Shown here: positions 1-64,000 of the stretch, piece after piece
Layout: every line of letters starts with the position of its first letter
Position numbering within the stretch: position 1 is the first letter of the stretch
The notes under the pieces: model-generated
Seen by the model: only the letters and a program-made list of their open reading frames with translations
Told to the model about the DNA's origin: nothing
Databases searched by the model: none
Origin: Lachnospiraceae bacterium
GTDB taxonomy: Bacteria > Bacillota > Clostridia > Lachnospirales > Lachnospiraceae
Length of the DNA: 64,000 nucleotides
Direction of reading: 5' to 3'
Assembly: GCA_014804645.1 (NCBI GenBank)
Contig: JAAUZI010000005.1
Span: 60,381-124,380 of the forward strand
Translations under genes and position numbers: made by a program

Positions 1-2
1 GC

Positions 3-1451
3 CTAAGGCCCGCCCGGTTTGCCGGAAAGGTGTCGCCCATTGAGGCCATACGCTATGTGGACGCCCCGGTGAGCCGAAAAAAGGAACGCAATGCCAAGCC
101 TGTCACCGCCATTCGCATGGCCTGGCAGAATCTTGGCCGTGGAAAGAAAAAGGTGATTGTTGTCACGTTGAGCCTGACGTTGAGCCTGGTGATCTTAAAC
201 ACCGCTTTCGCCTTTTTCCAGACCTTCGATTTTGACAAATATGTCTCCAGCCAGCTGATGACCGATTTCACCGTGTCCGATGCTCCAATCATCAGCGGAA
301 ACACGAATGTAGACCCTCGGCTATCCTCCATAGACCAGCCGCTCCAGGCGCAGATCGAATCGCTGGACGGACTGGAAGCCTCCGGCAGCGTGTATCTGCA
401 GTTTCTGTCTCAGTTCTACACCGACGACATGATCCAGCGGATGCATGCAATTGGCCAGAACCCGGTTGTGGCAGCCAGCCAGGGCTACCAGTGGGAAATA
501 AGCAGCATGGAGGGTACCGGTGAATACATTCGAGATTGGTACGATGTGGGCTTGTATGGCTTGGACGAGTTTCCCGCCTCCAAGCTGGAGGTTTTGGAGG
601 GCGAGTTGGACATGGAAAAGTGGCGCTCTGGCGAGGGTGTCTTCGTCAGCCCTACCGTCACCTGGGGCGATGCGTCCTGGTACCATCCAGGGGATAAGCT
701 GACGGTGGTTTATGAAAACGCCGTGGACTATGATGCGGGCACCATGGATTTCCAAGGTGACGGCGCAGAAAAAACTTATGAAGTGCTGGCCGTGGTGAGG
801 TATCCCCATGCCTATTCCTGCGGGCATCTGCTGGCTTCCGGCACATGCTTTTTCTTCTCATCGGAGGAATATCTGGCCCATGTGGAGAAGGCTGGGCAGC
901 TCCCCATGATGATCATCTTTGATGTGGACGACGACCATCTGGCCGCCGCTGAGCAGTGGATACAGGATTATACGGAGAATGTTGACCCAACGCTGGGCTA
1001 TCGCTCACGGGGTACACTGGCCGGTAGCTATCAGGGCTTGATCGATATGTTTACCATTGTTGGCGGGGCGTTGTGCGCGCTGTTGGCGCTGATTGGCGTG
1101 CTGAATTTCATCAATTCTATGGTGACCAGTGTTCTAACCCGACGGGGCGAGATCGCCATGCTCCAAGCCGTTGGCATGACTGGCTCTCAGGTTCAGAAAA
1201 TGCTTGTCTTCGAGGGCCTGGGCTACGCGGTTCTGGGTATTGTATCTTCGCTGATACTGGCAGCTCTTGTCAATGTCACGGCACTACAATCTATCACGGC
1301 AGATATGGACTATTTCACCTATCGTTTCACCCTGGTCCCTGCGCTGCTATGCGCCATTCCGCTTTTGGCTGTCACCGCCCTGGTGCCTTGGCTGTGTTAT
1401 CGAAAAATGGCAAAAGTTTCTATTGTGGAGCGATTGCGATTGACAGAGTGA
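3..1451 (+). CDS. ABC transporter permease, FtsX-like (5' end outside the window)
   Basis: Reading frame is open upstream of the listed ORF start (LRPARFAGKVSPIEAIRYV); two FtsX-like regions with the typical C-terminal RRGEIAMLQAVGMTGSQVQKMLVFEGLGYAVLG. Confidence 0.85.
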   Translation, partial: LRPARFAGKVSPIEAIRYVDAPVSRKKERNAKPVTAIRMAWQNLGRGKKKVIVVTLSLTLSLVILNTAFAFFQTFDFDKYVSSQLMTDFTVSDAPIISGNTNVDPRLSSIDQPLQAQIESLDGLEASGSVYLQFLSQFYTDDMIQRMHAIGQNPVVAASQGYQWEISSMEGTGEYIRDWYDVGLYGLDEFPASKLEVLEGELDMEKWRSGEGVFVSPTVTWGDASWYHPGDKLTVVYENAVDYDAGTMDFQGDGAEKTYEVLAVVRYPHAYSCGHLLASGTCFFFSSEEYLAHVEKAGQLPMMIIFDVDDDHLAAAEQWIQDYTENVDPTLGYRSRGTLAGSYQGLIDMFTIVGGALCALLALIGVLNFINSMVTSVLTRRGEIAMLQAVGMTGSQVQKMLVFEGLGYAVLGIVSSLILAALVNVTALQSITADMDYFTYRFTLVPALLCAIPLLAVTALVPWLCYRKMAKVSIVERLRLTE

Positions 1452-1491
1452 GTTTGACAACAAATCTAAAGCGCCGTGCGGGAGGAAAAAA

Positions 1492-1884
1492 ATGGATTTC
1501 AATGATGAGAAAGACTATATTATGCGTATGATCAAAGAAATTGCAAGAGTGCTTTTTTCTTTAATGCTTGGAAAACAGTATAAGTCTGTAGAATTACAGA
1601 GTGAAAACAAGTATGAGGTTTCAGGAAAGGCATTGCAGGAATTTCAGGACATGGTAGATCAGGGTCTTGTAAATGAAGCGGAAAATATACTGTTGGAAAA
1701 CATTGACTATACAAACCAACAGGAGGTCATTGCTGCGGTCTTGTTTTATCAATATGTAAGTGAGAAAGACATGGATTTTCTGACTTTGCATAATTATTCA
1801 CGGGAAGAAGCTTTAGATGGATTAAAAGAATTGGCAAAGAAATCGGGGTATGGAGGGATGAATGAGATATTTTTAGAGTCTTAA
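1492..1884 (+). CDS. DUF6483-like family protein
   Basis: 130 aa; N-terminal YIMRMIKEIARVLFSLMLGK resembles the DUF6483 pattern. Confidence 0.6.
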   Translation: MDFNDEKDYIMRMIKEIARVLFSLMLGKQYKSVELQSENKYEVSGKALQEFQDMVDQGLVNEAENILLENIDYTNQQEVIAAVLFYQYVSEKDMDFLTLHNYSREEALDGLKELAKKSGYGGMNEIFLES

Positions 1885-2027
1885 GAACAAATCTTTGCCA
1901 TCAGCGGAATGCCGCAGTTTTTGGAGGATACGAAAATCCTTATGCGCAAGACTACGAATTGGGATTTGCCTATTGCGAGGAACTGTCCGACCCAGAAAAA
2001 TATGTATTTCTGAATACTGTGCAGTAA
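1878..2027 (+). pseudogene. C-terminal gene remnant (LRTNLCHQRNAAVFGGYENPYAQDYELGFAYCEELSDPEKYVFLNTVQ*), family not identified
   Basis: Protein-like composition in a frame with no start codon, followed directly by a terminator. Confidence 0.35.
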
Positions 2028-2059
2028 CCTGTCGTATCATGCAGGTTACTCACCTTAAA

Positions 2060-2100
2060 AAGCAGCTTACCGCAATTTTGTTGCGGCAGGCTGTTTTTTT
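2060..2100 (+). terminator. Rho-independent terminator
   Basis: CAGCTTACCGCAA / TTGCGGCAGGCTG stem (with G-U pairs) followed by T7. Confidence 0.8.
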
Positions 2101-2142
2101 GTCTATGATATAGAAAAATTTTGAAAAGGCAGGGAGAATCGT

Positions 2143-3066
2143 ATGGAACAGGTTATTCAGGTCAGGGGGCTAAAGAAGTATTTCGGGAAGATAAAGGCAG
2201 TGGACGATATCAGCTTTTCGGTGGAGAGAGGAGAGCTGTTTGGATTTCTGGGGGTGAACGGAGCGGGCAAGTCCACCACAATCAATATGTTGTGTACACT
2301 GTTTCGCCCCACTGCCGGAGAGATTACCATTGGAGGGAATGTTCTGGGTAAGGAGGATGAGGCGATCCGGCGCAGGATAGGCGTGGTGTATCAGAATAAT
2401 TGTCTGGACGACAGGCTGACGGTGAGGGAAAACCTGACGATCCGGGGCATTCTGTACGAGAAAGACATCAGGAGCTTAAAGGAAAAGATAAAGCGGACTT
2501 GTAAACTTCTTCAGCTGGAGGAAACCCTTGACAGGCATTTCGGTATGCTCTCGGGAGGGCAGAAACGAAAGTGCGAGATAGCCAGAGCGTTGCTCCACGC
2601 GCCGGAAGTTCTGTTTCTGGATGAGCCTACCACAGGTCTGGACCCGGCCACCAGAAAGACCGTCTGGGAAAGCCTTGAAAAGCTCAGAGAGGAGGGCATG
2701 ACCATTTTTCTCACCACACATTATATGGAGGAGGCGGCAAAGTGCAGTCATATCGCGGTGATGGACGCGGGCAAGATCAGGGAGTTTGGAACGCCCTTCT
2801 CCCTGAAGGAAAAGTATTCCAGGGACAGGCTGCGGTTGATGGCAGGGCCGGGGAAAGATGCGCTGCTGGAGGCGAAACTGGAAGAACTGGAGAGCAGGTG
2901 GGAGGAGAACTCCGAAAAGCACCTGTACAGTATCTGTCTGCAGGACAGCATGATGGCGATTCCGATTTTAAAGGAAACAGAGGAATTGCTGGAGGGATTT
3001 GAGCTGGTACAGGGTTCCATGGATGATGTTTTCCTGAATATCACGGGAAAAAACCTGGAAGTGTAA
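2143..3066 (+). CDS. ABC transporter ATP-binding protein (DrrA-like exporter)
   Basis: Walker A GVNGAGKST, signature LSGGQKRK, Walker B VLFLDEPTTGLDP. Confidence 0.93.
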   Translation: MEQVIQVRGLKKYFGKIKAVDDISFSVERGELFGFLGVNGAGKSTTINMLCTLFRPTAGEITIGGNVLGKEDEAIRRRIGVVYQNNCLDDRLTVRENLTIRGILYEKDIRSLKEKIKRTCKLLQLEETLDRHFGMLSGGQKRKCEIARALLHAPEVLFLDEPTTGLDPATRKTVWESLEKLREEGMTIFLTTHYMEEAAKCSHIAVMDAGKIREFGTPFSLKEKYSRDRLRLMAGPGKDALLEAKLEELESRWEENSEKHLYSICLQDSMMAIPILKETEELLEGFELVQGSMDDVFLNITGKNLEV

Positions 3067-3109
3067 CATCCAAATACATATTAATGTTTAGAAGAAAAAT
3101 AACAAGGAA

Positions 3110-4042
3110 ATGAGGAATAAAATGAGAGAGATTTTGTATTTGACAAAAAGGAATAGTTTAGTGTATCTTCGGGACAGGAGAGCGGTGTTTTTTTCCATAT
3201 TGTCCATGCTGATCGTTCTGGGATTGATGGTTATTTTTCTGGGGAGCATGAACAGTCAGGATTTGGTGGCTTTGTTGCAGCAATATGGGGGTGAAAGAGA
3301 CCTGGCCCAGGATGAGGAAAATGCCGAGCGGCTGATTCAGATGTGGACTTTGGCGGGGATCTTGGTGGTCAATTCAGTCACAGTGACGTTGACGGTTATT
3401 GGAATCATGGTGCAGGACGAGGAGCAGAGCCGTCTTGCCAGCTTTTATGTGACGCCGGTAAAAAGGGGAAAGCTGGTGCTGGGGTATGTGCTTGCGGCGT
3501 GGCTGACGGGGGCGGCCTTAAGTATTCTTACTCTGGCAGCAGGAGAAATATACATGGTGCTTAAGGGGTGGGGACTGCTCCCCATCGCGGTGTTGGCTGC
3601 CATGTGCGGAATGATTTTTCTCAATACATTTGTGTATGCGTCCCTTGGGTATCTGCTGGCCATGTTTATCCACAGTTACAGCGCATGGGGCGGCATGTTG
3701 ACCATCGTCGGCACGTTGGTGGGTTTCGCGGGAGGAATCTATTTGCCCATGTCAGCTTTTTCGGAGAGACTGCAGACAGTGCTGAAATGTCTGCCCGTCC
3801 TGCAGGGGATATCCATGATGCGCAGGGTTTGTCTGGAGGAAATTACAGAGACGACCTTCGAGGGTATGCCGCCGCAGGCCGTGGAAATTTTTCAGGAGAA
3901 AATGGGAATTACGCTGACTGCGGGAGAGGAGATTATTTCTGTGGGCGCGCAGTTTTCTATTTTGATGCTGTATGGTATACTGGCAATAGGCATTGCCGTT
4001 ATTTTAAATAAGAGGCGCAAACTGAGGGATAGGACAAACTGA
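3110..4042 (+). CDS. ABC-2 type permease
   Basis: Six hydrophobic segments; directly follows the ATPase gene. Confidence 0.88.
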   Translation: MRNKMREILYLTKRNSLVYLRDRRAVFFSILSMLIVLGLMVIFLGSMNSQDLVALLQQYGGERDLAQDEENAERLIQMWTLAGILVVNSVTVTLTVIGIMVQDEEQSRLASFYVTPVKRGKLVLGYVLAAWLTGAALSILTLAAGEIYMVLKGWGLLPIAVLAAMCGMIFLNTFVYASLGYLLAMFIHSYSAWGGMLTIVGTLVGFAGGIYLPMSAFSERLQTVLKCLPVLQGISMMRRVCLEEITETTFEGMPPQAVEIFQEKMGITLTAGEEIISVGAQFSILMLYGILAIGIAVILNKRRKLRDRTN

Positions 4043-4089
4043 GTGAAGAGCCGAAGGAATGCCTTGTAATGAGGAGTAGGACGGGCGCG

Positions 4090-4527
4090 ATGAAGATAAC
4101 AATACAGAACCGTCCGGATGGCGAGGAGGATGAGATCATTGTCCGGTGCCGCCATCTGGACGACAGAATGTTGAAGATGATATATGCCCTGAAGGAGGGG
4201 CAGGAGAAACTTACAGCCTTCAAGGAAGGAAAATTCGTCCAGCTCTCTCCAAAGGATATCTATTATTTTGAGGCGGTGGACAATAGAGTGTTTGTCTACC
4301 TGGAGAGAGATGTCTACGAGTGTAAGCTTAAGCTGTATGAGTTGGAACGGCGGTTTGCGGAGACGGATTTTTTCAGGGCAACCAAGTCAACTATTGTCAA
4401 TCTCTCCAAGGTAAAGAGTTTCAGCCCTGCCTTTAACGGGCGGTTTGAACTTCTGATGAAAAACGGTGAGAAACTGATTGTGTCCAGACAGTATGTGCCT
4501 GGTTTGAAGACAAAGCTGGGACTGTAG
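4090..4527 (+). CDS. LytTR-family DNA-binding regulator
   Basis: C-terminal LytTR fold pattern (KFVQLSPKDIYYFEAVDNRVFVYLER...FFRATKSTIVNLSKVKSFSPAFNGRFELLMKNGEKLIVSRQYV). ORF opens at 4069; 4090 is the likelier start. Confidence 0.9.
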   Translation: MKITIQNRPDGEEDEIIVRCRHLDDRMLKMIYALKEGQEKLTAFKEGKFVQLSPKDIYYFEAVDNRVFVYLERDVYECKLKLYELERRFAETDFFRATKSTIVNLSKVKSFSPAFNGRFELLMKNGEKLIVSRQYVPGLKTKLGL

Positions 4528-4531
4528 GAGG

Positions 4532-4990
4532 ATGCCGGGTATGAGGAAGATACGTTTTTTAATGCGGACATTTTCGATGGTTTTGACAGGCGTGGTGTTC
4601 GCGGTGGCAGTGTTTATCATGGTAATCAATCCGACTGAGACGGTGGAGGCAAAGCTTTTCTGGCAAATGCCTCTGGTGTCGGCGCTGTGTACGCTGACAG
4701 CTCTGATTTATCCGTGGGACAGGGAGATGAGCAAGACGGAGGTCATAGTCAAGATGCTGATTCAATATGTTCTCGTTAATGCAATCGTGTTGGCTGGCGG
4801 GGCATTTTTCTACTGGTATGACCCGTCCCAATTGTACAATATAGTTACCATGGTGCTTTCTATCGCCCTTATTTTTGCAGTGGTCATGGTGATCTCATGG
4901 AAAAGGTCGGCGGTGGATGCGGCACGAATGAATGAGAAACTGGAAGAGTACCGGAAAAAAACGGAAGGGAACAACTCGAAAGTCTACTAG
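4532..4990 (+). CDS. DUF3021-type membrane protein
   Basis: Four TM segments; adjacent to a LytTR gene, the usual DUF3021 context. Confidence 0.75.
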   Translation: MPGMRKIRFLMRTFSMVLTGVVFAVAVFIMVINPTETVEAKLFWQMPLVSALCTLTALIYPWDREMSKTEVIVKMLIQYVLVNAIVLAGGAFFYWYDPSQLYNIVTMVLSIALIFAVVMVISWKRSAVDAARMNEKLEEYRKKTEGNNSKVY

Positions 4991-5030
4991 ATTTGTGGAA
5001 ATGTAATAGAAAAATAAAAATGTCTGTGGT

Positions 5031-5729
5031 ATGATTTATTTGAAACCGATTACAGCTTTTAAGGAGATGCATCCTGTGGTTGAAGAAAAGATCCGACAGA
5101 TATTTTTAAAATACCCCAATATACTATATGGATTTACGAGCATTTCATATAGCCAGTATGCAAGCCAGTATAGGTCTGCTCTGGTGCTGGCGGTTCCCTA
5201 TGGAGAACAGCTTACGATAAAAAATTATACGGAAGAAAGGTTCGAGAAAGGTATCCAAGACGCAAAAAAAGCATTGGAAGAAATTGTAGCGCAAGTCGAA
5301 GAAATACTTAATGAACAGAAAGTAAAATATTATATTCCGCCTGCAGCGCAGAGCGATGAAGAAGAATTAATTGCGCCCTTTTCATTTAAGTATGCTGCGG
5401 TTAATGCCGGATTGGGCTGGATAGGGAAAAACGATGTCGTCATTACGGAAAAATATGGGCCAAGAGTGAGATTGTCGGCAGTCTTGATAGACAATCCATT
5501 TGTATATGGTCAGAGAATAACAAAAAGCAATTGTCCGGATTCATGTAGAAAATGCGTTGAGATTTGTTCATATAATGCGCTGCATGATGTAAAATGGGAT
5601 ATTGACGCGCTGAGGGATGATCTCATTGACTATAAACTGTGCAATCAGAAAAGAAGTCTGTATATTGAAAAGCATGGAAGAAAAAATGCCTGTGGCCTTT
5701 GTATGGTTGCCTGTCCGATCGGAATATAA
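5031..5729 (+). CDS. 4Fe-4S double-cluster protein, epoxyqueuosine reductase (QueG)-like
   Basis: CPDSCRKCVEICSYNAL and CGLCMVACPIG ferredoxin motifs; NAGLGWIGKNDVVITEKYGPRVRLSAVL. Confidence 0.8.
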   Translation: MIYLKPITAFKEMHPVVEEKIRQIFLKYPNILYGFTSISYSQYASQYRSALVLAVPYGEQLTIKNYTEERFEKGIQDAKKALEEIVAQVEEILNEQKVKYYIPPAAQSDEEELIAPFSFKYAAVNAGLGWIGKNDVVITEKYGPRVRLSAVLIDNPFVYGQRITKSNCPDSCRKCVEICSYNALHDVKWDIDALRDDLIDYKLCNQKRSLYIEKHGRKNACGLCMVACPIGI

Positions 5730-5810
5730 CAGCATATACCCGGGCAGTGCACAGATCGATATCTGGCAATGTGTACTGGAAGGGTATATGCGGAACCCAA
5801 ATGAGAGGAT

Positions 5811-6320
5811 TTGTCTTGGATGAAAGAAGCAGATAGAATATCTGATAGAGAAAATGAGAATATGGCGCAGGAGTACTGGGATACGGAGATCGAGCGGGAG
5901 CTGCAGCATTTTCGGCCTCCTGCGGAAAAGCTTACCATCAGGGACTGTGCCGATTTGATTTCCCGTCTGACAAGAAACGGTCGGAAGGCGCTTGAGGAAC
6001 ACTTGCAGGATTATGACGATATCCTGCTGCATATTTTTGCCAGCGAACAAATCAATGACCCCTTGCTTTCCATGTTGGGAAAGAATCCCCTGCCCCAGCG
6101 CAGCATAGAGAATTATTGTAAGGTCATTGAGATCATGTGGCAGTACGGAGATGAAGCGGTGGTCAATGTGGTGGATGTGACGATTCTGGAGCGGCTGTCG
6201 TACGAGGACGCTCTGTGGCAGAGATTTGGGGGTTTTATCTCTGAGGAGTTCAAGGAGTATATCAACACAGATGTTTTGACCTATAATCTGATGATGGGCG
6301 GCGTTAGGCCCTTGGCATAA
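5811..6320 (+). CDS. hypothetical protein
   Basis: ORF with coding-like composition; no family recognised. Confidence 0.6.
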   Translation: MSWMKEADRISDRENENMAQEYWDTEIERELQHFRPPAEKLTIRDCADLISRLTRNGRKALEEHLQDYDDILLHIFASEQINDPLLSMLGKNPLPQRSIENYCKVIEIMWQYGDEAVVNVVDVTILERLSYEDALWQRFGGFISEEFKEYINTDVLTYNLMMGGVRPLA

Positions 6321-6377
6321 AGGATTAACATATAGATACAAAAAATTTTTTACATCAAAAGAAAACGAGGTAACACC

Positions 6378-6935
6378 ATGATACTGTCAGACAAAACTAT
6401 GATGAAAATGTTGAAGGAGAAGACACTGGTCATCTCCCCTCTGGAGGAGAGCCAGATACAGCCCGCCAGCGTGGATGTGCGGCTGGGAGATACTTTCAGC
6501 ATTGTGGAGGACACTCCCACAGGCATTATCACTCTCGACAGCGAGGTTCGGTACAAGACCATCAAGACCGACACCTATATTCTGCTGCCTGGTCAGTTTG
6601 TGCTGGCCACCACGATGGAATATTTTGAATTGCCGGACAATCTTACGGCCTTCGTGGAGGGCAGAAGTTCTCTGGGCAGGATGGGTCTGTTTATTCAGAA
6701 CGCAGGCTGGGTAGACCCCGGTTTCAAGGGGGAGATCACGCTGGAGCTGTTCAACGCCAACCGCTGTGCCATAGAGCTGAAGGCGGGAAGAAGGGTGGGA
6801 CAGCTGGTGTTTGCGGAGATGGACGGCCCGGCGCTGCACCCCTATCAGGGCAAGTATCAGGGACAGAGAGGCGCCACCGGCTCCAGGGTCTATATGGATC
6901 ATGACGGCCTGTCCAAGGGGAGTGAAACCTGTTAA
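6378..6935 (+). CDS. dcd: dCTP deaminase
   Basis: [63 protein letters not shown]. Confidence 0.93.
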
Positions 6936-6994
6936 ATGCAGAGAATTACGCATTGGCAGGATACAGTTAAACTATATGCGAGAGGTTTCGGTTC

Positions 6995-8143
6995 ATGATT
7001 ATCAGAAATGCCAGCGTCTATACCCAGGAGGGCGCATTTGTCCACAGGGATATCTATATTGAGGGAGATCGATTTGCGCAGAGCGGGGAGGATCTCAGCG
7101 ACAGGCGGGAGTTGGACGCCTCCGGCTGCTATGCCATACCGGCGCTGACAGATATGCATTTTCACGGCTGTATGGGCTTTGATCTAAGTGACGGAACCAC
7201 TGCCGCGATAGACGCCATGGCGGCCTACCAGGCCTCTGTGGGAGTAGCAAACATAGTGCCCGCCACTATGACGCTGCCGGAGAATGTGCTGCTTAAGGTC
7301 TGTGAGGCGGCCCGGACTTATGCCGGTGAGGACAGAGAAAACAGGAAGGACAGAGCGCGTCTCAGGGGAATCCATATGGAGGGTCCCTTTGTCGCGCCCG
7401 ACAAGAAAGGGGCGCAGAGCGGAGCCTATATCCGCAAGCCGGACATAGCTCTGTTTGACAGATTAAACGGGGCGTCGGGAGGATTGATAAAAATATTGAC
7501 GATTGCGCCGGAACAGGAAGGTGCAATGGAGCTGATCGAGCGGCGGCACTCCGGGGTGATTATGTCTCTGGGCCACACCAATGCGGATTATGATTTGTCC
7601 ATACAGGCATTTGAGAGAGGCGCAAGCCATGTGACCCATCTCTATAATGCCATGAATCCCCTTCTGCACAGAGCGCCGGGACTGATCGGGGCGGCGGCAG
7701 ACAGAGGGGATGTGAGCGTGGAGATAATCTGTGACGGGATTCATGTGCATCCGGCGGCTGTCAGAACCGCATTCAAAATATTCGGTGATGAACGAATTAT
7801 TTTCGTCAGCGACAGTATGCGGGCCACAGGGCTGGAAGACGGGGAGTATCTGCTGGGCGGGCAAATGGTCAAAGTGACGGGAAATCATGCCCTTTTGCCG
7901 GATAGGACGCTTGCCGGGTCCGTCACCAGCCTTTTAAACTGTATGCGAAGGGCGGTGCTGGAGATGGGTATTCCGCTGGAGTCCGCTGTGAGATGCGCCG
8001 CCGTCAATCCCGCCAGGCGCATGGGAATATACACCGAATGCGGCAACATCTCACCGGGAAAAAAGGCGGATGTAGTGCTGCTGAAAAAAGAAGGGCTTGA
8101 ACTGCGGCAGGTAATTTTAAGCGGCGAACCGGTGCAGGGGTAA
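6995..8143 (+). CDS. nagA: N-acetylglucosamine-6-phosphate deacetylase
   Basis: GIHMEGPFV, HTNADYD, HLYNAMNPLLHRAPGLIGAA, DGIHVHP, ISPGKKADVVLL. Confidence 0.93.
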   Translation: MIIRNASVYTQEGAFVHRDIYIEGDRFAQSGEDLSDRRELDASGCYAIPALTDMHFHGCMGFDLSDGTTAAIDAMAAYQASVGVANIVPATMTLPENVLLKVCEAARTYAGEDRENRKDRARLRGIHMEGPFVAPDKKGAQSGAYIRKPDIALFDRLNGASGGLIKILTIAPEQEGAMELIERRHSGVIMSLGHTNADYDLSIQAFERGASHVTHLYNAMNPLLHRAPGLIGAAADRGDVSVEIICDGIHVHPAAVRTAFKIFGDERIIFVSDSMRATGLEDGEYLLGGQMVKVTGNHALLPDRTLAGSVTSLLNCMRRAVLEMGIPLESAVRCAAVNPARRMGIYTECGNISPGKKADVVLLKKEGLELRQVILSGEPVQG

Positions 8144-8152
8144 CGCAGCGTC

Positions 8153-8902
8153 TCAGATTCCATAAGAACCGCGCAAATCGCTGGATATATGGTCCAGGTC
8201 GGGATAGACTACGCTCTCTGTGATGCCAAATACCCGCAGGCTGTCGATAAAGTATTTCTTCCGATTCGCGGGAATGATGATCTTGTACAGCATATCCTCG
8301 CCGCAGATATCCTCCAGCCTTTGCAGGGAATTGTGTACGGTAAAATTGGAGTGCTGGGAGTACATACGCAGGTCATTTTCCGTGGAACTGCAGGCCAGAA
8401 TGCGATCCACCAGCTCCGGATTGTGGTGGTTGTGCTTGAAAGCGGGCAGCAGCATCTCCTGGGTGGTGTCTGCGTCAATGGGATAGATGCAGCGGCCAAA
8501 TCCTTCCTTTTCATTCAACAGGTCGGGGGCCAGTACCCACACCCCGGCGTCGATCTCGGGGGTAGAGCGGTAAGTCTCCGTGGCGAAAAAAGCCGCAATC
8601 AACGGCGACTCGCTCCAGTCCAACATCCTGGTGGGCAATCCGTAATGCTGCATCAGGGATACCCATGCGGCATAGTTGTGTTTTCTGGGCGGATTGTCCA
8701 GTATCTGCCTGGCGCGAATATAAAAGTCATTGGTAATATACCGTTCCACCGCCAGGCGCTTTTGACTGCGCTGGATGGAGGGAATCAGGATCCGGGCGGC
8801 GTCGTCCTCTCCCCTGTACCACAGCCTGGACCCGTGCTTTTCGTACAGGCCGTTCATAAATTGCAGCAGTTCGTCAATGGTGCGAATGTCTTGAATAATC
8901 AT
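8153..8902 (-). CDS. FRG domain-containing protein
   Basis: LWYRGEDDAARILIPSIQRS, LMQHYGLPTRMLDWSESPLIAAFFA (FRG pattern). Start placed at MIIQDI with GAAAGGG RBS; ORF opens at 8977. Confidence 0.87.
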   Translation of the reverse strand: MIIQDIRTIDELLQFMNGLYEKHGSRLWYRGEDDAARILIPSIQRSQKRLAVERYITNDFYIRARQILDNPPRKHNYAAWVSLMQHYGLPTRMLDWSESPLIAAFFATETYRSTPEIDAGVWVLAPDLLNEKEGFGRCIYPIDADTTQEMLLPAFKHNHHNPELVDRILACSSTENDLRMYSQHSNFTVHNSLQRLEDICGEDMLYKIIIPANRKKYFIDSLRVFGITESVVYPDLDHISSDLRGSYGI

Positions 8903-9140
8903 GTTTTTCCCTTTCGTGAGCCTGCAAAACACCCCTTCCGGGACCGGAGGGGTGTCTATCAATCGTTCCGTATCCAATTATAATGGCATTTGGGAGAAAA
9001 GTCATGCAAAAAATAAATATTTCTTAAAATATTTAATAAAGGGCTTTGGTAATCTCCATAGAAGCAACTTGTGAAAAATATACAGTTGTGCTAAGATACA
9101 GATAACATTTGATGAATACAACTCAGGGAGGGAATTTCCT

Positions 9141-9617
9141 ATGAAAAAAATATTGTCCATTATGGTCACGATTACAGGGGCGTTTTATCTGGCGGCAGGC
9201 ATTGGGCTGCTGGTTTTTCAAAACACGATCAAGGAGTTCATGGGATATAGCGCAGTCCAGGGCGTAGAGCTGATAAATGTGTATCCCATACAAATTTTGC
9301 TGGAGCTGGCACTTTTGGGGATTCCCTGCGTGGTACTGGGCATCCTGTCCATGTCGGAATCCGTGGAAAGCAATAAGAGCCTGAATCTGTTGATGGCTAT
9401 CTATAGCGGAGTGATGCTGGTGTTGAGTGGACTGCTTGCCAACATAGGCGGCCTCATCAGCAATTACACCGCCAGTAGGTTCATGGGCGTCGAAGGCATG
9501 GTCAATATAAGTCTGGTTACCGCCGCCTTTGGCTGGATTGAGTTTATGAGCAGCCTGTCTTTGGTGTTACTGCTGGTGCGGAGCGCATTCAGCCTGGGAG
9601 AGATTAAGAAAATGTAA
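9141..9617 (+). CDS. small four-TM membrane protein, hypothetical
   Basis: Good RBS (GGGAGGGA); four hydrophobic segments. Confidence 0.6.
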   Translation: MKKILSIMVTITGAFYLAAGIGLLVFQNTIKEFMGYSAVQGVELINVYPIQILLELALLGIPCVVLGILSMSESVESNKSLNLLMAIYSGVMLVLSGLLANIGGLISNYTASRFMGVEGMVNISLVTAAFGWIEFMSSLSLVLLLVRSAFSLGEIKKM

Positions 9618-9715
9618 ATTGCTCTAAACTATTTACGCATGTAATCCGATAAAAATAACAGAGACCGGAAATTTTGCCAAAAGGAGTTGGCAATTGCAAA
9701 GGAAAGGGATTTCTT

Positions 9716-10720
9716 ATGGAAGTGAACAATGTCAGTATTTTTGTGGGTGGGAACTCTCAGAGCGGTCAGGGACAGCTGTTGGGACTGAATCAAAAACAGG
9801 GCAATAACGGTGTTTTTTTCGCCGGGGCGTTGAATAACAATGTGGACCCCATCGCTCAGAAAAAGCAGCAGGCGCAGAAACAGGCTATGAAGGTGGTGTC
9901 CGATGCCTTTGCGGCGGATCGCAAGCTGGACACGGAAGTTGCGGACCGGGAGGCTAAGATAAGGGGGCTGCGGGCCGAGAATCTGGAGGCCGAAAGAGCT
10001 TTGAAGGAGCTGGACGCGCAGAAACAGGGGCTTAACAAGGTGTACGATCTGGGTGAGGAAGGTCTGTCCGATGAGGACTGGGATATTTTGGACAAGGGCA
10101 GCGAGTCGCCTGAGGACCTGACGGATGAGGAGAAGGCCCGCTATCAGGAGCTGAAAGAGCAGGGGCTGACGGAATATTATGACCGCTGCAAGGACATTGA
10201 CAAACTGGCGGAGCCTTACAGGCAGACCATCAGCGACAATACCGGCGCCATCAAGAGTTATAGTGCGGCCAACAAAGCGGTACATAAGGCTCGCCTGGAT
10301 CTGCGCAAGGGCAATCCCATGATTGCGGCCCAGGAGGAGGCGGAGGCCATTATGGACGCCGCCCGCAAAGAGATCATCAGCATGATTAAAGACGAGGGCA
10401 TGGATCACATCGACGAGGAGATGCAGGAAAAGGTGGATCAGGCCCAGAAGAACAAGGAGAAGAAGGAAGAAGAGGAAGAAAAGCTGGAGGCAATCCGGGA
10501 GGAGAAAGCGCAGATTCAGAATCGGGCGGAAGCTGCCCGGGAAAGAGCGAAAGAGAATGAGGAGCGCGCGGAGGATCTGCTGGAGGCTCTGCCCACGGAA
10601 GAGATGCTGCAGATGAATGGCGGAAAAGCTGATTTTCAGCAGGAACTCAAGGATATCATGAACAGGATGAAACTGATGGAAGAAGATTTGAAGGGAGCGG
10701 CGGTGGACGCCACTCTGTAA
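9716..10720 (+). CDS. coiled-coil protein, hypothetical
   Basis: Charged heptad-rich protein; start MEVNNVSIFVGG preceded by AAAGGAAAGGG; ORF opens at 9674. Confidence 0.7.
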   Translation: MEVNNVSIFVGGNSQSGQGQLLGLNQKQGNNGVFFAGALNNNVDPIAQKKQQAQKQAMKVVSDAFAADRKLDTEVADREAKIRGLRAENLEAERALKELDAQKQGLNKVYDLGEEGLSDEDWDILDKGSESPEDLTDEEKARYQELKEQGLTEYYDRCKDIDKLAEPYRQTISDNTGAIKSYSAANKAVHKARLDLRKGNPMIAAQEEAEAIMDAARKEIISMIKDEGMDHIDEEMQEKVDQAQKNKEKKEEEEEKLEAIREEKAQIQNRAEAARERAKENEERAEDLLEALPTEEMLQMNGGKADFQQELKDIMNRMKLMEEDLKGAAVDATL

Positions 10721-10754
10721 ACGTGGTATTCCCCCTTGAAGATATATCATAATA

Positions 10755-10785
10755 TAAAAACGCCCGGTTTCGGCCGGGTGTTTTT
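10755..10785 (+). terminator. Rho-independent terminator
   Basis: AAAAACGCCCGGTTTCGGCCGGGTGTTTTT. Confidence 0.85.
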
Positions 10786-10959
10786 ATGCCCGGAAGTCTA
10801 TTTTTTAAATGACATTTTATGGGTCATGTGCTACAATAAATTTAATATTCAGCAGTTATACCATGGTCTATAAATGCGCAGAGGACGACCGCGGGGGCCG
10901 CAAGTGAGGCAGCTCTCGGTTTATGTCCGCCGAGAAAGAGGAAACAGGGTGCGGGACGG

Positions 10960-11490
10960 ATGATACACTATAGAAACCTTACAGAAAATGAACTGTGCCG
11001 GGAATTGTTTCAGAACTTTATACGGCACCAGAATGTTACGGAGTGTTGGCGAAAAGTGGATGGAACTTGGGGGGTAAAGAGCGACCCCTTTGTGGACGAC
11101 TGGACAGAGGCGGATTATCAGACCCTGGTAGCCTGCCTGAAAAACACCGTTGCCACAGGCGGCTTTGTCTATGCGGCGTTCTGTGATGACGTCTTAAAGG
11201 GCTTTGTGTCGGTGGAATCTGGCCTGTTGGGCAGGGGACAAAACTATATGGACTTGTCCAGCATCCATGTGTCGGAGGATATGCGCGGACAGGGGATTGG
11301 CAGGGCACTTTTCCGGGCGGCCGGGGAATGGGCCGGAAAAAAGGGCGCGCAAAAGCTGTATATATCCGCACATTCTGCGGTGGAAAGCCAGGCCTTTTAC
11401 CGGGCCATGGGATGTGTGGAAGCTTTGGAGTACCAGCAGGAGCATGTGGAGAGGGAACCCTTTGACTGCCAGCTGGAGTACAGGCTCTGA
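10960..11490 (+). CDS. GNAT family N-acetyltransferase
   Basis: LSSIHVSEDMRGQGIGRALFRAAGEWA...KLYISAHSAVESQAFYRAMGC. Confidence 0.9.
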   Translation: MIHYRNLTENELCRELFQNFIRHQNVTECWRKVDGTWGVKSDPFVDDWTEADYQTLVACLKNTVATGGFVYAAFCDDVLKGFVSVESGLLGRGQNYMDLSSIHVSEDMRGQGIGRALFRAAGEWAGKKGAQKLYISAHSAVESQAFYRAMGCVEALEYQQEHVEREPFDCQLEYRL

Positions 11491-11510
11491 GATGTGGGGG
11501 AGTAGAGGGT

Positions 11511-11828
11511 ATGGGCGCTGTTCTGGATGAAAATTTGATTTATGAAATACTTTCCGCAGTGGAGGAAATCCCGGAGGGAAAGGTGGCGTCCTACGGTCAG
11601 ATCGCAAGGCTGATCGGCAGGGACAACAATGCCCGGCTGGTGGGAAAGGTATTGAGCCAGGCGGACGCCTACGGCGATTATCCCTGTCACCGGGTGGTAA
11701 ATCACGCCGGCAGATTGGCTCCTCATTTTTGGGATCAGAGAGAACTGCTGCTGGCGGAAAAGGTCAAGTTTAGAGATGATGACCATGTGGATATGAAAAC
11801 CTGTCAGTGGGATTGCTATACTGACTAA
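11511..11828 (+). CDS. MGMT family protein (alkylguanine DNA alkyltransferase-like)
   Basis: IPEGKVASYGQIARLIG, YPCHRVVNHAGRL; active-site Cys retained in the PCHR motif. Confidence 0.88.
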   Translation: MGAVLDENLIYEILSAVEEIPEGKVASYGQIARLIGRDNNARLVGKVLSQADAYGDYPCHRVVNHAGRLAPHFWDQRELLLAEKVKFRDDDHVDMKTCQWDCYTD

Positions 11829-11867
11829 CCATGCGGAAAGGAAAAACTAATCGTTAGTGAGTATAAT

Positions 11868-12761
11868 ATGAGCAGAGCCAAACAAAGTCGGGAGGTAAGA
11901 ACTATGGTAGGCATAATAGCGGACAGTACCTGTGACCTGTCGCAGGAATTGACAGAGAAATATCAGGTGGCAATCTTGCCCCTTCACATTCTGCTGGGGG
12001 AGGATGAGTACGAGGACGGCCGGGATATCAGGCCGGAGGAGATTTACCGCTGGTCGGATGAGCACGGAACGACTCCCAAAACTTCTGCGCCCTCCATGGA
12101 AAGCGCTGTGGAACTACTGCAGGAGGTTAGCGGAAAATATGAGGAGATTGTCTGTTTTTCCATTTCCGGGCAGATGTCCACCTCCGGGAATGTGATGCAG
12201 TTGGCGGCTGAGGAGGCAGGAATCGGGGAGCGGGTGACGGTCATCGACTCGGAGAATCTCTCCACCGGTATTGGCCTGCTGGTGGTGGAGGCCGCCGTCA
12301 TGGCCCAGGCCGGTCACAGCGCAAAGGAGATCGCGGACAGGATGGAGGAGCTGAAACCGCTGGTGCGGGCAAGCTTTGTGGTGGATACTCTGGTGTATCT
12401 GCACCGGGGCGGCAGATGCAGCGGCCTGGCGGCCATGCTGGGCGGAACCTTACGTCTGCATCCCCAGATCGTGGTGGAAGACGGCAAAATGCACAGCAAC
12501 AAAAAGTATCGAGGCAGCCTGGAAAAAGTGCTGGCGGCCTATGCCCGGGATCTGGAGCCGGTCATGAGAAAGGCCAAAAGGGACAGAGTATTTATCACCC
12601 ATTCCGGCTGCACACCGGAGATTGTGGATGCGATTCGGGACTATCTAAAACACCTGGAGATATTTGATGAGATTCTGGAGACCAGAGCGGGCGGCGTGAT
12701 ATCCAGCCACTGCGGTCCCGGCACTCTGGGGATATTGTTTATAGAAAACGGAGGTGTATAA
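11868..12761 (+). CDS. DegV family fatty-acid binding protein
   Basis: IIADSTCDLSQEL, LPLHILLGEDEY, TSAPSM, LHRGGRCSG; likelier start MVGIIADSTCD at 11904. Confidence 0.92.
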   Translation: MSRAKQSREVRTMVGIIADSTCDLSQELTEKYQVAILPLHILLGEDEYEDGRDIRPEEIYRWSDEHGTTPKTSAPSMESAVELLQEVSGKYEEIVCFSISGQMSTSGNVMQLAAEEAGIGERVTVIDSENLSTGIGLLVVEAAVMAQAGHSAKEIADRMEELKPLVRASFVVDTLVYLHRGGRCSGLAAMLGGTLRLHPQIVVEDGKMHSNKKYRGSLEKVLAAYARDLEPVMRKAKRDRVFITHSGCTPEIVDAIRDYLKHLEIFDEILETRAGGVISSHCGPGTLGILFIENGGV

Positions 12762-13729
12762 TGCCAGTCAGTATAACAAAAGGAGCCGTAGCAGAAGAAA
12801 CCATAGCGAGGATGGTGCAGAAAGCGTTTGGGGAAAGCGCCCTGGAAATTCAGGAACTGAAAGAGGGGTACTTTAACATTGCCTATCGGATCGGTCTGCG
12901 GGACAGGGCGGTGATACTGAAGATTGCGCCGCCGCCGGAGATAGAGGTCATGACATGTGAGAAAAACATCATGTTCAGTGAAGTGAATTCCATGCGGATG
13001 ATTGCCAGCCGCACGGGAGTTCCTGTGCCGGAGATTCTTTTTTATGACAATAGCCGCAGCGTGACGGACAGGGAGTACTTTTTCATGGAAATGCTGAAGG
13101 GCCAAAGTTTGTCCGTGTTGTCGGATGTTCTGGCGGAGGACCAAAAGCAGCGGATTTATTATGACATTGGCCGGTATACGGTGCAGCTGAACAGCATTTT
13201 AGGAGAGCGTTTTGGCTACTATGGTCAGCCGGACAGGCAGGGCGACAGCTGGTATGAGGTGTTTCGAGGCATAGTTCGGGATGCCATTGGGGACGCTGAT
13301 CGCAAGGGGATTGCACTGCCTGTCAGCGAGGAGGAGATTCTAAAGCTGTTGGAAGAAGACCGGGCTTTACTTGATATGGTCCGGGAACCCCGGTTTGTCC
13401 ACTGGGACATTTGGGCGGGGAATGTCTTTATCTCGGACGGCCAGGTAGAAGGGATCATTGATTTTGAGAGGTGTCTGTGGGCGGACCCGCTGATGGAAGT
13501 AGGATTTCGTAGCCATGAGTACAATCAGGCGTTTTACGATGGATACGGAATCGGAGAATTGAGCCGGGAGGAGAAGAGGCGCGCAAAATGGTATGACGCC
13601 TACCTGGCTCTGCTGCAGTGTCTGGAAACCGACTACAGAGGGTATGACAACAGGGATTTTTACCATATGGGATGCCAGGCGCTGCAGGGCAGCGTGGAGG
13701 AGCTGACCCGGGAAACGGCTGAGAAATAG
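12761..13729 (+). CDS. aminoglycoside phosphotransferase (APH) family kinase-like protein
   Basis: PRFVHWDIWAGNVFISDGQVEGIIDFERCLWADPLMEVGF. Confidence 0.88.
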   Translation: MPVSITKGAVAEETIARMVQKAFGESALEIQELKEGYFNIAYRIGLRDRAVILKIAPPPEIEVMTCEKNIMFSEVNSMRMIASRTGVPVPEILFYDNSRSVTDREYFFMEMLKGQSLSVLSDVLAEDQKQRIYYDIGRYTVQLNSILGERFGYYGQPDRQGDSWYEVFRGIVRDAIGDADRKGIALPVSEEEILKLLEEDRALLDMVREPRFVHWDIWAGNVFISDGQVEGIIDFERCLWADPLMEVGFRSHEYNQAFYDGYGIGELSREEKRRAKWYDAYLALLQCLETDYRGYDNRDFYHMGCQALQGSVEELTRETAEK

Positions 13730-13764
13730 ACAACAATGGGCTGATTTTAGCAGGAGTCGGATGT

Positions 13765-14283
13765 ATGGAAATAGATTATAAAATCATGAAAATTGAAAGC
13801 GAAGAACAGAAATCCTCCTATGCAAGATCCGTCTTAGAGAGTCTGCCGGACTGGTTCGGCAATAAGGAATCGCTGGAGGAGTACGTGGAAAAGGTGCAGG
13901 AATTTCCATTCTGGGCCGCATTGGACGGAGAGGGAAAGTGTCTGGGGTTCTTTTCCGTGAGGATTCATTACGGACACACAGGAGATATATATGTCTGCGG
14001 CGTACATCCACAGTGCCACCGCATGGGAATCGGCAGGGCACTGTACGATGTAGCGGAACAGTATTTTTTGGAATGCGGCTGCAAGTACGCCATGGTGGAG
14101 ACCCTGAGCGATAAAGTGGCGTATGCCCCCTATGAGAAAACCAGAATGTTTTATGAGAGTGTGGGATTTGACCCGTTGATCACGCTGACGGAGATGTGGG
14201 ATGAGGACAATCCCTGCCTGATTATGGTAAAGTGCCTTGCTGAGTCTAAGGACGTACTGTGCAGAGAGGGTCATCGGCTATAA
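13765..14283 (+). CDS. GNAT family N-acetyltransferase
   Basis: IYVCGVHPQCHRMGIGRALYDVAEQYFLE...KTRMFYESVGFDPL. Confidence 0.88.
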   Translation: MEIDYKIMKIESEEQKSSYARSVLESLPDWFGNKESLEEYVEKVQEFPFWAALDGEGKCLGFFSVRIHYGHTGDIYVCGVHPQCHRMGIGRALYDVAEQYFLECGCKYAMVETLSDKVAYAPYEKTRMFYESVGFDPLITLTEMWDEDNPCLIMVKCLAESKDVLCREGHRL

Positions 14284-14298
14284 AAATTTTTTCTATAA

Positions 14299-14317
14299 AC
14301 CTATTGACATAGTAGGT
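14299..14317. promoter_or_regulatory. putative Rrf2/CymR-type operator
   Basis: ACCTATTGACATAGTAGGT: perfect 5-bp inverted repeat spaced by 9 nt, overlapping the -35. Confidence 0.55.
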
Positions 14318-14332
14318 AAATAGTGTTAATAT
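14304..14332 (+). promoter_or_regulatory. sigma-A-type promoter of the leader/metNIQ operon
   Basis: TTGACA-N17-TAATAT. Confidence 0.8.
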
Positions 14333-14378
14333 TGCCATATTCCGATCAGGAAAAGGATTTTGGCGAGAGGTAAAAGCG

Positions 14379-14492
14379 ATGGATATCAGAAACATAAATC
14401 TATATATGAACATGTGCTGTTGTCGAATGCATTTTTTGCGGATAGATGATATGGCCGAATGCATCGACTTTTCTTGTCGTGTGTTGGGATAA
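14379..14492 (+). CDS. putative cis-acting leader peptide MDIRNINLYMNMCCCRMHFLRIDDMAECIDFSCRVLG
   Basis: ATG preceded by GAGAGG at ~8 nt; three consecutive Cys codons at 14415..14423; lies between promoter and terminator-like hairpin upstream of metN. Absent from the ORF track (too short). Confidence 0.6.
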   Translation: MDIRNINLYMNMCCCRMHFLRIDDMAECIDFSCRVLG

Positions 14493-14526
14493 TGTCCTTA
14501 GGACGGAGGCGCAGTATATCATTTAT

Positions 14527-14554
14527 CCGGGATTTTAAGGAACCCGGTTTTTTT
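14527..14554 (+). terminator. putative attenuator terminator hairpin
   Basis: CCGGG(14527-14531)...CCCGG(14543-14547) followed by T7; alternative pairing TCCTTA(14495-14500)/TAAGGA(14536-14541) plus CGGA(14504-14507)/TCCG(14526-14529). Confidence 0.5.
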
Positions 14555-14618
14555 ATGCACAAATTTGCTGCATATGCCTTATCGCAGGCATTGGCAAGAA
14601 ATTCAGGGAGTATTGGAA

Positions 14619-15644
14619 ATGATTCGACTGAACAATATCAACAAAAGTTTTTCCGATCAGAGAAAAACCGTCAAAGCGTTACAGGATGTCTCCATCCATG
14701 TGGAGAAAGGTGACATATACGGCATAATCGGTTTTTCCGGCGCAGGAAAGTCCACTCTGATCCGTATGGTCAACCGCCTGGAGAAACCGGACAGCGGCAG
14801 CGTGACTGTGGACGGTCAGGAACTGACAAATCTATCCGGAGTGCAGCTGCGCAAAGTTCGGCGTAAAATCGGCATGGTATTCCAACAGTTCAATCTGTTG
14901 GAATCGAAGACGGTGTTTCAAAATGTGGCAATTCCGCTGATTCTTGAGGGAGCTGACAAGAGGCGGATTGCAAAACGTGTACAGGAGGTATTGCATTTTG
15001 TGGAGCTGGAGGATCGAAAAGATGCCTATGTCAACCAGCTTTCCGGCGGGCAGAAACAGAGGGTGGGAATTGCCAGAGCCCTAGCAACAGATCCGTCCAT
15101 TCTGCTGTGTGATGAGGCCACAAGCGCGTTGGATCCCAAGACTACAGAGTCTATTCTACACTTGCTGAAACGCATCAATCAGGAGATGGGAGTCACAATT
15201 TTGTTGATTACCCATCAGATGCAGGTGATTCAGATGATTTGTAATAAGGTGGCCGTCATGGAGGAGGGACGGATTGTGGAGCAGGGGGGAGTGATGGAGG
15301 TATTCAGCCATCCCAGAGCGCCGGTTACGCAGGAATTCGTCAGGACAGTCATTCGCGATCAAATTCCGGAGAGCATCGTAGAACTGTTGTATCAGGAACA
15401 GAGAAATTACCGGGTGGAGCGGCTGAAATTCGTCGGCAGCAGCGTCAAAAAGCCTGTGATATCTGAAATCTGTCATATAGATGGTATCGAGGTCAATATC
15501 CTTGGGGCGACGGTTCAGGAGCTGGAAGACAGCGTCATGTGTATCTTTATCCTGCAGCTTATAGGGGAGGAGAGTTCGCTGGAGACGGCGGAAGAGAAAA
15601 TAGATGCGGTGGGCGTCTTGCGGGAAAGAGTGGTGATTGACTGA
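14619..15644 (+). CDS. metN: methionine-type ABC transporter ATP-binding protein with NIL domain
   Basis: GFSGAGKSTLIRMVNRLEKPDSG, LSGGQKQRVGIARALATDPSILLCDEATSALDPKTT; C-terminal NIL-like region; start MIRLNNINKSF. Confidence 0.93.
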   Translation: MIRLNNINKSFSDQRKTVKALQDVSIHVEKGDIYGIIGFSGAGKSTLIRMVNRLEKPDSGSVTVDGQELTNLSGVQLRKVRRKIGMVFQQFNLLESKTVFQNVAIPLILEGADKRRIAKRVQEVLHFVELEDRKDAYVNQLSGGQKQRVGIARALATDPSILLCDEATSALDPKTTESILHLLKRINQEMGVTILLITHQMQVIQMICNKVAVMEEGRIVEQGGVMEVFSHPRAPVTQEFVRTVIRDQIPESIVELLYQEQRNYRVERLKFVGSSVKKPVISEICHIDGIEVNILGATVQELEDSVMCIFILQLIGEESSLETAEEKIDAVGVLRERVVID

Positions 15645-16324
15645 TGAAAGAATTCTTGGAACTGAAAATATTTAAAGTTTCTGTGGAGCGACTGCTCCTC
15701 AACGGAGGCCAGACCCTCTACATGGTGGGTTGTTCGTTGCTGATCGGTACAATAGTGGGTTTTCTGATGGCATTGGTATTGGTGTTGTGCCGGAAGGGCG
15801 GTTTGGTTGAAAATAAAATTTTATATCAGATTGTGAACTTTTATATCAATGTGGTGCGGAGTATCCCGTTTATTATCCTGCTTGTGACCATAATGCCGCT
15901 GACACGGGCAATTATGGGCACCACCATTGGCAGCAGGGCGGCGCTGGTTCCTCTGGTAGTCTATATCAGCCCCTATCTGGCCAGGCTTATGGAAAACAGT
16001 CTGCTGGAGGTTTCACCCGGAATCCTGGAGGCAGCGCAGGCAATGGGGGCGTCCAACTGGCAGGTGATACGCCATTTCCTAGTGCCGGAGACACTCGGGT
16101 CCATCGTCCTGGCATTGACAACCGGAACCATCGGTCTGCTGGGGGCATCCGCCATGGCGGGTTACTGCGGTGGCGGTGGCATCGGCGATCTGGCCCTGAC
16201 CTATGGATATGAGAAGATGAATACCCCCCTGATGGTCTTTACGGTGGTGATTTTGGTGATACTGGTGCAGCTGCTCCAGGTTGTGGGCAATCGACTCTCT
16301 CGGAGATTGCGGGAGCATCGGTAA
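15644..16324 (+). CDS. metI: methionine-type ABC transporter permease
   Basis: VVRSIPFIILLVTIMPLTRAIMGTTIGSRAALVPL; EAAQAMGASNWQVI. Confidence 0.93.
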   Translation: MKEFLELKIFKVSVERLLLNGGQTLYMVGCSLLIGTIVGFLMALVLVLCRKGGLVENKILYQIVNFYINVVRSIPFIILLVTIMPLTRAIMGTTIGSRAALVPLVVYISPYLARLMENSLLEVSPGILEAAQAMGASNWQVIRHFLVPETLGSIVLALTTGTIGLLGASAMAGYCGGGGIGDLALTYGYEKMNTPLMVFTVVILVILVQLLQVVGNRLSRRLREHR

Positions 16325-16361
16325 CTGATTAATTAACAATAAAAGAAAAGAGGAGAAAATT

Positions 16362-17198
16362 ATGAAAAGGATCTTGCAAACAATGTTGTTATTGTCAGTT
16401 TTTGCACTGTATCTGACAGCTTGCGGAAACACGGGGGCAGAAAGCCCGGCGGTCGGCGCGGCCTCTAAAACGGAGATTGTCTATGGCAAATCCCAGGGAC
16501 CTTACACGGAACTGTTTGAGGCAGCCATAGTCCCCATTCTGGAAAATCAGGGATATACTCTTAAGGGTGTGGATTTTTCTGATCTGCTGACAGCGGATAT
16601 AGCATTAAATGACGGTGAGGTAGACGTGAATGTGGAACAGCATACCGCATATGCGGAGAACTTTAACGCCAACAACAGCGGAGATTTGGTGCCTATCAGC
16701 CCTATTCCCACTGTTCCTGCCGGTATCTATTCTGCCACCCACAGTTCTCTGGAGGAAGTGGGGGAGGGAGCAAAAATCGCCGTTCCTAACGATGCCTCTA
16801 ACACAGCCCGCGCCTATGCTTTGCTGCAGAAGATCGGCTGGGTCAAACTAAACCCTGAGGTGGAACTTTCGGCAGTCACCCAGGATGACATCGTGGAGAA
16901 TCCTAAGAATTTAGAGTTTGTAGAAATGAAATCCCTTACGATTCCCGCCGCCATTCAGGATTTCGACTATGTGGTAATCACCGGCAGCATTGTATACAAT
17001 GCGGGAATCGATCCCTCCACAGCGTTGGCCACCGAAGACATTCAGGAGCATCTGGTTCTTCAGGTGGTGGTCAAAGAAGGCAACAAATCTACACCCTGGG
17101 CACAGGCCATCGTAGATGCTTACCATTCCAATGAATTTAAGGAGTATTTGGAGAAAAACAATGATGGACTGTGGTGGGTTCCGGAGGAATTACAATAA
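16362..17198 (+). CDS. metQ: MetQ/NlpA family substrate-binding lipoprotein
   Basis: Lipobox LTACGN; DGEVDVNVEQHTAY; VPNDASNTARA. Confidence 0.93.
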   Translation: MKRILQTMLLLSVFALYLTACGNTGAESPAVGAASKTEIVYGKSQGPYTELFEAAIVPILENQGYTLKGVDFSDLLTADIALNDGEVDVNVEQHTAYAENFNANNSGDLVPISPIPTVPAGIYSATHSSLEEVGEGAKIAVPNDASNTARAYALLQKIGWVKLNPEVELSAVTQDDIVENPKNLEFVEMKSLTIPAAIQDFDYVVITGSIVYNAGIDPSTALATEDIQEHLVLQVVVKEGNKSTPWAQAIVDAYHSNEFKEYLEKNNDGLWWVPEELQ

Positions 17199-17215
17199 AT
17201 TTTTGGACCAGGACC

Positions 17216-17647
17216 TCATATAACATAATCGTTCCCGCACACATCATTCCGGGTCAGGTCTGCCAGAGTAATGTGGCCCAGATAATCCTGAATCAGTCTG
17301 TCAAGCCCCTGCCATACGGGCAAGGTACGGCAGATGGATACCCTGGGACAGACGGGTGCATCCTGCTCCAAGCAGGCAACCGGCGCAAGGGAGTCCTCTG
17401 TCAGCTGCAAGATGCTGAAAACCGTGTATTGGTCAGGGGTACGGGTTAGTCTATATCCACCTCCCTTTCCACGCAAGCCGCTTACAAACCGAGCTTTTAC
17501 CAGTAGCTTGATGATGCCCTCCAAATATTTTTCGGATATTTCCTGGCGCTGGGCGATCACTTTTAACGGAATAAAATCTTCGGATGGATGCTCCGCAAGA
17601 TCAATCATGACCCTTAATGCGTAGCGTCCTCTGGTAGAGATCAACAT
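17216..17647 (-). CDS. Rrf2 family transcriptional regulator (CymR/IscR-like)
   Basis: MLISTRGRYALRVMIDLAEH, ISEKYLEGIIKLLVKARFVSGLRGKGGGYRL. Confidence 0.93.
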   Translation of the reverse strand: MLISTRGRYALRVMIDLAEHPSEDFIPLKVIAQRQEISEKYLEGIIKLLVKARFVSGLRGKGGGYRLTRTPDQYTVFSILQLTEDSLAPVACLEQDAPVCPRVSICRTLPVWQGLDRLIQDYLGHITLADLTRNDVCGNDYVI

Positions 17648-17684
17648 GCTGTACCTCCTGTTTTTCTGGAATTGATAAGAATAA

Positions 17685-17703
17685 ACCTATTATACAACAT
17701 GGT
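17685..17703. promoter_or_regulatory. candidate second Rrf2-type operator at the rrf2 promoter
   Basis: ACCTATTATACAACATGGT shares ACCTATT...GGT with 14299..14317; overlaps a minus-strand TATAAT. Confidence 0.35.
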
Positions 17704-17772
17704 TGGAGGGGAATCAATGGAGGATTTGGACAGCATTGGCGGAGACCATAAACTATAAGGGAGGTAAGAAAA

Positions 17773-18330
17773 ATGATACCAACACCAAAAGAGGCATGGG
17801 AGTTGCTCTGTACATACAATCAGGGGGAATTCCACCAAAAACACGGGCGTATCGTAGGTGATGTCATGCGATGGTTTGCCCGGGAGTTGGGATATGGCGA
17901 GGAGGCTGATTTCTGGGAGGCCGTAGGAATACTGCATGATCTGGACTTCGAGCAATGGCCGGATCAACACTGTATCAAAGAGCAGGAGCTCCTGCGAGAG
18001 CAGAATGTGGATGAGAGGTTGATTCATGCGGTGGCAAGTCATGGGTATGCGCTGACTGTGGAGATACGCCCAGAGCATGAGATGGAAAGGGTGTTGTACG
18101 CCGTGGATGAACTGACCGGGCTGATCGGTGCCGTTGCCCTCATGCGCCCCTCTAAGAGTGTCAGCGATATGGAAGTTAAGTCTGTAAAGAAGAAATATAA
18201 GGATAAAAAATTTGCGGCGGGTTGCTCCAGAGAGGTAATTGAACGGGGAGCGGCAATGCTGGATTGGGATTTGGATGCGCTGATTTCCAAAACCATTCAG
18301 GCCATGCGCGCCAGCTCTTCCGTGGATTAG
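17773..18330 (+). CDS. HD domain-containing protein
   Basis: HGRIVGDVMRWFA...GILHDLDFEQWPDQH...AVASHGY: HD-superfamily metal ligands. Confidence 0.88.
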   Translation: MIPTPKEAWELLCTYNQGEFHQKHGRIVGDVMRWFARELGYGEEADFWEAVGILHDLDFEQWPDQHCIKEQELLREQNVDERLIHAVASHGYALTVEIRPEHEMERVLYAVDELTGLIGAVALMRPSKSVSDMEVKSVKKKYKDKKFAAGCSREVIERGAAMLDWDLDALISKTIQAMRASSSVD

Positions 18331-18352
18331 AAAAATGCCAGGAGGAATACCA

Positions 18353-19399
18353 GTGATTGAGTTTATTCATGTTTCTAAGGATTTTGGAAAAGGACAGCAG
18401 GAGGTACATGCAGTCAAAGATGTCTCCTTTACCATCGAAAAGGGGGAGATATTCGGCATCATAGGGTTTTCGGGAGCCGGAAAATCAACCCTTGTCCGAT
18501 GTATCAATTTATTGGAAAGGCCCACGGCCGGGTCCGTCATAGTGGATGGACAGCAGATGACAGAGCTTTCTGCCAGACAGCTCCGCCACGCCAGAAAAAA
18601 GATCGGTATGATTTTCCAGCATTTTAACCTGATGCCGTCTCGGACTGTCTTTGGCAATGTGGCCTATCCCCTGAAAGGAAGTGGTCTGAAATCTCAGGAG
18701 ATAGCGGATAAGGTTCGTGAACTGCTGGAACTGGTGGGCATAGGGGATAAGGCAAATGCGTATCCCAGCCAGCTCTCCGGTGGTCAGAAACAGCGAGTGG
18801 CTATTGCCCGTGCCCTTGCCAATGACCCCAGCGTTTTGCTATGCGATGAGGCGACTTCCGCTTTGGACCCTCAGACTACCAAGTCCATTCTGCAGCTTTT
18901 AAAGCAGCTAAATGAAAAACTGGGGATCACAGTAGTTATTATCACACACGAAATGGCTGTAATAAAAGAGATTTGCGACAGAGTTGCAGTGATGGAACAT
19001 GGGCGGGTAGTGGAGCAGGGGGAAGTGTTTTCCATCTTTGCCTCTCCCCGGCAGGACATCACACAAAATTTTATCCGCACCACATCCAGTCTCAGAAAGA
19101 TAGACGAATTGGTGGCGGCAGATTCTCCCGTCATTGCCCTTAAGGCCGGGGAGGTGATCGTCAGACTGTCCTACATACAACGGAATGTCTCAGAGCCGTT
19201 GATCTCCACTGTGTCACAGAAGTTTCATGTCACGATGAATATTATTTTTGCGGATATCGAGATTGTGCAGGGCGCCCCGGTAGGCGGGACGGTGGCAATT
19301 ATCAGCGGAGAGCCGCGGCAGATCGAAGGGACAATGGAATATCTGCGGGAAAAAAATGTGTGCGTGGAGGTGATAAAAGATGCAAGAGTTTCTGAATAA
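18353..19399 (+). CDS. metN: methionine-type ABC transporter ATP-binding protein with NIL domain (second copy)
   Basis: GFSGAGKSTLVRCINLLERPTAGSV, LSGGQKQRVAIARALANDPSVLLCDEATSALDPQTT; GTG start after AGGAGG. Confidence 0.92.
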   Translation: MIEFIHVSKDFGKGQQEVHAVKDVSFTIEKGEIFGIIGFSGAGKSTLVRCINLLERPTAGSVIVDGQQMTELSARQLRHARKKIGMIFQHFNLMPSRTVFGNVAYPLKGSGLKSQEIADKVRELLELVGIGDKANAYPSQLSGGQKQRVAIARALANDPSVLLCDEATSALDPQTTKSILQLLKQLNEKLGITVVIITHEMAVIKEICDRVAVMEHGRVVEQGEVFSIFASPRQDITQNFIRTTSSLRKIDELVAADSPVIALKAGEVIVRLSYIQRNVSEPLISTVSQKFHVTMNIIFADIEIVQGAPVGGTVAIISGEPRQIEGTMEYLREKNVCVEVIKDARVSE

Positions 19400-20066
19400 T
19401 TGGATACCCAATGTTATGGAGAGACTGCCCGCCTTTTACGAAGCTATTGGGGACACACTGCAGATGATTGCTTGGTCGGGAGCAATTACTTTTATCATTG
19501 GCCTTATTCTGGGAGTGCTGCTCTCCGTCACAAAACAGGGAGCCATATTGGAAAACTGGCTTGTCTATCAGATTTTGGATAAGCTTATTAGTTTGTTTCG
19601 GTCCATTCCCTTTATTATTCTGCTGACATGGGTTATGCCGCTTTCCCGGGCTATCATGGGTACGGCCATCTATGTCAGAGGCGCCATCGTGCCGTTGGTA
19701 TTTGGCGCAGTGCCGTTTTTGGCCCGCCAGGTAGAGAGCGCTCTGGCAGAGATTGATCCGGGACTTATCGAGGCGGCGCTTTCCATGGGGAATAGCCCGG
19801 TGGACATTATTTTTCGGGTCTATCTGCGGGAAAGTGTGGCGGCTATCGCCAGAGGCACCACCATTACGGCGGTCAGTCTGCTTAATCTGACGGCCATGGC
19901 GGGCGTGGTAGGCGCCGGCGGATTGGGAGATTTTGCCGTGCGCTACGGACATGACCGGAATATGACAGATGTGACCAATGTCACTGTAGTGGTATTGGTT
20001 ATCATGGTGTGTATTATGGAGTTTATCGGCAGCCTGGTGGTCAAAAAAAATATGCATGAGCGATAA
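19380..20066 (+). CDS. metI: methionine-type ABC transporter permease (second copy)
   Basis: LFRSIPFIILLTWVMPLSRAIMGTAIYVRGAIVPL. Confidence 0.93.
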   Translation: MQEFLNNWIPNVMERLPAFYEAIGDTLQMIAWSGAITFIIGLILGVLLSVTKQGAILENWLVYQILDKLISLFRSIPFIILLTWVMPLSRAIMGTAIYVRGAIVPLVFGAVPFLARQVESALAEIDPGLIEAALSMGNSPVDIIFRVYLRESVAAIARGTTITAVSLLNLTAMAGVVGAGGLGDFAVRYGHDRNMTDVTNVTVVVLVIMVCIMEFIGSLVVKKNMHER

Positions 20067-20165
20067 CCGGTGGGACTGCTGTAAAGCTTAAAAACAGACG
20101 CCACTCCCAACTGTGACTCGAATGACACTGGTAGGAGGGCGGAAAAAGAATCAGGAGGAGAAAAA

Positions 20166-21029
20166 ATGAAAAAATTAAACAAACTCGTTACTTTAGCGCT
20201 TTCTACAGCGCTGTTGATTCTGGCGCTGAGCGCCTGCGGCAATGCAGGAGACGGGGAGTCACAGGCGGAGCAGGTCACTGTTAAGCTCGGCGTGGTGGGC
20301 AGTATCTATGAGGACCTGTGGGCACCTGCCCAGGAGGCATTGAAGGCGGAGGGCATTAATCTGGAAATCGTACAGTTTTCCGATTATGTGACTCCCAACA
20401 ATGCGCTGGCAAACGGGGAGATTGACTTGAATGCCTTCCAGCACCGCATTTATCTGGAAAGTGAGATTGAAAGTTATGGCTATGAGATTCAAAATATCGG
20501 AAACACCCTTATTGTTCCTCTGAATCTCTTCTCTCAGAAAATATCCTCCTTGGAGGAGTTAAAAGACGGGGACACGGTGGCAATTCCCGATGACGTGACC
20601 AACGGCGGACGCGCCCTGAAGGTCCTGGAGGCGGCAGGGCTGATTACCCTGAGTCCTGAGGCGGCGTTTAACCCCACTGTGAACGATATTGCGAGTTACA
20701 ACGTAGGAATTACCATCAAGGAGTTAAAGGCGAATGTGATACCCTCCACTTTGCCTGATGTAGACGTCGCAGTAATCAATGGCAACTACGCCCTGGACTT
20801 TGGGCTGAAGGCGGAGGAGGCAGTCTATCAGGACAGTGTGCTGGACGTGGAGGAGTACTGGAACCTGGTTGCTGCCAGGACGGCAGATCTGGAAGATGCG
20901 GAAAAGGTGGCTGTGTACGACAAGGTGATCAAGGCATTCCAGTCTGAGGAGACAGAAAAGGTATTTAACGACACCTTTGGCGGCTACTTTATCAAGGTAG
21001 GCTGGGATCAGGATCTGCTGGCAAAATAA
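20166..21029 (+). CDS. metQ: MetQ/NlpA family substrate-binding lipoprotein (second copy)
   Basis: Lipobox LSACGN; ANGEIDLNAFQHRIYL; IPDDVTNGGRALKVLEAAG. Confidence 0.93.
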   Translation: MKKLNKLVTLALSTALLILALSACGNAGDGESQAEQVTVKLGVVGSIYEDLWAPAQEALKAEGINLEIVQFSDYVTPNNALANGEIDLNAFQHRIYLESEIESYGYEIQNIGNTLIVPLNLFSQKISSLEELKDGDTVAIPDDVTNGGRALKVLEAAGLITLSPEAAFNPTVNDIASYNVGITIKELKANVIPSTLPDVDVAVINGNYALDFGLKAEEAVYQDSVLDVEEYWNLVAARTADLEDAEKVAVYDKVIKAFQSEETEKVFNDTFGGYFIKVGWDQDLLAK

Positions 21030-21154
21030 CAGGTTATAATGCAGATTTTTACCATGTCGGGGCGCTGGAGAATGCCCTCAATCGGCTGAAACAGCTGCGC
21101 GATGAAATCTCGCATGTCTGTTAAAGGGACATGCAGTTCAAGGGAGGAAAAGTT

Positions 21155-22342
21155 ATGTCAGATATTCTCAGACAGCTAAATCAGGAGAAAGAATATATCG
21201 TTGAACTCAGACGGGAATTCCATCAGCATCCCGAGCTGAGTCTGCAGGAATTCCGAACAGCAGAGCGCATAGAGGAGGAGCTGGATAAATTCGGTGTTTT
21301 ACACTCCCGTGTGGGAGAGACCGGCGTGTTGGGTATTCTCCGGGGAGCAGGGCAGGGAGAGGGCGTGACTGTGCTGCGGGCGGATATAGATGCGCTGGCC
21401 ATTCAGGAGACCAACCAGGTCAGCTATTGTTCGCGGACGGAGGGAGTCATGCATGCCTGTGGACATGACGCCCATATAGCCTGCCTGCTAGGAGCAGCAA
21501 AACTGTTGGCAGCAAACAGGGATACCTTCGACGGAGAAGTGCGCCTGGTATTCCAACCGGCGGAGGAGATCGGGCAGGGGACTGAACCCTTTCTGGAGGC
21601 GGGAATTCTGGAAGGCGTGGACCGTGTCTTCGGACTCCATACAGCCCCGGATATTCCCTCCGGCCAGGTGGGCCTGAAACCGGGGCTGAACAATGCGGCG
21701 GTGGATCACTTCAAGATCGTGATACGGGGAAAATCCGCCCATGTGTCCACTCCCCAGCTGGGCGTTGATGCACTGTATATCGCCAGCCATATTGTAGTGG
21801 CTCTTCAGGCTCTTGTCACTCGTTGCACCTCCCCCGTGGAGCCGGTTATCATTGGCGTGGGAAAGCTGGAGGCCGGGACCATCTACAATGCCCTGGCGGA
21901 GACGGCGGTGCTGGAGGGAACTACCAGAACCATATCCCAGGAAAGCAGAGAACGGATACAGAAATTGGTCAACGAAACAGTCCAGGGCATTGCGGAGATA
22001 TATGGGGGCAGCGCCGAAATTCAGTGGACGGACTTTGCCTCGGCCCTAATTAATAATTCTCAAGTATGCCTGGAGGCAGCAGAAGTAGTAAAACAGTTGT
22101 GGGGCGAGGGCAAAGTGGTCACGGACCGCAGATTGTCACTGGGCGGCGACAATTTTGCGGAGTATATTCTCCACATTCCCGGCGCATATGCCTATCTGGG
22201 CACAGGCAATCCGGAGAAACCCGGGACGCTGAATGCCGCCCATAACGGGAATTTTGATATTGACGAGGATGCTCTGGTTCTGGGGGCAGGGCTTTACACC
22301 GGGTATGCGCTTGCAAGGCATGGGAACTCTCAAATAAAATGA
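21155..22342 (+). CDS. M20 family amidohydrolase/peptidase
   Basis: RREFHQHPELSLQEFRT, HACGHDAHIACLLGAA, FQPAEEIGQG, FGLHTAPDIPSGQVG; start MSDILRQ after AGGGAGGAAAAGTT. Confidence 0.92.
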   Translation: MSDILRQLNQEKEYIVELRREFHQHPELSLQEFRTAERIEEELDKFGVLHSRVGETGVLGILRGAGQGEGVTVLRADIDALAIQETNQVSYCSRTEGVMHACGHDAHIACLLGAAKLLAANRDTFDGEVRLVFQPAEEIGQGTEPFLEAGILEGVDRVFGLHTAPDIPSGQVGLKPGLNNAAVDHFKIVIRGKSAHVSTPQLGVDALYIASHIVVALQALVTRCTSPVEPVIIGVGKLEAGTIYNALAETAVLEGTTRTISQESRERIQKLVNETVQGIAEIYGGSAEIQWTDFASALINNSQVCLEAAEVVKQLWGEGKVVTDRRLSLGGDNFAEYILHIPGAYAYLGTGNPEKPGTLNAAHNGNFDIDEDALVLGAGLYTGYALARHGNSQIK

Positions 22343-22363
22343 TATGATGCTGGAGCCGAAGAA

Positions 22364-23776
22364 TTACAGGATATTCCATATTCTGCTTTCCTGACGCCGT
22401 ATAAATTTATAGAGTTCACAGGCATTTTCGGCACATTTGCCGTCATTTTCATTTTCAAACCAGGCGACGAAAAGAAACTCGATGCACTCCATCACATAGG
22501 GCACAGCCTTCTTTTCCGCCTCGGACAGTTTCAGGATGCTCTCATATCCGGCAAACACGTCTCCCAGAAACCGGAACCAGGTTTCCTCTGTGATTCTAAG
22601 CCCCTCCTCCTCCGACAACAGCCCCAGCAAAAAGTAGCACAGGTCAAAAATCCGTATATTTCTCTGGCTCAGATCAAAGTCAATATAGCCGGAGAAAACG
22701 CCGTCTGCAAACAGGAAATTGCCGAAGTGAATGTCCCGGTGAATCAACTGCACAGGCAGCTGCTCATATATGGCGGCCAGCTGTGAGACTGTCCGCTCAT
22801 ATTCCTCCTTGGAAATGCGCTGCCAGCCGTTTTTTTCCATACTTTCCCTGATCCAGCCGTTCATCTCATCCAACAGGCTGTTGTCCCAAAACATATCCAA
22901 AGGCTCGCACTTTTGAAAGGCGGCATGGAGCCTGGCAATGATCTCACCCATTGACCGGGCAAGAGGGCTGTCACTGTCGACCCGGGTGATATTGTTTCCC
23001 GGAAGTTTTTTGGAGAGGAAATAGAAAGCGCCGTCGGCGAGTACATACTCTGCGCCGTCACCAGAGGGTATGACCTGGGCCACAGGGATATTCCTCTCAC
23101 TTAGCAGACGCAGCATTTTCAGGTTCCGCTCAAGCATTTTCACATCCTGATACTCTTTCAATACATAATCGTCTCCCACTTGCCAGGCGGTATCATAGAT
23201 TTGTTTTGTCTTGCAGTCCTGCAAGCCCCAATGGACAAGAACTGTGTGGATTTTATCTCTCGATTCATAAAACATATACAATTCCTCCTGTTCGTCATTG
23301 ATATCGCGGTACATTTTAGTATCCAACAGGACGAAACCGGCTTTTTCAATGGTTTTTCGGGAGGCGGCATTGTCTTCCCGCACTGTGGCAATCAGCTTGT
23401 GGATATCATAATGGGAAAAAAAGTATTGGGCATAGGCTGTGGCAGCCTCGGCGGCATAGCCTTGTCCCCGGAAGGCAGAGCCGATAAAAAAGGTGATCCC
23501 CACCTGTTTCAGATCCTCATAGTAGGAGCAGCCCACGCTGCCCAGCAGGATGCCGCGTTGCTTGTCCGTGACGGCATAGGCGAGATACTCTCCGGCAGGA
23601 TTATCCTGCTGGTCCAAGGCGCGGGCCTCCTGTACCCAGGACCCCATCCATTCCCGGCAGTTGCTGCAGTCCCCGAAAATATCCCGCAAACTTCCGTCAG
23701 AGGCCATCTCAATATAGGCCGGTTCATCCTCCGGCTCCATGCTGCGTATGATTAGTCTTTCCGTCTCAATGACCAT
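22364..23776 (-). CDS. fused GNAT acetyltransferase - aminoglycoside phosphotransferase family protein
   Basis: N-terminal GNAT (ETERLIIRSMEPEDEP...GSAFRGQGYAAEAATAYAQYFF...NAASRKTIEKAGF); C-terminal APH (QLIHRDIHFGNFLFADGVFSGYIDFDLSQRNIRIFDLCYFL). Confidence 0.9.
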   Translation of the reverse strand: MVIETERLIIRSMEPEDEPAYIEMASDGSLRDIFGDCSNCREWMGSWVQEARALDQQDNPAGEYLAYAVTDKQRGILLGSVGCSYYEDLKQVGITFFIGSAFRGQGYAAEAATAYAQYFFSHYDIHKLIATVREDNAASRKTIEKAGFVLLDTKMYRDINDEQEELYMFYESRDKIHTVLVHWGLQDCKTKQIYDTAWQVGDDYVLKEYQDVKMLERNLKMLRLLSERNIPVAQVIPSGDGAEYVLADGAFYFLSKKLPGNNITRVDSDSPLARSMGEIIARLHAAFQKCEPLDMFWDNSLLDEMNGWIRESMEKNGWQRISKEEYERTVSQLAAIYEQLPVQLIHRDIHFGNFLFADGVFSGYIDFDLSQRNIRIFDLCYFLLGLLSEEEGLRITEETWFRFLGDVFAGYESILKLSEAEKKAVPYVMECIEFLFVAWFENENDGKCAENACELYKFIRRQESRIWNIL

Positions 23777-24323
23777 GATATTCTCTCACAATCTCTACTA
23801 CTTCGATATCGCCGCCAACTAAAAATTCATGGATTGGCGGCTCTTCCGGGGGATTGGGTCCATTTTCCCAATACTTTTCTGCCATTGCCAGATTTTGCTC
23901 CTTGCTGATAACACCGTCAAAACACTTGGTGGCATCCCCAACAAAACGACTTCCGATGACCTTGACTTTCACAATCTGGAAGGTAGGTCTGCCCAGCCTG
24001 ATAAAGTAGTCCGCCCAATTCGTGGATTCCTGTAGAGTTTCCGACACATACAGGCATCCCATTCTGGAGGGGTAATGAGGGTATTTTTCCCGCCGGACTT
24101 CCTCCAGCGCCAACTCCCGCAGCGCCACCATCACAGGATACTCCAGCTCTGTGTTTTCGTATTTTTGAGGATTGCGGTAAATGTCATTGACTATATCCAG
24201 TTTGCTCATCACCCGCTCATAGACGCCGCTGTGATGTTCGTCATCAAAAAGGATATGCTGACCCAACTGCATGGGCCTCTCCGTCACCACATGATAGCCA
24301 TAAAAAATTTCGCTCTGTTTCAT
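23766..24323 (-). CDS. DUF2441-like protein
   Basis: N-terminal YGYHVVTERPMQLGQHILFDDEHHSGVYERV. Confidence 0.6.
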   Translation of the reverse strand: MKQSEIFYGYHVVTERPMQLGQHILFDDEHHSGVYERVMSKLDIVNDIYRNPQKYENTELEYPVMVALRELALEEVRREKYPHYPSRMGCLYVSETLQESTNWADYFIRLGRPTFQIVKVKVIGSRFVGDATKCFDGVISKEQNLAMAEKYWENGPNPPEEPPIHEFLVGGDIEVVEIVREYHGH

Positions 24324-25300
24324 ACTATGTCTCCTTTTACAAATAGATTGTCTTTTCCCATGCCGCAGACGTAAATGTTGGAGTCATACCTGTGGCAGAT
24401 CTCCAGAAAATCCTTCCTGCTCTGGGAATCGTTCATTATTTTTACCAGAATTTCACCCGGAATGGTTCTGGCATATGCGCCGGGGCCCGCCATATGGATA
24501 TTCTGCACGCCCTGTTTTTCCAGCAGCGCTTTCAGTTCATCCGGCAGAAAAGTGTAAGTGATGCACCAGGGAGTTCCGCCCCTCTCGTATTCTGAGATCT
24601 CGCTTGATCCGCCGATCACGCCGCTCTTCATAAAGTCCTCTATGGTTTCCTTGTTCAGCACAAAGGAATCTATGGCCTTCTGTCTGTCCGCAATGAGTTG
24701 CCGGACCCAGGGGTCGGGACAGTCGGGGCTTAGAATAAATTGGTTTTTCTGAATTGGGTTGGCCAGATAGGGCAGATAACCCAGCCGGGAGGAGACGCTG
24801 AACATAACCTTTTTTCTAGCTATGCGGACCAATTCCCCAATGACGGTCTCCTGATGAGGATAGGTATAGGAGATGGGGGTGTCAAAGGATATGACTAGAT
24901 CGAATGCCCGGTCGGGATATGCCGACAAATCCTCCAGAGCGCCTCTTACAAAGGTAATGTTCTGCTCTACTCCCGCGGCCCGGGCCAGCTTCTGCGCCTT
25001 GTCCAGCATAGGCTGGGATATGTCAAAATGTGTCACCCGGCAGCCCTTTTTTGCCAGCAGAATGGAAAACCGCCCACACCCGGCTCCGCCGTCAAAGACA
25101 GTTTCTACTCCCTCCAGAGCCGCAAGCAGTTCTCTTTCAATATGGCTTTTTTGAATAATATCGTCTATAAAGGTCTCCTCTCTGTGGCTCTCCAACTCTC
25201 CCTTGTCGGGCTGGTTCCACAGGCGCTCGGATATCCTTTGGCTGGCATCTGCTGGTATCATCTTGACCTCCTGTTTCTCTCCTACATGTCTCAGGTTCAA
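24320..25300 (-). CDS. class I SAM-dependent methyltransferase
   Basis: VFDGGAGCGRFSILLAKKGCRVTHFDISQPMLDKA; FDLVISFDTP. Confidence 0.88.
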   Translation of the reverse strand: MNLRHVGEKQEVKMIPADASQRISERLWNQPDKGELESHREETFIDDIIQKSHIERELLAALEGVETVFDGGAGCGRFSILLAKKGCRVTHFDISQPMLDKAQKLARAAGVEQNITFVRGALEDLSAYPDRAFDLVISFDTPISYTYPHQETVIGELVRIARKKVMFSVSSRLGYLPYLANPIQKNQFILSPDCPDPWVRQLIADRQKAIDSFVLNKETIEDFMKSGVIGGSSEISEYERGGTPWCITYTFLPDELKALLEKQGVQNIHMAGPGAYARTIPGEILVKIMNDSQSRKDFLEICHRYDSNIYVCGMGKDNLFVKGDIV

Positions 25301-25351
25301 TAATGAGTTTATCAGAAATATCTTGTTTGAGCCACCTCAGAATCATTTCTA

Positions 25352-25390
25352 AAAAAGAATGAGCCGATACCCAATTAAGGGGCGGCTCAT
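25352..25390 (-). terminator. hairpin terminator (minus strand)
   Basis: ATGAGCCG...CGGCTCAT stem, T-rich on the minus strand. Confidence 0.7.
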
Positions 25391-25481
25391 GTCGGAATGC
25401 TCATGGATAGTACCTCTCTGCTCGTGTTCCAGCGCCATCAGGGCGATAACTGTAGCGCTGGCTTTGCATACAATACGCTGC

Positions 25482-26501
25482 TTAGTCTTCCAGGATTTTC
25501 TCACGAAATGCAGCAAAATCCTCTGCCCGCGCCGCCGCCTTGAGCCATATGCGAAGTGTCTCTGTATCCTCCTCATCATGAATGCGGGCAACGATGTCTT
25601 CTGGGATATCCCCTAAGTCCTCCAGCAGATCAAAGATCGACTGACGGCTCTGATTGATAGTGCCTTTTTGTATGCCTCTCCGTATTCCTTTCTCAATAAA
25701 AACCTCCGACAAATTACACATAGACTGCATCCTCCCCTCGGTCTCTACCTGCATTACCATTCCATACTCTTTTTCCAGTATATCCTTTTTCTCTTCCACT
25801 TTCATTTCGGACAGTAGCACTTCCAGCATGGCAATCAGCGTATTTCGGGAAGTCTCCTCCCCGGGGTCGCTGCGTATATTGACAATGATTCCCTGTACAA
25901 GTTCCACTCTGTGGGAGTTATCCCTGTCCCCATACACAGTCTTCCGCTCCAGATTAATCTCCTCGATGGAATCTCCCCTTTTTCCACTGTCCATACATAT
26001 CCAGATGCTGCGCACGTTTTTCAGACTGTCATAATCCGTTCTGTAAAACTCCGTGTTTTTCTGGGCCGAAACCATTCGGGAGAGATAATACACGATCCTG
26101 TTCTCCAGATGATACCCCAATACACTATGGCTGGTCAGCTTTTGCGCTTCCAGATTGATAAGGAATTTCATCTTCATCTGTCCGAGATATGCGCTGAAAC
26201 GGATATCATAATATATCGTACCCTCTCCCGGAACATTGTCCTCCGTCTTGTCTTCCTTGACCCTGCCCAGATTGGTCAGTCCCGGGTCCAGGGCCGACGC
26301 GGCCACCTCAATATCGTCCTCGATACAGGAAATGATATCTGTGATTTCCATGTCCCTGCACTCCCGGATGGTATATTTCAGGATTCTCGCCAGAATCTGC
26401 TTGTCCGCCAGCAGGAATTTTGCGTTAGTGTCATAGGCGGCGGCGCTCCTGGCAGCCGCTAGCGCCTGAGACAAATGGGTGTCTTCTCTCCGTCTTTTCA
26501 T
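25482..26501 (-). CDS. Rpn/PD-(D/E)XK nuclease family putative transposase
   Basis: IYYDIRFSAYLGQMKMKFLINLEAQKL (nuclease-fold D...E-x-Q), HLENRIVYYLSRMVSAQ, C-terminal GIRRGIQKG. Confidence 0.8.
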   Translation of the reverse strand: MKRRREDTHLSQALAAARSAAAYDTNAKFLLADKQILARILKYTIRECRDMEITDIISCIEDDIEVAASALDPGLTNLGRVKEDKTEDNVPGEGTIYYDIRFSAYLGQMKMKFLINLEAQKLTSHSVLGYHLENRIVYYLSRMVSAQKNTEFYRTDYDSLKNVRSIWICMDSGKRGDSIEEINLERKTVYGDRDNSHRVELVQGIIVNIRSDPGEETSRNTLIAMLEVLLSEMKVEEKKDILEKEYGMVMQVETEGRMQSMCNLSEVFIEKGIRRGIQKGTINQSRQSIFDLLEDLGDIPEDIVARIHDEEDTETLRIWLKAAARAEDFAAFREKILED

Positions 26502-26722
26502 ACCATACCTCCTCGGTGCTGTGCGCAGGAGATACTATAGTAAACGAAAATTCATTCGTTCGTATTTTATCCGAAAATCTCCTGCTCGTCTTCAATTTTT
26601 CATTTTGAGTTTCAAGCATAGATTTTCTGATTTCTTGAGAAGAGAATTGCTCCGTCAAAATGGAAAAGAATATATGCTTTGTAAGTATGGTAGCACGGAT
26701 AGAGCAAATTTGCAATAGTTTT

Positions 26723-26760
26723 AAAAAGAATGAGCCGTTACCCTGTAAGGCATCGGCTCA
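26723..26760 (-). terminator. hairpin terminator (minus strand), near-copy of 25352..25390
   Basis: TGAGCCG...CGGCTCA stem; shares AAAAAGAATGAGCCG with the other copy. Confidence 0.7.
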
Positions 26761-26765
26761 CTGTA

Positions 26766-27035
26766 TTATGATTTCATGTCTCTGATAATGCGCTGTATGC
26801 TTTTGTGGGACAAACAATATTTGTCTGCCAGCTCCAGGGTGGACATTCCCTCAGAAAAATCCGCATAGATCAGTTTATTCCTGTGGGATAATTCGCGGGT
26901 GATCTCGGTTCTGGAACCCCATTTCAGGCGGTTCTCCGAGCGCCTGGGAATGTATATATTTTCGCCGTCCACATACTGTTGTATCAGTTCGATGATTTCC
27001 ACCGGCAGGATTTCTCCTGCGTTTCTATAGCCCAT
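26766..27035 (-). CDS. CD3324/Mor-like HTH protein
   Basis: YRNAGEILPVEIIELIQQYVDGENIYIPRR...ELADKYCLSHKSIQRIIRDM. Confidence 0.75.
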   Translation of the reverse strand: MGYRNAGEILPVEIIELIQQYVDGENIYIPRRSENRLKWGSRTEITRELSHRNKLIYADFSEGMSTLELADKYCLSHKSIQRIIRDMKS

Positions 27036-27255
27036 GTCTGCCTCCTAAATATATATTCTCTTTAGGAATAGCAATGGCTATGACAATTCAGTTTTTATTG
27101 CAATAGCCAGTGCTATGCAGACATAACATATCTTCTCATACAGAAATTTCCTCCTCGTAATAAAATTTGATTTCGGGCTGCCCGGTTATCTGCCGCCGCA
27201 GCTCTATGGGTCCATTCTAACAGAGGATTGGCTGATTGTCAAAATATTAGTAAAT

Positions 27256-27657
27256 TCAAGACCGGAACGCGAGCCGAGGGTAGCTGAGATTTACCCATCC
27301 GCCCACAGTTGTCAAAAGGATCTGATAAGTTGTGTCCGGAGCATCCAGCATGAGTTCATTGGACAATATCCCATCCAGTGTTACAGCGAAAACAGATTTT
27401 ATATTTTCATCTATTTCCAATTCCAAGGTTTTTCCAATGGAAATGGGAACACCATACTCATGTGGATTAAATCCCTCGTGATAAATGGGACATCCACCTT
27501 TATCGTAGCAGCAGGAAATATCATCAGAGAGCTGGTGTTTTTCCATAAGCTCCGACTTTGAAATGTCCGTGACAATCCAATATGGCATAAGCGCGGAGGG
27601 GAACTGTTTCTTGCGGTATATTACTAACTTTTTCATGGATAATAAATGATTCCTTTC
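27256..27657 (-). CDS. hypothetical protein
   Basis: Likely start MERNHLLSMKKLVIYRKKQ; ORF opens at 27723. Confidence 0.55.
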   Translation of the reverse strand, partial: ERNHLLSMKKLVIYRKKQFPSALMPYWIVTDISKSELMEKHQLSDDISCCYDKGGCPIYHEGFNPHEYGVPISIGKTLELEIDENIKSVFAVTLDGILSNELMLDAPDTTYQILLTTVGGWVNLSYPRLAFRS

Positions 27658-27691
27658 CATAAAATTTATCTGGGAGTTAATCCCGTTGATA

Positions 27692-28170
27692 TTATAAGCC
27701 ATCTGTAACAATAGCAGGTACATACAAATCCTTCATAGCTGTCAAATCCGGTCCCGATACTATATCTACGATATCTGTCCAGCCATTTTCTGACTAATTG
27801 CATCGCTCTGCATATAATCTGTATACTGACTATATGCACAAATCTTTCCCTCCATATCCAGCGCATTCAATCCACAGAGACCTCCCGATAGACTTTTGAT
27901 ATCCTTCCATCCAGCTATCTCCTCCATGCTTTGATGATAAATGGGATTCACTGCGATCGGCACATGGCCGTCTCGGTCTATAGCGGCCACTCCCATCTGA
28001 AGGTTTTCCAGATAATCCCCTGATATCAGATATCGCAGCTGCTCTAACTGGTCTTCCGCTGCCTCGCTGTCTGCGATTTCAGATAACACTCCAATCGCCT
28101 GAGGGTACTTCCTCTCCTCAATAAACGCCTGCGCCCGTGTAAATTCAGCCCCATTTCTGTTAATCCGCAT
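27692..28170 (-). pseudogene. frameshifted RCC1-repeat-like protein remnant
   Basis: Frame 1 GWKDIKSLSGGLCGLNALDMEGKICAYS; after a frameshift the repeat continues as ENGWTDIVDIVSGPDLTAMKDLYVPAIVTDGL*. Confidence 0.5.
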
Positions 28171-28492
28171 TTATTTTTCTAAGCGCTTGAAGTTGGTCAC
28201 GCTTATTATAAATGATATTCAATATATAAACCCGCTTGGTATGTTCATCAACTCGGTAGTAGATATAGAAATTCTTAGCAATGATTTTGTGGATACCTCG
28301 TGAGTGCCATGGTTCCTCTGGGACTATAGCAATGCTTGCAGCCAAATATTCCAGCTTGCTTATTTCTTTATGTATGGCCCGAATGTAGGACAAAGCAATT
28401 TCCGGCACGAGCAGGACATCCGTGATGTAATCACGCAGCTCTATAAGATCAGCCGTTGCATCCGGCGTCATAATGACTTCGTAGGAATCCAT
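28160..28492 (-). CDS. RelE/ParE family toxin
   Basis: MDSYEVIMTPDATADLIELRDYITDVL...KNFYIYYRVDEHTKRVYILNIIYNKRD. Confidence 0.88.
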   Translation of the reverse strand: MDSYEVIMTPDATADLIELRDYITDVLLVPEIALSYIRAIHKEISKLEYLAASIAIVPEEPWHSRGIHKIIAKNFYIYYRVDEHTKRVYILNIIYNKRDQLQALRKINAD

Positions 28493-28788
28493 TATATATG
28501 GCTCCTTTCGAGTTCATCGAACACTTCGGTATAAGGTCTTCCTTCCCCAGCAAGGGATTGTTCATAGCTATGCTGGAGTTTTGCGTTTAGTTCGGTTTCA
28601 GACATGGTGTCAATTGTTGGCGGCTCGCAAGGAATGGTTAAAGAAAAAGGAATACCATTCCTATATATAATCTGCCGATAAAGGGAGTTAATTACAACGG
28701 AAACGGGAATACCGAGCTTTTGAAGAATCTCTTCGGCCTCTGTTTTTACATCGTATTCTACTCTTGCGCTTACGGTTGCATCTTTCAT
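28492..28788 (-). CDS. RelB/DinJ family antitoxin
   Basis: MKDATVSARVEYDVKTEAEEILQKLGIPVSVVINSLYRQIIYRNGIPFSL. Confidence 0.9.
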   Translation of the reverse strand: MKDATVSARVEYDVKTEAEEILQKLGIPVSVVINSLYRQIIYRNGIPFSLTIPCEPPTIDTMSETELNAKLQHSYEQSLAGEGRPYTEVFDELERSHI

Positions 28789-28813
28789 AGAAAACACCTC
28801 TCTTTCAAAAATA

Positions 28814-28846
28814 TTGTATTATATAGTCTTGCAGATTGCAATACAA
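28814..28846 (-). promoter_or_regulatory. relBE-type promoter with overlapping inverted repeat
   Basis: Minus strand TTGTAT-N17-TATAAT; TTGTATT (28814-28820) and AATACAA (28840-28846) inverted repeat. Confidence 0.6.
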
Positions 28847-28952
28847 ATATACATGATTGATTACTTTTGTGGACACCTAGATTATTTCATGCTAAAATAT
28901 ATTTCAATATAGTATAAAGTGTGTAAAAAGAAAATTATCCCGAGGGCTTACG

Positions 28953-30302
28953 ATGAAAAAGAGAAGAGAAACTCTTATTGCATCTGCACTGATGTGTCTG
29001 CTGGTGTTTATCACATATGGACAGACAGGGACTGCGGCGGAAATTCCCTCAGAGGAAACGCCCGGCGTATATACAGAGACCATCAATGCGGCGGAGCCGC
29101 AGGGAGACATAGCGCCCGGACAGGAGACATCCGGTTGGAAGAAAATTGCGGATACTATCTGCAGGATACAGGAGTGCAATCTGGACATAGAAGAATGCGC
29201 ATGGGAAAAATATAAAGAGTATACCGTCGTCTTTGGCCCGGACGATTTTGCGCCGCAGGAAATTATCTGTGACAATTTGTTTTCTTCTTATAAAGACGGC
29301 AGAGAAAACTCGAAGATACAGGGATCGTATGAGGCGGCGGGGGAGCAGTGGGAGTATCTCTGGTATGTGGAGTATGATTTTAACGGCGACGGTGGGCTGG
29401 ACTATATCGTGCTGTACGATTGCCCCGACAAGGAGGAAGGGGTGGATATCGGCGGCGGAGACGTCTGGATCGCGAAGGATTTCCGGAATCGAATCAAGTT
29501 GCCCCAGACAACCTATTTGACTGGCGGCACATGGGAGAAACCACAGCTGTATATGATGCTGCTTACCCACACATATGACACCTGGTGGCCGCCAAGTTTT
29601 GCTGTCTATCAGGACTATACCAGGCAGGAGATGGCGCTCTATGGTTACCTTGGCAGCTATAAGCGGGCAAGGGCTGTGACGACAGTAGAGGAACTGGAGG
29701 GAGTAAGGATAGTACAGACGAGCTTTTCTCTGCCCTACAGTGACGGCTATGATCCCGTCAGGCTGCAGATTACGTGGGATAGAGAGGAAGGGCAAGGATA
29801 TCAGGTGATCATGCTTGACAGGGTACACAGCCCGCTGGAGACAGGCATGTGTAACTGCGTAGCATGGGACGGCAATGGTGACGGCTATGAGGATATTCTG
29901 TATTATGTGGGCAACGATGGCGGAAGCGGCGGGAGCTGGGATTACTACTATCTGCTGTGTTGGTCTGAGGAAGAGCAGAGATATGAGAGTATGCGGCTGC
30001 CCCAATGTGTTTCAATAGATTTTGAAAAACATATGCTTTACAACAGAGGACAGTTGGGCGCGCTCCATAGATATCATGAGTTATACGGGCTGCAGGAGGG
30101 AGAATACCGGCTGGAGAAAAGGATGGATTTCCTGCTGTGGGCAGATGAAGAAGATAATATGAAAGTCATATACTTCGGGGATGGAGAGTTTATAGAGGAG
30201 ACGGATATTCCGGATGACATGGATATGGAGGAGATATACGCAGAGATGGAAAGTAAATATCCGGAATTCAGTTACTGGATGCGGTGGTTTATTGAAGGTT
30301 GA
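28953..30302 (+). CDS. secreted hypothetical protein (paralog A)
   Basis: Signal peptide MKKRRETLIASALMCLLVFITYGQ; Ca-binding-like DFNGDGGLDYIVLYD and DGNGDGYEDILYY. Confidence 0.7.
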   Translation: MKKRRETLIASALMCLLVFITYGQTGTAAEIPSEETPGVYTETINAAEPQGDIAPGQETSGWKKIADTICRIQECNLDIEECAWEKYKEYTVVFGPDDFAPQEIICDNLFSSYKDGRENSKIQGSYEAAGEQWEYLWYVEYDFNGDGGLDYIVLYDCPDKEEGVDIGGGDVWIAKDFRNRIKLPQTTYLTGGTWEKPQLYMMLLTHTYDTWWPPSFAVYQDYTRQEMALYGYLGSYKRARAVTTVEELEGVRIVQTSFSLPYSDGYDPVRLQITWDREEGQGYQVIMLDRVHSPLETGMCNCVAWDGNGDGYEDILYYVGNDGGSGGSWDYYYLLCWSEEEQRYESMRLPQCVSIDFEKHMLYNRGQLGALHRYHELYGLQEGEYRLEKRMDFLLWADEEDNMKVIYFGDGEFIEETDIPDDMDMEEIYAEMESKYPEFSYWMRWFIEG

Positions 30303-30311
30303 GGACTTACG

Positions 30312-31169
30312 ATGAAAAAGAGAAGAGAAACACTTATTAAATATTTATTTGTACTGATGTGTCTGCTGGCGCTTACCGCATGTGGACAGGCAGGGTCCGT
30401 CGGGAAAACTATCCCAGAGGAAACTTTCCAAGCGGAAACTTCCCTAGAGGAAACGCCTCCAGAGGAAATGCTCTCAGAAAAAACGTCTCCAGAGGAAACA
30501 CTCGGCGTATATGTGGAGACCATTGGTGAGACGGAGTCGCAGGAGATTGTGACGATAGTAGAAGAACTTGAGGGAGTAAGGATAGTACAGACGGGCCCTT
30601 CTTTGCCATACAGTGACGGATATGATTCTGTCAGGCTGCAAATCACATGGGATAGAGACGGGCAGCACGGAGAGCAGGAAATCAAACTTTACAGGATAGA
30701 TAGTCCACTGACAACAGATAGGAACAACTGTGAGGCCTGGGACGGCGATGATGACGGCTATGAGGATATTTTGTATTATACTGGCTATACGAGCGGCAGC
30801 GGAGGGAGCTGGGATCTCTATTATCTGCTGCGCTGGTCTGAGGAGAAACAGGAATATGAAAGCATCGAACTGCCATCGTGTAATTACATTTGTTATGAGG
30901 ACCATAAAATCCACAGCATAATAATAGATACCCCTGCTCGTCAATATTATAGTATCGACGGTCTTCAGAACGGAGAATATCAAGAGGAGAAAAGCCTGGC
31001 TCTTTTGGAGAACATGTCGGATGATGATACATGGGTGTTGACAGTGGAATATTCCGAATATGGAGAGATCGTTGAGACAACAGACCTTTCTCCGGTTCCG
31101 GACTGGGAGGAGACCAAGAGCGTCCTAAAGGAAAAATACCCGGAGTTTATTTTTTGGTGGGGGGATTAG
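30312..31169 (+). CDS. lipoprotein, hypothetical (paralog B)
   Basis: Lipobox LLALTACGQ; shares N-terminus and C-terminal half with paralog A. Confidence 0.75.
   Translation: MKKRRETLIKYLFVLMCLLALTACGQAGSVGKTIPEETFQAETSLEETPPEEMLSEKTSPEETLGVYVETIGETESQEIVTIVEELEGVRIVQTGPSLPYSDGYDSVRLQITWDRDGQHGEQEIKLYRIDSPLTTDRNNCEAWDGDDDGYEDILYYTGYTSGSGGSWDLYYLLRWSEEKQEYESIELPSCNYICYEDHKIHSIIIDTPARQYYSIDGLQNGEYQEEKSLALLENMSDDDTWVLTVEYSEYGEIVETTDLSPVPDWEETKSVLKEKYPEFIFWWGD
30414..30503 (+). repeat. six imperfect 15-nt tandem repeats inside paralog B
   Basis: Units ccagaggaaactttc / caagcggaaacttcc / ctagaggaaacgcct / ccagaggaaatgctc / tcagaaaaaacgtct / ccagaggaaacactc. Confidence 0.85.
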
Positions 31170-31242
31170 CACGTGCCATGTCCACAAAATACTCTTTGAT
31201 CTCTACTGTATCCAAACCCGCTGATGTCAATAATACTCTCAT
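31147..31242 (-). pseudogene. N-terminal remnant of a peptidase S51-like gene
   Basis: MRVLLTSAGLDTVEIKEYFVDMARANPPTKK*: start resembles S51/peptidase E-like N-termini, then stops inside the end of the 30312 gene. Confidence 0.5.
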
Positions 31243-31360
31243 ACCTGTTTCTTCTTTTAGATTACCTGTATGCTATTTTTGAGATAAAAAGCAATACTTT
31301 CCAATTTATTCCCCAAAATATATGTCAATAATAAAAACAAGCTTATTGAAAAACACCCGC

Positions 31361-32356
31361 TTATTCTCTCGGAGCCGGACCGGTGGAATCTCGGACGATC
31401 AGCGGCGCTCGCAGCAGGATGGAGCCGATGGGCAGGCTGTTCAAGAGGCACCCCGTAGCGAAGTAGCCGCAGCGTCCCAGGCCAATTCTATCCTGGCGGA
31501 TGGTGGTCAGGGGCGGAGTGGTGTAGGCGGTCATGGGCAGATCATCAAAGCCGATAATACTCAGATCCCGGGGAATCTGAATCCCTCTGTCGCTGCACTC
31601 GGTCATGGCGGAGAAGGCCCGTACATCATGGGAGAACAATATAGCCGTAACGCCGTTGTCCAGCAGTTTGGGGATATAGGTTCTGGTGGATTCCGCTACA
31701 AAGTATCCCAGGCCAATGTAGTCCTCATTGATCTCAAGACCGTACTTTTCCAAGGCGCTCAAATAAGCGTGATACCTTGCCTTCAGGATATAGGAGTCCA
31801 GGGGGCCTGAGATCAGACCAATCTTACTGTGGCCCAGTTCTGTCAAATGTTTGACGGCCAGCTCTATACCCTCCTGGTTGTCGCATCCCACAGAGGCAAT
31901 GTAGGGATTGTTTTTGATATAGTTGTCATACAGAACCGTGGGAATCTGGGTTGATTTGAATTCCTGCATCCAGGGGTCCAACAGGGAGAAACCCAGCACA
32001 AATGCCGCCTGATAGCTGTGATCCAGCATGAAGACCCCATAGGGCGTCAGCCGTTGGAATTCCATGTCCAGAGGAACGACCTCGATGATCCATCCATCGG
32101 CTTCCGCCATTTGCCGGAATCCCTGCACAATGTCGTGGCCGAACTGATTGGGCGTTTCGTAGTCCATGTTCTCAATTAAAATGCACAGTTTTTTCTGTGC
32201 GCCGGAAATCCTTCTGCCTATGTAACCCATCTCGGCAGCAGTTTCCAAAACCCTTTTGCGCATGGACGCACTGATATCGGTGGCGTTGTTCAGCGCTTTG
32301 GATACTGTACTTTTGGATACGCCGAGCTGTGCGGCGATATCGGATATGGTGATCAT
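31361..32356 (-). CDS. LacI family transcriptional regulator
   Basis: MITISDIAAQLGVSKSTVSKALNNATDISASMRKRVLETAAEMGY; ligand-binding domain. Confidence 0.93.
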   Translation of the reverse strand: MITISDIAAQLGVSKSTVSKALNNATDISASMRKRVLETAAEMGYIGRRISGAQKKLCILIENMDYETPNQFGHDIVQGFRQMAEADGWIIEVVPLDMEFQRLTPYGVFMLDHSYQAAFVLGFSLLDPWMQEFKSTQIPTVLYDNYIKNNPYIASVGCDNQEGIELAVKHLTELGHSKIGLISGPLDSYILKARYHAYLSALEKYGLEINEDYIGLGYFVAESTRTYIPKLLDNGVTAILFSHDVRAFSAMTECSDRGIQIPRDLSIIGFDDLPMTAYTTPPLTTIRQDRIGLGRCGYFATGCLLNSLPIGSILLRAPLIVRDSTGPAPRE

Positions 32357-32399
32357 AAGTACTCCTCAATGGTCAGCGGCCGCGCGGAATCGACAAGAA

Positions 32400-32413
32400 T
32401 TGTTTCGCAACTT
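32400..32413. promoter_or_regulatory. candidate LacI-family operator (imperfect)
   Basis: TTGTTTCGCAACTT upstream of the lacI-type gene. Confidence 0.4.
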
Positions 32414-32632
32414 GTATTTTTGAGTATAAGCCCGCTAATACCGCGAATCCTGTAAAAAAGTTTGTGAAAAATGCCAATAATTTCTTTTTCTCGAAACTAA
32501 TTATAGCAACAAGGAAAAGAAAAGGCAAGAGAGAGTTCTAAACTTTCTGGGAGGATATGCCGGGAACAATATCGTGAAATTGCGATTCTATGCTATTTCT
32601 CGGATATTCTATTACGAAAAACATAGCACCCA

Positions 32633-32646
32633 TTGTTTCGAAACAA
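32633..32646. promoter_or_regulatory. candidate LacI-family operator
   Basis: TTGTTTCGAAACAA, perfect 14-bp palindrome. Confidence 0.6.
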
Positions 32647-32781
32647 CAGAAAAATGAAGGCGTAGAAAAGTATACAAAATGCACAACAAGAGCAGAAAAA
32701 CAGGATATAATGTGTAAAATCTAACGAAAAATGTGGTTGACTTTCAAAATTTTGTATGGTAATTTATAGAAGACTAATATA

Positions 32782-32797
32782 CCGAAACTTGTTTCGG
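32782..32797. promoter_or_regulatory. candidate LacI-family operator
   Basis: CCGAAAC-TT-GTTTCGG, perfect 7-bp arms, between the putative promoter and malE. Confidence 0.6.
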
Positions 32798-32824
32798 AGA
32801 TGTGTATGAAGGAGGACGTATTTT

Positions 32825-34075
32825 ATGAAAAAGAAAGTTTTAGCATGTACTTTGGCAGCCATGTTGTCCGTTTCCATGTTGGCAGGCTGCGGCAGCGACA
32901 GCGGCAACGCGGGCAATGGCGGCAGCACCGGCGGGGATGTGACTCTGAAGGTATGGTGCCCGCAGAATCAGGTAGACACCGGCATTATGGAAGAACAGCA
33001 GAAAGCCTTTGCTGCTGCTCATCCCGAGTGGAACATCACCTGGGTAACTGAGATCGTGGGCGAGGACAACGCCAAGACTGAGGTTCTCAAGGATGTGGAC
33101 GCTGCGGCGGATGTATTCCTGTTTGCCTCCGATCAGCTGATCGAGCTGGTGGATGCAGGCGCTATCGCACAGCTGGGCGGAGAAGCCGAGAAGATGGTGA
33201 AAGAGACCATTGCTGATTCCGTTCGCGCTACAGCCATGGTGGGGGATGCAACCTATGCAATTCCTTTTACCCACAATACATTCTTTATGTTCTATGATAA
33301 GACCATCATGGATGAGAGTGATGTGACTTCCCTGGAGAAGATCATGGCGAAGGAAACCGCAGACAACGTATACAACTACTATTTTGAGTCTTCAGGCGGC
33401 TGGAAATTGGGTGCTTACTATTATGGAGCAGGACTGACCGTGTTCGGCCCTGAGGGTAATGATCTGGATGCAGGCGTAAACTGGAACAATGCAACCGGTG
33501 TGGCAGTTACCAACTATCTGATCGATCTGATCAACAACCCGAAATGTGCTTACGATGGTGAGATCGCTGTCAGCGAGCTGATTGAAGATCACAGACTGGG
33601 CGTGTGGTTTGACGGTTCCTGGAACTATGACACTTACAAGAATATCCTGGGCGATGATATGGGTATCGGCGTGATTCCCACCTTCAATCCCGATGGAAAC
33701 GATTATCAGCTGCTTGGTTTCTACGGATCCAAGGCGATCGGTGTAAATGCCCACTCTAAGAACATGGCGGCGGCAGTGGCTTTTGCAACCTTCCTGGGCA
33801 ATGAGGAGAATCAGATTCTGCGCTATGAAAAATCCGCACAGGTTCCTACCAATATCAATGCAGGTTCCAGCGATGCTGTTCTGGCCGACCCTCTGGCAGC
33901 AGTTATTGTAAAGGAGTCCAATGAGGCCAGCGTTATGCAGCCCTCTCACAGTGTATTCTCCTCCAGATATTGGACCTACGCAGGCGCTATCCCCACCGAG
34001 ATCAGAAGCGGTGAGATCAACAAGGGCAATGTGCAGGAGAAACTGGATGCTTTCGTGAAGGCTATGACCGAGTAA
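32825..34075 (+). CDS. malE: maltose/maltodextrin ABC transporter substrate-binding lipoprotein
   Basis: Lipobox LAGCGS; MalE-like AIPFTHNTFFMFYDKTI, GIGVIPTF...LLGFYGSKAIGVNAHSKN. Confidence 0.88.
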   Translation: MKKKVLACTLAAMLSVSMLAGCGSDSGNAGNGGSTGGDVTLKVWCPQNQVDTGIMEEQQKAFAAAHPEWNITWVTEIVGEDNAKTEVLKDVDAAADVFLFASDQLIELVDAGAIAQLGGEAEKMVKETIADSVRATAMVGDATYAIPFTHNTFFMFYDKTIMDESDVTSLEKIMAKETADNVYNYYFESSGGWKLGAYYYGAGLTVFGPEGNDLDAGVNWNNATGVAVTNYLIDLINNPKCAYDGEIAVSELIEDHRLGVWFDGSWNYDTYKNILGDDMGIGVIPTFNPDGNDYQLLGFYGSKAIGVNAHSKNMAAAVAFATFLGNEENQILRYEKSAQVPTNINAGSSDAVLADPLAAVIVKESNEASVMQPSHSVFSSRYWTYAGAIPTEIRSGEINKGNVQEKLDAFVKAMTE

Positions 34076-34086
34076 TAAGTTCTGGA

Positions 34087-34115
34087 GATAAGGAAACCAT
34101 AGCGGTTTCCTTATC
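34087..34115 (+). promoter_or_regulatory. intercistronic stem-loop between malE and malF
   Basis: GATAAGGAAACC-ATAGC-GGTTTCCTTATC, perfect 12-bp stem without a U tract. Confidence 0.75.
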
Positions 34116-34128
34116 TTCCCCTAAAAAT

Positions 34129-35541
34129 ATGAGGAGGTTTTGTATGGGGGCTTTGAAGAAGAATAATATACAGACAACTTCCGGGAAACCCAGCGATGCA
34201 AGTGTCGGTGAGGCAATCATAAAAGGAAATGCGCTCACAAAAGGCTCGCTTTTTGTCTTTGGCCTCGGAAATATTTTGAACAAGCAGTTTATAAGGGGAT
34301 TGATCTTCCTTGCAATCGAGATAGCCTATATTTTTTATATGGCAACATTTGGTGTCAGCGCCATCGGAAACTTTATGACGTTGGGAACCAAGGAGCAGGG
34401 ACAGAGCTACAATGAGGCTCTGGGGATCTACGAGTATACCGCAGGAGATAACTCCATGCTGTTCCTTCTGTATGGTGTCATCACCATTGTACTTACGCTG
34501 GCTGTTATTTTTATAGCCTGTATGTCGGCAAAGAGCGCTTACTGCACACAGCTGCGCAAGGAGCGGGGATTGCATATTCCCACCTTCAAAGACGATGTTC
34601 TGTCTGTCCGTGAGGAAAATATCCATACCGCACTGTTGGCGCTGCCCATTTTGGGTATTATCATTTTCACCATTGTACCGCTGGTATTTATGATCCTGAT
34701 TGCGTTTACCAGCTATGACCATGAACATCAGCCCCCCGGAAATCTGTTTACCTGGGTGGGATTGGATAATTTTAAGACCATGCTGGGCCAGGGCAGCAAG
34801 CTGGCGGCCACCTTCTGGCCGGTACTGAGCTGGACTTTGATCTGGGCCGTGTTCGCTACCTTCAGCTGCTTTATCCTTGGCATTATCCTGGCCCTGCTGA
34901 TTAACCGCAAGGGTACCAGGATCAAGGGTTTCTGGAGATTTATGTTTGTGCTGTCCATCGCAGTGCCCCAGTTCGTGTCTCTGCTGAGCATGAGAACGAT
35001 ATTCAACGCCAACGGCCCTGTGAATGTGCTGCTGCGGGAGATCGGAGTCATCGGTATGACGGAGTCTGTTCCGTTCTTTACGGACCCCACGCTGGCCAAG
35101 ATTACCATTATCTGCATCAACCTCTGGATCGGTATTCCCTTTACCATGTTGTCCACCACAGGTATCCTGCAGAATATTCCGGCGGAGCTGTACGAGGCGG
35201 CCAAGATCGACGGCGCCAGCGCCTTTGTGATCTTCCGGAAAATCACGATTCCGTATATTGTGTTTATCATGACGCCCAACCTGATTACATCCTTTACGGG
35301 CAATATCAACAACTTTAACGTAATCTTTCTGCTCTCCGGCGGCGGGCCTGACACGCTGGACTACTACTATGCGGGTAAGACGGATCTGTTGGTAACCTGG
35401 CTGTACCGTCTGACCATCACGCAGAAGGATTACAACCTGGGTGCCGTAATCGGTATTTTGGTATTCATTATTCTGGCTACTTTGTCACTGTTGACCTACC
35501 GGCACACCGGTTCCTACAAAGATGAGGGGGCGTTCCAATAA
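34129..35541 (+). CDS. malF: carbohydrate ABC transporter permease (MalF-like)
   Basis: ELYEAAKIDGASAFVIFRKITIPYI EAA motif; MalF-size protein. Confidence 0.9.
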   Translation: MRRFCMGALKKNNIQTTSGKPSDASVGEAIIKGNALTKGSLFVFGLGNILNKQFIRGLIFLAIEIAYIFYMATFGVSAIGNFMTLGTKEQGQSYNEALGIYEYTAGDNSMLFLLYGVITIVLTLAVIFIACMSAKSAYCTQLRKERGLHIPTFKDDVLSVREENIHTALLALPILGIIIFTIVPLVFMILIAFTSYDHEHQPPGNLFTWVGLDNFKTMLGQGSKLAATFWPVLSWTLIWAVFATFSCFILGIILALLINRKGTRIKGFWRFMFVLSIAVPQFVSLLSMRTIFNANGPVNVLLREIGVIGMTESVPFFTDPTLAKITIICINLWIGIPFTMLSTTGILQNIPAELYEAAKIDGASAFVIFRKITIPYIVFIMTPNLITSFTGNINNFNVIFLLSGGGPDTLDYYYAGKTDLLVTWLYRLTITQKDYNLGAVIGILVFIILATLSLLTYRHTGSYKDEGAFQ

Positions 35542-36392
35542 TGAAAGCGAAGAGATTTATTACCAACACATTTGTTCATATACTGCTGGCCATACTCAGT
35601 TTTATCTGGGTGCTGCCCATATTTTATGTGGTGCTGACCTCCTTCAGAAAGGAGGGGGGCTCTTACAAGAGTTATATCTGGCCCAGAGGATATACTCTGG
35701 ACAATTACGCCAACCTGTTTAAGCCTACCAGTCAGATCGACTTCTTCAGATGGTTTACCAACACGCTGGTAATCGCCATCTTCAGTACGATCGTCGCCGC
35801 GTTCTTCGTGCTGTGCGTATCTTACTGTATGAGCCGTCTGCGGTTCAAGATGCGTAAGCCCTTTATGAACATTGCTCTGATACTGGGCATGTTCCCCGGC
35901 TTTATGTCCATGATCGCCGTGTACTATATCCTGAAGGGTCTGGGATTCTTGGAGACAGGTGTATTAAAGCAGGTGGCGCTGGTCATGGTGTATTCGGGAG
36001 GCGCCGGACTGGGTTTCTATATGGCAAAGGGTTTCTTTGACACCATACCCAAAACCATAGATGAGGCGGCCTACATTGATGGGGCCACCAAGTGGGATAC
36101 ATTTATCCATGTGACGATCCCCATGTCCAAGCCGATTATCACTTACACGTTGATTACCACTTTCATGGGTCCCTGGGTAGATTATATTTTTGCCAAGGTT
36201 ATCATGGGCAATGACACTAAGTACTATACCATTGCCATCGGTCTGTGGACCATGCTGGAGAAGGAATATGTCGAGACCTTCTATACGCAATTCTATGCGG
36301 GCTGCGTATTGATATCCATTCCCATTTCCATTCTGTTCGTGCTGACACAGAGATGCTATGTGGAAGGATTGTCGGGAGCTGTGAAGGGATAA
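35541..36392 (+). CDS. malG: carbohydrate ABC transporter permease (MalG-like)
   Basis: IDEAAYIDGATKWDTFIHVTIPMSKPI EAA motif. Confidence 0.9.
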   Translation: MKAKRFITNTFVHILLAILSFIWVLPIFYVVLTSFRKEGGSYKSYIWPRGYTLDNYANLFKPTSQIDFFRWFTNTLVIAIFSTIVAAFFVLCVSYCMSRLRFKMRKPFMNIALILGMFPGFMSMIAVYYILKGLGFLETGVLKQVALVMVYSGGAGLGFYMAKGFFDTIPKTIDEAAYIDGATKWDTFIHVTIPMSKPIITYTLITTFMGPWVDYIFAKVIMGNDTKYYTIAIGLWTMLEKEYVETFYTQFYAGCVLISIPISILFVLTQRCYVEGLSGAVKG

Positions 36393-36413
36393 TCCCTGTA
36401 GGTTCTGTCAGAG

Positions 36414-36468
36414 ACGAGGGCCGCTGCGAAAATAAGCGTATTTATTTTGCAGCGGCTCTCTTTTTGTT
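36414..36468 (+). terminator. Rho-independent terminator
   Basis: GCCGCTGC...AAAATAA/TTATTTT...GCAGCGGC stem followed by CTCTTTTTG. Confidence 0.75.
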
Positions 36469-36566
36469 CAATGCGGTATTTTATGGAGACTTTTTCTATT
36501 TGAGCAATATCGCAGACACAGTGGTAGTTGGCAAAGCCAACTACAGATATGCATGAGGGGATTTGA

Positions 36567-38549
36567 ATGAAAAAATTTCAGTATTCCAAAGAGTTTGATA
36601 CAGAATATGGCTATGACGGAAAGGACCTGGGAATGGTCTGCACCTCTCAGGAGACAGACTTTAAACTGTGGGCGCCCTTTGCCGACAGTGTGGAACTGTG
36701 CCTGTATGAGAACGGGGACAGGGAGACCGAGCGTTGTCGCCTTTTGAATATGGAAAAGGGGGAACGGGGAGTCTGGCACCTGCGTCTGGAGGGAGATTTT
36801 CACGGCTATTACTATGACTACCATATCTGGACAAAAGGGGAATGTGTGCAGACTGCGGACCCATATGCCGTGGGTTGCGGCTGCAATGGCTACCGCAGTA
36901 TGGTGGTGAATCTGGAGCGCACCAACCCGGAGGGATTTGAGAGGGACGAGGTTCCTCCCAGGCCCGTGGAAAATATTATCTATGAACTGCATATCAAGGA
37001 TTTTTCCCATGATCCCGACAGCGGTATACCTCGGGAGTACCGGGGAAAATACAAGGCGTTTACGATGCAGGAGGGAAACGGGGAGTATCCCACATGTGTG
37101 GCTTACCTGAAAGAGCTGGGTATCACCCACGTACATCTGTTGCCATTTTTTGATTACGGATGGCTGGACGAGGAGGGCAATGAGGAGCAGTTTAACTGGG
37201 GCTATGATCCAGTGAATTACAATGTGCCGGAGGGTTCTTATGCCACGGACGCATGTGACGGCACGGTGCGTATAAAGGAGTGTAAGGAGATGATTCAAGC
37301 CCTGCATCGGGCAGGTATCCGGGTGGTTATGGATGTGGTGTACAATCACACCCATGACGCGGATTCCTGGCTGGAAAGAACGGCGCCGGGATATTACTGC
37401 CGCCGTCTGAAGGACGGCACGCTTTCCAACGGCTCCGCCTGTGGCAGCGATATGGCGGTGGGCAGGAAGATGGTGGATAACTATATTGTCAATTCTGTGA
37501 TGTACTGGGCCAGGGAGTATCATCTGGACGGTTTTCGATTTGACCTGATGGGGTTGCTCACGGTGGAACTGATGAATCGGATTCGTCAGGAGCTGGACCG
37601 GGAGTTCGGGAAAGGGGAGAAACTGCTGTACGGGGAACCCTGGAGAGCGGCGGAATCCCCCATGGAGAAAGAGACCCGTGCTGCCCTGAAAGAGAATATC
37701 AAGTATCTGGACGAGGGAATAGCCGTCTTCAGTGACGATACCCGGGATATAATCAAGGGGCATGTGTTTTACGAAGAGGAGCCGGGTTTTGTGAACGGCG
37801 GAAAGAATTTGGAGAAGAAGGTGCTGCAGGCTGTGACCGGGTGGTGTACGGACACTTACGGCCAGGGTGGATTCCGGCCTAAAAGCTGCGCTCAGATTAT
37901 CAACTATGTGTCCGCCCACGACAATTTCACCCTGTGGGATAAGCTGGTCATGTGTCTTCATGGAAAGGGCGCCGACTACGCCAGACCCTATGAGGACGTA
38001 CAGTGTGCCAACAAGCTGGCGGCTATGATCTATTTTACCTGTCAGGGCAGTCTTTTCTTCCAGGCGGGGGAGGAGTTCGGACGCACTAAGCTGGGGGATG
38101 GCAACAGTTACCGCTCTCATCCCAGAATCAATATGTTGAGATGGCGGCAGACTGTGGAGTATGGGGAGCTGCTGGAGTATTACAGAGGACTGATACGGCT
38201 GCGCAAGCGGCTGCCGGGACTCTGCGACAAGAGCGCCGCAGCGGCAGAGCGGATTTTGGAGAGGGAGATACTCGGGCCGGGAGTGGTGGCTTATCGCATG
38301 GACAACCGCCCCGGGGAAGACTGGAAGAAACATGCCGACACAGCGCAGGAGTGGGGCTGGCCGGAGATATTCGTAGCCTACAACGCTTCGGATAAGGCGG
38401 CGTCGATTGATTTGCCCCAGGGGCAATGGAATGTTTTGGCGGACGGGCAGCAGGCGGACTATACCTGTGAGATGCAGATTCGGCGGGAGGGCATGATCTC
38501 TGTTCCCCCCTGCAGCGGCATGATTATGGGACGCGCGTTGGGAGCGTAG
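36567..38549 (+). CDS. type I pullulanase / alpha-1,6-glucosidase (GH13)
   Basis: VVMDVVYNHTHD, DGFRFDLMGLL, LLYGEPWRA, VSAHDNFTLWDKL. Confidence 0.9.
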   Translation: MKKFQYSKEFDTEYGYDGKDLGMVCTSQETDFKLWAPFADSVELCLYENGDRETERCRLLNMEKGERGVWHLRLEGDFHGYYYDYHIWTKGECVQTADPYAVGCGCNGYRSMVVNLERTNPEGFERDEVPPRPVENIIYELHIKDFSHDPDSGIPREYRGKYKAFTMQEGNGEYPTCVAYLKELGITHVHLLPFFDYGWLDEEGNEEQFNWGYDPVNYNVPEGSYATDACDGTVRIKECKEMIQALHRAGIRVVMDVVYNHTHDADSWLERTAPGYYCRRLKDGTLSNGSACGSDMAVGRKMVDNYIVNSVMYWAREYHLDGFRFDLMGLLTVELMNRIRQELDREFGKGEKLLYGEPWRAAESPMEKETRAALKENIKYLDEGIAVFSDDTRDIIKGHVFYEEEPGFVNGGKNLEKKVLQAVTGWCTDTYGQGGFRPKSCAQIINYVSAHDNFTLWDKLVMCLHGKGADYARPYEDVQCANKLAAMIYFTCQGSLFFQAGEEFGRTKLGDGNSYRSHPRINMLRWRQTVEYGELLEYYRGLIRLRKRLPGLCDKSAAAAERILEREILGPGVVAYRMDNRPGEDWKKHADTAQEWGWPEIFVAYNASDKAASIDLPQGQWNVLADGQQADYTCEMQIRREGMISVPPCSGMIMGRALGA

Positions 38550-38570
38550 ATATGCAGAGAAGAGGAAGCT

Positions 38571-40559
38571 ATGAAATTTCAATATGGAAAACAAGACTGG
38601 AAAACCTTTGAGAGGGGCGAGGAGAACTGTTATCTCATGACAAATGGGCTGGGGGGCTTTTCCTCCCTCAGTATGATTGCCTCCTGCAGCAGGGGAGACC
38701 AAGCCGTGCTGATGGCCTGCACCCACTCCCCCAATCACCGCTACAACATGGTCCACCGGCTGGAGGAGACCCTGGAACTGGGCGATATGCCCTATCCTTT
38801 CAAGCGGGTCTTTCTCTCCAGTCAGGACTTTCAGTGCCACGAAAAGCGCGAGAATGGATATGGCCTGCAGACTGGCTTTTCCTATGAGGATTATCCGGTG
38901 TGGACCTATTTGACGGAGGGCGTGGAGGTGGTGCGCACCCTGGCTCTGATGCAGGGCAGAAATGTGGTGGGCGTCTCCTATCGGATCAGAAACCGCTCTC
39001 AGCACGCTGTGACGCTGAGAGTGCGGCCTCATCTGCAGTTCGTTCCCAAAGGGCAGCGCCTGTCTGTGGGTCAGGAGTTTTTGTTTGCGGAGAACAGGAT
39101 TACCTCCAACGGGCAGACGCTGTTTCTGCGCACCAACGGAGTGTGTCAGGAGATACCGACTCAGTACCATGAGGACCTGTACTATCAGGATGATGTGAAG
39201 GACGGTAAGATGGCTCTGGGGCGCACGGCGGTAAACCATGAGATTTATTTTACCGTTGAGCAGGGACAGGAAGAATCGTTGGAGATTGTGTACGGGATGG
39301 AGGAAAATCTGCCCCATATGACGGAAATCCTGCAGAACGTTTCGGACCACCGGAAAAACTTGCAGGAGAGATTTCACGATGAGACCGCAAGGGCACTGGC
39401 AGCCAGTGCGGATCAGTTTATTTCCTATCGGGAGTCCACGAGACAGAAGACGATTTTGGCGGGATTTCCTTTCTTTGAGGATTGGGGGAGAGACACCATG
39501 ATCGCGCTGGTAGGGTGCTGTCTGTCCACCGGGCAGTACGATACGGCACAGAGCATTCTGCGGACTTTTATGGCGCATTGCCGCAGAGGACTTATGCCGA
39601 ATTTGTTCCCGGAAGGGACACAGGCGCCTGCGTATAATACTGTGGACGCCGCACTGCTGTTCATTCTGGCTGTATATGAGTATCTGCGCAGAACGGGGGA
39701 CAATGTTTTTGTGAGACAGGCATATCCGGTGATGCAGGATATTATCAGGTGGTATGCGAAGGGGACAGACTATGGGATCCACATGGATCAGGACGGTCTG
39801 ATCTCGGCGGGGCAGGGATACGATCAGGTGACGTGGATGGATGTGCGGGTGGAAGACATCCTTCCCACGCCCCGTCACGGAAAGCCGGTGGAGATCAATG
39901 CCTATTGGTACAATGCGCTGCGCATTATGGAGGAGCTTTCCCGGGGACAGACACGGGAGACTGGGAAACAGTCTCGGGAGGGTCAGTTCCAGGACGAGAT
40001 AGACTACGGCGCTATGGCTGACAGAGTGTACGCTGTGTTTGAGACCTTGTACTGGAATCCAGAGAAAGAGTGTCTCAGGGATGTGATCTCCGGCACGGCG
40101 GCGGACAATCAGGTGCGGTGCAACCAGATCTGGGCGGTGTCTCTGCCTTTTTCCCTGCTTTCCAGAGAAAAGGAAATACAGGTGGTGGAGGCCGTGTACC
40201 GCAAGCTTTACACGCCGGTGGGACTGCGGACTCTGGCTCCCGAGGACGACCAGTTCCATCCCTTTTACGGCGGGGCGCAGCTGGACCGGGATCTGGCGTA
40301 TCATCAGGGGACTGTGTGGACATTTCCTCTGGGGGGATATTATCTGGCGTATTTGAAGGTGCATGACTACTCCCGGCAGGCCAAGGCCTATGTCAAGGAG
40401 CAGTTGAGAGGAATCGAGACAGCTCTGCGCGAGGGCTGTGTGGCTCAGCTGCCGGAGATATACGACGGCGGCAATCCGGTAAGCTCCAAGGGCTGTTTTG
40501 CCCAGGCCTGGAGCGTTGGCGAGATTTTAAGAGTTTACGAGGTGCTGGAGCATGTATGA
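38571..40559 (+). CDS. amylo-alpha-1,6-glucosidase / glycogen debranching enzyme
   Basis: LMTNGLGGFSSLSM, GFPFFEDWGRDTMIAL, NTVDAALLFILAVYEY, QAWSVGEILRV. Confidence 0.9.
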   Translation: MKFQYGKQDWKTFERGEENCYLMTNGLGGFSSLSMIASCSRGDQAVLMACTHSPNHRYNMVHRLEETLELGDMPYPFKRVFLSSQDFQCHEKRENGYGLQTGFSYEDYPVWTYLTEGVEVVRTLALMQGRNVVGVSYRIRNRSQHAVTLRVRPHLQFVPKGQRLSVGQEFLFAENRITSNGQTLFLRTNGVCQEIPTQYHEDLYYQDDVKDGKMALGRTAVNHEIYFTVEQGQEESLEIVYGMEENLPHMTEILQNVSDHRKNLQERFHDETARALAASADQFISYRESTRQKTILAGFPFFEDWGRDTMIALVGCCLSTGQYDTAQSILRTFMAHCRRGLMPNLFPEGTQAPAYNTVDAALLFILAVYEYLRRTGDNVFVRQAYPVMQDIIRWYAKGTDYGIHMDQDGLISAGQGYDQVTWMDVRVEDILPTPRHGKPVEINAYWYNALRIMEELSRGQTRETGKQSREGQFQDEIDYGAMADRVYAVFETLYWNPEKECLRDVISGTAADNQVRCNQIWAVSLPFSLLSREKEIQVVEAVYRKLYTPVGLRTLAPEDDQFHPFYGGAQLDRDLAYHQGTVWTFPLGGYYLAYLKVHDYSRQAKAYVKEQLRGIETALREGCVAQLPEIYDGGNPVSSKGCFAQAWSVGEILRVYEVLEHV

Positions 40560-41325
40560 CAATTATATTTTCGATCTGTACGGAACGCTGGCGGATATCC
40601 GTACCAATGAGAACAAGGCGTATCTGTGGGCGAAGATGAGTGAATTATATGCCTCTTTGGGGGCTGCCTATACCCCATTACAGTTGCGCCGGGCATTTCG
40701 GCGTCTGGAGGAGGAGAGCACTCTGCGGGCACAGAAGAAGGCCGCGGATTTCGGTCAGAGAGATGTGCTGGTGGAGCCGGATCTGACAGGGGTTTTTCAG
40801 AGAATGTTCCGGGAGAAGGGTGTGTCTTGCGACCGACAGACGGCCCGGATGACGGCAATTTTTTTTCGTACCTTGTCCAGGCAGCTGCTAATGGTGTATG
40901 ATGGGGTAAAGGATACGCTGGGAGAGCTTAAAGCCAGAGGAAAACATCTGTATCTGCTGTCCAACGCCCAGAGTGATTTCACCAGGCCGGAGCTGGAGAT
41001 GCTGGGGCTTACGGACTGCTTTGACGGCATTTTGATCTCCTCCGAGGAGGGGTGCAAAAAGCCCTGTGAGGCCTTTTTTCGCAGACTGTTGGAGCGGTAT
41101 GATTTAAGTCCGGCGAGCTGCCTTATGGTGGGGAACGATATGAATTCGGACATTGTCGGGGCGGCTGGTGTGGGGATGGACAGTCTGTATATTCATACGG
41201 ATACCTCCCCCGGCTGCGAGGGCAAATACAGCCCTACCTACTGCGTGATGGACGGGGACTGGAAAAAGGTGGCTGATATCCTGCTGGGCAGCGGCGGATA
41301 CACGGAGCGAGAAAAACGAGGATAG
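40552..41325 (+). CDS. HAD family hydrolase
   Basis: YIFDLYGTLADI, LYLLSNAQSDF, CKKPCEAFFRRLLE, MVGNDMNSDIVGAAGVGM. Confidence 0.9.
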   Translation: MYDNYIFDLYGTLADIRTNENKAYLWAKMSELYASLGAAYTPLQLRRAFRRLEEESTLRAQKKAADFGQRDVLVEPDLTGVFQRMFREKGVSCDRQTARMTAIFFRTLSRQLLMVYDGVKDTLGELKARGKHLYLLSNAQSDFTRPELEMLGLTDCFDGILISSEEGCKKPCEAFFRRLLERYDLSPASCLMVGNDMNSDIVGAAGVGMDSLYIHTDTSPGCEGKYSPTYCVMDGDWKKVADILLGSGGYTEREKRG

Positions 41326-41339
41326 TCAGGAAGGAATAG

Positions 41340-43625
41340 GTGCGGAAAATGAATCTGGGAAGACGGAAAAGTTACCAGGTGTCGGGGCAGAAGGTCACGC
41401 TGACTTTTGAACAGGGTGAGGCGGAAATATGGGCGGTTGCCCCCGAGATCATCAATGTATTCTGCGGTCTGGAGAGTCGGGAACACGACTCCAAGGCCAT
41501 TGAGGGAGAAAAGCAGCAGCTGGTGGAGCTGACCGTGGAGGAGCGGGAGGACGGCCTGTGGATTGGCACGGGAGTCGTGTCCGTCAGGGTCAGTGACGGT
41601 TTCTATGTGGATTTTTATGACCAAAAGGGCAATGCCGTGTGTGTGGATTATCGAGGAGAGCGTAAGCCCCTGCAGGTGATCAGCGACGAGGCTCTGGAGA
41701 TTCTGGCCAGTGAGGGGCATAAGTCCGACAGGAGGATGGATCACGCTTTCGACGTACTGAAACGGCTCTGGGGAGACGAGCATTTTTACGGGCTGGGAGA
41801 CAAGACGGGATTTCTGGATAAGCGAAACTATGACTACGAGATGTGGAACACTGACAATCCCGATCCCCAGGTGGACAGTTTTAAGGCGCTGTATAAGTCC
41901 ATTCCCTTTTTCATGGCTTTGACGGGAGAGTATGTGTACGGCATTTTTCTGGACAATACTTACAAGAGCTTTTTCAACATGGGGCAGGAGTCGCAGGAGT
42001 ACTATTATTTCGGTGCGGCGGCGGGGAATCTGGACTACTATTATATGACAGGAAATTCCATGGCCGAGGTGCTTTCCCACTATACCTATCTCACGGGAAC
42101 TTGTCCCCTGCCGCAGAAGTGGACGCTGGGCTATCACCAGTCCAGGTGGGGGTACACCACGCAGGAGGATGTGGAGGAGATCGCCCGGGGTATGCGGGAG
42201 AAGGATATTCCCTGTGATGTCATTCATTTTGACATTGACTATATGCAGGACTACAAGGTGTTCACCTGGAATGAGAGGCGGTATCACGGGGATGCGGCGG
42301 GATATCTGCAGACGCTGAGAGAGCGGGGATTTAAACCGGTTGTTATCAATGACCCGGGTGTAAAAAAGGAGGCGGGATACGCCGTCTATGAGGAGGGCGT
42401 GAAGAAGGGGTACTTTGCCAGAACGCCCCAGGGAGAGGTATATATCAACGCCGTGTGGCCCGGAGACGCGGCGTTTCCGGATTTTGGCAACCCGGCAGTG
42501 AGAGACTGGTGGGGAGAGAATCAGCGTTTTCTATTGGACAAAGGGGTTCGGGGTATCTGGAACGATATGAATGAACCAGCCAGTTTCAAGGGTCCTCTGC
42601 CGGAGGACGTGGTGTTCACGGATGAGGACAAGGAGGCCAGCCATGCCAAAATGCACAATGTCTATGGGCACCATATGGCCAGAGCCGCCTATGAGGGGCT
42701 GAAACGTCTGGATGGGCGCAGACCCTTTGTGATTACCAGGGCCTGTTATGCGGGCAGCCAGAAATATAGCACCTGCTGGACCGGAGACAATCATAGTATC
42801 TGGGCGCACTTGCAGATGGCGATTCCCCAGCTGTGCAATCTGGGCCTGTCGGGTATGCCTTTTGCGGGCACGGACGTGGGCGGTTTTGGTTCGGACACCA
42901 CCGGAGAGCTGCTGGCCCGCTGGGTGCAGGTGGGGTGTTTCTCCCCTCTATTCCGCAATCACTCCGCCATGGGAACCAGGCAACAGGAGCCGTGGCAGTT
43001 TGGAGAGGAGATTCTGAATATCTATCGGAAGTATGTAAAACTGCGCTACCACTGGATTCCGTATTTTTACGATTTATTCCGCGAGACGGAACGGACAGGC
43101 GCACCAGTGATGCGGCCTCTGGTATACCACTATGAGGGGGATGAGACTGTCAGAACCTGCAACGATGAATTCCTGCTGGGAGACCGGATTCTGGTGGCGC
43201 CGGTAGTCTGCCAGGGCATGACTAAGAGGATGGTGTACCTGCCGGAGGGCAGCTGGTATGACTATTGGACGGATGAGAAGTTCACCGGGCCGGTGTGGAT
43301 AGTCAAGGACGCCCCTCTGGAGGTGTGCCCCATCTATGTGAAAGCAGGCAGTGTGATTCCCGCCATGGAGCCTATGTCCTATGTGGGCGAGCGGGAGGAG
43401 GATACGCTGCTGCTGGACGTATATCCGGGCAGCGGCGAGTGGGAACACTATATGGACAACGGGGAGGATTTCGCCTACCGGGAAGGGGAGTACAATCTAT
43501 ATCGCCTTACGGTGAGTGAAGATGGCAGCGTGCGTTGCAGGCTGGCGCACCACGGCTATGAAAAAACCTATCGCCGGGTGCTTGCCAACCGATTTGGCTC
43601 CATGACAGAGTTGTCTATTGAATAA
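41340..43625 (+). CDS. GH31 alpha-glucosidase
   Basis: GIWNDMNEPASF catalytic motif, WTGDNHSIWAHLQMAIPQLCNLGLSGMPFAGTDVGGF. Confidence 0.93.
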   Translation: MRKMNLGRRKSYQVSGQKVTLTFEQGEAEIWAVAPEIINVFCGLESREHDSKAIEGEKQQLVELTVEEREDGLWIGTGVVSVRVSDGFYVDFYDQKGNAVCVDYRGERKPLQVISDEALEILASEGHKSDRRMDHAFDVLKRLWGDEHFYGLGDKTGFLDKRNYDYEMWNTDNPDPQVDSFKALYKSIPFFMALTGEYVYGIFLDNTYKSFFNMGQESQEYYYFGAAAGNLDYYYMTGNSMAEVLSHYTYLTGTCPLPQKWTLGYHQSRWGYTTQEDVEEIARGMREKDIPCDVIHFDIDYMQDYKVFTWNERRYHGDAAGYLQTLRERGFKPVVINDPGVKKEAGYAVYEEGVKKGYFARTPQGEVYINAVWPGDAAFPDFGNPAVRDWWGENQRFLLDKGVRGIWNDMNEPASFKGPLPEDVVFTDEDKEASHAKMHNVYGHHMARAAYEGLKRLDGRRPFVITRACYAGSQKYSTCWTGDNHSIWAHLQMAIPQLCNLGLSGMPFAGTDVGGFGSDTTGELLARWVQVGCFSPLFRNHSAMGTRQQEPWQFGEEILNIYRKYVKLRYHWIPYFYDLFRETERTGAPVMRPLVYHYEGDETVRTCNDEFLLGDRILVAPVVCQGMTKRMVYLPEGSWYDYWTDEKFTGPVWIVKDAPLEVCPIYVKAGSVIPAMEPMSYVGEREEDTLLLDVYPGSGEWEHYMDNGEDFAYREGEYNLYRLTVSEDGSVRCRLAHHGYEKTYRRVLANRFGSMTELSIE

Positions 43626-45284
43626 TTATAGAGTTTCAAATAATTTTTTTACAATTTCATAGCAGAGCTTGGGGCGGCGGTACTCGTCTACGATTCCCTT
43701 GTTGTTCATGGTGCGGGGCCGTCCGTACCATCCCTCCTCGCTGATGCGGATATCGCAGAACTGCCAGAGATAGACGCCTGTGCAATCAGGGTAGGAGAGG
43801 ATGGCTTTTATCTGCTCCTGCAGGGCATGGGCCTGATATTCCTCACTCCACTTGGTGGCATAGGTACTCCGGCAGCCGTAGATCCCCCCTGCGCCGATTT
43901 CTGTTATCAGGAAAGGCTTGCCCTTTCCCCCTGACTCATTTTGAATCCAGCTGTACAGGTCGTCCAGACATTCCCTCGGCGGCGTGTCGTGATACCAGAG
44001 GGGATAAATGTTGTGAGATACCACATCCGGGAGGTCAAAACAGATATCGGACTTGGATTTACAGCTGGCGAAGGAGCAGGGCCGGGTACGATCTAAGGAG
44101 CGGAGCAGGTCAAACTGCTGACGATAGCACTCTCTGCCGTATTCGGTGTCGCTGGCACATTCATTTAAAATTCCCCAGATATAGATGGAGGGATGGTTGT
44201 AGTGGCACTGTACCATCTCCCGGATCACCTGCTCTGCCTGCCGCTCAAAATTGGGATTCTGCATCTGCTCCAGACTCAGTCCCCGGGCATGATTCTCCTC
44301 CCACACCAAGATACCCTGTTCGTCGCACAGATCGAGAAAGATTTCGTCGTTGGGGTAGTGGACGGTGCGGACGGAGTTGGCGCCCATATGCTTTATCAAC
44401 GCCAGATCACTAGCCATGGCGGCAAAGGGGAGCGCGCAGCCGAACTGCGGGTGATCCTCGTGGCGGCACAGACCCCTGATATGCAGCGGGTTTCCGTTTA
44501 AAAGAATCTGCTTGTCCTCTATGCTAATTTCTCGAAAACCAAAGCGGTCCACCAGGTCGTCAAAAGTCTGACCGTCCTTTTCCAGCAAAACTTCTACATT
44601 ATACAGCACAGGAGTCTCGGGAGACCAGGGTGTGATATCTTGGAAAACCAGCTCTCCGGTGTGGACACTGATGCCGGAGGGTAGTGTCTGCGCCGGGAAA
44701 GTCAGTATCTCATCCGCGATAGTGATCCGCAGGGTCACCGGCTCCGTTTCCGACAGATTTTGAACCGCCGTCTCCACCCGGGCGTGCCAAAGGCCCTCTT
44801 TAAAGTAGGGCGTCACATGGACATATTCGACGAAAGAGCCGCCCACCTGCTCCCACACAACAGGGCGGGAGACGCCGCCGTAGGACATGTAATCATTGGG
44901 CACATGCAGAGCGCTCTTTTCGGAAAAGCGGTTATCCGCTATGATTTCCAGTCTGTGGAGACCGGAGGGTACGTCCTGAACCACGGCGGAAAAGGCAGTG
45001 TAGGCATTGTAGTGTTCGGCGATTCGCTGACCGTCCAGCAGCACGGTGGCCGTATGACTCACACCCTTGCAGACAATGCGGATATTTCCCCCTGCCATAA
45101 ATTGAGTGGTATAGCTGCCCTCTCCCCGATACAGCCCAAAATCAGGATAGTTTTCCCAACAGCTGGGAGTGGGAACCTGAAATTGCTTTCCGGCATGCTC
45201 GCCCTGGAGGGGAGAAAAGGTCCACAGTTTTCCCGTCAGCTCCTCCTGCTTTCTGATGCGGTGCGTTGCGAATGTGCGTATCAT
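43626..45284 (-). CDS. GH2 beta-galactosidase/beta-glucuronidase-like
   Basis: LHIRGLCRHEDHPQFG, VRTVHYPNDEIFLDLCDEQGILVWEE, WGILNECASD, ITEIGAGGIYG. Confidence 0.9.
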   Translation of the reverse strand: MIRTFATHRIRKQEELTGKLWTFSPLQGEHAGKQFQVPTPSCWENYPDFGLYRGEGSYTTQFMAGGNIRIVCKGVSHTATVLLDGQRIAEHYNAYTAFSAVVQDVPSGLHRLEIIADNRFSEKSALHVPNDYMSYGGVSRPVVWEQVGGSFVEYVHVTPYFKEGLWHARVETAVQNLSETEPVTLRITIADEILTFPAQTLPSGISVHTGELVFQDITPWSPETPVLYNVEVLLEKDGQTFDDLVDRFGFREISIEDKQILLNGNPLHIRGLCRHEDHPQFGCALPFAAMASDLALIKHMGANSVRTVHYPNDEIFLDLCDEQGILVWEENHARGLSLEQMQNPNFERQAEQVIREMVQCHYNHPSIYIWGILNECASDTEYGRECYRQQFDLLRSLDRTRPCSFASCKSKSDICFDLPDVVSHNIYPLWYHDTPPRECLDDLYSWIQNESGGKGKPFLITEIGAGGIYGCRSTYATKWSEEYQAHALQEQIKAILSYPDCTGVYLWQFCDIRISEEGWYGRPRTMNNKGIVDEYRRPKLCYEIVKKLFETL

Positions 45285-45537
45285 CTTTTTCTCCTTTCGA
45301 GCAAGTGTTTTTACAAAGAAACTTATATTATTTTATACAAAAATAATTCCCTCGTCAACTGAAGCTGAAAGAGGGGTAACCTTCCTGTAGGCATGCGGTT
45401 TACAAGGTGTATTTTTTATAATTTTATTGCGCTTTTGAGCTCAACATATTATAATCTGACTGTAATATTTTTTGAAGTATTGGGAGAATCCATGCGTCCA
45501 ATCATTGGCGCAGCGCTGGCGTTTGAAGGGTGATACT

Positions 45538-46293
45538 ATGGACTATGATGTGATAATAGTGGGGGCGGGTCCCGCAGGCTTATTTACAGCTATCGAGATG
45601 CTTTACTGCGAGTCGAAAAAAAAGATATTGATAATTGAAAAGGAGCAGCCCGCTGAAGAAAGATACTGCCATATAACGATGGACTTTTCGGGCGTGGGGG
45701 CATTCTCCGACGGTATGCTCTCGCTGTTCTGCGGGAGTGGCGGAACGCTGCCTAAGCTTATTGGAGAGAGGAAGACGCAGGAGCTGATCGACTATACCGA
45801 CACAATATATCTGGAATTCGGCGCGGACGAACACATGGACCGTCCTATCCGTCAGCTCAAAGCGGAAATGACGCAGCGGCTCTATGCACGCATGGAAAAG
45901 TATCTGCTCGACAATGGGGTGGAGATACGTTTCGGCACGGCGTGTGACGATATAATCCTTGAGAACGGACAGTGTACGGGCGTAATCTGTTCGGGCAGCC
46001 CGATTTATAGTCTCTATAACGTTATTGCGACTGGTAGAAAAGGCGCAGACTGGCTGGAGAGGATATGTGTATCACGCGGTCGTTCCGACATGAACCTGAA
46101 AAAGGACAATGCAGGCCGAATAGAAATGGACGAACGTCTCAAGACGAACATCAAGTGTCTGTATTTCCTGGGCGATTGCAGCGGCTGGACGCGCGGATTT
46201 ATGATGGCATCGGCAATGGGGGTGCTCATGGGTCAGATACTATACTACCCTGAATTTGCGCAGCGAGTTTTTATGGGAGACCGGTGTTGGTGA
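45538..46293 (+). pseudogene. FAD-dependent oxidoreductase lacking its central region
   Basis: N-terminal YDVIIVGAGPAGLFTAIEM joined at GRKGADWLERICVSRGRSDMNLKK to the C-terminal KCLYFLGDCSGWTRGFMMASAMGVLMG. Confidence 0.55.
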
Positions 46294-46334
46294 ATCTATT
46301 CCCCATCAATTATTGCCCTGTTACTTGAAACCCT

Positions 46335-46490
46335 TCAGCCCCGTATCAGCCGACACTCCACCTCCAAAACAGTTCCGTTCTGAAGAGATATTATAAACTT
46401 ATTTTCCCTGTCATTGGTCTCGATATCGCTTATTCCCATATCGTCCGCATCGTTGAGTAGCTCAAAAAGCTTATCCTTAAAGTAATCCAT
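46335..46490 (-). CDS. small hypothetical protein
   Basis: MDYFKDKLFELLNDADDMGISDIETNDRENKFIISLQNGTVLEVECRLIRG; AGGAAAGAGG upstream. Confidence 0.5.
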   Translation of the reverse strand: MDYFKDKLFELLNDADDMGISDIETNDRENKFIISLQNGTVLEVECRLIRG

Positions 46491-46777
46491 AGTTACCTCT
46501 TTCCTGCATTCAAACTTTTCTCTTTTTACAGAACATATGATTCTGTATGTAGTATTATAATGCATGTATCAGGTCATAAGAAAACTATAACAAGTCTAAG
46601 GGTGGATTACAAGTCTCTATAGGTCAAGAAATATCGACAAAAGCTGACAAAAAAATGTAGAACGTACATTCCTGTAAATTAATTACTGATACTTATTTAG
46701 GGTTACAAAAGCACTGTAACAAGTATAAAATAAAAGTGTTAAAGCATAACAAAAACACATATGTTGGGGGTGCGGAT

Positions 46778-47008
46778 ATGGAAGAGAATTTTGGCCATTT
46801 GGAGATTCGACTGAACGAGTTACTCAAGAAAAAGGGACTGAGCAAAAATAAGCTGTCCTACAAGGCGGAGATGAACTGGAAACAGATCGACAACTATTGC
46901 ACCAACAATATCACTCGGCTGGACGTGTATGTCCTGTGCAAACTCTGCACTGTATTGGAGTGCCGAATAGAGGATTTGCTGGTCTTCTACCCACCCGAAA
47001 AGAAATAG
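46778..47008 (+). CDS. XRE-family HTH regulator
   Basis: LNELLKKKGLSKNKLSYKAEMNWKQIDNYCTNNITRLDVYVLCKLCTVLECRIEDLL. Confidence 0.9.
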   Translation: MEENFGHLEIRLNELLKKKGLSKNKLSYKAEMNWKQIDNYCTNNITRLDVYVLCKLCTVLECRIEDLLVFYPPEKK

Positions 47009-47161
47009 CCAGAGATAGAAAAGCGCAACAAAACATAACGAAAACAGCTCCCAAATGTCAGCTATGATTGATGGACAGAAAAGATATCTCATTTTATAAT
47101 GTAAGTAAAGCGGACAAAAGTGGGAAAAATATGAAAAACCCAAAGGAATGGAGCGAATGTT

Positions 47162-48046
47162 ATGGAACAGATACTGTGTATTCAAAATCTATGCAAGCAA
47201 TACCCCTCCTTTTGTCTGCGGGATGTATCCTTCACTGTGGAAAAAGGAATGATTATGGGCTTTATTGGGCGCAATGGAGCGGGCAAAACTACCACTCTGA
47301 AATCCATTATGAATCTGGTGCATCCCGACAGCGGAGAGGTTCGTTTTTTTGGCATGGAGCTGGGGGAGAGGGAGCAGGAGATCAAGCAGCATATCGGCTA
47401 TGCCACCGGGGGTATCAGTTACTATCACCGCAAGAGAATAGGGGAGATTATTCAGGTGACTAAAACCTTTTATTCCAACTGGGATGACGGGGCATGCAGG
47501 CATTATCTGGAGGTATTCGCTCTGAACCCTGAGAAAAGGCTGTCGGAGCTGTCTGAGGGCATGAAGGTGAAATTCAATCTGACGTTGGCCCTGTCGCACC
47601 ATGCGGAATTTCTGATTCTGGATGAGCCTACCAGTGGACTGGACCCTGTATCCCGGGAGGAGCTGCTGGAGATATTTCTGGACCTGGCGGCTCAGGGAGT
47701 GTCCATTCTTTTCTCCACACATATTACCTCGGATCTGGAAAAATGCGCAGACGTTATTACCTATATTCAAAAAGGCCAGATTATAGCCTCCCAGCGCATA
47801 GAGGATTTCGTGGAACGCTACCGGCTGGCGGCCATGCCCGGAGAATTGACGCCGGCCCAGAGAGAGCTGGCATTGGGAATCCGGCGCAGTAAGGAAGGAC
47901 AGACGGCGCTGATTCTCAGGGAGCAGGAAGAGTCATTTTGCAGCGCAAAGTCCATAGAAACGGAGAGCGGGTGGGCGGGACCGGCACGGATCACAGCCGC
48001 TGACCTGGAGACCATCATGGTACATCTGGAAGGGGGCACAGATTGA
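47162..48046 (+). CDS. ABC transporter ATP-binding protein
   Basis: GFIGRNGAGKTTTLKSIMNL, LSELSEGMKVKFNLTLALSHHAEFLILDEPTSGLDP. Confidence 0.92.
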   Translation: MEQILCIQNLCKQYPSFCLRDVSFTVEKGMIMGFIGRNGAGKTTTLKSIMNLVHPDSGEVRFFGMELGEREQEIKQHIGYATGGISYYHRKRIGEIIQVTKTFYSNWDDGACRHYLEVFALNPEKRLSELSEGMKVKFNLTLALSHHAEFLILDEPTSGLDPVSREELLEIFLDLAAQGVSILFSTHITSDLEKCADVITYIQKGQIIASQRIEDFVERYRLAAMPGELTPAQRELALGIRRSKEGQTALILREQEESFCSAKSIETESGWAGPARITAADLETIMVHLEGGTD

Positions 48047-48705
48047 AAAGTATGAGCAAACTGATTAAAAAAGAACTCACCTTGACGGCGGCGCCGCTAA
48101 CGTATATTTTTCTGGCCTTTGGGCTGATAACTATGATTCCGGGGTATCCCATTCTGGTGGGCGGTTTCTTTATCTGCCTAGGAATTTTTTATACATTCCA
48201 GTTTGCCCGGGAGTACAATGACGTGCTGTACACGGCTCTGCTGCCGGTGCGAAAGAGAGATGTGGTGAAGGTTCGGTATCTCTTTGTGGTATGTATCCAA
48301 CTGGCGGGCACTGTGATCTGCGGACTGCTGACTCTGCTGCGCATGACAGCGCTGCGGGACGTTCAGGTGTATCAGACCAATCCCCTGATGAATGCAAACC
48401 TGGTGTTTCTCGCCTGGCTGCTGGTGATTATGATGTTGTTTAATGTGATATTTATGGGCGGATTTTATAAGACGGCCTACTATTATGGAAAACCGTTTGT
48501 CCTGTTTTGTGTTGCCGCTTTCGTGGTGGTAGGACTGGGGGAGACGCTGCACCATATTCCCGGCTTGACCTGGCTGAATGACGCCGGGGGAGCGGGTGTA
48601 GGGCGTCAGGCCGTCATATTGCTGGCGGCGGCAGTGGTCTACGCCGCAGGGACGCTGCTGTCCATGAAACGTTCGCAAGAGCGCTTTGAAAAACTGGATC
48701 TGTGA
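48043..48705 (+). CDS. ABC-2 type permease component
   Basis: Multiple TM segments; 4-nt overlap with the ATPase gene. Confidence 0.8.
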   Translation: MKSMSKLIKKELTLTAAPLTYIFLAFGLITMIPGYPILVGGFFICLGIFYTFQFAREYNDVLYTALLPVRKRDVVKVRYLFVVCIQLAGTVICGLLTLLRMTALRDVQVYQTNPLMNANLVFLAWLLVIMMLFNVIFMGGFYKTAYYYGKPFVLFCVAAFVVVGLGETLHHIPGLTWLNDAGGAGVGRQAVILLAAAVVYAAGTLLSMKRSQERFEKLDL

Positions 48706-48717
48706 GGAGTATAATCT

Positions 48718-49149
48718 ATGTTGAGTGAAAACCTGTATAATCTGCGAAAATTTCATAAGCTGTCCCAGGAACAGGTGGCGGACCGCCTGAGCGTCTCGCG
48801 GCAGGCGGTGGCCAAATGGGAGACCGGGGAGACCACACCGGACATTCACAACTGCATGGCGCTGGCCCAGCTGTATGACGTATCCCTGGACGAACTGGTG
48901 AACTATGACGGAGAAGGCGGTAATATGACGGTTCCCCCCAAAGGCAAGCATCTGTTCGGTGTGGTGACAGTGGGGGACAAGGGCCAGATCGTGATCCCCA
49001 AACGGGCCAGAGAGATTTTTCGGATTGAGCCGGGGGATCGGCTGATGGTGCTGGGGGACGAGGCCCAGGGCATCGCCATGATCCGGGAGGATGATATGTT
49101 ATGCTTTATGAATGACATGCAGCAGGCTATGAAGGAGGAACACTTTTAA
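48718..49149 (+). CDS. HTH (XRE) - AbrB/SpoVT fused regulator
   Basis: XRE LSQEQVADRLSVSRQAVAKWETGETTPDI; AbrB KGQIVIPKRAREIFRIEPGDRLMVLGD. Confidence 0.9.
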   Translation: MLSENLYNLRKFHKLSQEQVADRLSVSRQAVAKWETGETTPDIHNCMALAQLYDVSLDELVNYDGEGGNMTVPPKGKHLFGVVTVGDKGQIVIPKRAREIFRIEPGDRLMVLGDEAQGIAMIREDDMLCFMNDMQQAMKEEHF

Positions 49150-49363
49150 CTTGTTTAGCTTGTTGACTTGTTGAATATGACCTTAAAATAGTTGACAATT
49201 TTGGCGTACAATTTATAATTATATTTAGAATAATTGAAATGCGAGGTAAATTCATGCGCCATCCGATTTGATTACGTTCAAAAGGTTTCCTTTACCGTGG
49301 AGATTGAATAATATCCATGGTTATTTTGTCGTATTCAAATATAAATTAAGGGTGGTGGTACTC

Positions 49364-50509
49364 ATGAAAAGAAATCTCTTTTTTATGTATTCCATATCCT
49401 TTTTTCAGGGTATGGTTTTTTATTCGTCAATCGCAACACTATATCGTCAGGCCGCCGGGATTTCTATCTTTCAGATTACGATGATAGAAAGCATTTCCTT
49501 GGTACTTTCTTTTGCCTTTGAAATCCCGTGGGGCGTTCTGGCAGACCGTATTGGTTACAGGCGCACAATGATTGTTTGTAGTGCTCTGTTTTTTATCTCC
49601 AAAATCATTTTCTGGAAGGCGCAGGGCTTTGCGGATTTTCTTTTGGAAAGGGTGCTTCTTGCAATAGTCATTTCCGGCCTTTCGGGAGTGGATACAAGTA
49701 TTCTGTATTTATCATGCAGTGAGGACGATTCCCAACGCGCCTTCGGTATTTATGAAGGTCTCGGCACAGCCGGACTTCTGTCTGCCGCTGCAATTTATAC
49801 GGTATTTATTGAAGAAAACTATCGAGCGGCCGGTTTTTTAACGGTCATTAGTTATGGCATAGCGGTAATTCTCAGCTTTGGGCTGAAAGAGGTCAAGGCC
49901 ACTCAAAAGGGCGAAAGGATGTCCTTCGGACATTCGCTTACTATTCTAAAAGAAACACTTTTTAACCGGAGTCTGCTTTTTCTGATTGCTGGTGTTGCGT
50001 TTCTGAGTGAAGTGAATCAAACGATAACCGTATTTTTTAATCAACTTCAATATACAAAAGCAGGTATGTCGGCCAGACTGATTTCTGGCGTTTATATTCT
50101 GATGACGCTTTCCGGTTTGGTAAGTGTGTTTTCTGCGCCTCTAACGAAAAGGCTAAAGCCAAAATTCTTTGGGGCAATACTTTTCGTTGTTTGCATTTTT
50201 TCCTGTCTGATGTTGGCCTTTACAGACAATCCTTTTATTTCGGTTTTTGGCGTTTTGCTTGTCCGTGTCTGTTTCAGTTTGATGTCCCCGCTGGGAACGG
50301 AACTGCAAAATAAAGTCATTACGACGATTGATCGTGCGACTGCACTTAGTATGAGTGCATTGATTATGGATTTACTGGCAGTCTTTACAAATCTCGTTTT
50401 CGGAAAATTAGCCGAATTTGATTTGAGCACTGCAATGTGTTTTGGCGGGTTTCTCTGTATACTCGGAGTAGGCCTATATCTGAACGGCCTCAAGAAATTG
50501 GGCTGTTAG
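49364..50509 (+). CDS. MFS transporter
   Basis: EIPWGVLADRIGYRRTMI; ~12 TM; start MKRNLFF. Confidence 0.88.
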   Translation: MKRNLFFMYSISFFQGMVFYSSIATLYRQAAGISIFQITMIESISLVLSFAFEIPWGVLADRIGYRRTMIVCSALFFISKIIFWKAQGFADFLLERVLLAIVISGLSGVDTSILYLSCSEDDSQRAFGIYEGLGTAGLLSAAAIYTVFIEENYRAAGFLTVISYGIAVILSFGLKEVKATQKGERMSFGHSLTILKETLFNRSLLFLIAGVAFLSEVNQTITVFFNQLQYTKAGMSARLISGVYILMTLSGLVSVFSAPLTKRLKPKFFGAILFVVCIFSCLMLAFTDNPFISVFGVLLVRVCFSLMSPLGTELQNKVITTIDRATALSMSALIMDLLAVFTNLVFGKLAEFDLSTAMCFGGFLCILGVGLYLNGLKKLGC

Positions 50510-50545
50510 TTTAGAGTTGATTAGCACGAAAGAGGAAATGAAAAG

Positions 50546-50576
50546 GCGCCATGGGACATATTCCCATGGCGCCGAA
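50546..50576 (-). terminator. terminator hairpin (minus strand)
   Basis: GGCGCCATGGGAATATGTCCCATGGCGCCTTTTC on the minus strand. Confidence 0.75.
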
Positions 50577-50596
50577 TTCGTTTCAAAAACAATGTA

Positions 50597-51934
50597 TTAA
50601 ATCGCCTTTTTGTCCTCGGTCTTTTTCTTGCCGCCCACCAGGAAGAAACTGCACAGCAGGGCGATTATGTACAGTACGATCGTGACATACAACACGGTCT
50701 GATAACCTACGGGATTAACCTGAGTCAGTCCGCCGTGGCCGTCGCTGACGTCTACAGCCTGCCCCACATGGCCCACGATAAAGGACGCCAGCTGATTGCC
50801 GGTGAGACCTGCGATTGCCCATGCGGAGAGGGTAATACCGTGGATAGCGCTGATATTCTTCATGCCATAGTGGTCGGACAGCAGCGTGGGCACATTGCTG
50901 AATCCTCCGCCGTAACCGGCGTTTACCACAAACAGCAGTACCAGCACCAGAATCAGCAGCAGAGTGCTCTGTCCCATGTCCGCAATGCCTCTGGTGAGGA
51001 TCACCAGGCCGGTGGCGACAATGGACAGGATAATCATGATCTTATACACGGTATTTCTGTCCTTCATGGTGTCCGCCCATGCGGAGAAACCCAGACGGCC
51101 GCCGGCGTTGAACACGGCGGTAATGGAGGACAGCACTCCGGCCATGCCTGCCAGACCGATACACTTGATAATCATTTTCTCCTGGGAGATCAGCGCCAGA
51201 CCACAGGTTATGTTAATATAGAACATCAGCCAGATACCGATGAATACCACGGGTTTGGTCTTGATTACATCAATGGCTCTTGCACCCTTTTCCTGGCTGG
51301 CGGGCTCATGCCAGCCTGCAGGTTTGGCCAACAGCAAATGTCCCACAAACATCATGACGAAGTACACGCAGGCCAAAATCAGGAACATCTTGTAGATACC
51401 GCCATCTTTCAGAGAGTTCAGCAGCGCCTGCATGATAGGGCTTGCAATGGCCTTGGCGGCGCCGAATCCTGCCACTGCCAGACCTGTCGCCAGACCCTTG
51501 CGGTCCTGGAACCACAGCATCAGCGTCTTGACCGGAGACAGATAGCCGGTTCCCAAGCCGATACCCATGATAAAGCCATAGCAGACATAGATACCGATCA
51601 GCGCCACTATGCTGCCTTGTCCTGTGGCTACATATTGTTTTCCGCCATACCAGATAAAGAACCCTGTGCCGGCCATGCCTACTGCAAAGCAGATGGCAGC
51701 GATCAACGAGGAACGATGGATATCCTTTTCCACCACATTGCCCAGAAAAGCGGCGGACATGCCCAGGAAAAAGATGGCAAAGCTGAATGCCCACTCGGTG
51801 GCACTCTTGGAGAAACCGATATGGTCGGCGATCTCCTGGCTGAAAATGGACCAGCAGTATACCGTGCCGATGCTGCAGTGCAGCAGCAGTGCCGGAATGG
51901 CGGCACGAATCCATTTGTTTTGAATGTTTTTCAT
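50597..51934 (-). CDS. OFA family MFS transporter (oxalate/formate antiporter-like)
   Basis: FSKSATEWAFSFAIFFLGMSAAFLG, GLGTGYLSPVKTLMLWFQDRKGLATGLAVAGFGAAK; start MKNIQNKWIRA. Confidence 0.9.
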   Translation of the reverse strand: MKNIQNKWIRAAIPALLLHCSIGTVYCWSIFSQEIADHIGFSKSATEWAFSFAIFFLGMSAAFLGNVVEKDIHRSSLIAAICFAVGMAGTGFFIWYGGKQYVATGQGSIVALIGIYVCYGFIMGIGLGTGYLSPVKTLMLWFQDRKGLATGLAVAGFGAAKAIASPIMQALLNSLKDGGIYKMFLILACVYFVMMFVGHLLLAKPAGWHEPASQEKGARAIDVIKTKPVVFIGIWLMFYINITCGLALISQEKMIIKCIGLAGMAGVLSSITAVFNAGGRLGFSAWADTMKDRNTVYKIMIILSIVATGLVILTRGIADMGQSTLLLILVLVLLFVVNAGYGGGFSNVPTLLSDHYGMKNISAIHGITLSAWAIAGLTGNQLASFIVGHVGQAVDVSDGHGGLTQVNPVGYQTVLYVTIVLYIIALLCSFFLVGGKKKTEDKKAI

Positions 51935-52262
51935 AAGTACCCCTTTCTGTATACCGCAGACACATATGCGGCACCATATCAATAACACTTCTGTTATTCT
52001 ACTCCTAAAGTAAATTTTTTTCAATATCGGGAGCAAAAAGTTTTGTTTTTTTCAGCAAAATTGGAATATGCGCAATTGTTTATTGACATTTTGAGTAAAA
52101 CATTTTAATCTAGAGTAAAGAAGAACGTGAAACATCTCAAAACAGCATTTGCCCGGACAGCGCACTGATGAATGTACGGACGCCCAAGCGGCCGGATATT
52201 CATCACCTGCCATGTGTGCTGGTAGGGCAGATGCGGGACTTTAATAGGAGGATGCAAGGGGT

Positions 52263-53885
52263 ATGAAAAACAGATTATTGGCAGTGGCATTGTGTGTTTG
52301 TTTGACAGGATCACTTATGGGCTGCGGCGGCCAGCCTGCGGTGTCCCCGGAAGAGTCCACAGGGACCGGCACAGAGACCAGCAGTGGGACTGGGACAGAG
52401 ACCGACACAGAGACCAGCGGCGAGACCGACAATGTACAGACTCCTCCGGAGCCTGTACTCAGAGAAGCAGACTATACGGGCATTGACACGGCGGCCAACG
52501 GAGCAAGGGTGTCTGTGCATGATCCGTCCATCAAGGTGTTTGACGGGAAGTATTATATTTACGGCTCCCATATGACCGGAGCTGTATCGGAGGATCTGCA
52601 CACCTGGAGCTATATCGGCAACGGCTACAACTCGGACAATGCGCTCTTTGAGGATTTGTTCAATGAAGAGCTGACCATATTTGACTATTCCGGCGACTAT
52701 GGCAACGGGGGGTATGCGGTATGGGCGGAGGATGTGATCTACAATGAGGCCATGGGAAAGTACGTGATGTATCTCTGCACTTCCTCCACTTACATAAAGT
52801 CTAACCTTTGCTATGCCACGGCGGACGCGCCGGAGGGCCCCTATGTGTACCAGGGAGAACTGCTGTATTCCGGTTTTACGGCGAAGGACATTGATCAGAC
52901 CGATGTGTATGACTATGTGGACGAGGCTTATGCGGCGGATACTTATCTGAAAGGAAACGGCGAATACAACAATCAGGACTGGCCCAACTGTATTGATCCG
53001 GCGCCTTTCTATGACGCGGAGGGGCGGCTGTGGATGAACTACGGCTCCTGGTTCGGCGGCATCTTTATCCTGGAGCTGGACCCGCAGACGGGCCTGGTGA
53101 TTCATCCCGAGGCGGACGAGGAAAATGAGGTTGACCCCTATTTTGGCAAGCGACTGCTGGGAGGCGGCCATCAGTCCATCGAGGGCCCCTACATTCAGTA
53201 TGACCCGAACACCGGCTACTACTACCTGTATCTGTGCTATGGCTCTTTGGAGCGCACCGGCGGATACCAGATCCGGGTGCTGCGCAGCGACAAGCCGGAC
53301 GGGGAGTATGTGGACATGGGCGGACAGCGTCCTCTGAAGGGTTACAACAATGCCTATTATGGGTTGAAACTGTCCGGCAACTACTATCTGCCCAGCTGTA
53401 AATATGCCTATATGGCCACCGGCGGTATGTCCACCTTTTTTGACACGGACGGAAAGCAGTATATCTGCTATCACACCCGTTTTGACAACGGCAATGAATA
53501 TCATGAGCCTGCAGTGAAACAGATTTTTATGAATGAGGAAGCATGGCCGGTGCTGGCCCCTTACACCACCGCGGGGGAAACCCTCTCCGAGAGCGGTTAC
53601 GACAAATCGGAGCTGGTGGGTGAGTACTATTTTGTCAACCAGGGCATGAAGATCGACAAGGAGATATCTCAGCCGGTGATGATCGATCTGAATGAGGACG
53701 GCACCGTCACAGGCTCTGTTGTTGGAACCTGGACCGTGACGGAGGGAACGCCCTATGTGCATATCACCTACGACGACCATGTGTACAGCGGCGTGTTCTG
53801 CGCCATGAAGGACCAGGCGGGCACAGATGTGATGACATTCTCCGCCGTGGGCGTCAATGAGAGTATCTGGGGAGTAAAATATTAA
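52263..53885 (+). CDS. GH43 family lipoprotein (arabinanase-like)
   Basis: Lipobox LMGCGG; VHDPSIKVFDGKYYIYGSH; WMNYGSWFGGIFILELD; IEGPYIQYDPNTGYYYLYLCYG. Confidence 0.9.
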   Translation: MKNRLLAVALCVCLTGSLMGCGGQPAVSPEESTGTGTETSSGTGTETDTETSGETDNVQTPPEPVLREADYTGIDTAANGARVSVHDPSIKVFDGKYYIYGSHMTGAVSEDLHTWSYIGNGYNSDNALFEDLFNEELTIFDYSGDYGNGGYAVWAEDVIYNEAMGKYVMYLCTSSTYIKSNLCYATADAPEGPYVYQGELLYSGFTAKDIDQTDVYDYVDEAYAADTYLKGNGEYNNQDWPNCIDPAPFYDAEGRLWMNYGSWFGGIFILELDPQTGLVIHPEADEENEVDPYFGKRLLGGGHQSIEGPYIQYDPNTGYYYLYLCYGSLERTGGYQIRVLRSDKPDGEYVDMGGQRPLKGYNNAYYGLKLSGNYYLPSCKYAYMATGGMSTFFDTDGKQYICYHTRFDNGNEYHEPAVKQIFMNEEAWPVLAPYTTAGETLSESGYDKSELVGEYYFVNQGMKIDKEISQPVMIDLNEDGTVTGSVVGTWTVTEGTPYVHITYDDHVYSGVFCAMKDQAGTDVMTFSAVGVNESIWGVKY

Positions 53886-53965
53886 CGTTAATCAGTATAA
53901 CGCAGTCACACAGGTGTGGGAGGGGATGGATTGCCCGGCTCCTCCCGCACGGAAAAGAGGTAATT

Positions 53966-54199
53966 GTGGATAAGCGGTACACAAAGATAGATCTGCTGAA
54001 AGATATTTTGTTCACGCTGCTGATCGGGGTGCTGATGTATGCCTACTGGGCGTTTACTCTGATGGTGGCTTCCATCATTCTGGTCAATATCTGGCATGTG
54101 ACCTGGCAGCAGCTGCTTTTCATTGCACTGGCGCTCACCGTGGTATCGCTTGCCTGTTACGTGGTACATTTGGTGAAAAAGAGAAAAAGCGGGAAATAA
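53966..54199 (+). CDS. small two-TM membrane protein, hypothetical
   Basis: GTG start; two TM helices; followed by a terminator. Confidence 0.5.
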   Translation: MDKRYTKIDLLKDILFTLLIGVLMYAYWAFTLMVASIILVNIWHVTWQQLLFIALALTVVSLACYVVHLVKKRKSGK

Positions 54200-54201
54200 T
54201 G

Positions 54202-54234
54202 TATCCCGGGGTGAGACTGCCCCGGGATTTTTTT
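54202..54234 (+). terminator. Rho-independent terminator
   Basis: ATCCCGGGG-TGAGACTG-CCCCGGGAT then T-run. Confidence 0.85.
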
Positions 54235-54303
54235 GCTCACAGCCATTGACTTTGGGTAATAATGGGTATAATATAAAGTCGTTTTTGAAGGAGGAAAGTT
54301 TGG

Positions 54304-54780
54304 ATGTTTCTCATCTATTTTGCCCTGTGGGTCATATTCAACGGAAATATAACGCTGGAAATCTGTATTTTTGGCGTCCTTATTGCAGCGCTGCTCTTTG
54401 CTTTTACCTGTAAATTCATGGACTATAGTATAAAAAAGGAAATAAGGGCTTACCAAAAGCTGGGAAAACTGCTGCGCTATGCCTTTGTCCTGGTCAAAGA
54501 AGTTATCAAGGCGAATCTGGGCGTCATACATTTGATTCTCACACAGAAGGAGGAGATTCAGCCTGTGCTGGTGAGTTTTCACAGTGATCTGAAAGGCCCT
54601 GTGACCCAGACTCTTCTGGCCAATGCCATCACACTGACGCCGGGCACTATCACGGTGATGCTGGAAAATGGGGACTATACTGTACACTGTCTGGATGAAA
54701 GCCTGGCGGAGGGCATGGACCAGAGCGTGTTTACTGAGCTGGTTGCGGATATTGAGCGGAAGGGGAGTGAGGATATTTGA
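54304..54780 (+). CDS. mnhE: Na+/H+ antiporter subunit E (MnhE/MrpE)
   Basis: LLANAITLTPGTITVMLENGDYTVHCLDES. Confidence 0.9.
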   Translation: MFLIYFALWVIFNGNITLEICIFGVLIAALLFAFTCKFMDYSIKKEIRAYQKLGKLLRYAFVLVKEVIKANLGVIHLILTQKEEIQPVLVSFHSDLKGPVTQTLLANAITLTPGTITVMLENGDYTVHCLDESLAEGMDQSVFTELVADIERKGSEDI

Positions 54781-55100
54781 ATACAAATATACCGGGCCTG
54801 GAGAGGGCCTATGAGATTTTATTTTTAGCAGCTCTGATATTTTTGGCGATAATGGTGATTCTATGTCTGATTCGTGCGATTATCGGACCGAGAATTGCAG
54901 ACCGCGTGGTAGCGGTGAATATGATGGGAACTATGGTTATGGTGATGATCGCCATACTGGCGTTGTATCTGCAGGAGGGTTATCTGGTGGATATTTGTAT
55001 TATATATGCCATGATTAGTTTCCTGGCGGTAATCATATTGACCAAGGTGTATATGGGCGTCTATATGGAAAGCAAACACCAGGGGCGGAGAGGAGAGTGA
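54777..55100 (+). CDS. mnhF: antiporter subunit F (MnhF/MrpF)
   Basis: CLIRAIIGPRIADRVVAVNMMGTMVMVMIAIL; TTG start. Confidence 0.9.
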   Translation: MNTNIPGLERAYEILFLAALIFLAIMVILCLIRAIIGPRIADRVVAVNMMGTMVMVMIAILALYLQEGYLVDICIIYAMISFLAVIILTKVYMGVYMESKHQGRRGE

Positions 55101-55480
55101 CGGACATGGCGGTATGGGAATGGATTCGTTTTCTGGCTGGCGCGGTTTTTCTGCTGATCGGCATGGGAATATTTGTGATTGAAATGATCGGCGTGTTTCG
55201 GTTCCGGTATGTGCTGAACCGCATGCATGCGGCGGCCATGGGGGACACCCTGGGAATCGGCAGCTGCATGGTAGGGCTGATTATCATATGCGGGTGGAAT
55301 TTTACGGCCCTGAAACTTCTCTTGATCATCCTGTTTCTGTGGCTGTCTTCTCCTACCTCCTCTCACCTGATTGCCAGGCTGGAGGTGACTACGGACGAGG
55401 ATGCGTGGATGCATTACCGAAAGACGACCCTGCAGGACGGTCATGTGGAGGAGTCAGAGAAAGAGAGGCGGCAGCAATGA
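55097..55480 (+). CDS. mnhG: antiporter subunit G (MnhG/MrpG)
   Basis: IEMIGVFRFRYVLNRMHAAAMGDTLGIGSCMVGL, FLWLSSPTSSHLIAR. Confidence 0.9.
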   Translation: MTDMAVWEWIRFLAGAVFLLIGMGIFVIEMIGVFRFRYVLNRMHAAAMGDTLGIGSCMVGLIIICGWNFTALKLLLIILFLWLSSPTSSHLIARLEVTTDEDAWMHYRKTTLQDGHVEESEKERRQQ

Positions 55481-55776
55481 CAATATTTGCAGGTATCTTA
55501 TTTCTATTCTTGATTGTGTGCGCGGTGGCGGCAAGCCTTTCTAAAAGCCTGTTGAACACCGTGCTGATCTTTATGTCCTATAGTCTGGTTATGTCCATTA
55601 TATGGGTGATTCTGGAGTCTCCGGACCTGGCTATCACGGAGGCGGCAGTGGGGGCAGGGGTGACCACCATACTGTTTTTGCTGACGCTGAAAAAAATTCA
55701 TGCCATTATGGGCATGGAGACGATGGACAAGGATGTGGAGGAGGAGCTGGAGTATAGAAGGAGGCGGAGGTCATGA
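55477..55776 (+). CDS. MbhD/DUF4040-like subunit
   Basis: SLLNTVLIFMSYSLVMSIIWVILESPDLAITEAAVGAGVTTILFLLTLKK; ATG at 55477 overlaps the upstream stop. Confidence 0.87.
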   Translation: MTIFAGILFLFLIVCAVAASLSKSLLNTVLIFMSYSLVMSIIWVILESPDLAITEAAVGAGVTTILFLLTLKKIHAIMGMETMDKDVEEELEYRRRRRS

Positions 55777-56744
55777 GTAAAAAAGTACCTCAAGAGCGGT
55801 ATGAGAAGACCATGTCCTACAAGCTGAAAACCTGGCTGGATGGCAGCAGGGACCTCTATATGGGCAATCTGGAGATGAGACCTCAGGCCGCCCACGAGGA
55901 GGATAAGGCCACGCTGCAGCGTCTCTTTAGAGATAAGGAGCGAATGCGGGCGCATGTCTATGATATGGAGAACAACCGGGAAATGGTTTTTTTCCGAAAA
56001 CTGTACCGAATATGCAGTCTGGTGTTCTGCATTCTGCTGGTGTCCATGCTGCTGATCGGCGTGGCGGACCTGCCCCCCTTTGGGGATGCGGACAACCCGG
56101 TGAACAATGAAGTGGCCCAGAGATATATTGAGAGGGGTCTGCAGGAGACAGGGGCGGTGAATATTGTCACCGGCATGATACTGGACTACCGGGCGTTCGA
56201 TACCCTGGGAGAATCCCATGTGCTGTTTATCGCCACCTGCACGGTACTGATTTTGCTGCGGGCAGACCATAAAAAAGGGAAAAACAGTGAGGAGGAGATG
56301 GAGTCCAACGACCGGGCCTATGAGCCGAAAAATGATGTGATTCTACAGACGGCGGCAAGACTTCTGGTTCCCTTTATTGTTATTTTTGGCATCTATATCA
56401 TCCTGTGTGGTCATCTGGGGCCCGGGGGCGGTTTCTCCGGCGGCGCCGTTATCGGCGCAGGGCTGATTCTATATGTCAGCGCCTTCGGCTTTGCCAAGAC
56501 GGAACGCTTTTTTACAGCCACAACCTACAAATGGATGAGTTTTGGCGCGCTGGCATGCTACTGCCTGTCCAAGACCTATTCCTTTTACACGGGGGCAAAT
56601 CATATTGAGAGTGTCATTCCACTGGGCACACCGGGAGCTATTCTGAGCAGCGGACTGATTTTGCTGCTGAATATCTGCGTGGGCGTAGTGGTGGCAGGCA
56701 CAATGTACACTTTCTATGTCATGTTCCGCAAGGGCGGATATTGA
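55773..56744 (+). CDS. MbhE-like - MnhB fusion subunit
   Basis: N-terminal LPPFGDADNPVNNEVAQRYIERGLQETGAVNIVTGMILDYRAFDTLGESHVLF (MrpA C-terminal/MbhE-like) then RLLVPFIVIFGIYIILCGHLGPGGGFSGGAVIGAGLIL (MnhB). Confidence 0.88.
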   Translation: MSKKVPQERYEKTMSYKLKTWLDGSRDLYMGNLEMRPQAAHEEDKATLQRLFRDKERMRAHVYDMENNREMVFFRKLYRICSLVFCILLVSMLLIGVADLPPFGDADNPVNNEVAQRYIERGLQETGAVNIVTGMILDYRAFDTLGESHVLFIATCTVLILLRADHKKGKNSEEEMESNDRAYEPKNDVILQTAARLLVPFIVIFGIYIILCGHLGPGGGFSGGAVIGAGLILYVSAFGFAKTERFFTATTYKWMSFGALACYCLSKTYSFYTGANHIESVIPLGTPGAILSSGLILLLNICVGVVVAGTMYTFYVMFRKGGY

Positions 56745-56780
56745 TTAGTATGTGCGCTAAGGCGCACAGGAGGTATAGTC

Positions 56781-57158
56781 ATGAATTTTGGGAATCTATT
56801 TCATAACTATGCGGAGGCAGTGGCCATGATTCTATTTGGCATTGGATTTTCCAATCTGCTGTTGCAAAAGAACCTGATCAAGAAGATTATCGGTTTGAAT
56901 ATCATGGATACGGCCACCTATCTTTTTCTGGCGCTGAAGGGCTATATTGACGGACGCAAGGCGCCGGTGGTGGTGGACGGCATTCAGAGTGTGGAAACCT
57001 ATGTGAACCCCATTCCCAGCGGTCTGGTGCTGACAGGTATCGTGGTGTCTGTGTCAGTGACGGCGCTGATGCTGTCTCTGACGATCCGGCTGTATCGGCG
57101 GTATCACACGCTGGATCTGGACGAGATTTCTACGCTGCTGAAAAAGGAGGAAGAGTGA
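56781..57158 (+). CDS. mnhC: antiporter subunit C (MnhC/NuoK-like)
   Basis: GFSNLLLQKNLIKKIIGLNIMDTATYLFL. Confidence 0.9.
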   Translation: MNFGNLFHNYAEAVAMILFGIGFSNLLLQKNLIKKIIGLNIMDTATYLFLALKGYIDGRKAPVVVDGIQSVETYVNPIPSGLVLTGIVVSVSVTALMLSLTIRLYRRYHTLDLDEISTLLKKEEE

Positions 57159-58663
57159 TGGATTTTATACGCAATTTTCCCTTTTTCTCTATTGTGCTGT
57201 CCCTGTTTTCCGGCCCTCTGTCCTCTATCTTTGGAGGGAAATGGGCCAAGCGGGTCAACATGGCGGTCATTGTACTGTGCGGCGTGATGTCCGGGGCCGT
57301 GTTGTGGTATGTATTGGAGACGGGAGAGTCTTTCGTCTATACCATGGGACATTTCCCGGCTCCATGGGGAAATGAGATCCGGGCAGGAGTACTGGAAGCG
57401 CTGATGGCGGTGTTTTTCTGCGCAATCATGCTGCTGTGTATGATGGGGGGCAGCCGGGAGAGAGAAGTGGAGATTCAGGAGTCCAAGCAGAATCTGTACT
57501 ATATCATGGTGAATCTGTTGCTCTGTTCTCTGCTGGCGTTGATCTACACCAACGATCTGTTCACCGCTTATGTGTTTGTGGAGATCAACACCATCTCCGC
57601 CTGCGGTCTGATTATGATAAGGCAGAACGGGCGCACGATCGAGGCCGCCACCCGGTATATGATTATGAGCCTGCTGGGGTCGGGTCTGCTGCTGCTGGGA
57701 CTGTGTTTCCTGTATGATCTGACGGGACATTTGCTGATGAGTAATATTCAGGAGGCGGTTCGTGCGCTGACGGCAAGCGGTCAATATCAGACGCCTTTGC
57801 TGGTGTCCATCTGCCTCATGTGTGTGGGACTGGCGATCAAGAGCGCATTGTTTCCTTTCCACACCTGGCTGCCGGACGCCTACGGGTACTCCACCGTGTC
57901 CTCAGCCGCGATTTTGTCCTCTCTGGTGTCCAAGGGTTATATCTTTCTGCTGGTGAAAATTTTCTACAGGGTTATTGGGTTTGACATAATCAGCAGCAGC
58001 AAAGTGATCCATGTACTGTTTGTGTTCGGTATTGCAGGAATGATTATGGGGTCGCTGGACGCTATGCGGGAAAATGATATAAGGCGGATGATAGCTTACT
58101 CTTCTGTGGCGCAGATCGGTTACATCTACATGGGTTTTGGTCTGGGCACTGCGGAGGGAGTGACGGCCAGTATCTACCATATAATCTGCCATGCGGCCAC
58201 GAAATCCCTGCTGTTTGTGGCCGCCGCCGGCATTACGGAGGCATCCGGCGACAACAGATTTTTCAAGGATCTGAATGGCGCGGGCATCCGCAACAGACTG
58301 GCGGGGGTGGCGTTTACAGTAGGCTCCCTGTCTATGGTGGGCGTGCCCATGTTCGCGGGCTTTATCTCCAAGCTGTTTTTCTCTCAGGCGGCGGTTGGAC
58401 ATAACGTGAAAATGCTGCCTACGCTGATTGCGCTGGCTATCAGCACTATTTTGAACACGGTATACTTTATGAAAACTGTGATCCGTATTTATTCTCCCAT
58501 GGAGGATGCGGCACGGAATGCGGAATATCAGCATATCGGCATAAGGCAGCAGCCGATGAAGGCGGCGGCCATGATTCTGTTTATTCTGCTCAATGTGGTC
58601 TTGGGGTTGAACTCGGAGCCGCTGGTGGGACTGATCAGACAGGGATTGGAAATGTTCTCATAG
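57155..58663 (+). CDS. proton-conducting membrane subunit 1 (NuoL/M/N, MnhD-like)
   Basis: AYVFVEINTISACGL; GLAIKSALFPFHTWLPDAYGYSTVSSAAILSSLVSKGYIFLLVK. Confidence 0.92.
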   Translation: MMDFIRNFPFFSIVLSLFSGPLSSIFGGKWAKRVNMAVIVLCGVMSGAVLWYVLETGESFVYTMGHFPAPWGNEIRAGVLEALMAVFFCAIMLLCMMGGSREREVEIQESKQNLYYIMVNLLLCSLLALIYTNDLFTAYVFVEINTISACGLIMIRQNGRTIEAATRYMIMSLLGSGLLLLGLCFLYDLTGHLLMSNIQEAVRALTASGQYQTPLLVSICLMCVGLAIKSALFPFHTWLPDAYGYSTVSSAAILSSLVSKGYIFLLVKIFYRVIGFDIISSSKVIHVLFVFGIAGMIMGSLDAMRENDIRRMIAYSSVAQIGYIYMGFGLGTAEGVTASIYHIICHAATKSLLFVAAAGITEASGDNRFFKDLNGAGIRNRLAGVAFTVGSLSMVGVPMFAGFISKLFFSQAAVGHNVKMLPTLIALAISTILNTVYFMKTVIRIYSPMEDAARNAEYQHIGIRQQPMKAAAMILFILLNVVLGLNSEPLVGLIRQGLEMFS

Positions 58664-58719
58664 GAATCAAGATGAAGGCACAGTAGGACGTGAAATGGAT
58701 GTGCTGTGGAAAGGAAAAC

Positions 58720-60249
58720 ATGAGCGAGCTGTGGATATTAAGTCCTGCCCTGCTGGCGGCGGGCGCGGGAATTGTTCTGTTAATATGGTCATTTGCGGAG
58801 CATCTGAGAGACGGCGGTGGGGCCAATACGGAAAAAGAGTCTCACTCCGGGAAGGTGCACGGCATAGCCCTCGGCGCTCTGCTGGCGGCATCGGTGTTGG
58901 CGCTGGCTGCGGCATGGAGTGGTGACAAAAGCGTCACTTTGTTTCATCTGATGCCGGATATTCCGATCTGTTTCCGGATAGACGACATCGGTAGATGGTT
59001 TGTGACCATGGTGACGGCAGTGTGGGTGCTGGTGGGAATATACAGTACAGTATATATGCGGCACGAGGGGGAGGAAAAACGATTCTTTGGGCTGTATGTG
59101 CTGCTGTATGGTGTGTTGGTCTGTCTGGATTTTGCGGGCAATCTGGTCACGATGTACCTGTGCTACGAACTGATGACAATGGTGTCGTTTGTTTTGGTGA
59201 TGCACAATGGCAGCAGGGAGGCGATCATGGCTGCGCTGAAATACCTGTTCTACTCCCTGTGCGGCGCATACATGGGACTTTTCGGTATTTATTTCCTGTA
59301 TCGGCACTGTGACAGTCTCACATTTCAGCCCGGTGGAACCTTAAGTCCGGAGGCTGTCGGAACACACGGGGGTATTCTGCTGCTGGTGGTGTTTCTCATG
59401 TTGCTGGGGTTTGGGGCAAAGGCGGGCATGTTTCCGCTGCATGCATGGCTGCCTGCCGCTCATCCTGTGGCGCCCTCTCCAGCCTCTGCGGTGCTGTCCG
59501 GCGTCATTGTGAAATCCGGCGTACTGGCGATTATTCGAGTTGTCTTCTATATTGTGGGGGCAGATTTTCTGCGGGGAACCTGGGTGCAGTACACCTGGCT
59601 GGCGCTGACGCTGGTCACGGTGTTTATGGGCTCTCTTCTCGCCTATCGCGAACCGGTGCTAAAAAAACGTCTGGCCTATTCCACGGTCAGTCAGGTATCC
59701 TATATCCTTTTCGGTCTGGCGCTGCTCAGTCCTACAGGCTTTGCGGGAGCGCTGCTGCATCTGGCATTCCATGCCGTGGTGAAATGCGGTCTGTTTTTGG
59801 CGGCGGGAATTTTTCTGGTCTGCTGCCACAGGACCCGAGTGGAAGAGCTGGCAGGTCTGGGGCGCAGAATGCCCGCAGTGCTGTGGTGTTTTGCCATTTT
59901 GTCTCTGTCGCTGATCGGTATTCCACCCACCAGCGGCTTTGTCAGCAAGTGGTACTTGGCCCAGGGCGCTCTGGAGGCGGGAGTGGGCGCATGGGGATAT
60001 TGGGGAATAGCCGTATTGCTGGTCAGCGCTTTGCTGACGGCCGGATATCTGTTGCCCGTCGTGACAAAGGGCTTTTTTCCGGGCGCTGCCGATGGCGGCG
60101 AGACGGCGCAGGACGAGCGGCGGGAGCCGCCTGCGGCCATGCTGATTCCCCTGATACTGCTGGCAGTGCTGGCCCTGGGCATGGGTCTGCTGCCGGGATT
60201 TTTCACGGACTATGTGGGCGGCATAGCTGCTCTGGCGCTGCAGATGTGA
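58720..60249 (+). CDS. proton-conducting membrane subunit 2 (NuoL/M/N-like)
   Basis: MYLCYELMTMVSFVLV; GFGAKAGMFPLHAWLPAAHPVAPSPASAVLSGVIVKSGV. Confidence 0.92.
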   Translation: MSELWILSPALLAAGAGIVLLIWSFAEHLRDGGGANTEKESHSGKVHGIALGALLAASVLALAAAWSGDKSVTLFHLMPDIPICFRIDDIGRWFVTMVTAVWVLVGIYSTVYMRHEGEEKRFFGLYVLLYGVLVCLDFAGNLVTMYLCYELMTMVSFVLVMHNGSREAIMAALKYLFYSLCGAYMGLFGIYFLYRHCDSLTFQPGGTLSPEAVGTHGGILLLVVFLMLLGFGAKAGMFPLHAWLPAAHPVAPSPASAVLSGVIVKSGVLAIIRVVFYIVGADFLRGTWVQYTWLALTLVTVFMGSLLAYREPVLKKRLAYSTVSQVSYILFGLALLSPTGFAGALLHLAFHAVVKCGLFLAAGIFLVCCHRTRVEELAGLGRRMPAVLWCFAILSLSLIGIPPTSGFVSKWYLAQGALEAGVGAWGYWGIAVLLVSALLTAGYLLPVVTKGFFPGAADGGETAQDERREPPAAMLIPLILLAVLALGMGLLPGFFTDYVGGIAALALQM

Positions 60250-60282
60250 GCGGTATAGGGCTTTGAGGAGGGAGGAGAGCAT

Positions 60283-61764
60283 ATGCATATTGCGGTAATG
60301 ATCTCGGTGGTGCTGCTGCCGATTCTGGGAGGCGTTCTGATACCTATGCTGCCTTTTAGAAACCGGAGAGAAATGCTCTGGTATATAGAGGCTCTGGTGG
60401 TGATTAACTCCATATTGGTTATCACCATGCTGCTATATCAGCCGGAGGACGCCTTTGTGCTGTTCCGCTTTACCGGAAATCTGCGGGTCAGTTTTCATCT
60501 GGACGGTATGAGCAAGGTGTTCGCGGCCATGGCGGCGCTGCTCTGGCCTCTGGCGGTGCTGTATTCCTTTGAATATATGAGACATGAGCGATCCGAAAAA
60601 ACATTTTTTATGTTCTATGTGATTACTTATGGGGTCACGCTGGGTATCGCCATGGCGGACAATATTCTGACCATGTATTTCTTTTTTGAAATGATGAGTC
60701 TGGTGACGCTGCCTCTGATAATGCACACTCGGACCCGCGAGGCCGTGCTGGCCAGCCGCAGCTATCTGTACTATATGATTGGCGGCGCGGCGTTCGCTTT
60801 TATCGGCATGATATTTATTCTGTCCTATGGCACCACATCCAGCTTTGTGCCGGGGGGTGTGCTGGATCTGGAAAAAATAGGGGACAAGACCAACATGATG
60901 CTGTTTGTGTATGTGCTGTGTTTTCTGGGATTCGGCGTCAAGACTGCCATATGGCCCTTTTCCAACTGGCTGCCCCGGGCGGGAGTGGCGCCCACCCCGG
61001 TGACGGCTCTGCTCCATGCTGTGGCAGTGGTCAACACAGGCGCGTTTGCCACTATGCGTATTACCTACTACAGTTTTGGAACCGGGTTGTTGCGTGGGAC
61101 CTGGGCACAGAGTGTTGTGATGCTGCTGGTTATTTTTACCATAGTGTATGGCTGCAGCCGCGCATTGAAGGAGACGCACTTGAAAAGGCGTCTGGCGTGG
61201 TCCACTGTCAGCAACCTCTCCTATATTCTGTTCGGTGTGGTGCTGATGACGCCCTTAGGACTGGCGGGCGCTCTGTGTCATATGCTGTTTCACTCTTTTA
61301 TGAAGATAGGCTCTTTCTTTTGCGCAGGGGCTGTGATATATCGGACGGAGCGAAATTACGTTCATGAACTGGACGGTCTGGGGAGAAAAATGCCCAGAGT
61401 ATTTGTGATTTTTACGGTATGCGGCATGGCGCTGATGGGTGTGCCGGGGCTGGCGGGTTTCGTCAGCAAATGGCAGCTTGCCCAAGCGGCGGTGGCAAGT
61501 GAAAATCCTCTGGCCTGGGTGGGGGTGGGGGCACTGCTCGCTTCGGCGCTACTCACGGCCATGTATATGCTGACGATCTCGGTGAGGGCTTTTTTCCCGG
61601 GAAAGGATTTTGATTACGGCACAATTGCCGATGCCAAAGACCCGGGATGGATGATGCTCTTGCCTCTTGTAATATTTGTTCTGGTGATTATAGTGTTCGG
61701 TATGCACCCAGGCCCCTTTCTGGAGGCATTGCAGGGTGTGGCGTCGGTGTTGCCCGCAGAGTAG
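60283..61764 (+). CDS. proton-conducting membrane subunit 3 (NuoL/M/N-like)
   Basis: MYFFFEMMSLVTLPLIM; GFGVKTAIWPFSNWLPRAGVAPTPVTALLHAVAVVNTGAF. Confidence 0.92.
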   Translation: MHIAVMISVVLLPILGGVLIPMLPFRNRREMLWYIEALVVINSILVITMLLYQPEDAFVLFRFTGNLRVSFHLDGMSKVFAAMAALLWPLAVLYSFEYMRHERSEKTFFMFYVITYGVTLGIAMADNILTMYFFFEMMSLVTLPLIMHTRTREAVLASRSYLYYMIGGAAFAFIGMIFILSYGTTSSFVPGGVLDLEKIGDKTNMMLFVYVLCFLGFGVKTAIWPFSNWLPRAGVAPTPVTALLHAVAVVNTGAFATMRITYYSFGTGLLRGTWAQSVVMLLVIFTIVYGCSRALKETHLKRRLAWSTVSNLSYILFGVVLMTPLGLAGALCHMLFHSFMKIGSFFCAGAVIYRTERNYVHELDGLGRKMPRVFVIFTVCGMALMGVPGLAGFVSKWQLAQAAVASENPLAWVGVGALLASALLTAMYMLTISVRAFFPGKDFDYGTIADAKDPGWMMLLPLVIFVLVIIVFGMHPGPFLEALQGVASVLPAE

Positions 61765-61794
61765 GCGGAGGAATCAGAGAGAGGAGCGGCTGTA

Positions 61795-63933
61795 ATGGAG
61801 TATAGTATACATTGGAGTGTTGTGGCAGTCCTGGTATTTCTGCCTTTTCTGATGGGATTCTTCGTGTATGGGGCGGGGAGAGCTGGAGAGAAGAAACGGG
61901 AGGGCAGAGGAATCTCCCGGGCCGGGCGCACGCTGGCAATCTGCACTGTGGCGGTGGAGTTAGCCCTAATGCTTCTGCTGGCAGGTATGTTCTACTGGAA
62001 TTCCCGGATCATGCTGCTGCATCTGTATGAGGATGCGGAGATGACACTGGAATGCACGATACCTGCTGTGTGTGGCTTTGGGCTGCACTTTCGCATAGAC
62101 GGCCTGCGGCTGATTTATGCCCTGATAGCGGCGTTCATGTGGGCTATGACCACGTTTCTGTCCGGAGAGTATTTTTCCCGGCATGAACATGTGAGCCGCT
62201 TTTATCTTTTCCTGTTGTGGACGCTGGGAGCAACTATGGGCGTTTTTCTGTCGGCCGATCTTATGACCACCTTTCTGTTTTTTGAAATCATGTCCTTCAC
62301 CTCCTATGTGTGGGTGGCCCAGGAGGAAAATGTTCCCGCTCTGCGGGCGGCGGAAACCTACCTGGCGGTGGCGGTAATCGGCGGCCTGGTCATGCTGATG
62401 GGTATTTTCCTGCTGTATCATGAGCTTGGCACACTGGAGATAGCAAATCTGGCTGCCGCTGCGGCAAACCATGGAGATAAAGGGATACTGTATGCGGCGG
62501 GAGCCTGCATGTTGGTGGGCTTTGGAGCCAAGGCCGGGGCTTTTCCCCTGCATATCTGGCTGCCCAAGGCGCATCCCGTGGCGCCTGCGCCGGCCTCTGC
62601 CCTGTTGTCGGGCATTTTGACCAAGACGGGAATCTATGGAGTCCTGATTTTGAGCTGCAACCTGTTTCTGCGCGACGGTGACTGGGGAATACTGATTCTG
62701 GCGCTGGGCGTCGTCACCATGGTCGGGGGTGCCCTGTTGGCGGTGTTCTCTCTGGATCTGAAACGCACACTGGCATGTTCCTCCATGTCGCAGATCGGAT
62801 TTATTCTGGTGGGAATCGGTATGCAGGGTCTGCTGGGGGAGGAGAACGCTCTGGCGGTCCATGGGACGCTGCTTCATATGGTGAATCACTCTCTGATTAA
62901 GCTGGTATTGTTCATGGCGGCGGGCGTTATCTATATGAACACCCATGAGCTGGATTTGAATGTGATTCGCGGCTATGGACGGAAAAAACCGCTGCTAAAG
63001 GGGATATTCCTGACGGGCGCGCTGGCTATAGGGGGCATACCGCTGTTTGCCGGATATGTGAGCAAGACCCTGCTTCATGAGAGCATTGTGGAGTATGGAG
63101 GGGGTGGTCTGTTTACCGCCGTGGAATGGCTGTTTCTGATTTCCGGCGGTCTGACTGTGGCTTATATGACCAAGCTGTTTGTGGCTGTCTTTGTGGAGAA
63201 AAATAGGGATGTCGAAAGGCAGGCGGCCTACGACGAAAAAAAGCCCTATATGAATAGAGTCACGGGATTTGCGCTGACACTCAGCGCGGTGGTGCTGTTG
63301 TTATGGGGACTGGTGCCGAGATATACCATGGATTCTGCGGCCCGTCTGGGACAGAGCTTTATGGGGCTTTATGAGACCGGAGAGGCGGTGGCCTACTATA
63401 GCTGGGGTAACCTGACCGGAGCGCTGATCTCAGTCGGAATCGGCGCCGCCGTATATCTGATATTGGTGCGAAAAATGCTGATGAAAGCTCCAGCGGCGGG
63501 TGGAGAGTCCGCAGAGTATGTGAACCCCTGGCCCGCTTGGCTGGATATGGAGGAAATGTTGTACAGACCTTTGCTGCTGTCTCTGTTTCCGCTGTTGTGC
63601 GGCATTCTGTGCCGGATACTGGACAGCGCATTGGATTTGCTGGTGGTGCTGCTGCGAAAGACTCTGTACCGGGACAGCCCGCTGCCCCACGAGCTGGTGG
63701 AGGGCAACACTGTGACTACAGCTGTAGGACATGTGCTGAACGGCCTTCAATGGCTGGGCAATCGCACCTGGAAACGCAGGCATCCCTCAAGCCGGGAGTA
63801 TGTGCATCTATTGGCTATGGGTCATGCCCGCATCAAGGAAGACGGCTTTATCATACGCCGCAGTATGTCCTTTGGACTTTTGCTGTTCTGCCTGGGCCTG
63901 GGGCTGACTCTGGTGTACATTCTGCTGTTCTAG
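61795..63933 (+). CDS. proton-conducting membrane subunit 4 (NuoL-like, 712 aa with C-terminal extension)
   Basis: TFLFFEIMSFTSYVWV; GFGAKAGAFPLHIWLPKAHPVAPAPASALLSGILTKTGIYG. Confidence 0.92.
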   Translation: MEYSIHWSVVAVLVFLPFLMGFFVYGAGRAGEKKREGRGISRAGRTLAICTVAVELALMLLLAGMFYWNSRIMLLHLYEDAEMTLECTIPAVCGFGLHFRIDGLRLIYALIAAFMWAMTTFLSGEYFSRHEHVSRFYLFLLWTLGATMGVFLSADLMTTFLFFEIMSFTSYVWVAQEENVPALRAAETYLAVAVIGGLVMLMGIFLLYHELGTLEIANLAAAAANHGDKGILYAAGACMLVGFGAKAGAFPLHIWLPKAHPVAPAPASALLSGILTKTGIYGVLILSCNLFLRDGDWGILILALGVVTMVGGALLAVFSLDLKRTLACSSMSQIGFILVGIGMQGLLGEENALAVHGTLLHMVNHSLIKLVLFMAAGVIYMNTHELDLNVIRGYGRKKPLLKGIFLTGALAIGGIPLFAGYVSKTLLHESIVEYGGGGLFTAVEWLFLISGGLTVAYMTKLFVAVFVEKNRDVERQAAYDEKKPYMNRVTGFALTLSAVVLLLWGLVPRYTMDSAARLGQSFMGLYETGEAVAYYSWGNLTGALISVGIGAAVYLILVRKMLMKAPAAGGESAEYVNPWPAWLDMEEMLYRPLLLSLFPLLCGILCRILDSALDLLVVLLRKTLYRDSPLPHELVEGNTVTTAVGHVLNGLQWLGNRTWKRRHPSSREYVHLLAMGHARIKEDGFIIRRSMSFGLLLFCLGLGLTLVYILLF

Positions 63934-63947
63934 TGTACGGTATACTA

Positions 63948-64000
63948 GGGCTGCGTGCTGTGGTTTGACCGTCTACAGATTTTCTACCGTGCGCAGCCCC
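63948..64000 (+). terminator. possible terminator cut by the window edge
   Basis: GGGCTGCG (63948-63955) / CGCAGCCC (63992-63999) stem at the window end; no U tract visible. Confidence 0.35.

Follow-up and report, generated by a model that had tools for sequence, protein, structure and literature searches.

Ribosome-mediated transcription attenuation has been described in Firmicutes for the his leader of bacilli (PMC2965389) and, in two further reports, for ilv leaders in Listeria (PMC5864092) and Staphylococcus aureus (PMC5794164). Attenuators of the trp/his/ilv type combine a leader ORF, control codons and mutually exclusive antiterminator and intrinsic terminator structures, and the cysteine leaders presented here share this plan. 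In design they differ by their predicted control by cysteine, by an antiterminator arm located within the ORF, some 25–60 nt ahead of its stop codon, and by an Rrf2-type operator. The uORFC-8-2 motif, which is found ahead of cysS in Rhodobacterales and is predicted to sense Cys-tRNA, likewise combines a leader ORF that contains Cys codons with an intrinsic terminator (PMC8632094). However, that motif belongs to Alphaproteobacteria, carries two tandem Cys codons and precedes only cysS, whereas the clostridial element is found at operons for uptake and for synthesis and, judged by the published description, arranges its helices differently (PMC8632094). With metN as its downstream gene and with relatives in Clostridia, our leader falls outside uORFC-8-2. 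Short poly-Cys leader ORFs also stand ahead of cysteine genes in Actinobacteria (PMC1262725; PMC13236596, citing Canestrari 2020), but these are described as leaderless, devoid of conserved terminators and active on translation. The leader examined here instead has a Shine-Dalgarno sequence, a promoter ∼50 nt 5′ of its ATG and an intrinsic terminator. Finally, a Cys-specific T-box in Clostridium attenuates transcription according to Cys-tRNA charging before the same kinds of genes, but a T-box recognizes the tRNA by direct binding and lacks a leader ORF (PMC2940859).

The window, by which we mean the whole 64,000-nt stretch of Lachnospiraceae DNA that was analyzed, contains no Rfam match at gathering score, T-box and SAM (S-box) riboswitches included. 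Near positions 14250–14650, allowing E values up to 5, only three unrelated chance Rfam matches appear. Similarly, the leader peptides match no NCBIfam family, and a search of the open-access literature, with subscription papers outside its coverage, returned no report of a Cys leader-peptide attenuator in Firmicutes. We therefore regard the cysteine leaders as a new family of an established type, the ribosome-mediated attenuators. In Clostridia the T-box is the described RNA sensor of Cys-tRNA, and a leader-peptide attenuator would represent a second solution.

A preliminary description of the locus had proposed that transcription of a Met/Cys importer in a Firmicute is attenuated through a leader peptide whose control codons are those of Cys. 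The comparisons reported below speak in favor of that proposal, in a genome of the Lachnospiraceae type. Its reading of the promoter, the GAGAGG element, the 37-codon ORF, the Met-Cys-Cys-Cys run and the terminator with seven T residues before metN was confirmed directly from the sequence. On the forward strand, an operator-like box, CCTATTGACATAGTAGG (14300–14316), with the inverted repeat CCTA...TAGG, overlaps the −35 element of the promoter TTGACA-N17-TAATAT (14304–14332; −35 at 14304–14309, −10 at 14327–14332). The box recurs in relatives, whose promoters are arranged alike. A GAGAGG Shine-Dalgarno sequence (14365–14370) lies 8 nt ahead of the ATG at 14379, which opens a leader ORF of 37 codons (14379–14492) encoding MDIRNINLYMNMCCCRMHFLRIDDMAECIDFSCRVLG. 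Within this ORF is the control-codon block Met-Cys-Cys-Cys-Arg(CGA)-Met (14412–14429), whose Cys codons, TGC TGT TGT, occupy 14415–14423. The intrinsic terminator (14527–14554) pairs CCGGG (14527–14531) with CCCGG (14543–14547) and ends in T7 (14548–14554); it is evident from sequence and folding, and relatives carry terminators as well. Three genes follow, each assigned by domain and family profile matches: metN, encoding an ABC ATPase with a NIL domain (14619–15644), the permease gene metI (15644–16324) and metQ, encoding an NlpA-family lipoprotein (16362–17198).

When 138 genomes belonging to the genus were searched with the peptide, orthologues of the metN leader were recovered in two species, G104 (73% identity) and G135 (64%). 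In both, the ORF before metN has the same length and stop position as in the window and carries the identical CCC run. In other relatives it is the promoter region, and not the ORF, that recurs in a DNA search, and several such places carry leaders with an MCCCRM core before other genes. The pattern ATGTGYTGYTGBMGNATG matches 36 times in 31 of the 138 genus genomes and never when reversed, so the leaders recur beyond chance, with a true leader count below 36 as the TGG-variant matches are mostly chance frames inside genes. Two sets of candidates were set aside: matches to the W variant MCCWRM (AGG-ATG), most of which are chance frames within other genes, and enterobacterial MCCCRMPTA matches (such as those in Ewingella and Morganella), which arise by chance when an amino-acid ABC permease-like gene is read in a different frame.

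A motif scan of public and family genomes, many of them MAGs, yielded about fifty leaders with an intrinsic terminator on their 3′ side, nearly all behind a common promoter box. Because the first alignment was picked by the MCCCRM pattern, invariance at those columns is uninformative by itself, and loci were therefore also chosen by the promoter box alone. Terminators were placed by alignment, as a simple hairpin finder misplaced them in the window and a few other loci. Among the distinct operator sites that were read, 28 of 104 were assigned by eye to the leader type, and 25 of these 28 leaders have at least two Cys residues in a cluster; Cys makes up 12% of residues overall. The cluster, just 5′ of the antiterminator helix P1, usually reads MCCCRM or MCCRM, with MCCCCM, MCMCMCRM and MCWCCRM as further forms, and its Arg codon is CGA in all 19 leaders with CRM. 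Residues 5′ of the cluster are unconserved. The frame of the peptide tail after MCCCRM shifts by one base between lineages while P1 stays constant, and hence conservation extends to the Cys cluster and to pairing of the RNA but not to the peptide tail. Many leaders (L124, L146, L329 and L332 among them) end in Arg-Cys-stop (CGATGTTGA), such that Cys is the last sense codon.

The genes that follow the leaders are metY, metB, cysK, genes for NlpA/MetQ-type and other substrate-binding lipoproteins, an M20 peptidase gene, and metNIQ. An RNA model built from 47 leaders gives strong matches in four or more further families of the Clostridia, in several cases together with the same operator. In one genus outside Lachnospiraceae, seven genomes were matched, most with two or three leaders that lie mostly behind the same box and precede NlpA-type lipoprotein, metY and metB-like genes; Faecalibacterium prausnitzii CNCM I 4541 has a leader of this design as well. 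The predicted attenuator thus occurs at operons for both uptake and synthesis, in Lachnospiraceae of the gut, in Faecalibacterium and in further families of the Clostridia. The model gives one significant match in the window (14412–14566, 86.6 bits), whose sequence was part of the training set. This covariance model is provided for annotation, and the small ORFs named here are of a kind that annotation pipelines overlook.

The RNA pairings of the leader were examined by folding and alignment. P1 joins an antiterminator segment within the ORF, just 3′ of the Cys codons (CGGATAGATGATAT, 14439–14452), to ATATCATTTATCCG (14516–14529), which overlaps the 5′ arm of the terminator. In the window, its 5′ arm begins 15 nt past the final Cys codon; in most relatives the distance is ∼10 nt, which places the arm just beyond the expected front edge of a stalled ribosome. 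In the family, the ORF segment is typically CTCCCGGGCA...ATGGC, which pairs with GCCAT.TGCCCGGGAG, the latter including the terminator 5′ arm. The overlap covers three of the five terminator pairs in the window and is larger in relatives. Nested in P1 is the P2 hairpin (14455–14488; −13.9 kcal/mol), and a covarying hairpin occupies the equivalent place in the family. All 12 P1 pairs form in each of the three metN leaders, which have CGGATA/TATCCG where most leaders have CGGGCA/TGCCCG; they encode residues unlike those of SRA-type leaders, with the pairing kept. Across 47 leaders, 92.7% of cells at the 19 P1 and P2 pairs are paired, and changes on both sides occur at 13 of the 19 pairs (57 cells). 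When one side is slid against the other as a control, pairing drops to 28–50%.

A third pairing, P0, would involve the control codons themselves. In the window its 5′ arm, GTCGAATGCA (14422–14431), can pair with TGCATCGAC (14460–14468), a segment common to the 5′ side of P2; in the family, the third-Cys/Arg/Met codons UGUCGAAUGC face GCGUUCGA or GCAUUCG on that side. The mean P0 duplex energy over the 47 leaders is −9.7 kcal/mol, compared with −6.0 kcal/mol for shuffled sequences, and the metN leaders pair at 9/9, 9/9 and 8/9 positions. P0 is unpopulated in equilibrium ensemble folding of the window. We regard it as a candidate protector only, one that may form in the leader and whose pairing would explain the fixed CGA codon.

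CymR, a protein of the Rrf2 family, represses the cysteine regulon in Bacillus and Staphylococcus. Downstream of metQ, on the reverse strand, the window carries an Rrf2-family repressor gene (17216–17647; Pfam PF02082), a candidate reader of the operator. Its product exceeds the cut-off for the Rrf2 superfamily (120.5 versus 73.3), but at 90.9 bits falls short of the 195 set for the CymR equivalog (NCBIfam NF047409), and it is also below the NCBIfam cut-off for the IscR equivalog. What the locus would share with the CymR regulon is the logic of an Rrf2-type repressor over cysteine genes. A second metN-like gene (18335–19399), 0.7 kb past the Rrf2 gene, has no copy of the leader or operator.

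The operator consensus ACCTATTGACANNNTAGG occurs at 108 sites in 85 of 397 family genomes, as opposed to 4 for the reversed control, and a similar box precedes nearly all leaders. These sites lie before metY, cysK, genes for nifS-type cysteine desulfurases, rrf2, gshA (glutamate-cysteine ligase) and transporter genes, a set that is, by its gene content, a predicted regulon of the cysteine/Fe-S type. In the genome from which the window derives, operator-like sites at two to three mismatches are no more frequent than in the reversed control, and no Cys leaders were present at those that were read. A Rrf2 repressor acting at the leader promoter probably adds a second layer of control; such two-layer regulation of cysteine/methionine supply by operator and attenuator, in bacteria that are abundant in the gut, is open to direct test. 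In genome G536, an operator lies directly 5′ of a MetN-like gene with no leader, and a second operator ∼1.7 kb on is followed by an MCCRM leader and then the gene for a lipoprotein, an arrangement that suggests placement of the attenuator on different regulon genes in different lineages. The −35 operator shared with the cysteine regulon, the Rrf2 gene, P2, the pairing of CGA-ATG and the occurrence at many operons were all absent from the preliminary description.

Taken from its anatomy and conservation, the element very likely attenuates transcription by a ribosome-mediated mechanism in which Cys-tRNA reports on the supply of cysteine. With ample cysteine, an Rrf2/CymR-like protein probably represses the promoter. 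When charged Cys-tRNA is scarce, a ribosome would stall on the Met-Cys-Cys-Cys block with its leading edge at about 14427–14434, short of 14439, leaving the arm 14439–14452 free. That arm would then pair with 14516–14529 around P2 and take up the terminator 5′ arm, permitting readthrough into metNIQ. With ample cysteine, the ribosome would advance over 14439–14475, P1 would come too late and the terminator (14527–14554) would end the transcript. In a leader that is not translated, P0, formed by the Cys-Arg-Met codons and the 5′ side of P2, may have a protective role. Ensemble folding of the window with no ribosome gives probabilities of 0.88 for P1 and 0.63 for the terminator, which partly coexist. 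Constrained folding with a ribosome stalled at the third Cys codon changes these values to 0.96 and 0.22, and a ribosome placed on 14417–14475 brings the terminator probability to 0.99. In the folding model, P1 is not blocked by a ribosome that has halted on the stop codon. Since P1 is also favored when no ribosome is present, the off state would need kinetic coupling of translation to transcription, and this reliance on translation keeping pace is the weakest step of the modeled mechanism.

The placement of the antiterminator arm bears on how the ribosome might act. The preliminary description had paired TCCTTA (14495–14500) with TAAGGA (14536–14541), together with CGGA/TCCG, as an antiterminator that a ribosome sitting on the leader stop codon would block. 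The complementarity is indeed present, with 10 of 10 pairs in the window and a duplex energy of −13.3 kcal/mol, but it is weaker than P1 (−20.1 kcal/mol), has an ensemble probability of ∼0, keeps only 8/10 and 6/10 pairs in the two orthologous metN leaders, and has no counterpart in the alignment of the wider leader family. Stem covariation is found in P1 and P2, and the pairing proposed earlier is not conserved. The conserved antiterminator begins inside the ORF, so that a translating ribosome would cover or melt its arm instead of acting from the stop codon, and we give the stop-codon arrangement almost no credence. A nascent peptide could alternatively be the sensor: when a ligand such as cysteine or another thiol is present, the MCCCRM chain would itself arrest the ribosome, and a shortage of charged Cys-tRNA at Cys codons would not be the cause. 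Arg-Met is conserved after the Cys run, and most leaders selected by operator have a Met ahead of the cluster, as an arrest peptide might require, yet the cluster varies among MCCCCM, MCMCM, MWCRM and MCMRMCCCC, more latitude than an arrest peptide of defined sequence would usually allow. The lack of conservation 5′ of the cluster also argues against arrest, and the invariant CGA codon points to RNA pairing (P0) rather than to the residue. Arrest is accordingly improbable, though the least so of the competing accounts weighed here.

The leader might also be dispensable to regulation. About three-quarters of operator sites have no such leader, many lying directly before a gene, and the Rrf2-type operator could in principle be the sole regulator, with the leader ORF and hairpins an incidental 5′ UTR. 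P1/P2 covariation, the Cys clusters and the presence of a terminator in each leader make this account very improbable. Still less plausible, despite the conserved CCCRM core, is that the product of the ORF is a small Cys-rich protein with a function of its own. The leaders differ greatly in length and tail, their reading frame changes past the core, Trp or Met can replace Cys at single positions, and the absence of NCBIfam matches to the leader peptides also counts against this account. Within the preferred reading of a Cys-tRNA attenuator, Met codons that flank or alternate with Cys (MCMCMCRM, MMMCCRM, MCMRMCCCC) might themselves be control codons. The leader would then integrate the charging of Cys and Met tRNAs under the Rrf2 repressor and replace the Cys T-box regulon-wide, an extension that we consider speculative and somewhat doubtful.

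Other Cys-containing leaders were noticed in the course of the survey. A second leader type, with the conserved peptide (L/V)xRxN(F/Y)RxGRM(CCC), precedes metY at L350, L352, L353, L358 and L360, and also at L248, L276, L285 and L304. At several of these loci the promoter box is the one described above or resembles it, and the leaders have no obvious CCCGGG antiterminator. As this type is conserved at the residue level, it may be an arrest peptide. In uncultured Actinomycetota, an MCCCRMTSR ORF stands shortly before a metY-like gene (L111), and a near-identical ORF occurs at a locus whose sequence ends before the gene (L132). Micrococcaceae-type Actinobacteria (L082, L096, L167, L174, L175 and L179) carry MCCCRM-x-x ORFs before a gene whose product starts MS(I/V)(A/S)(P/S)GYVHIS, and in most of them UCGAAUGC in the ORF is complementary to GCAUUCGA downstream.
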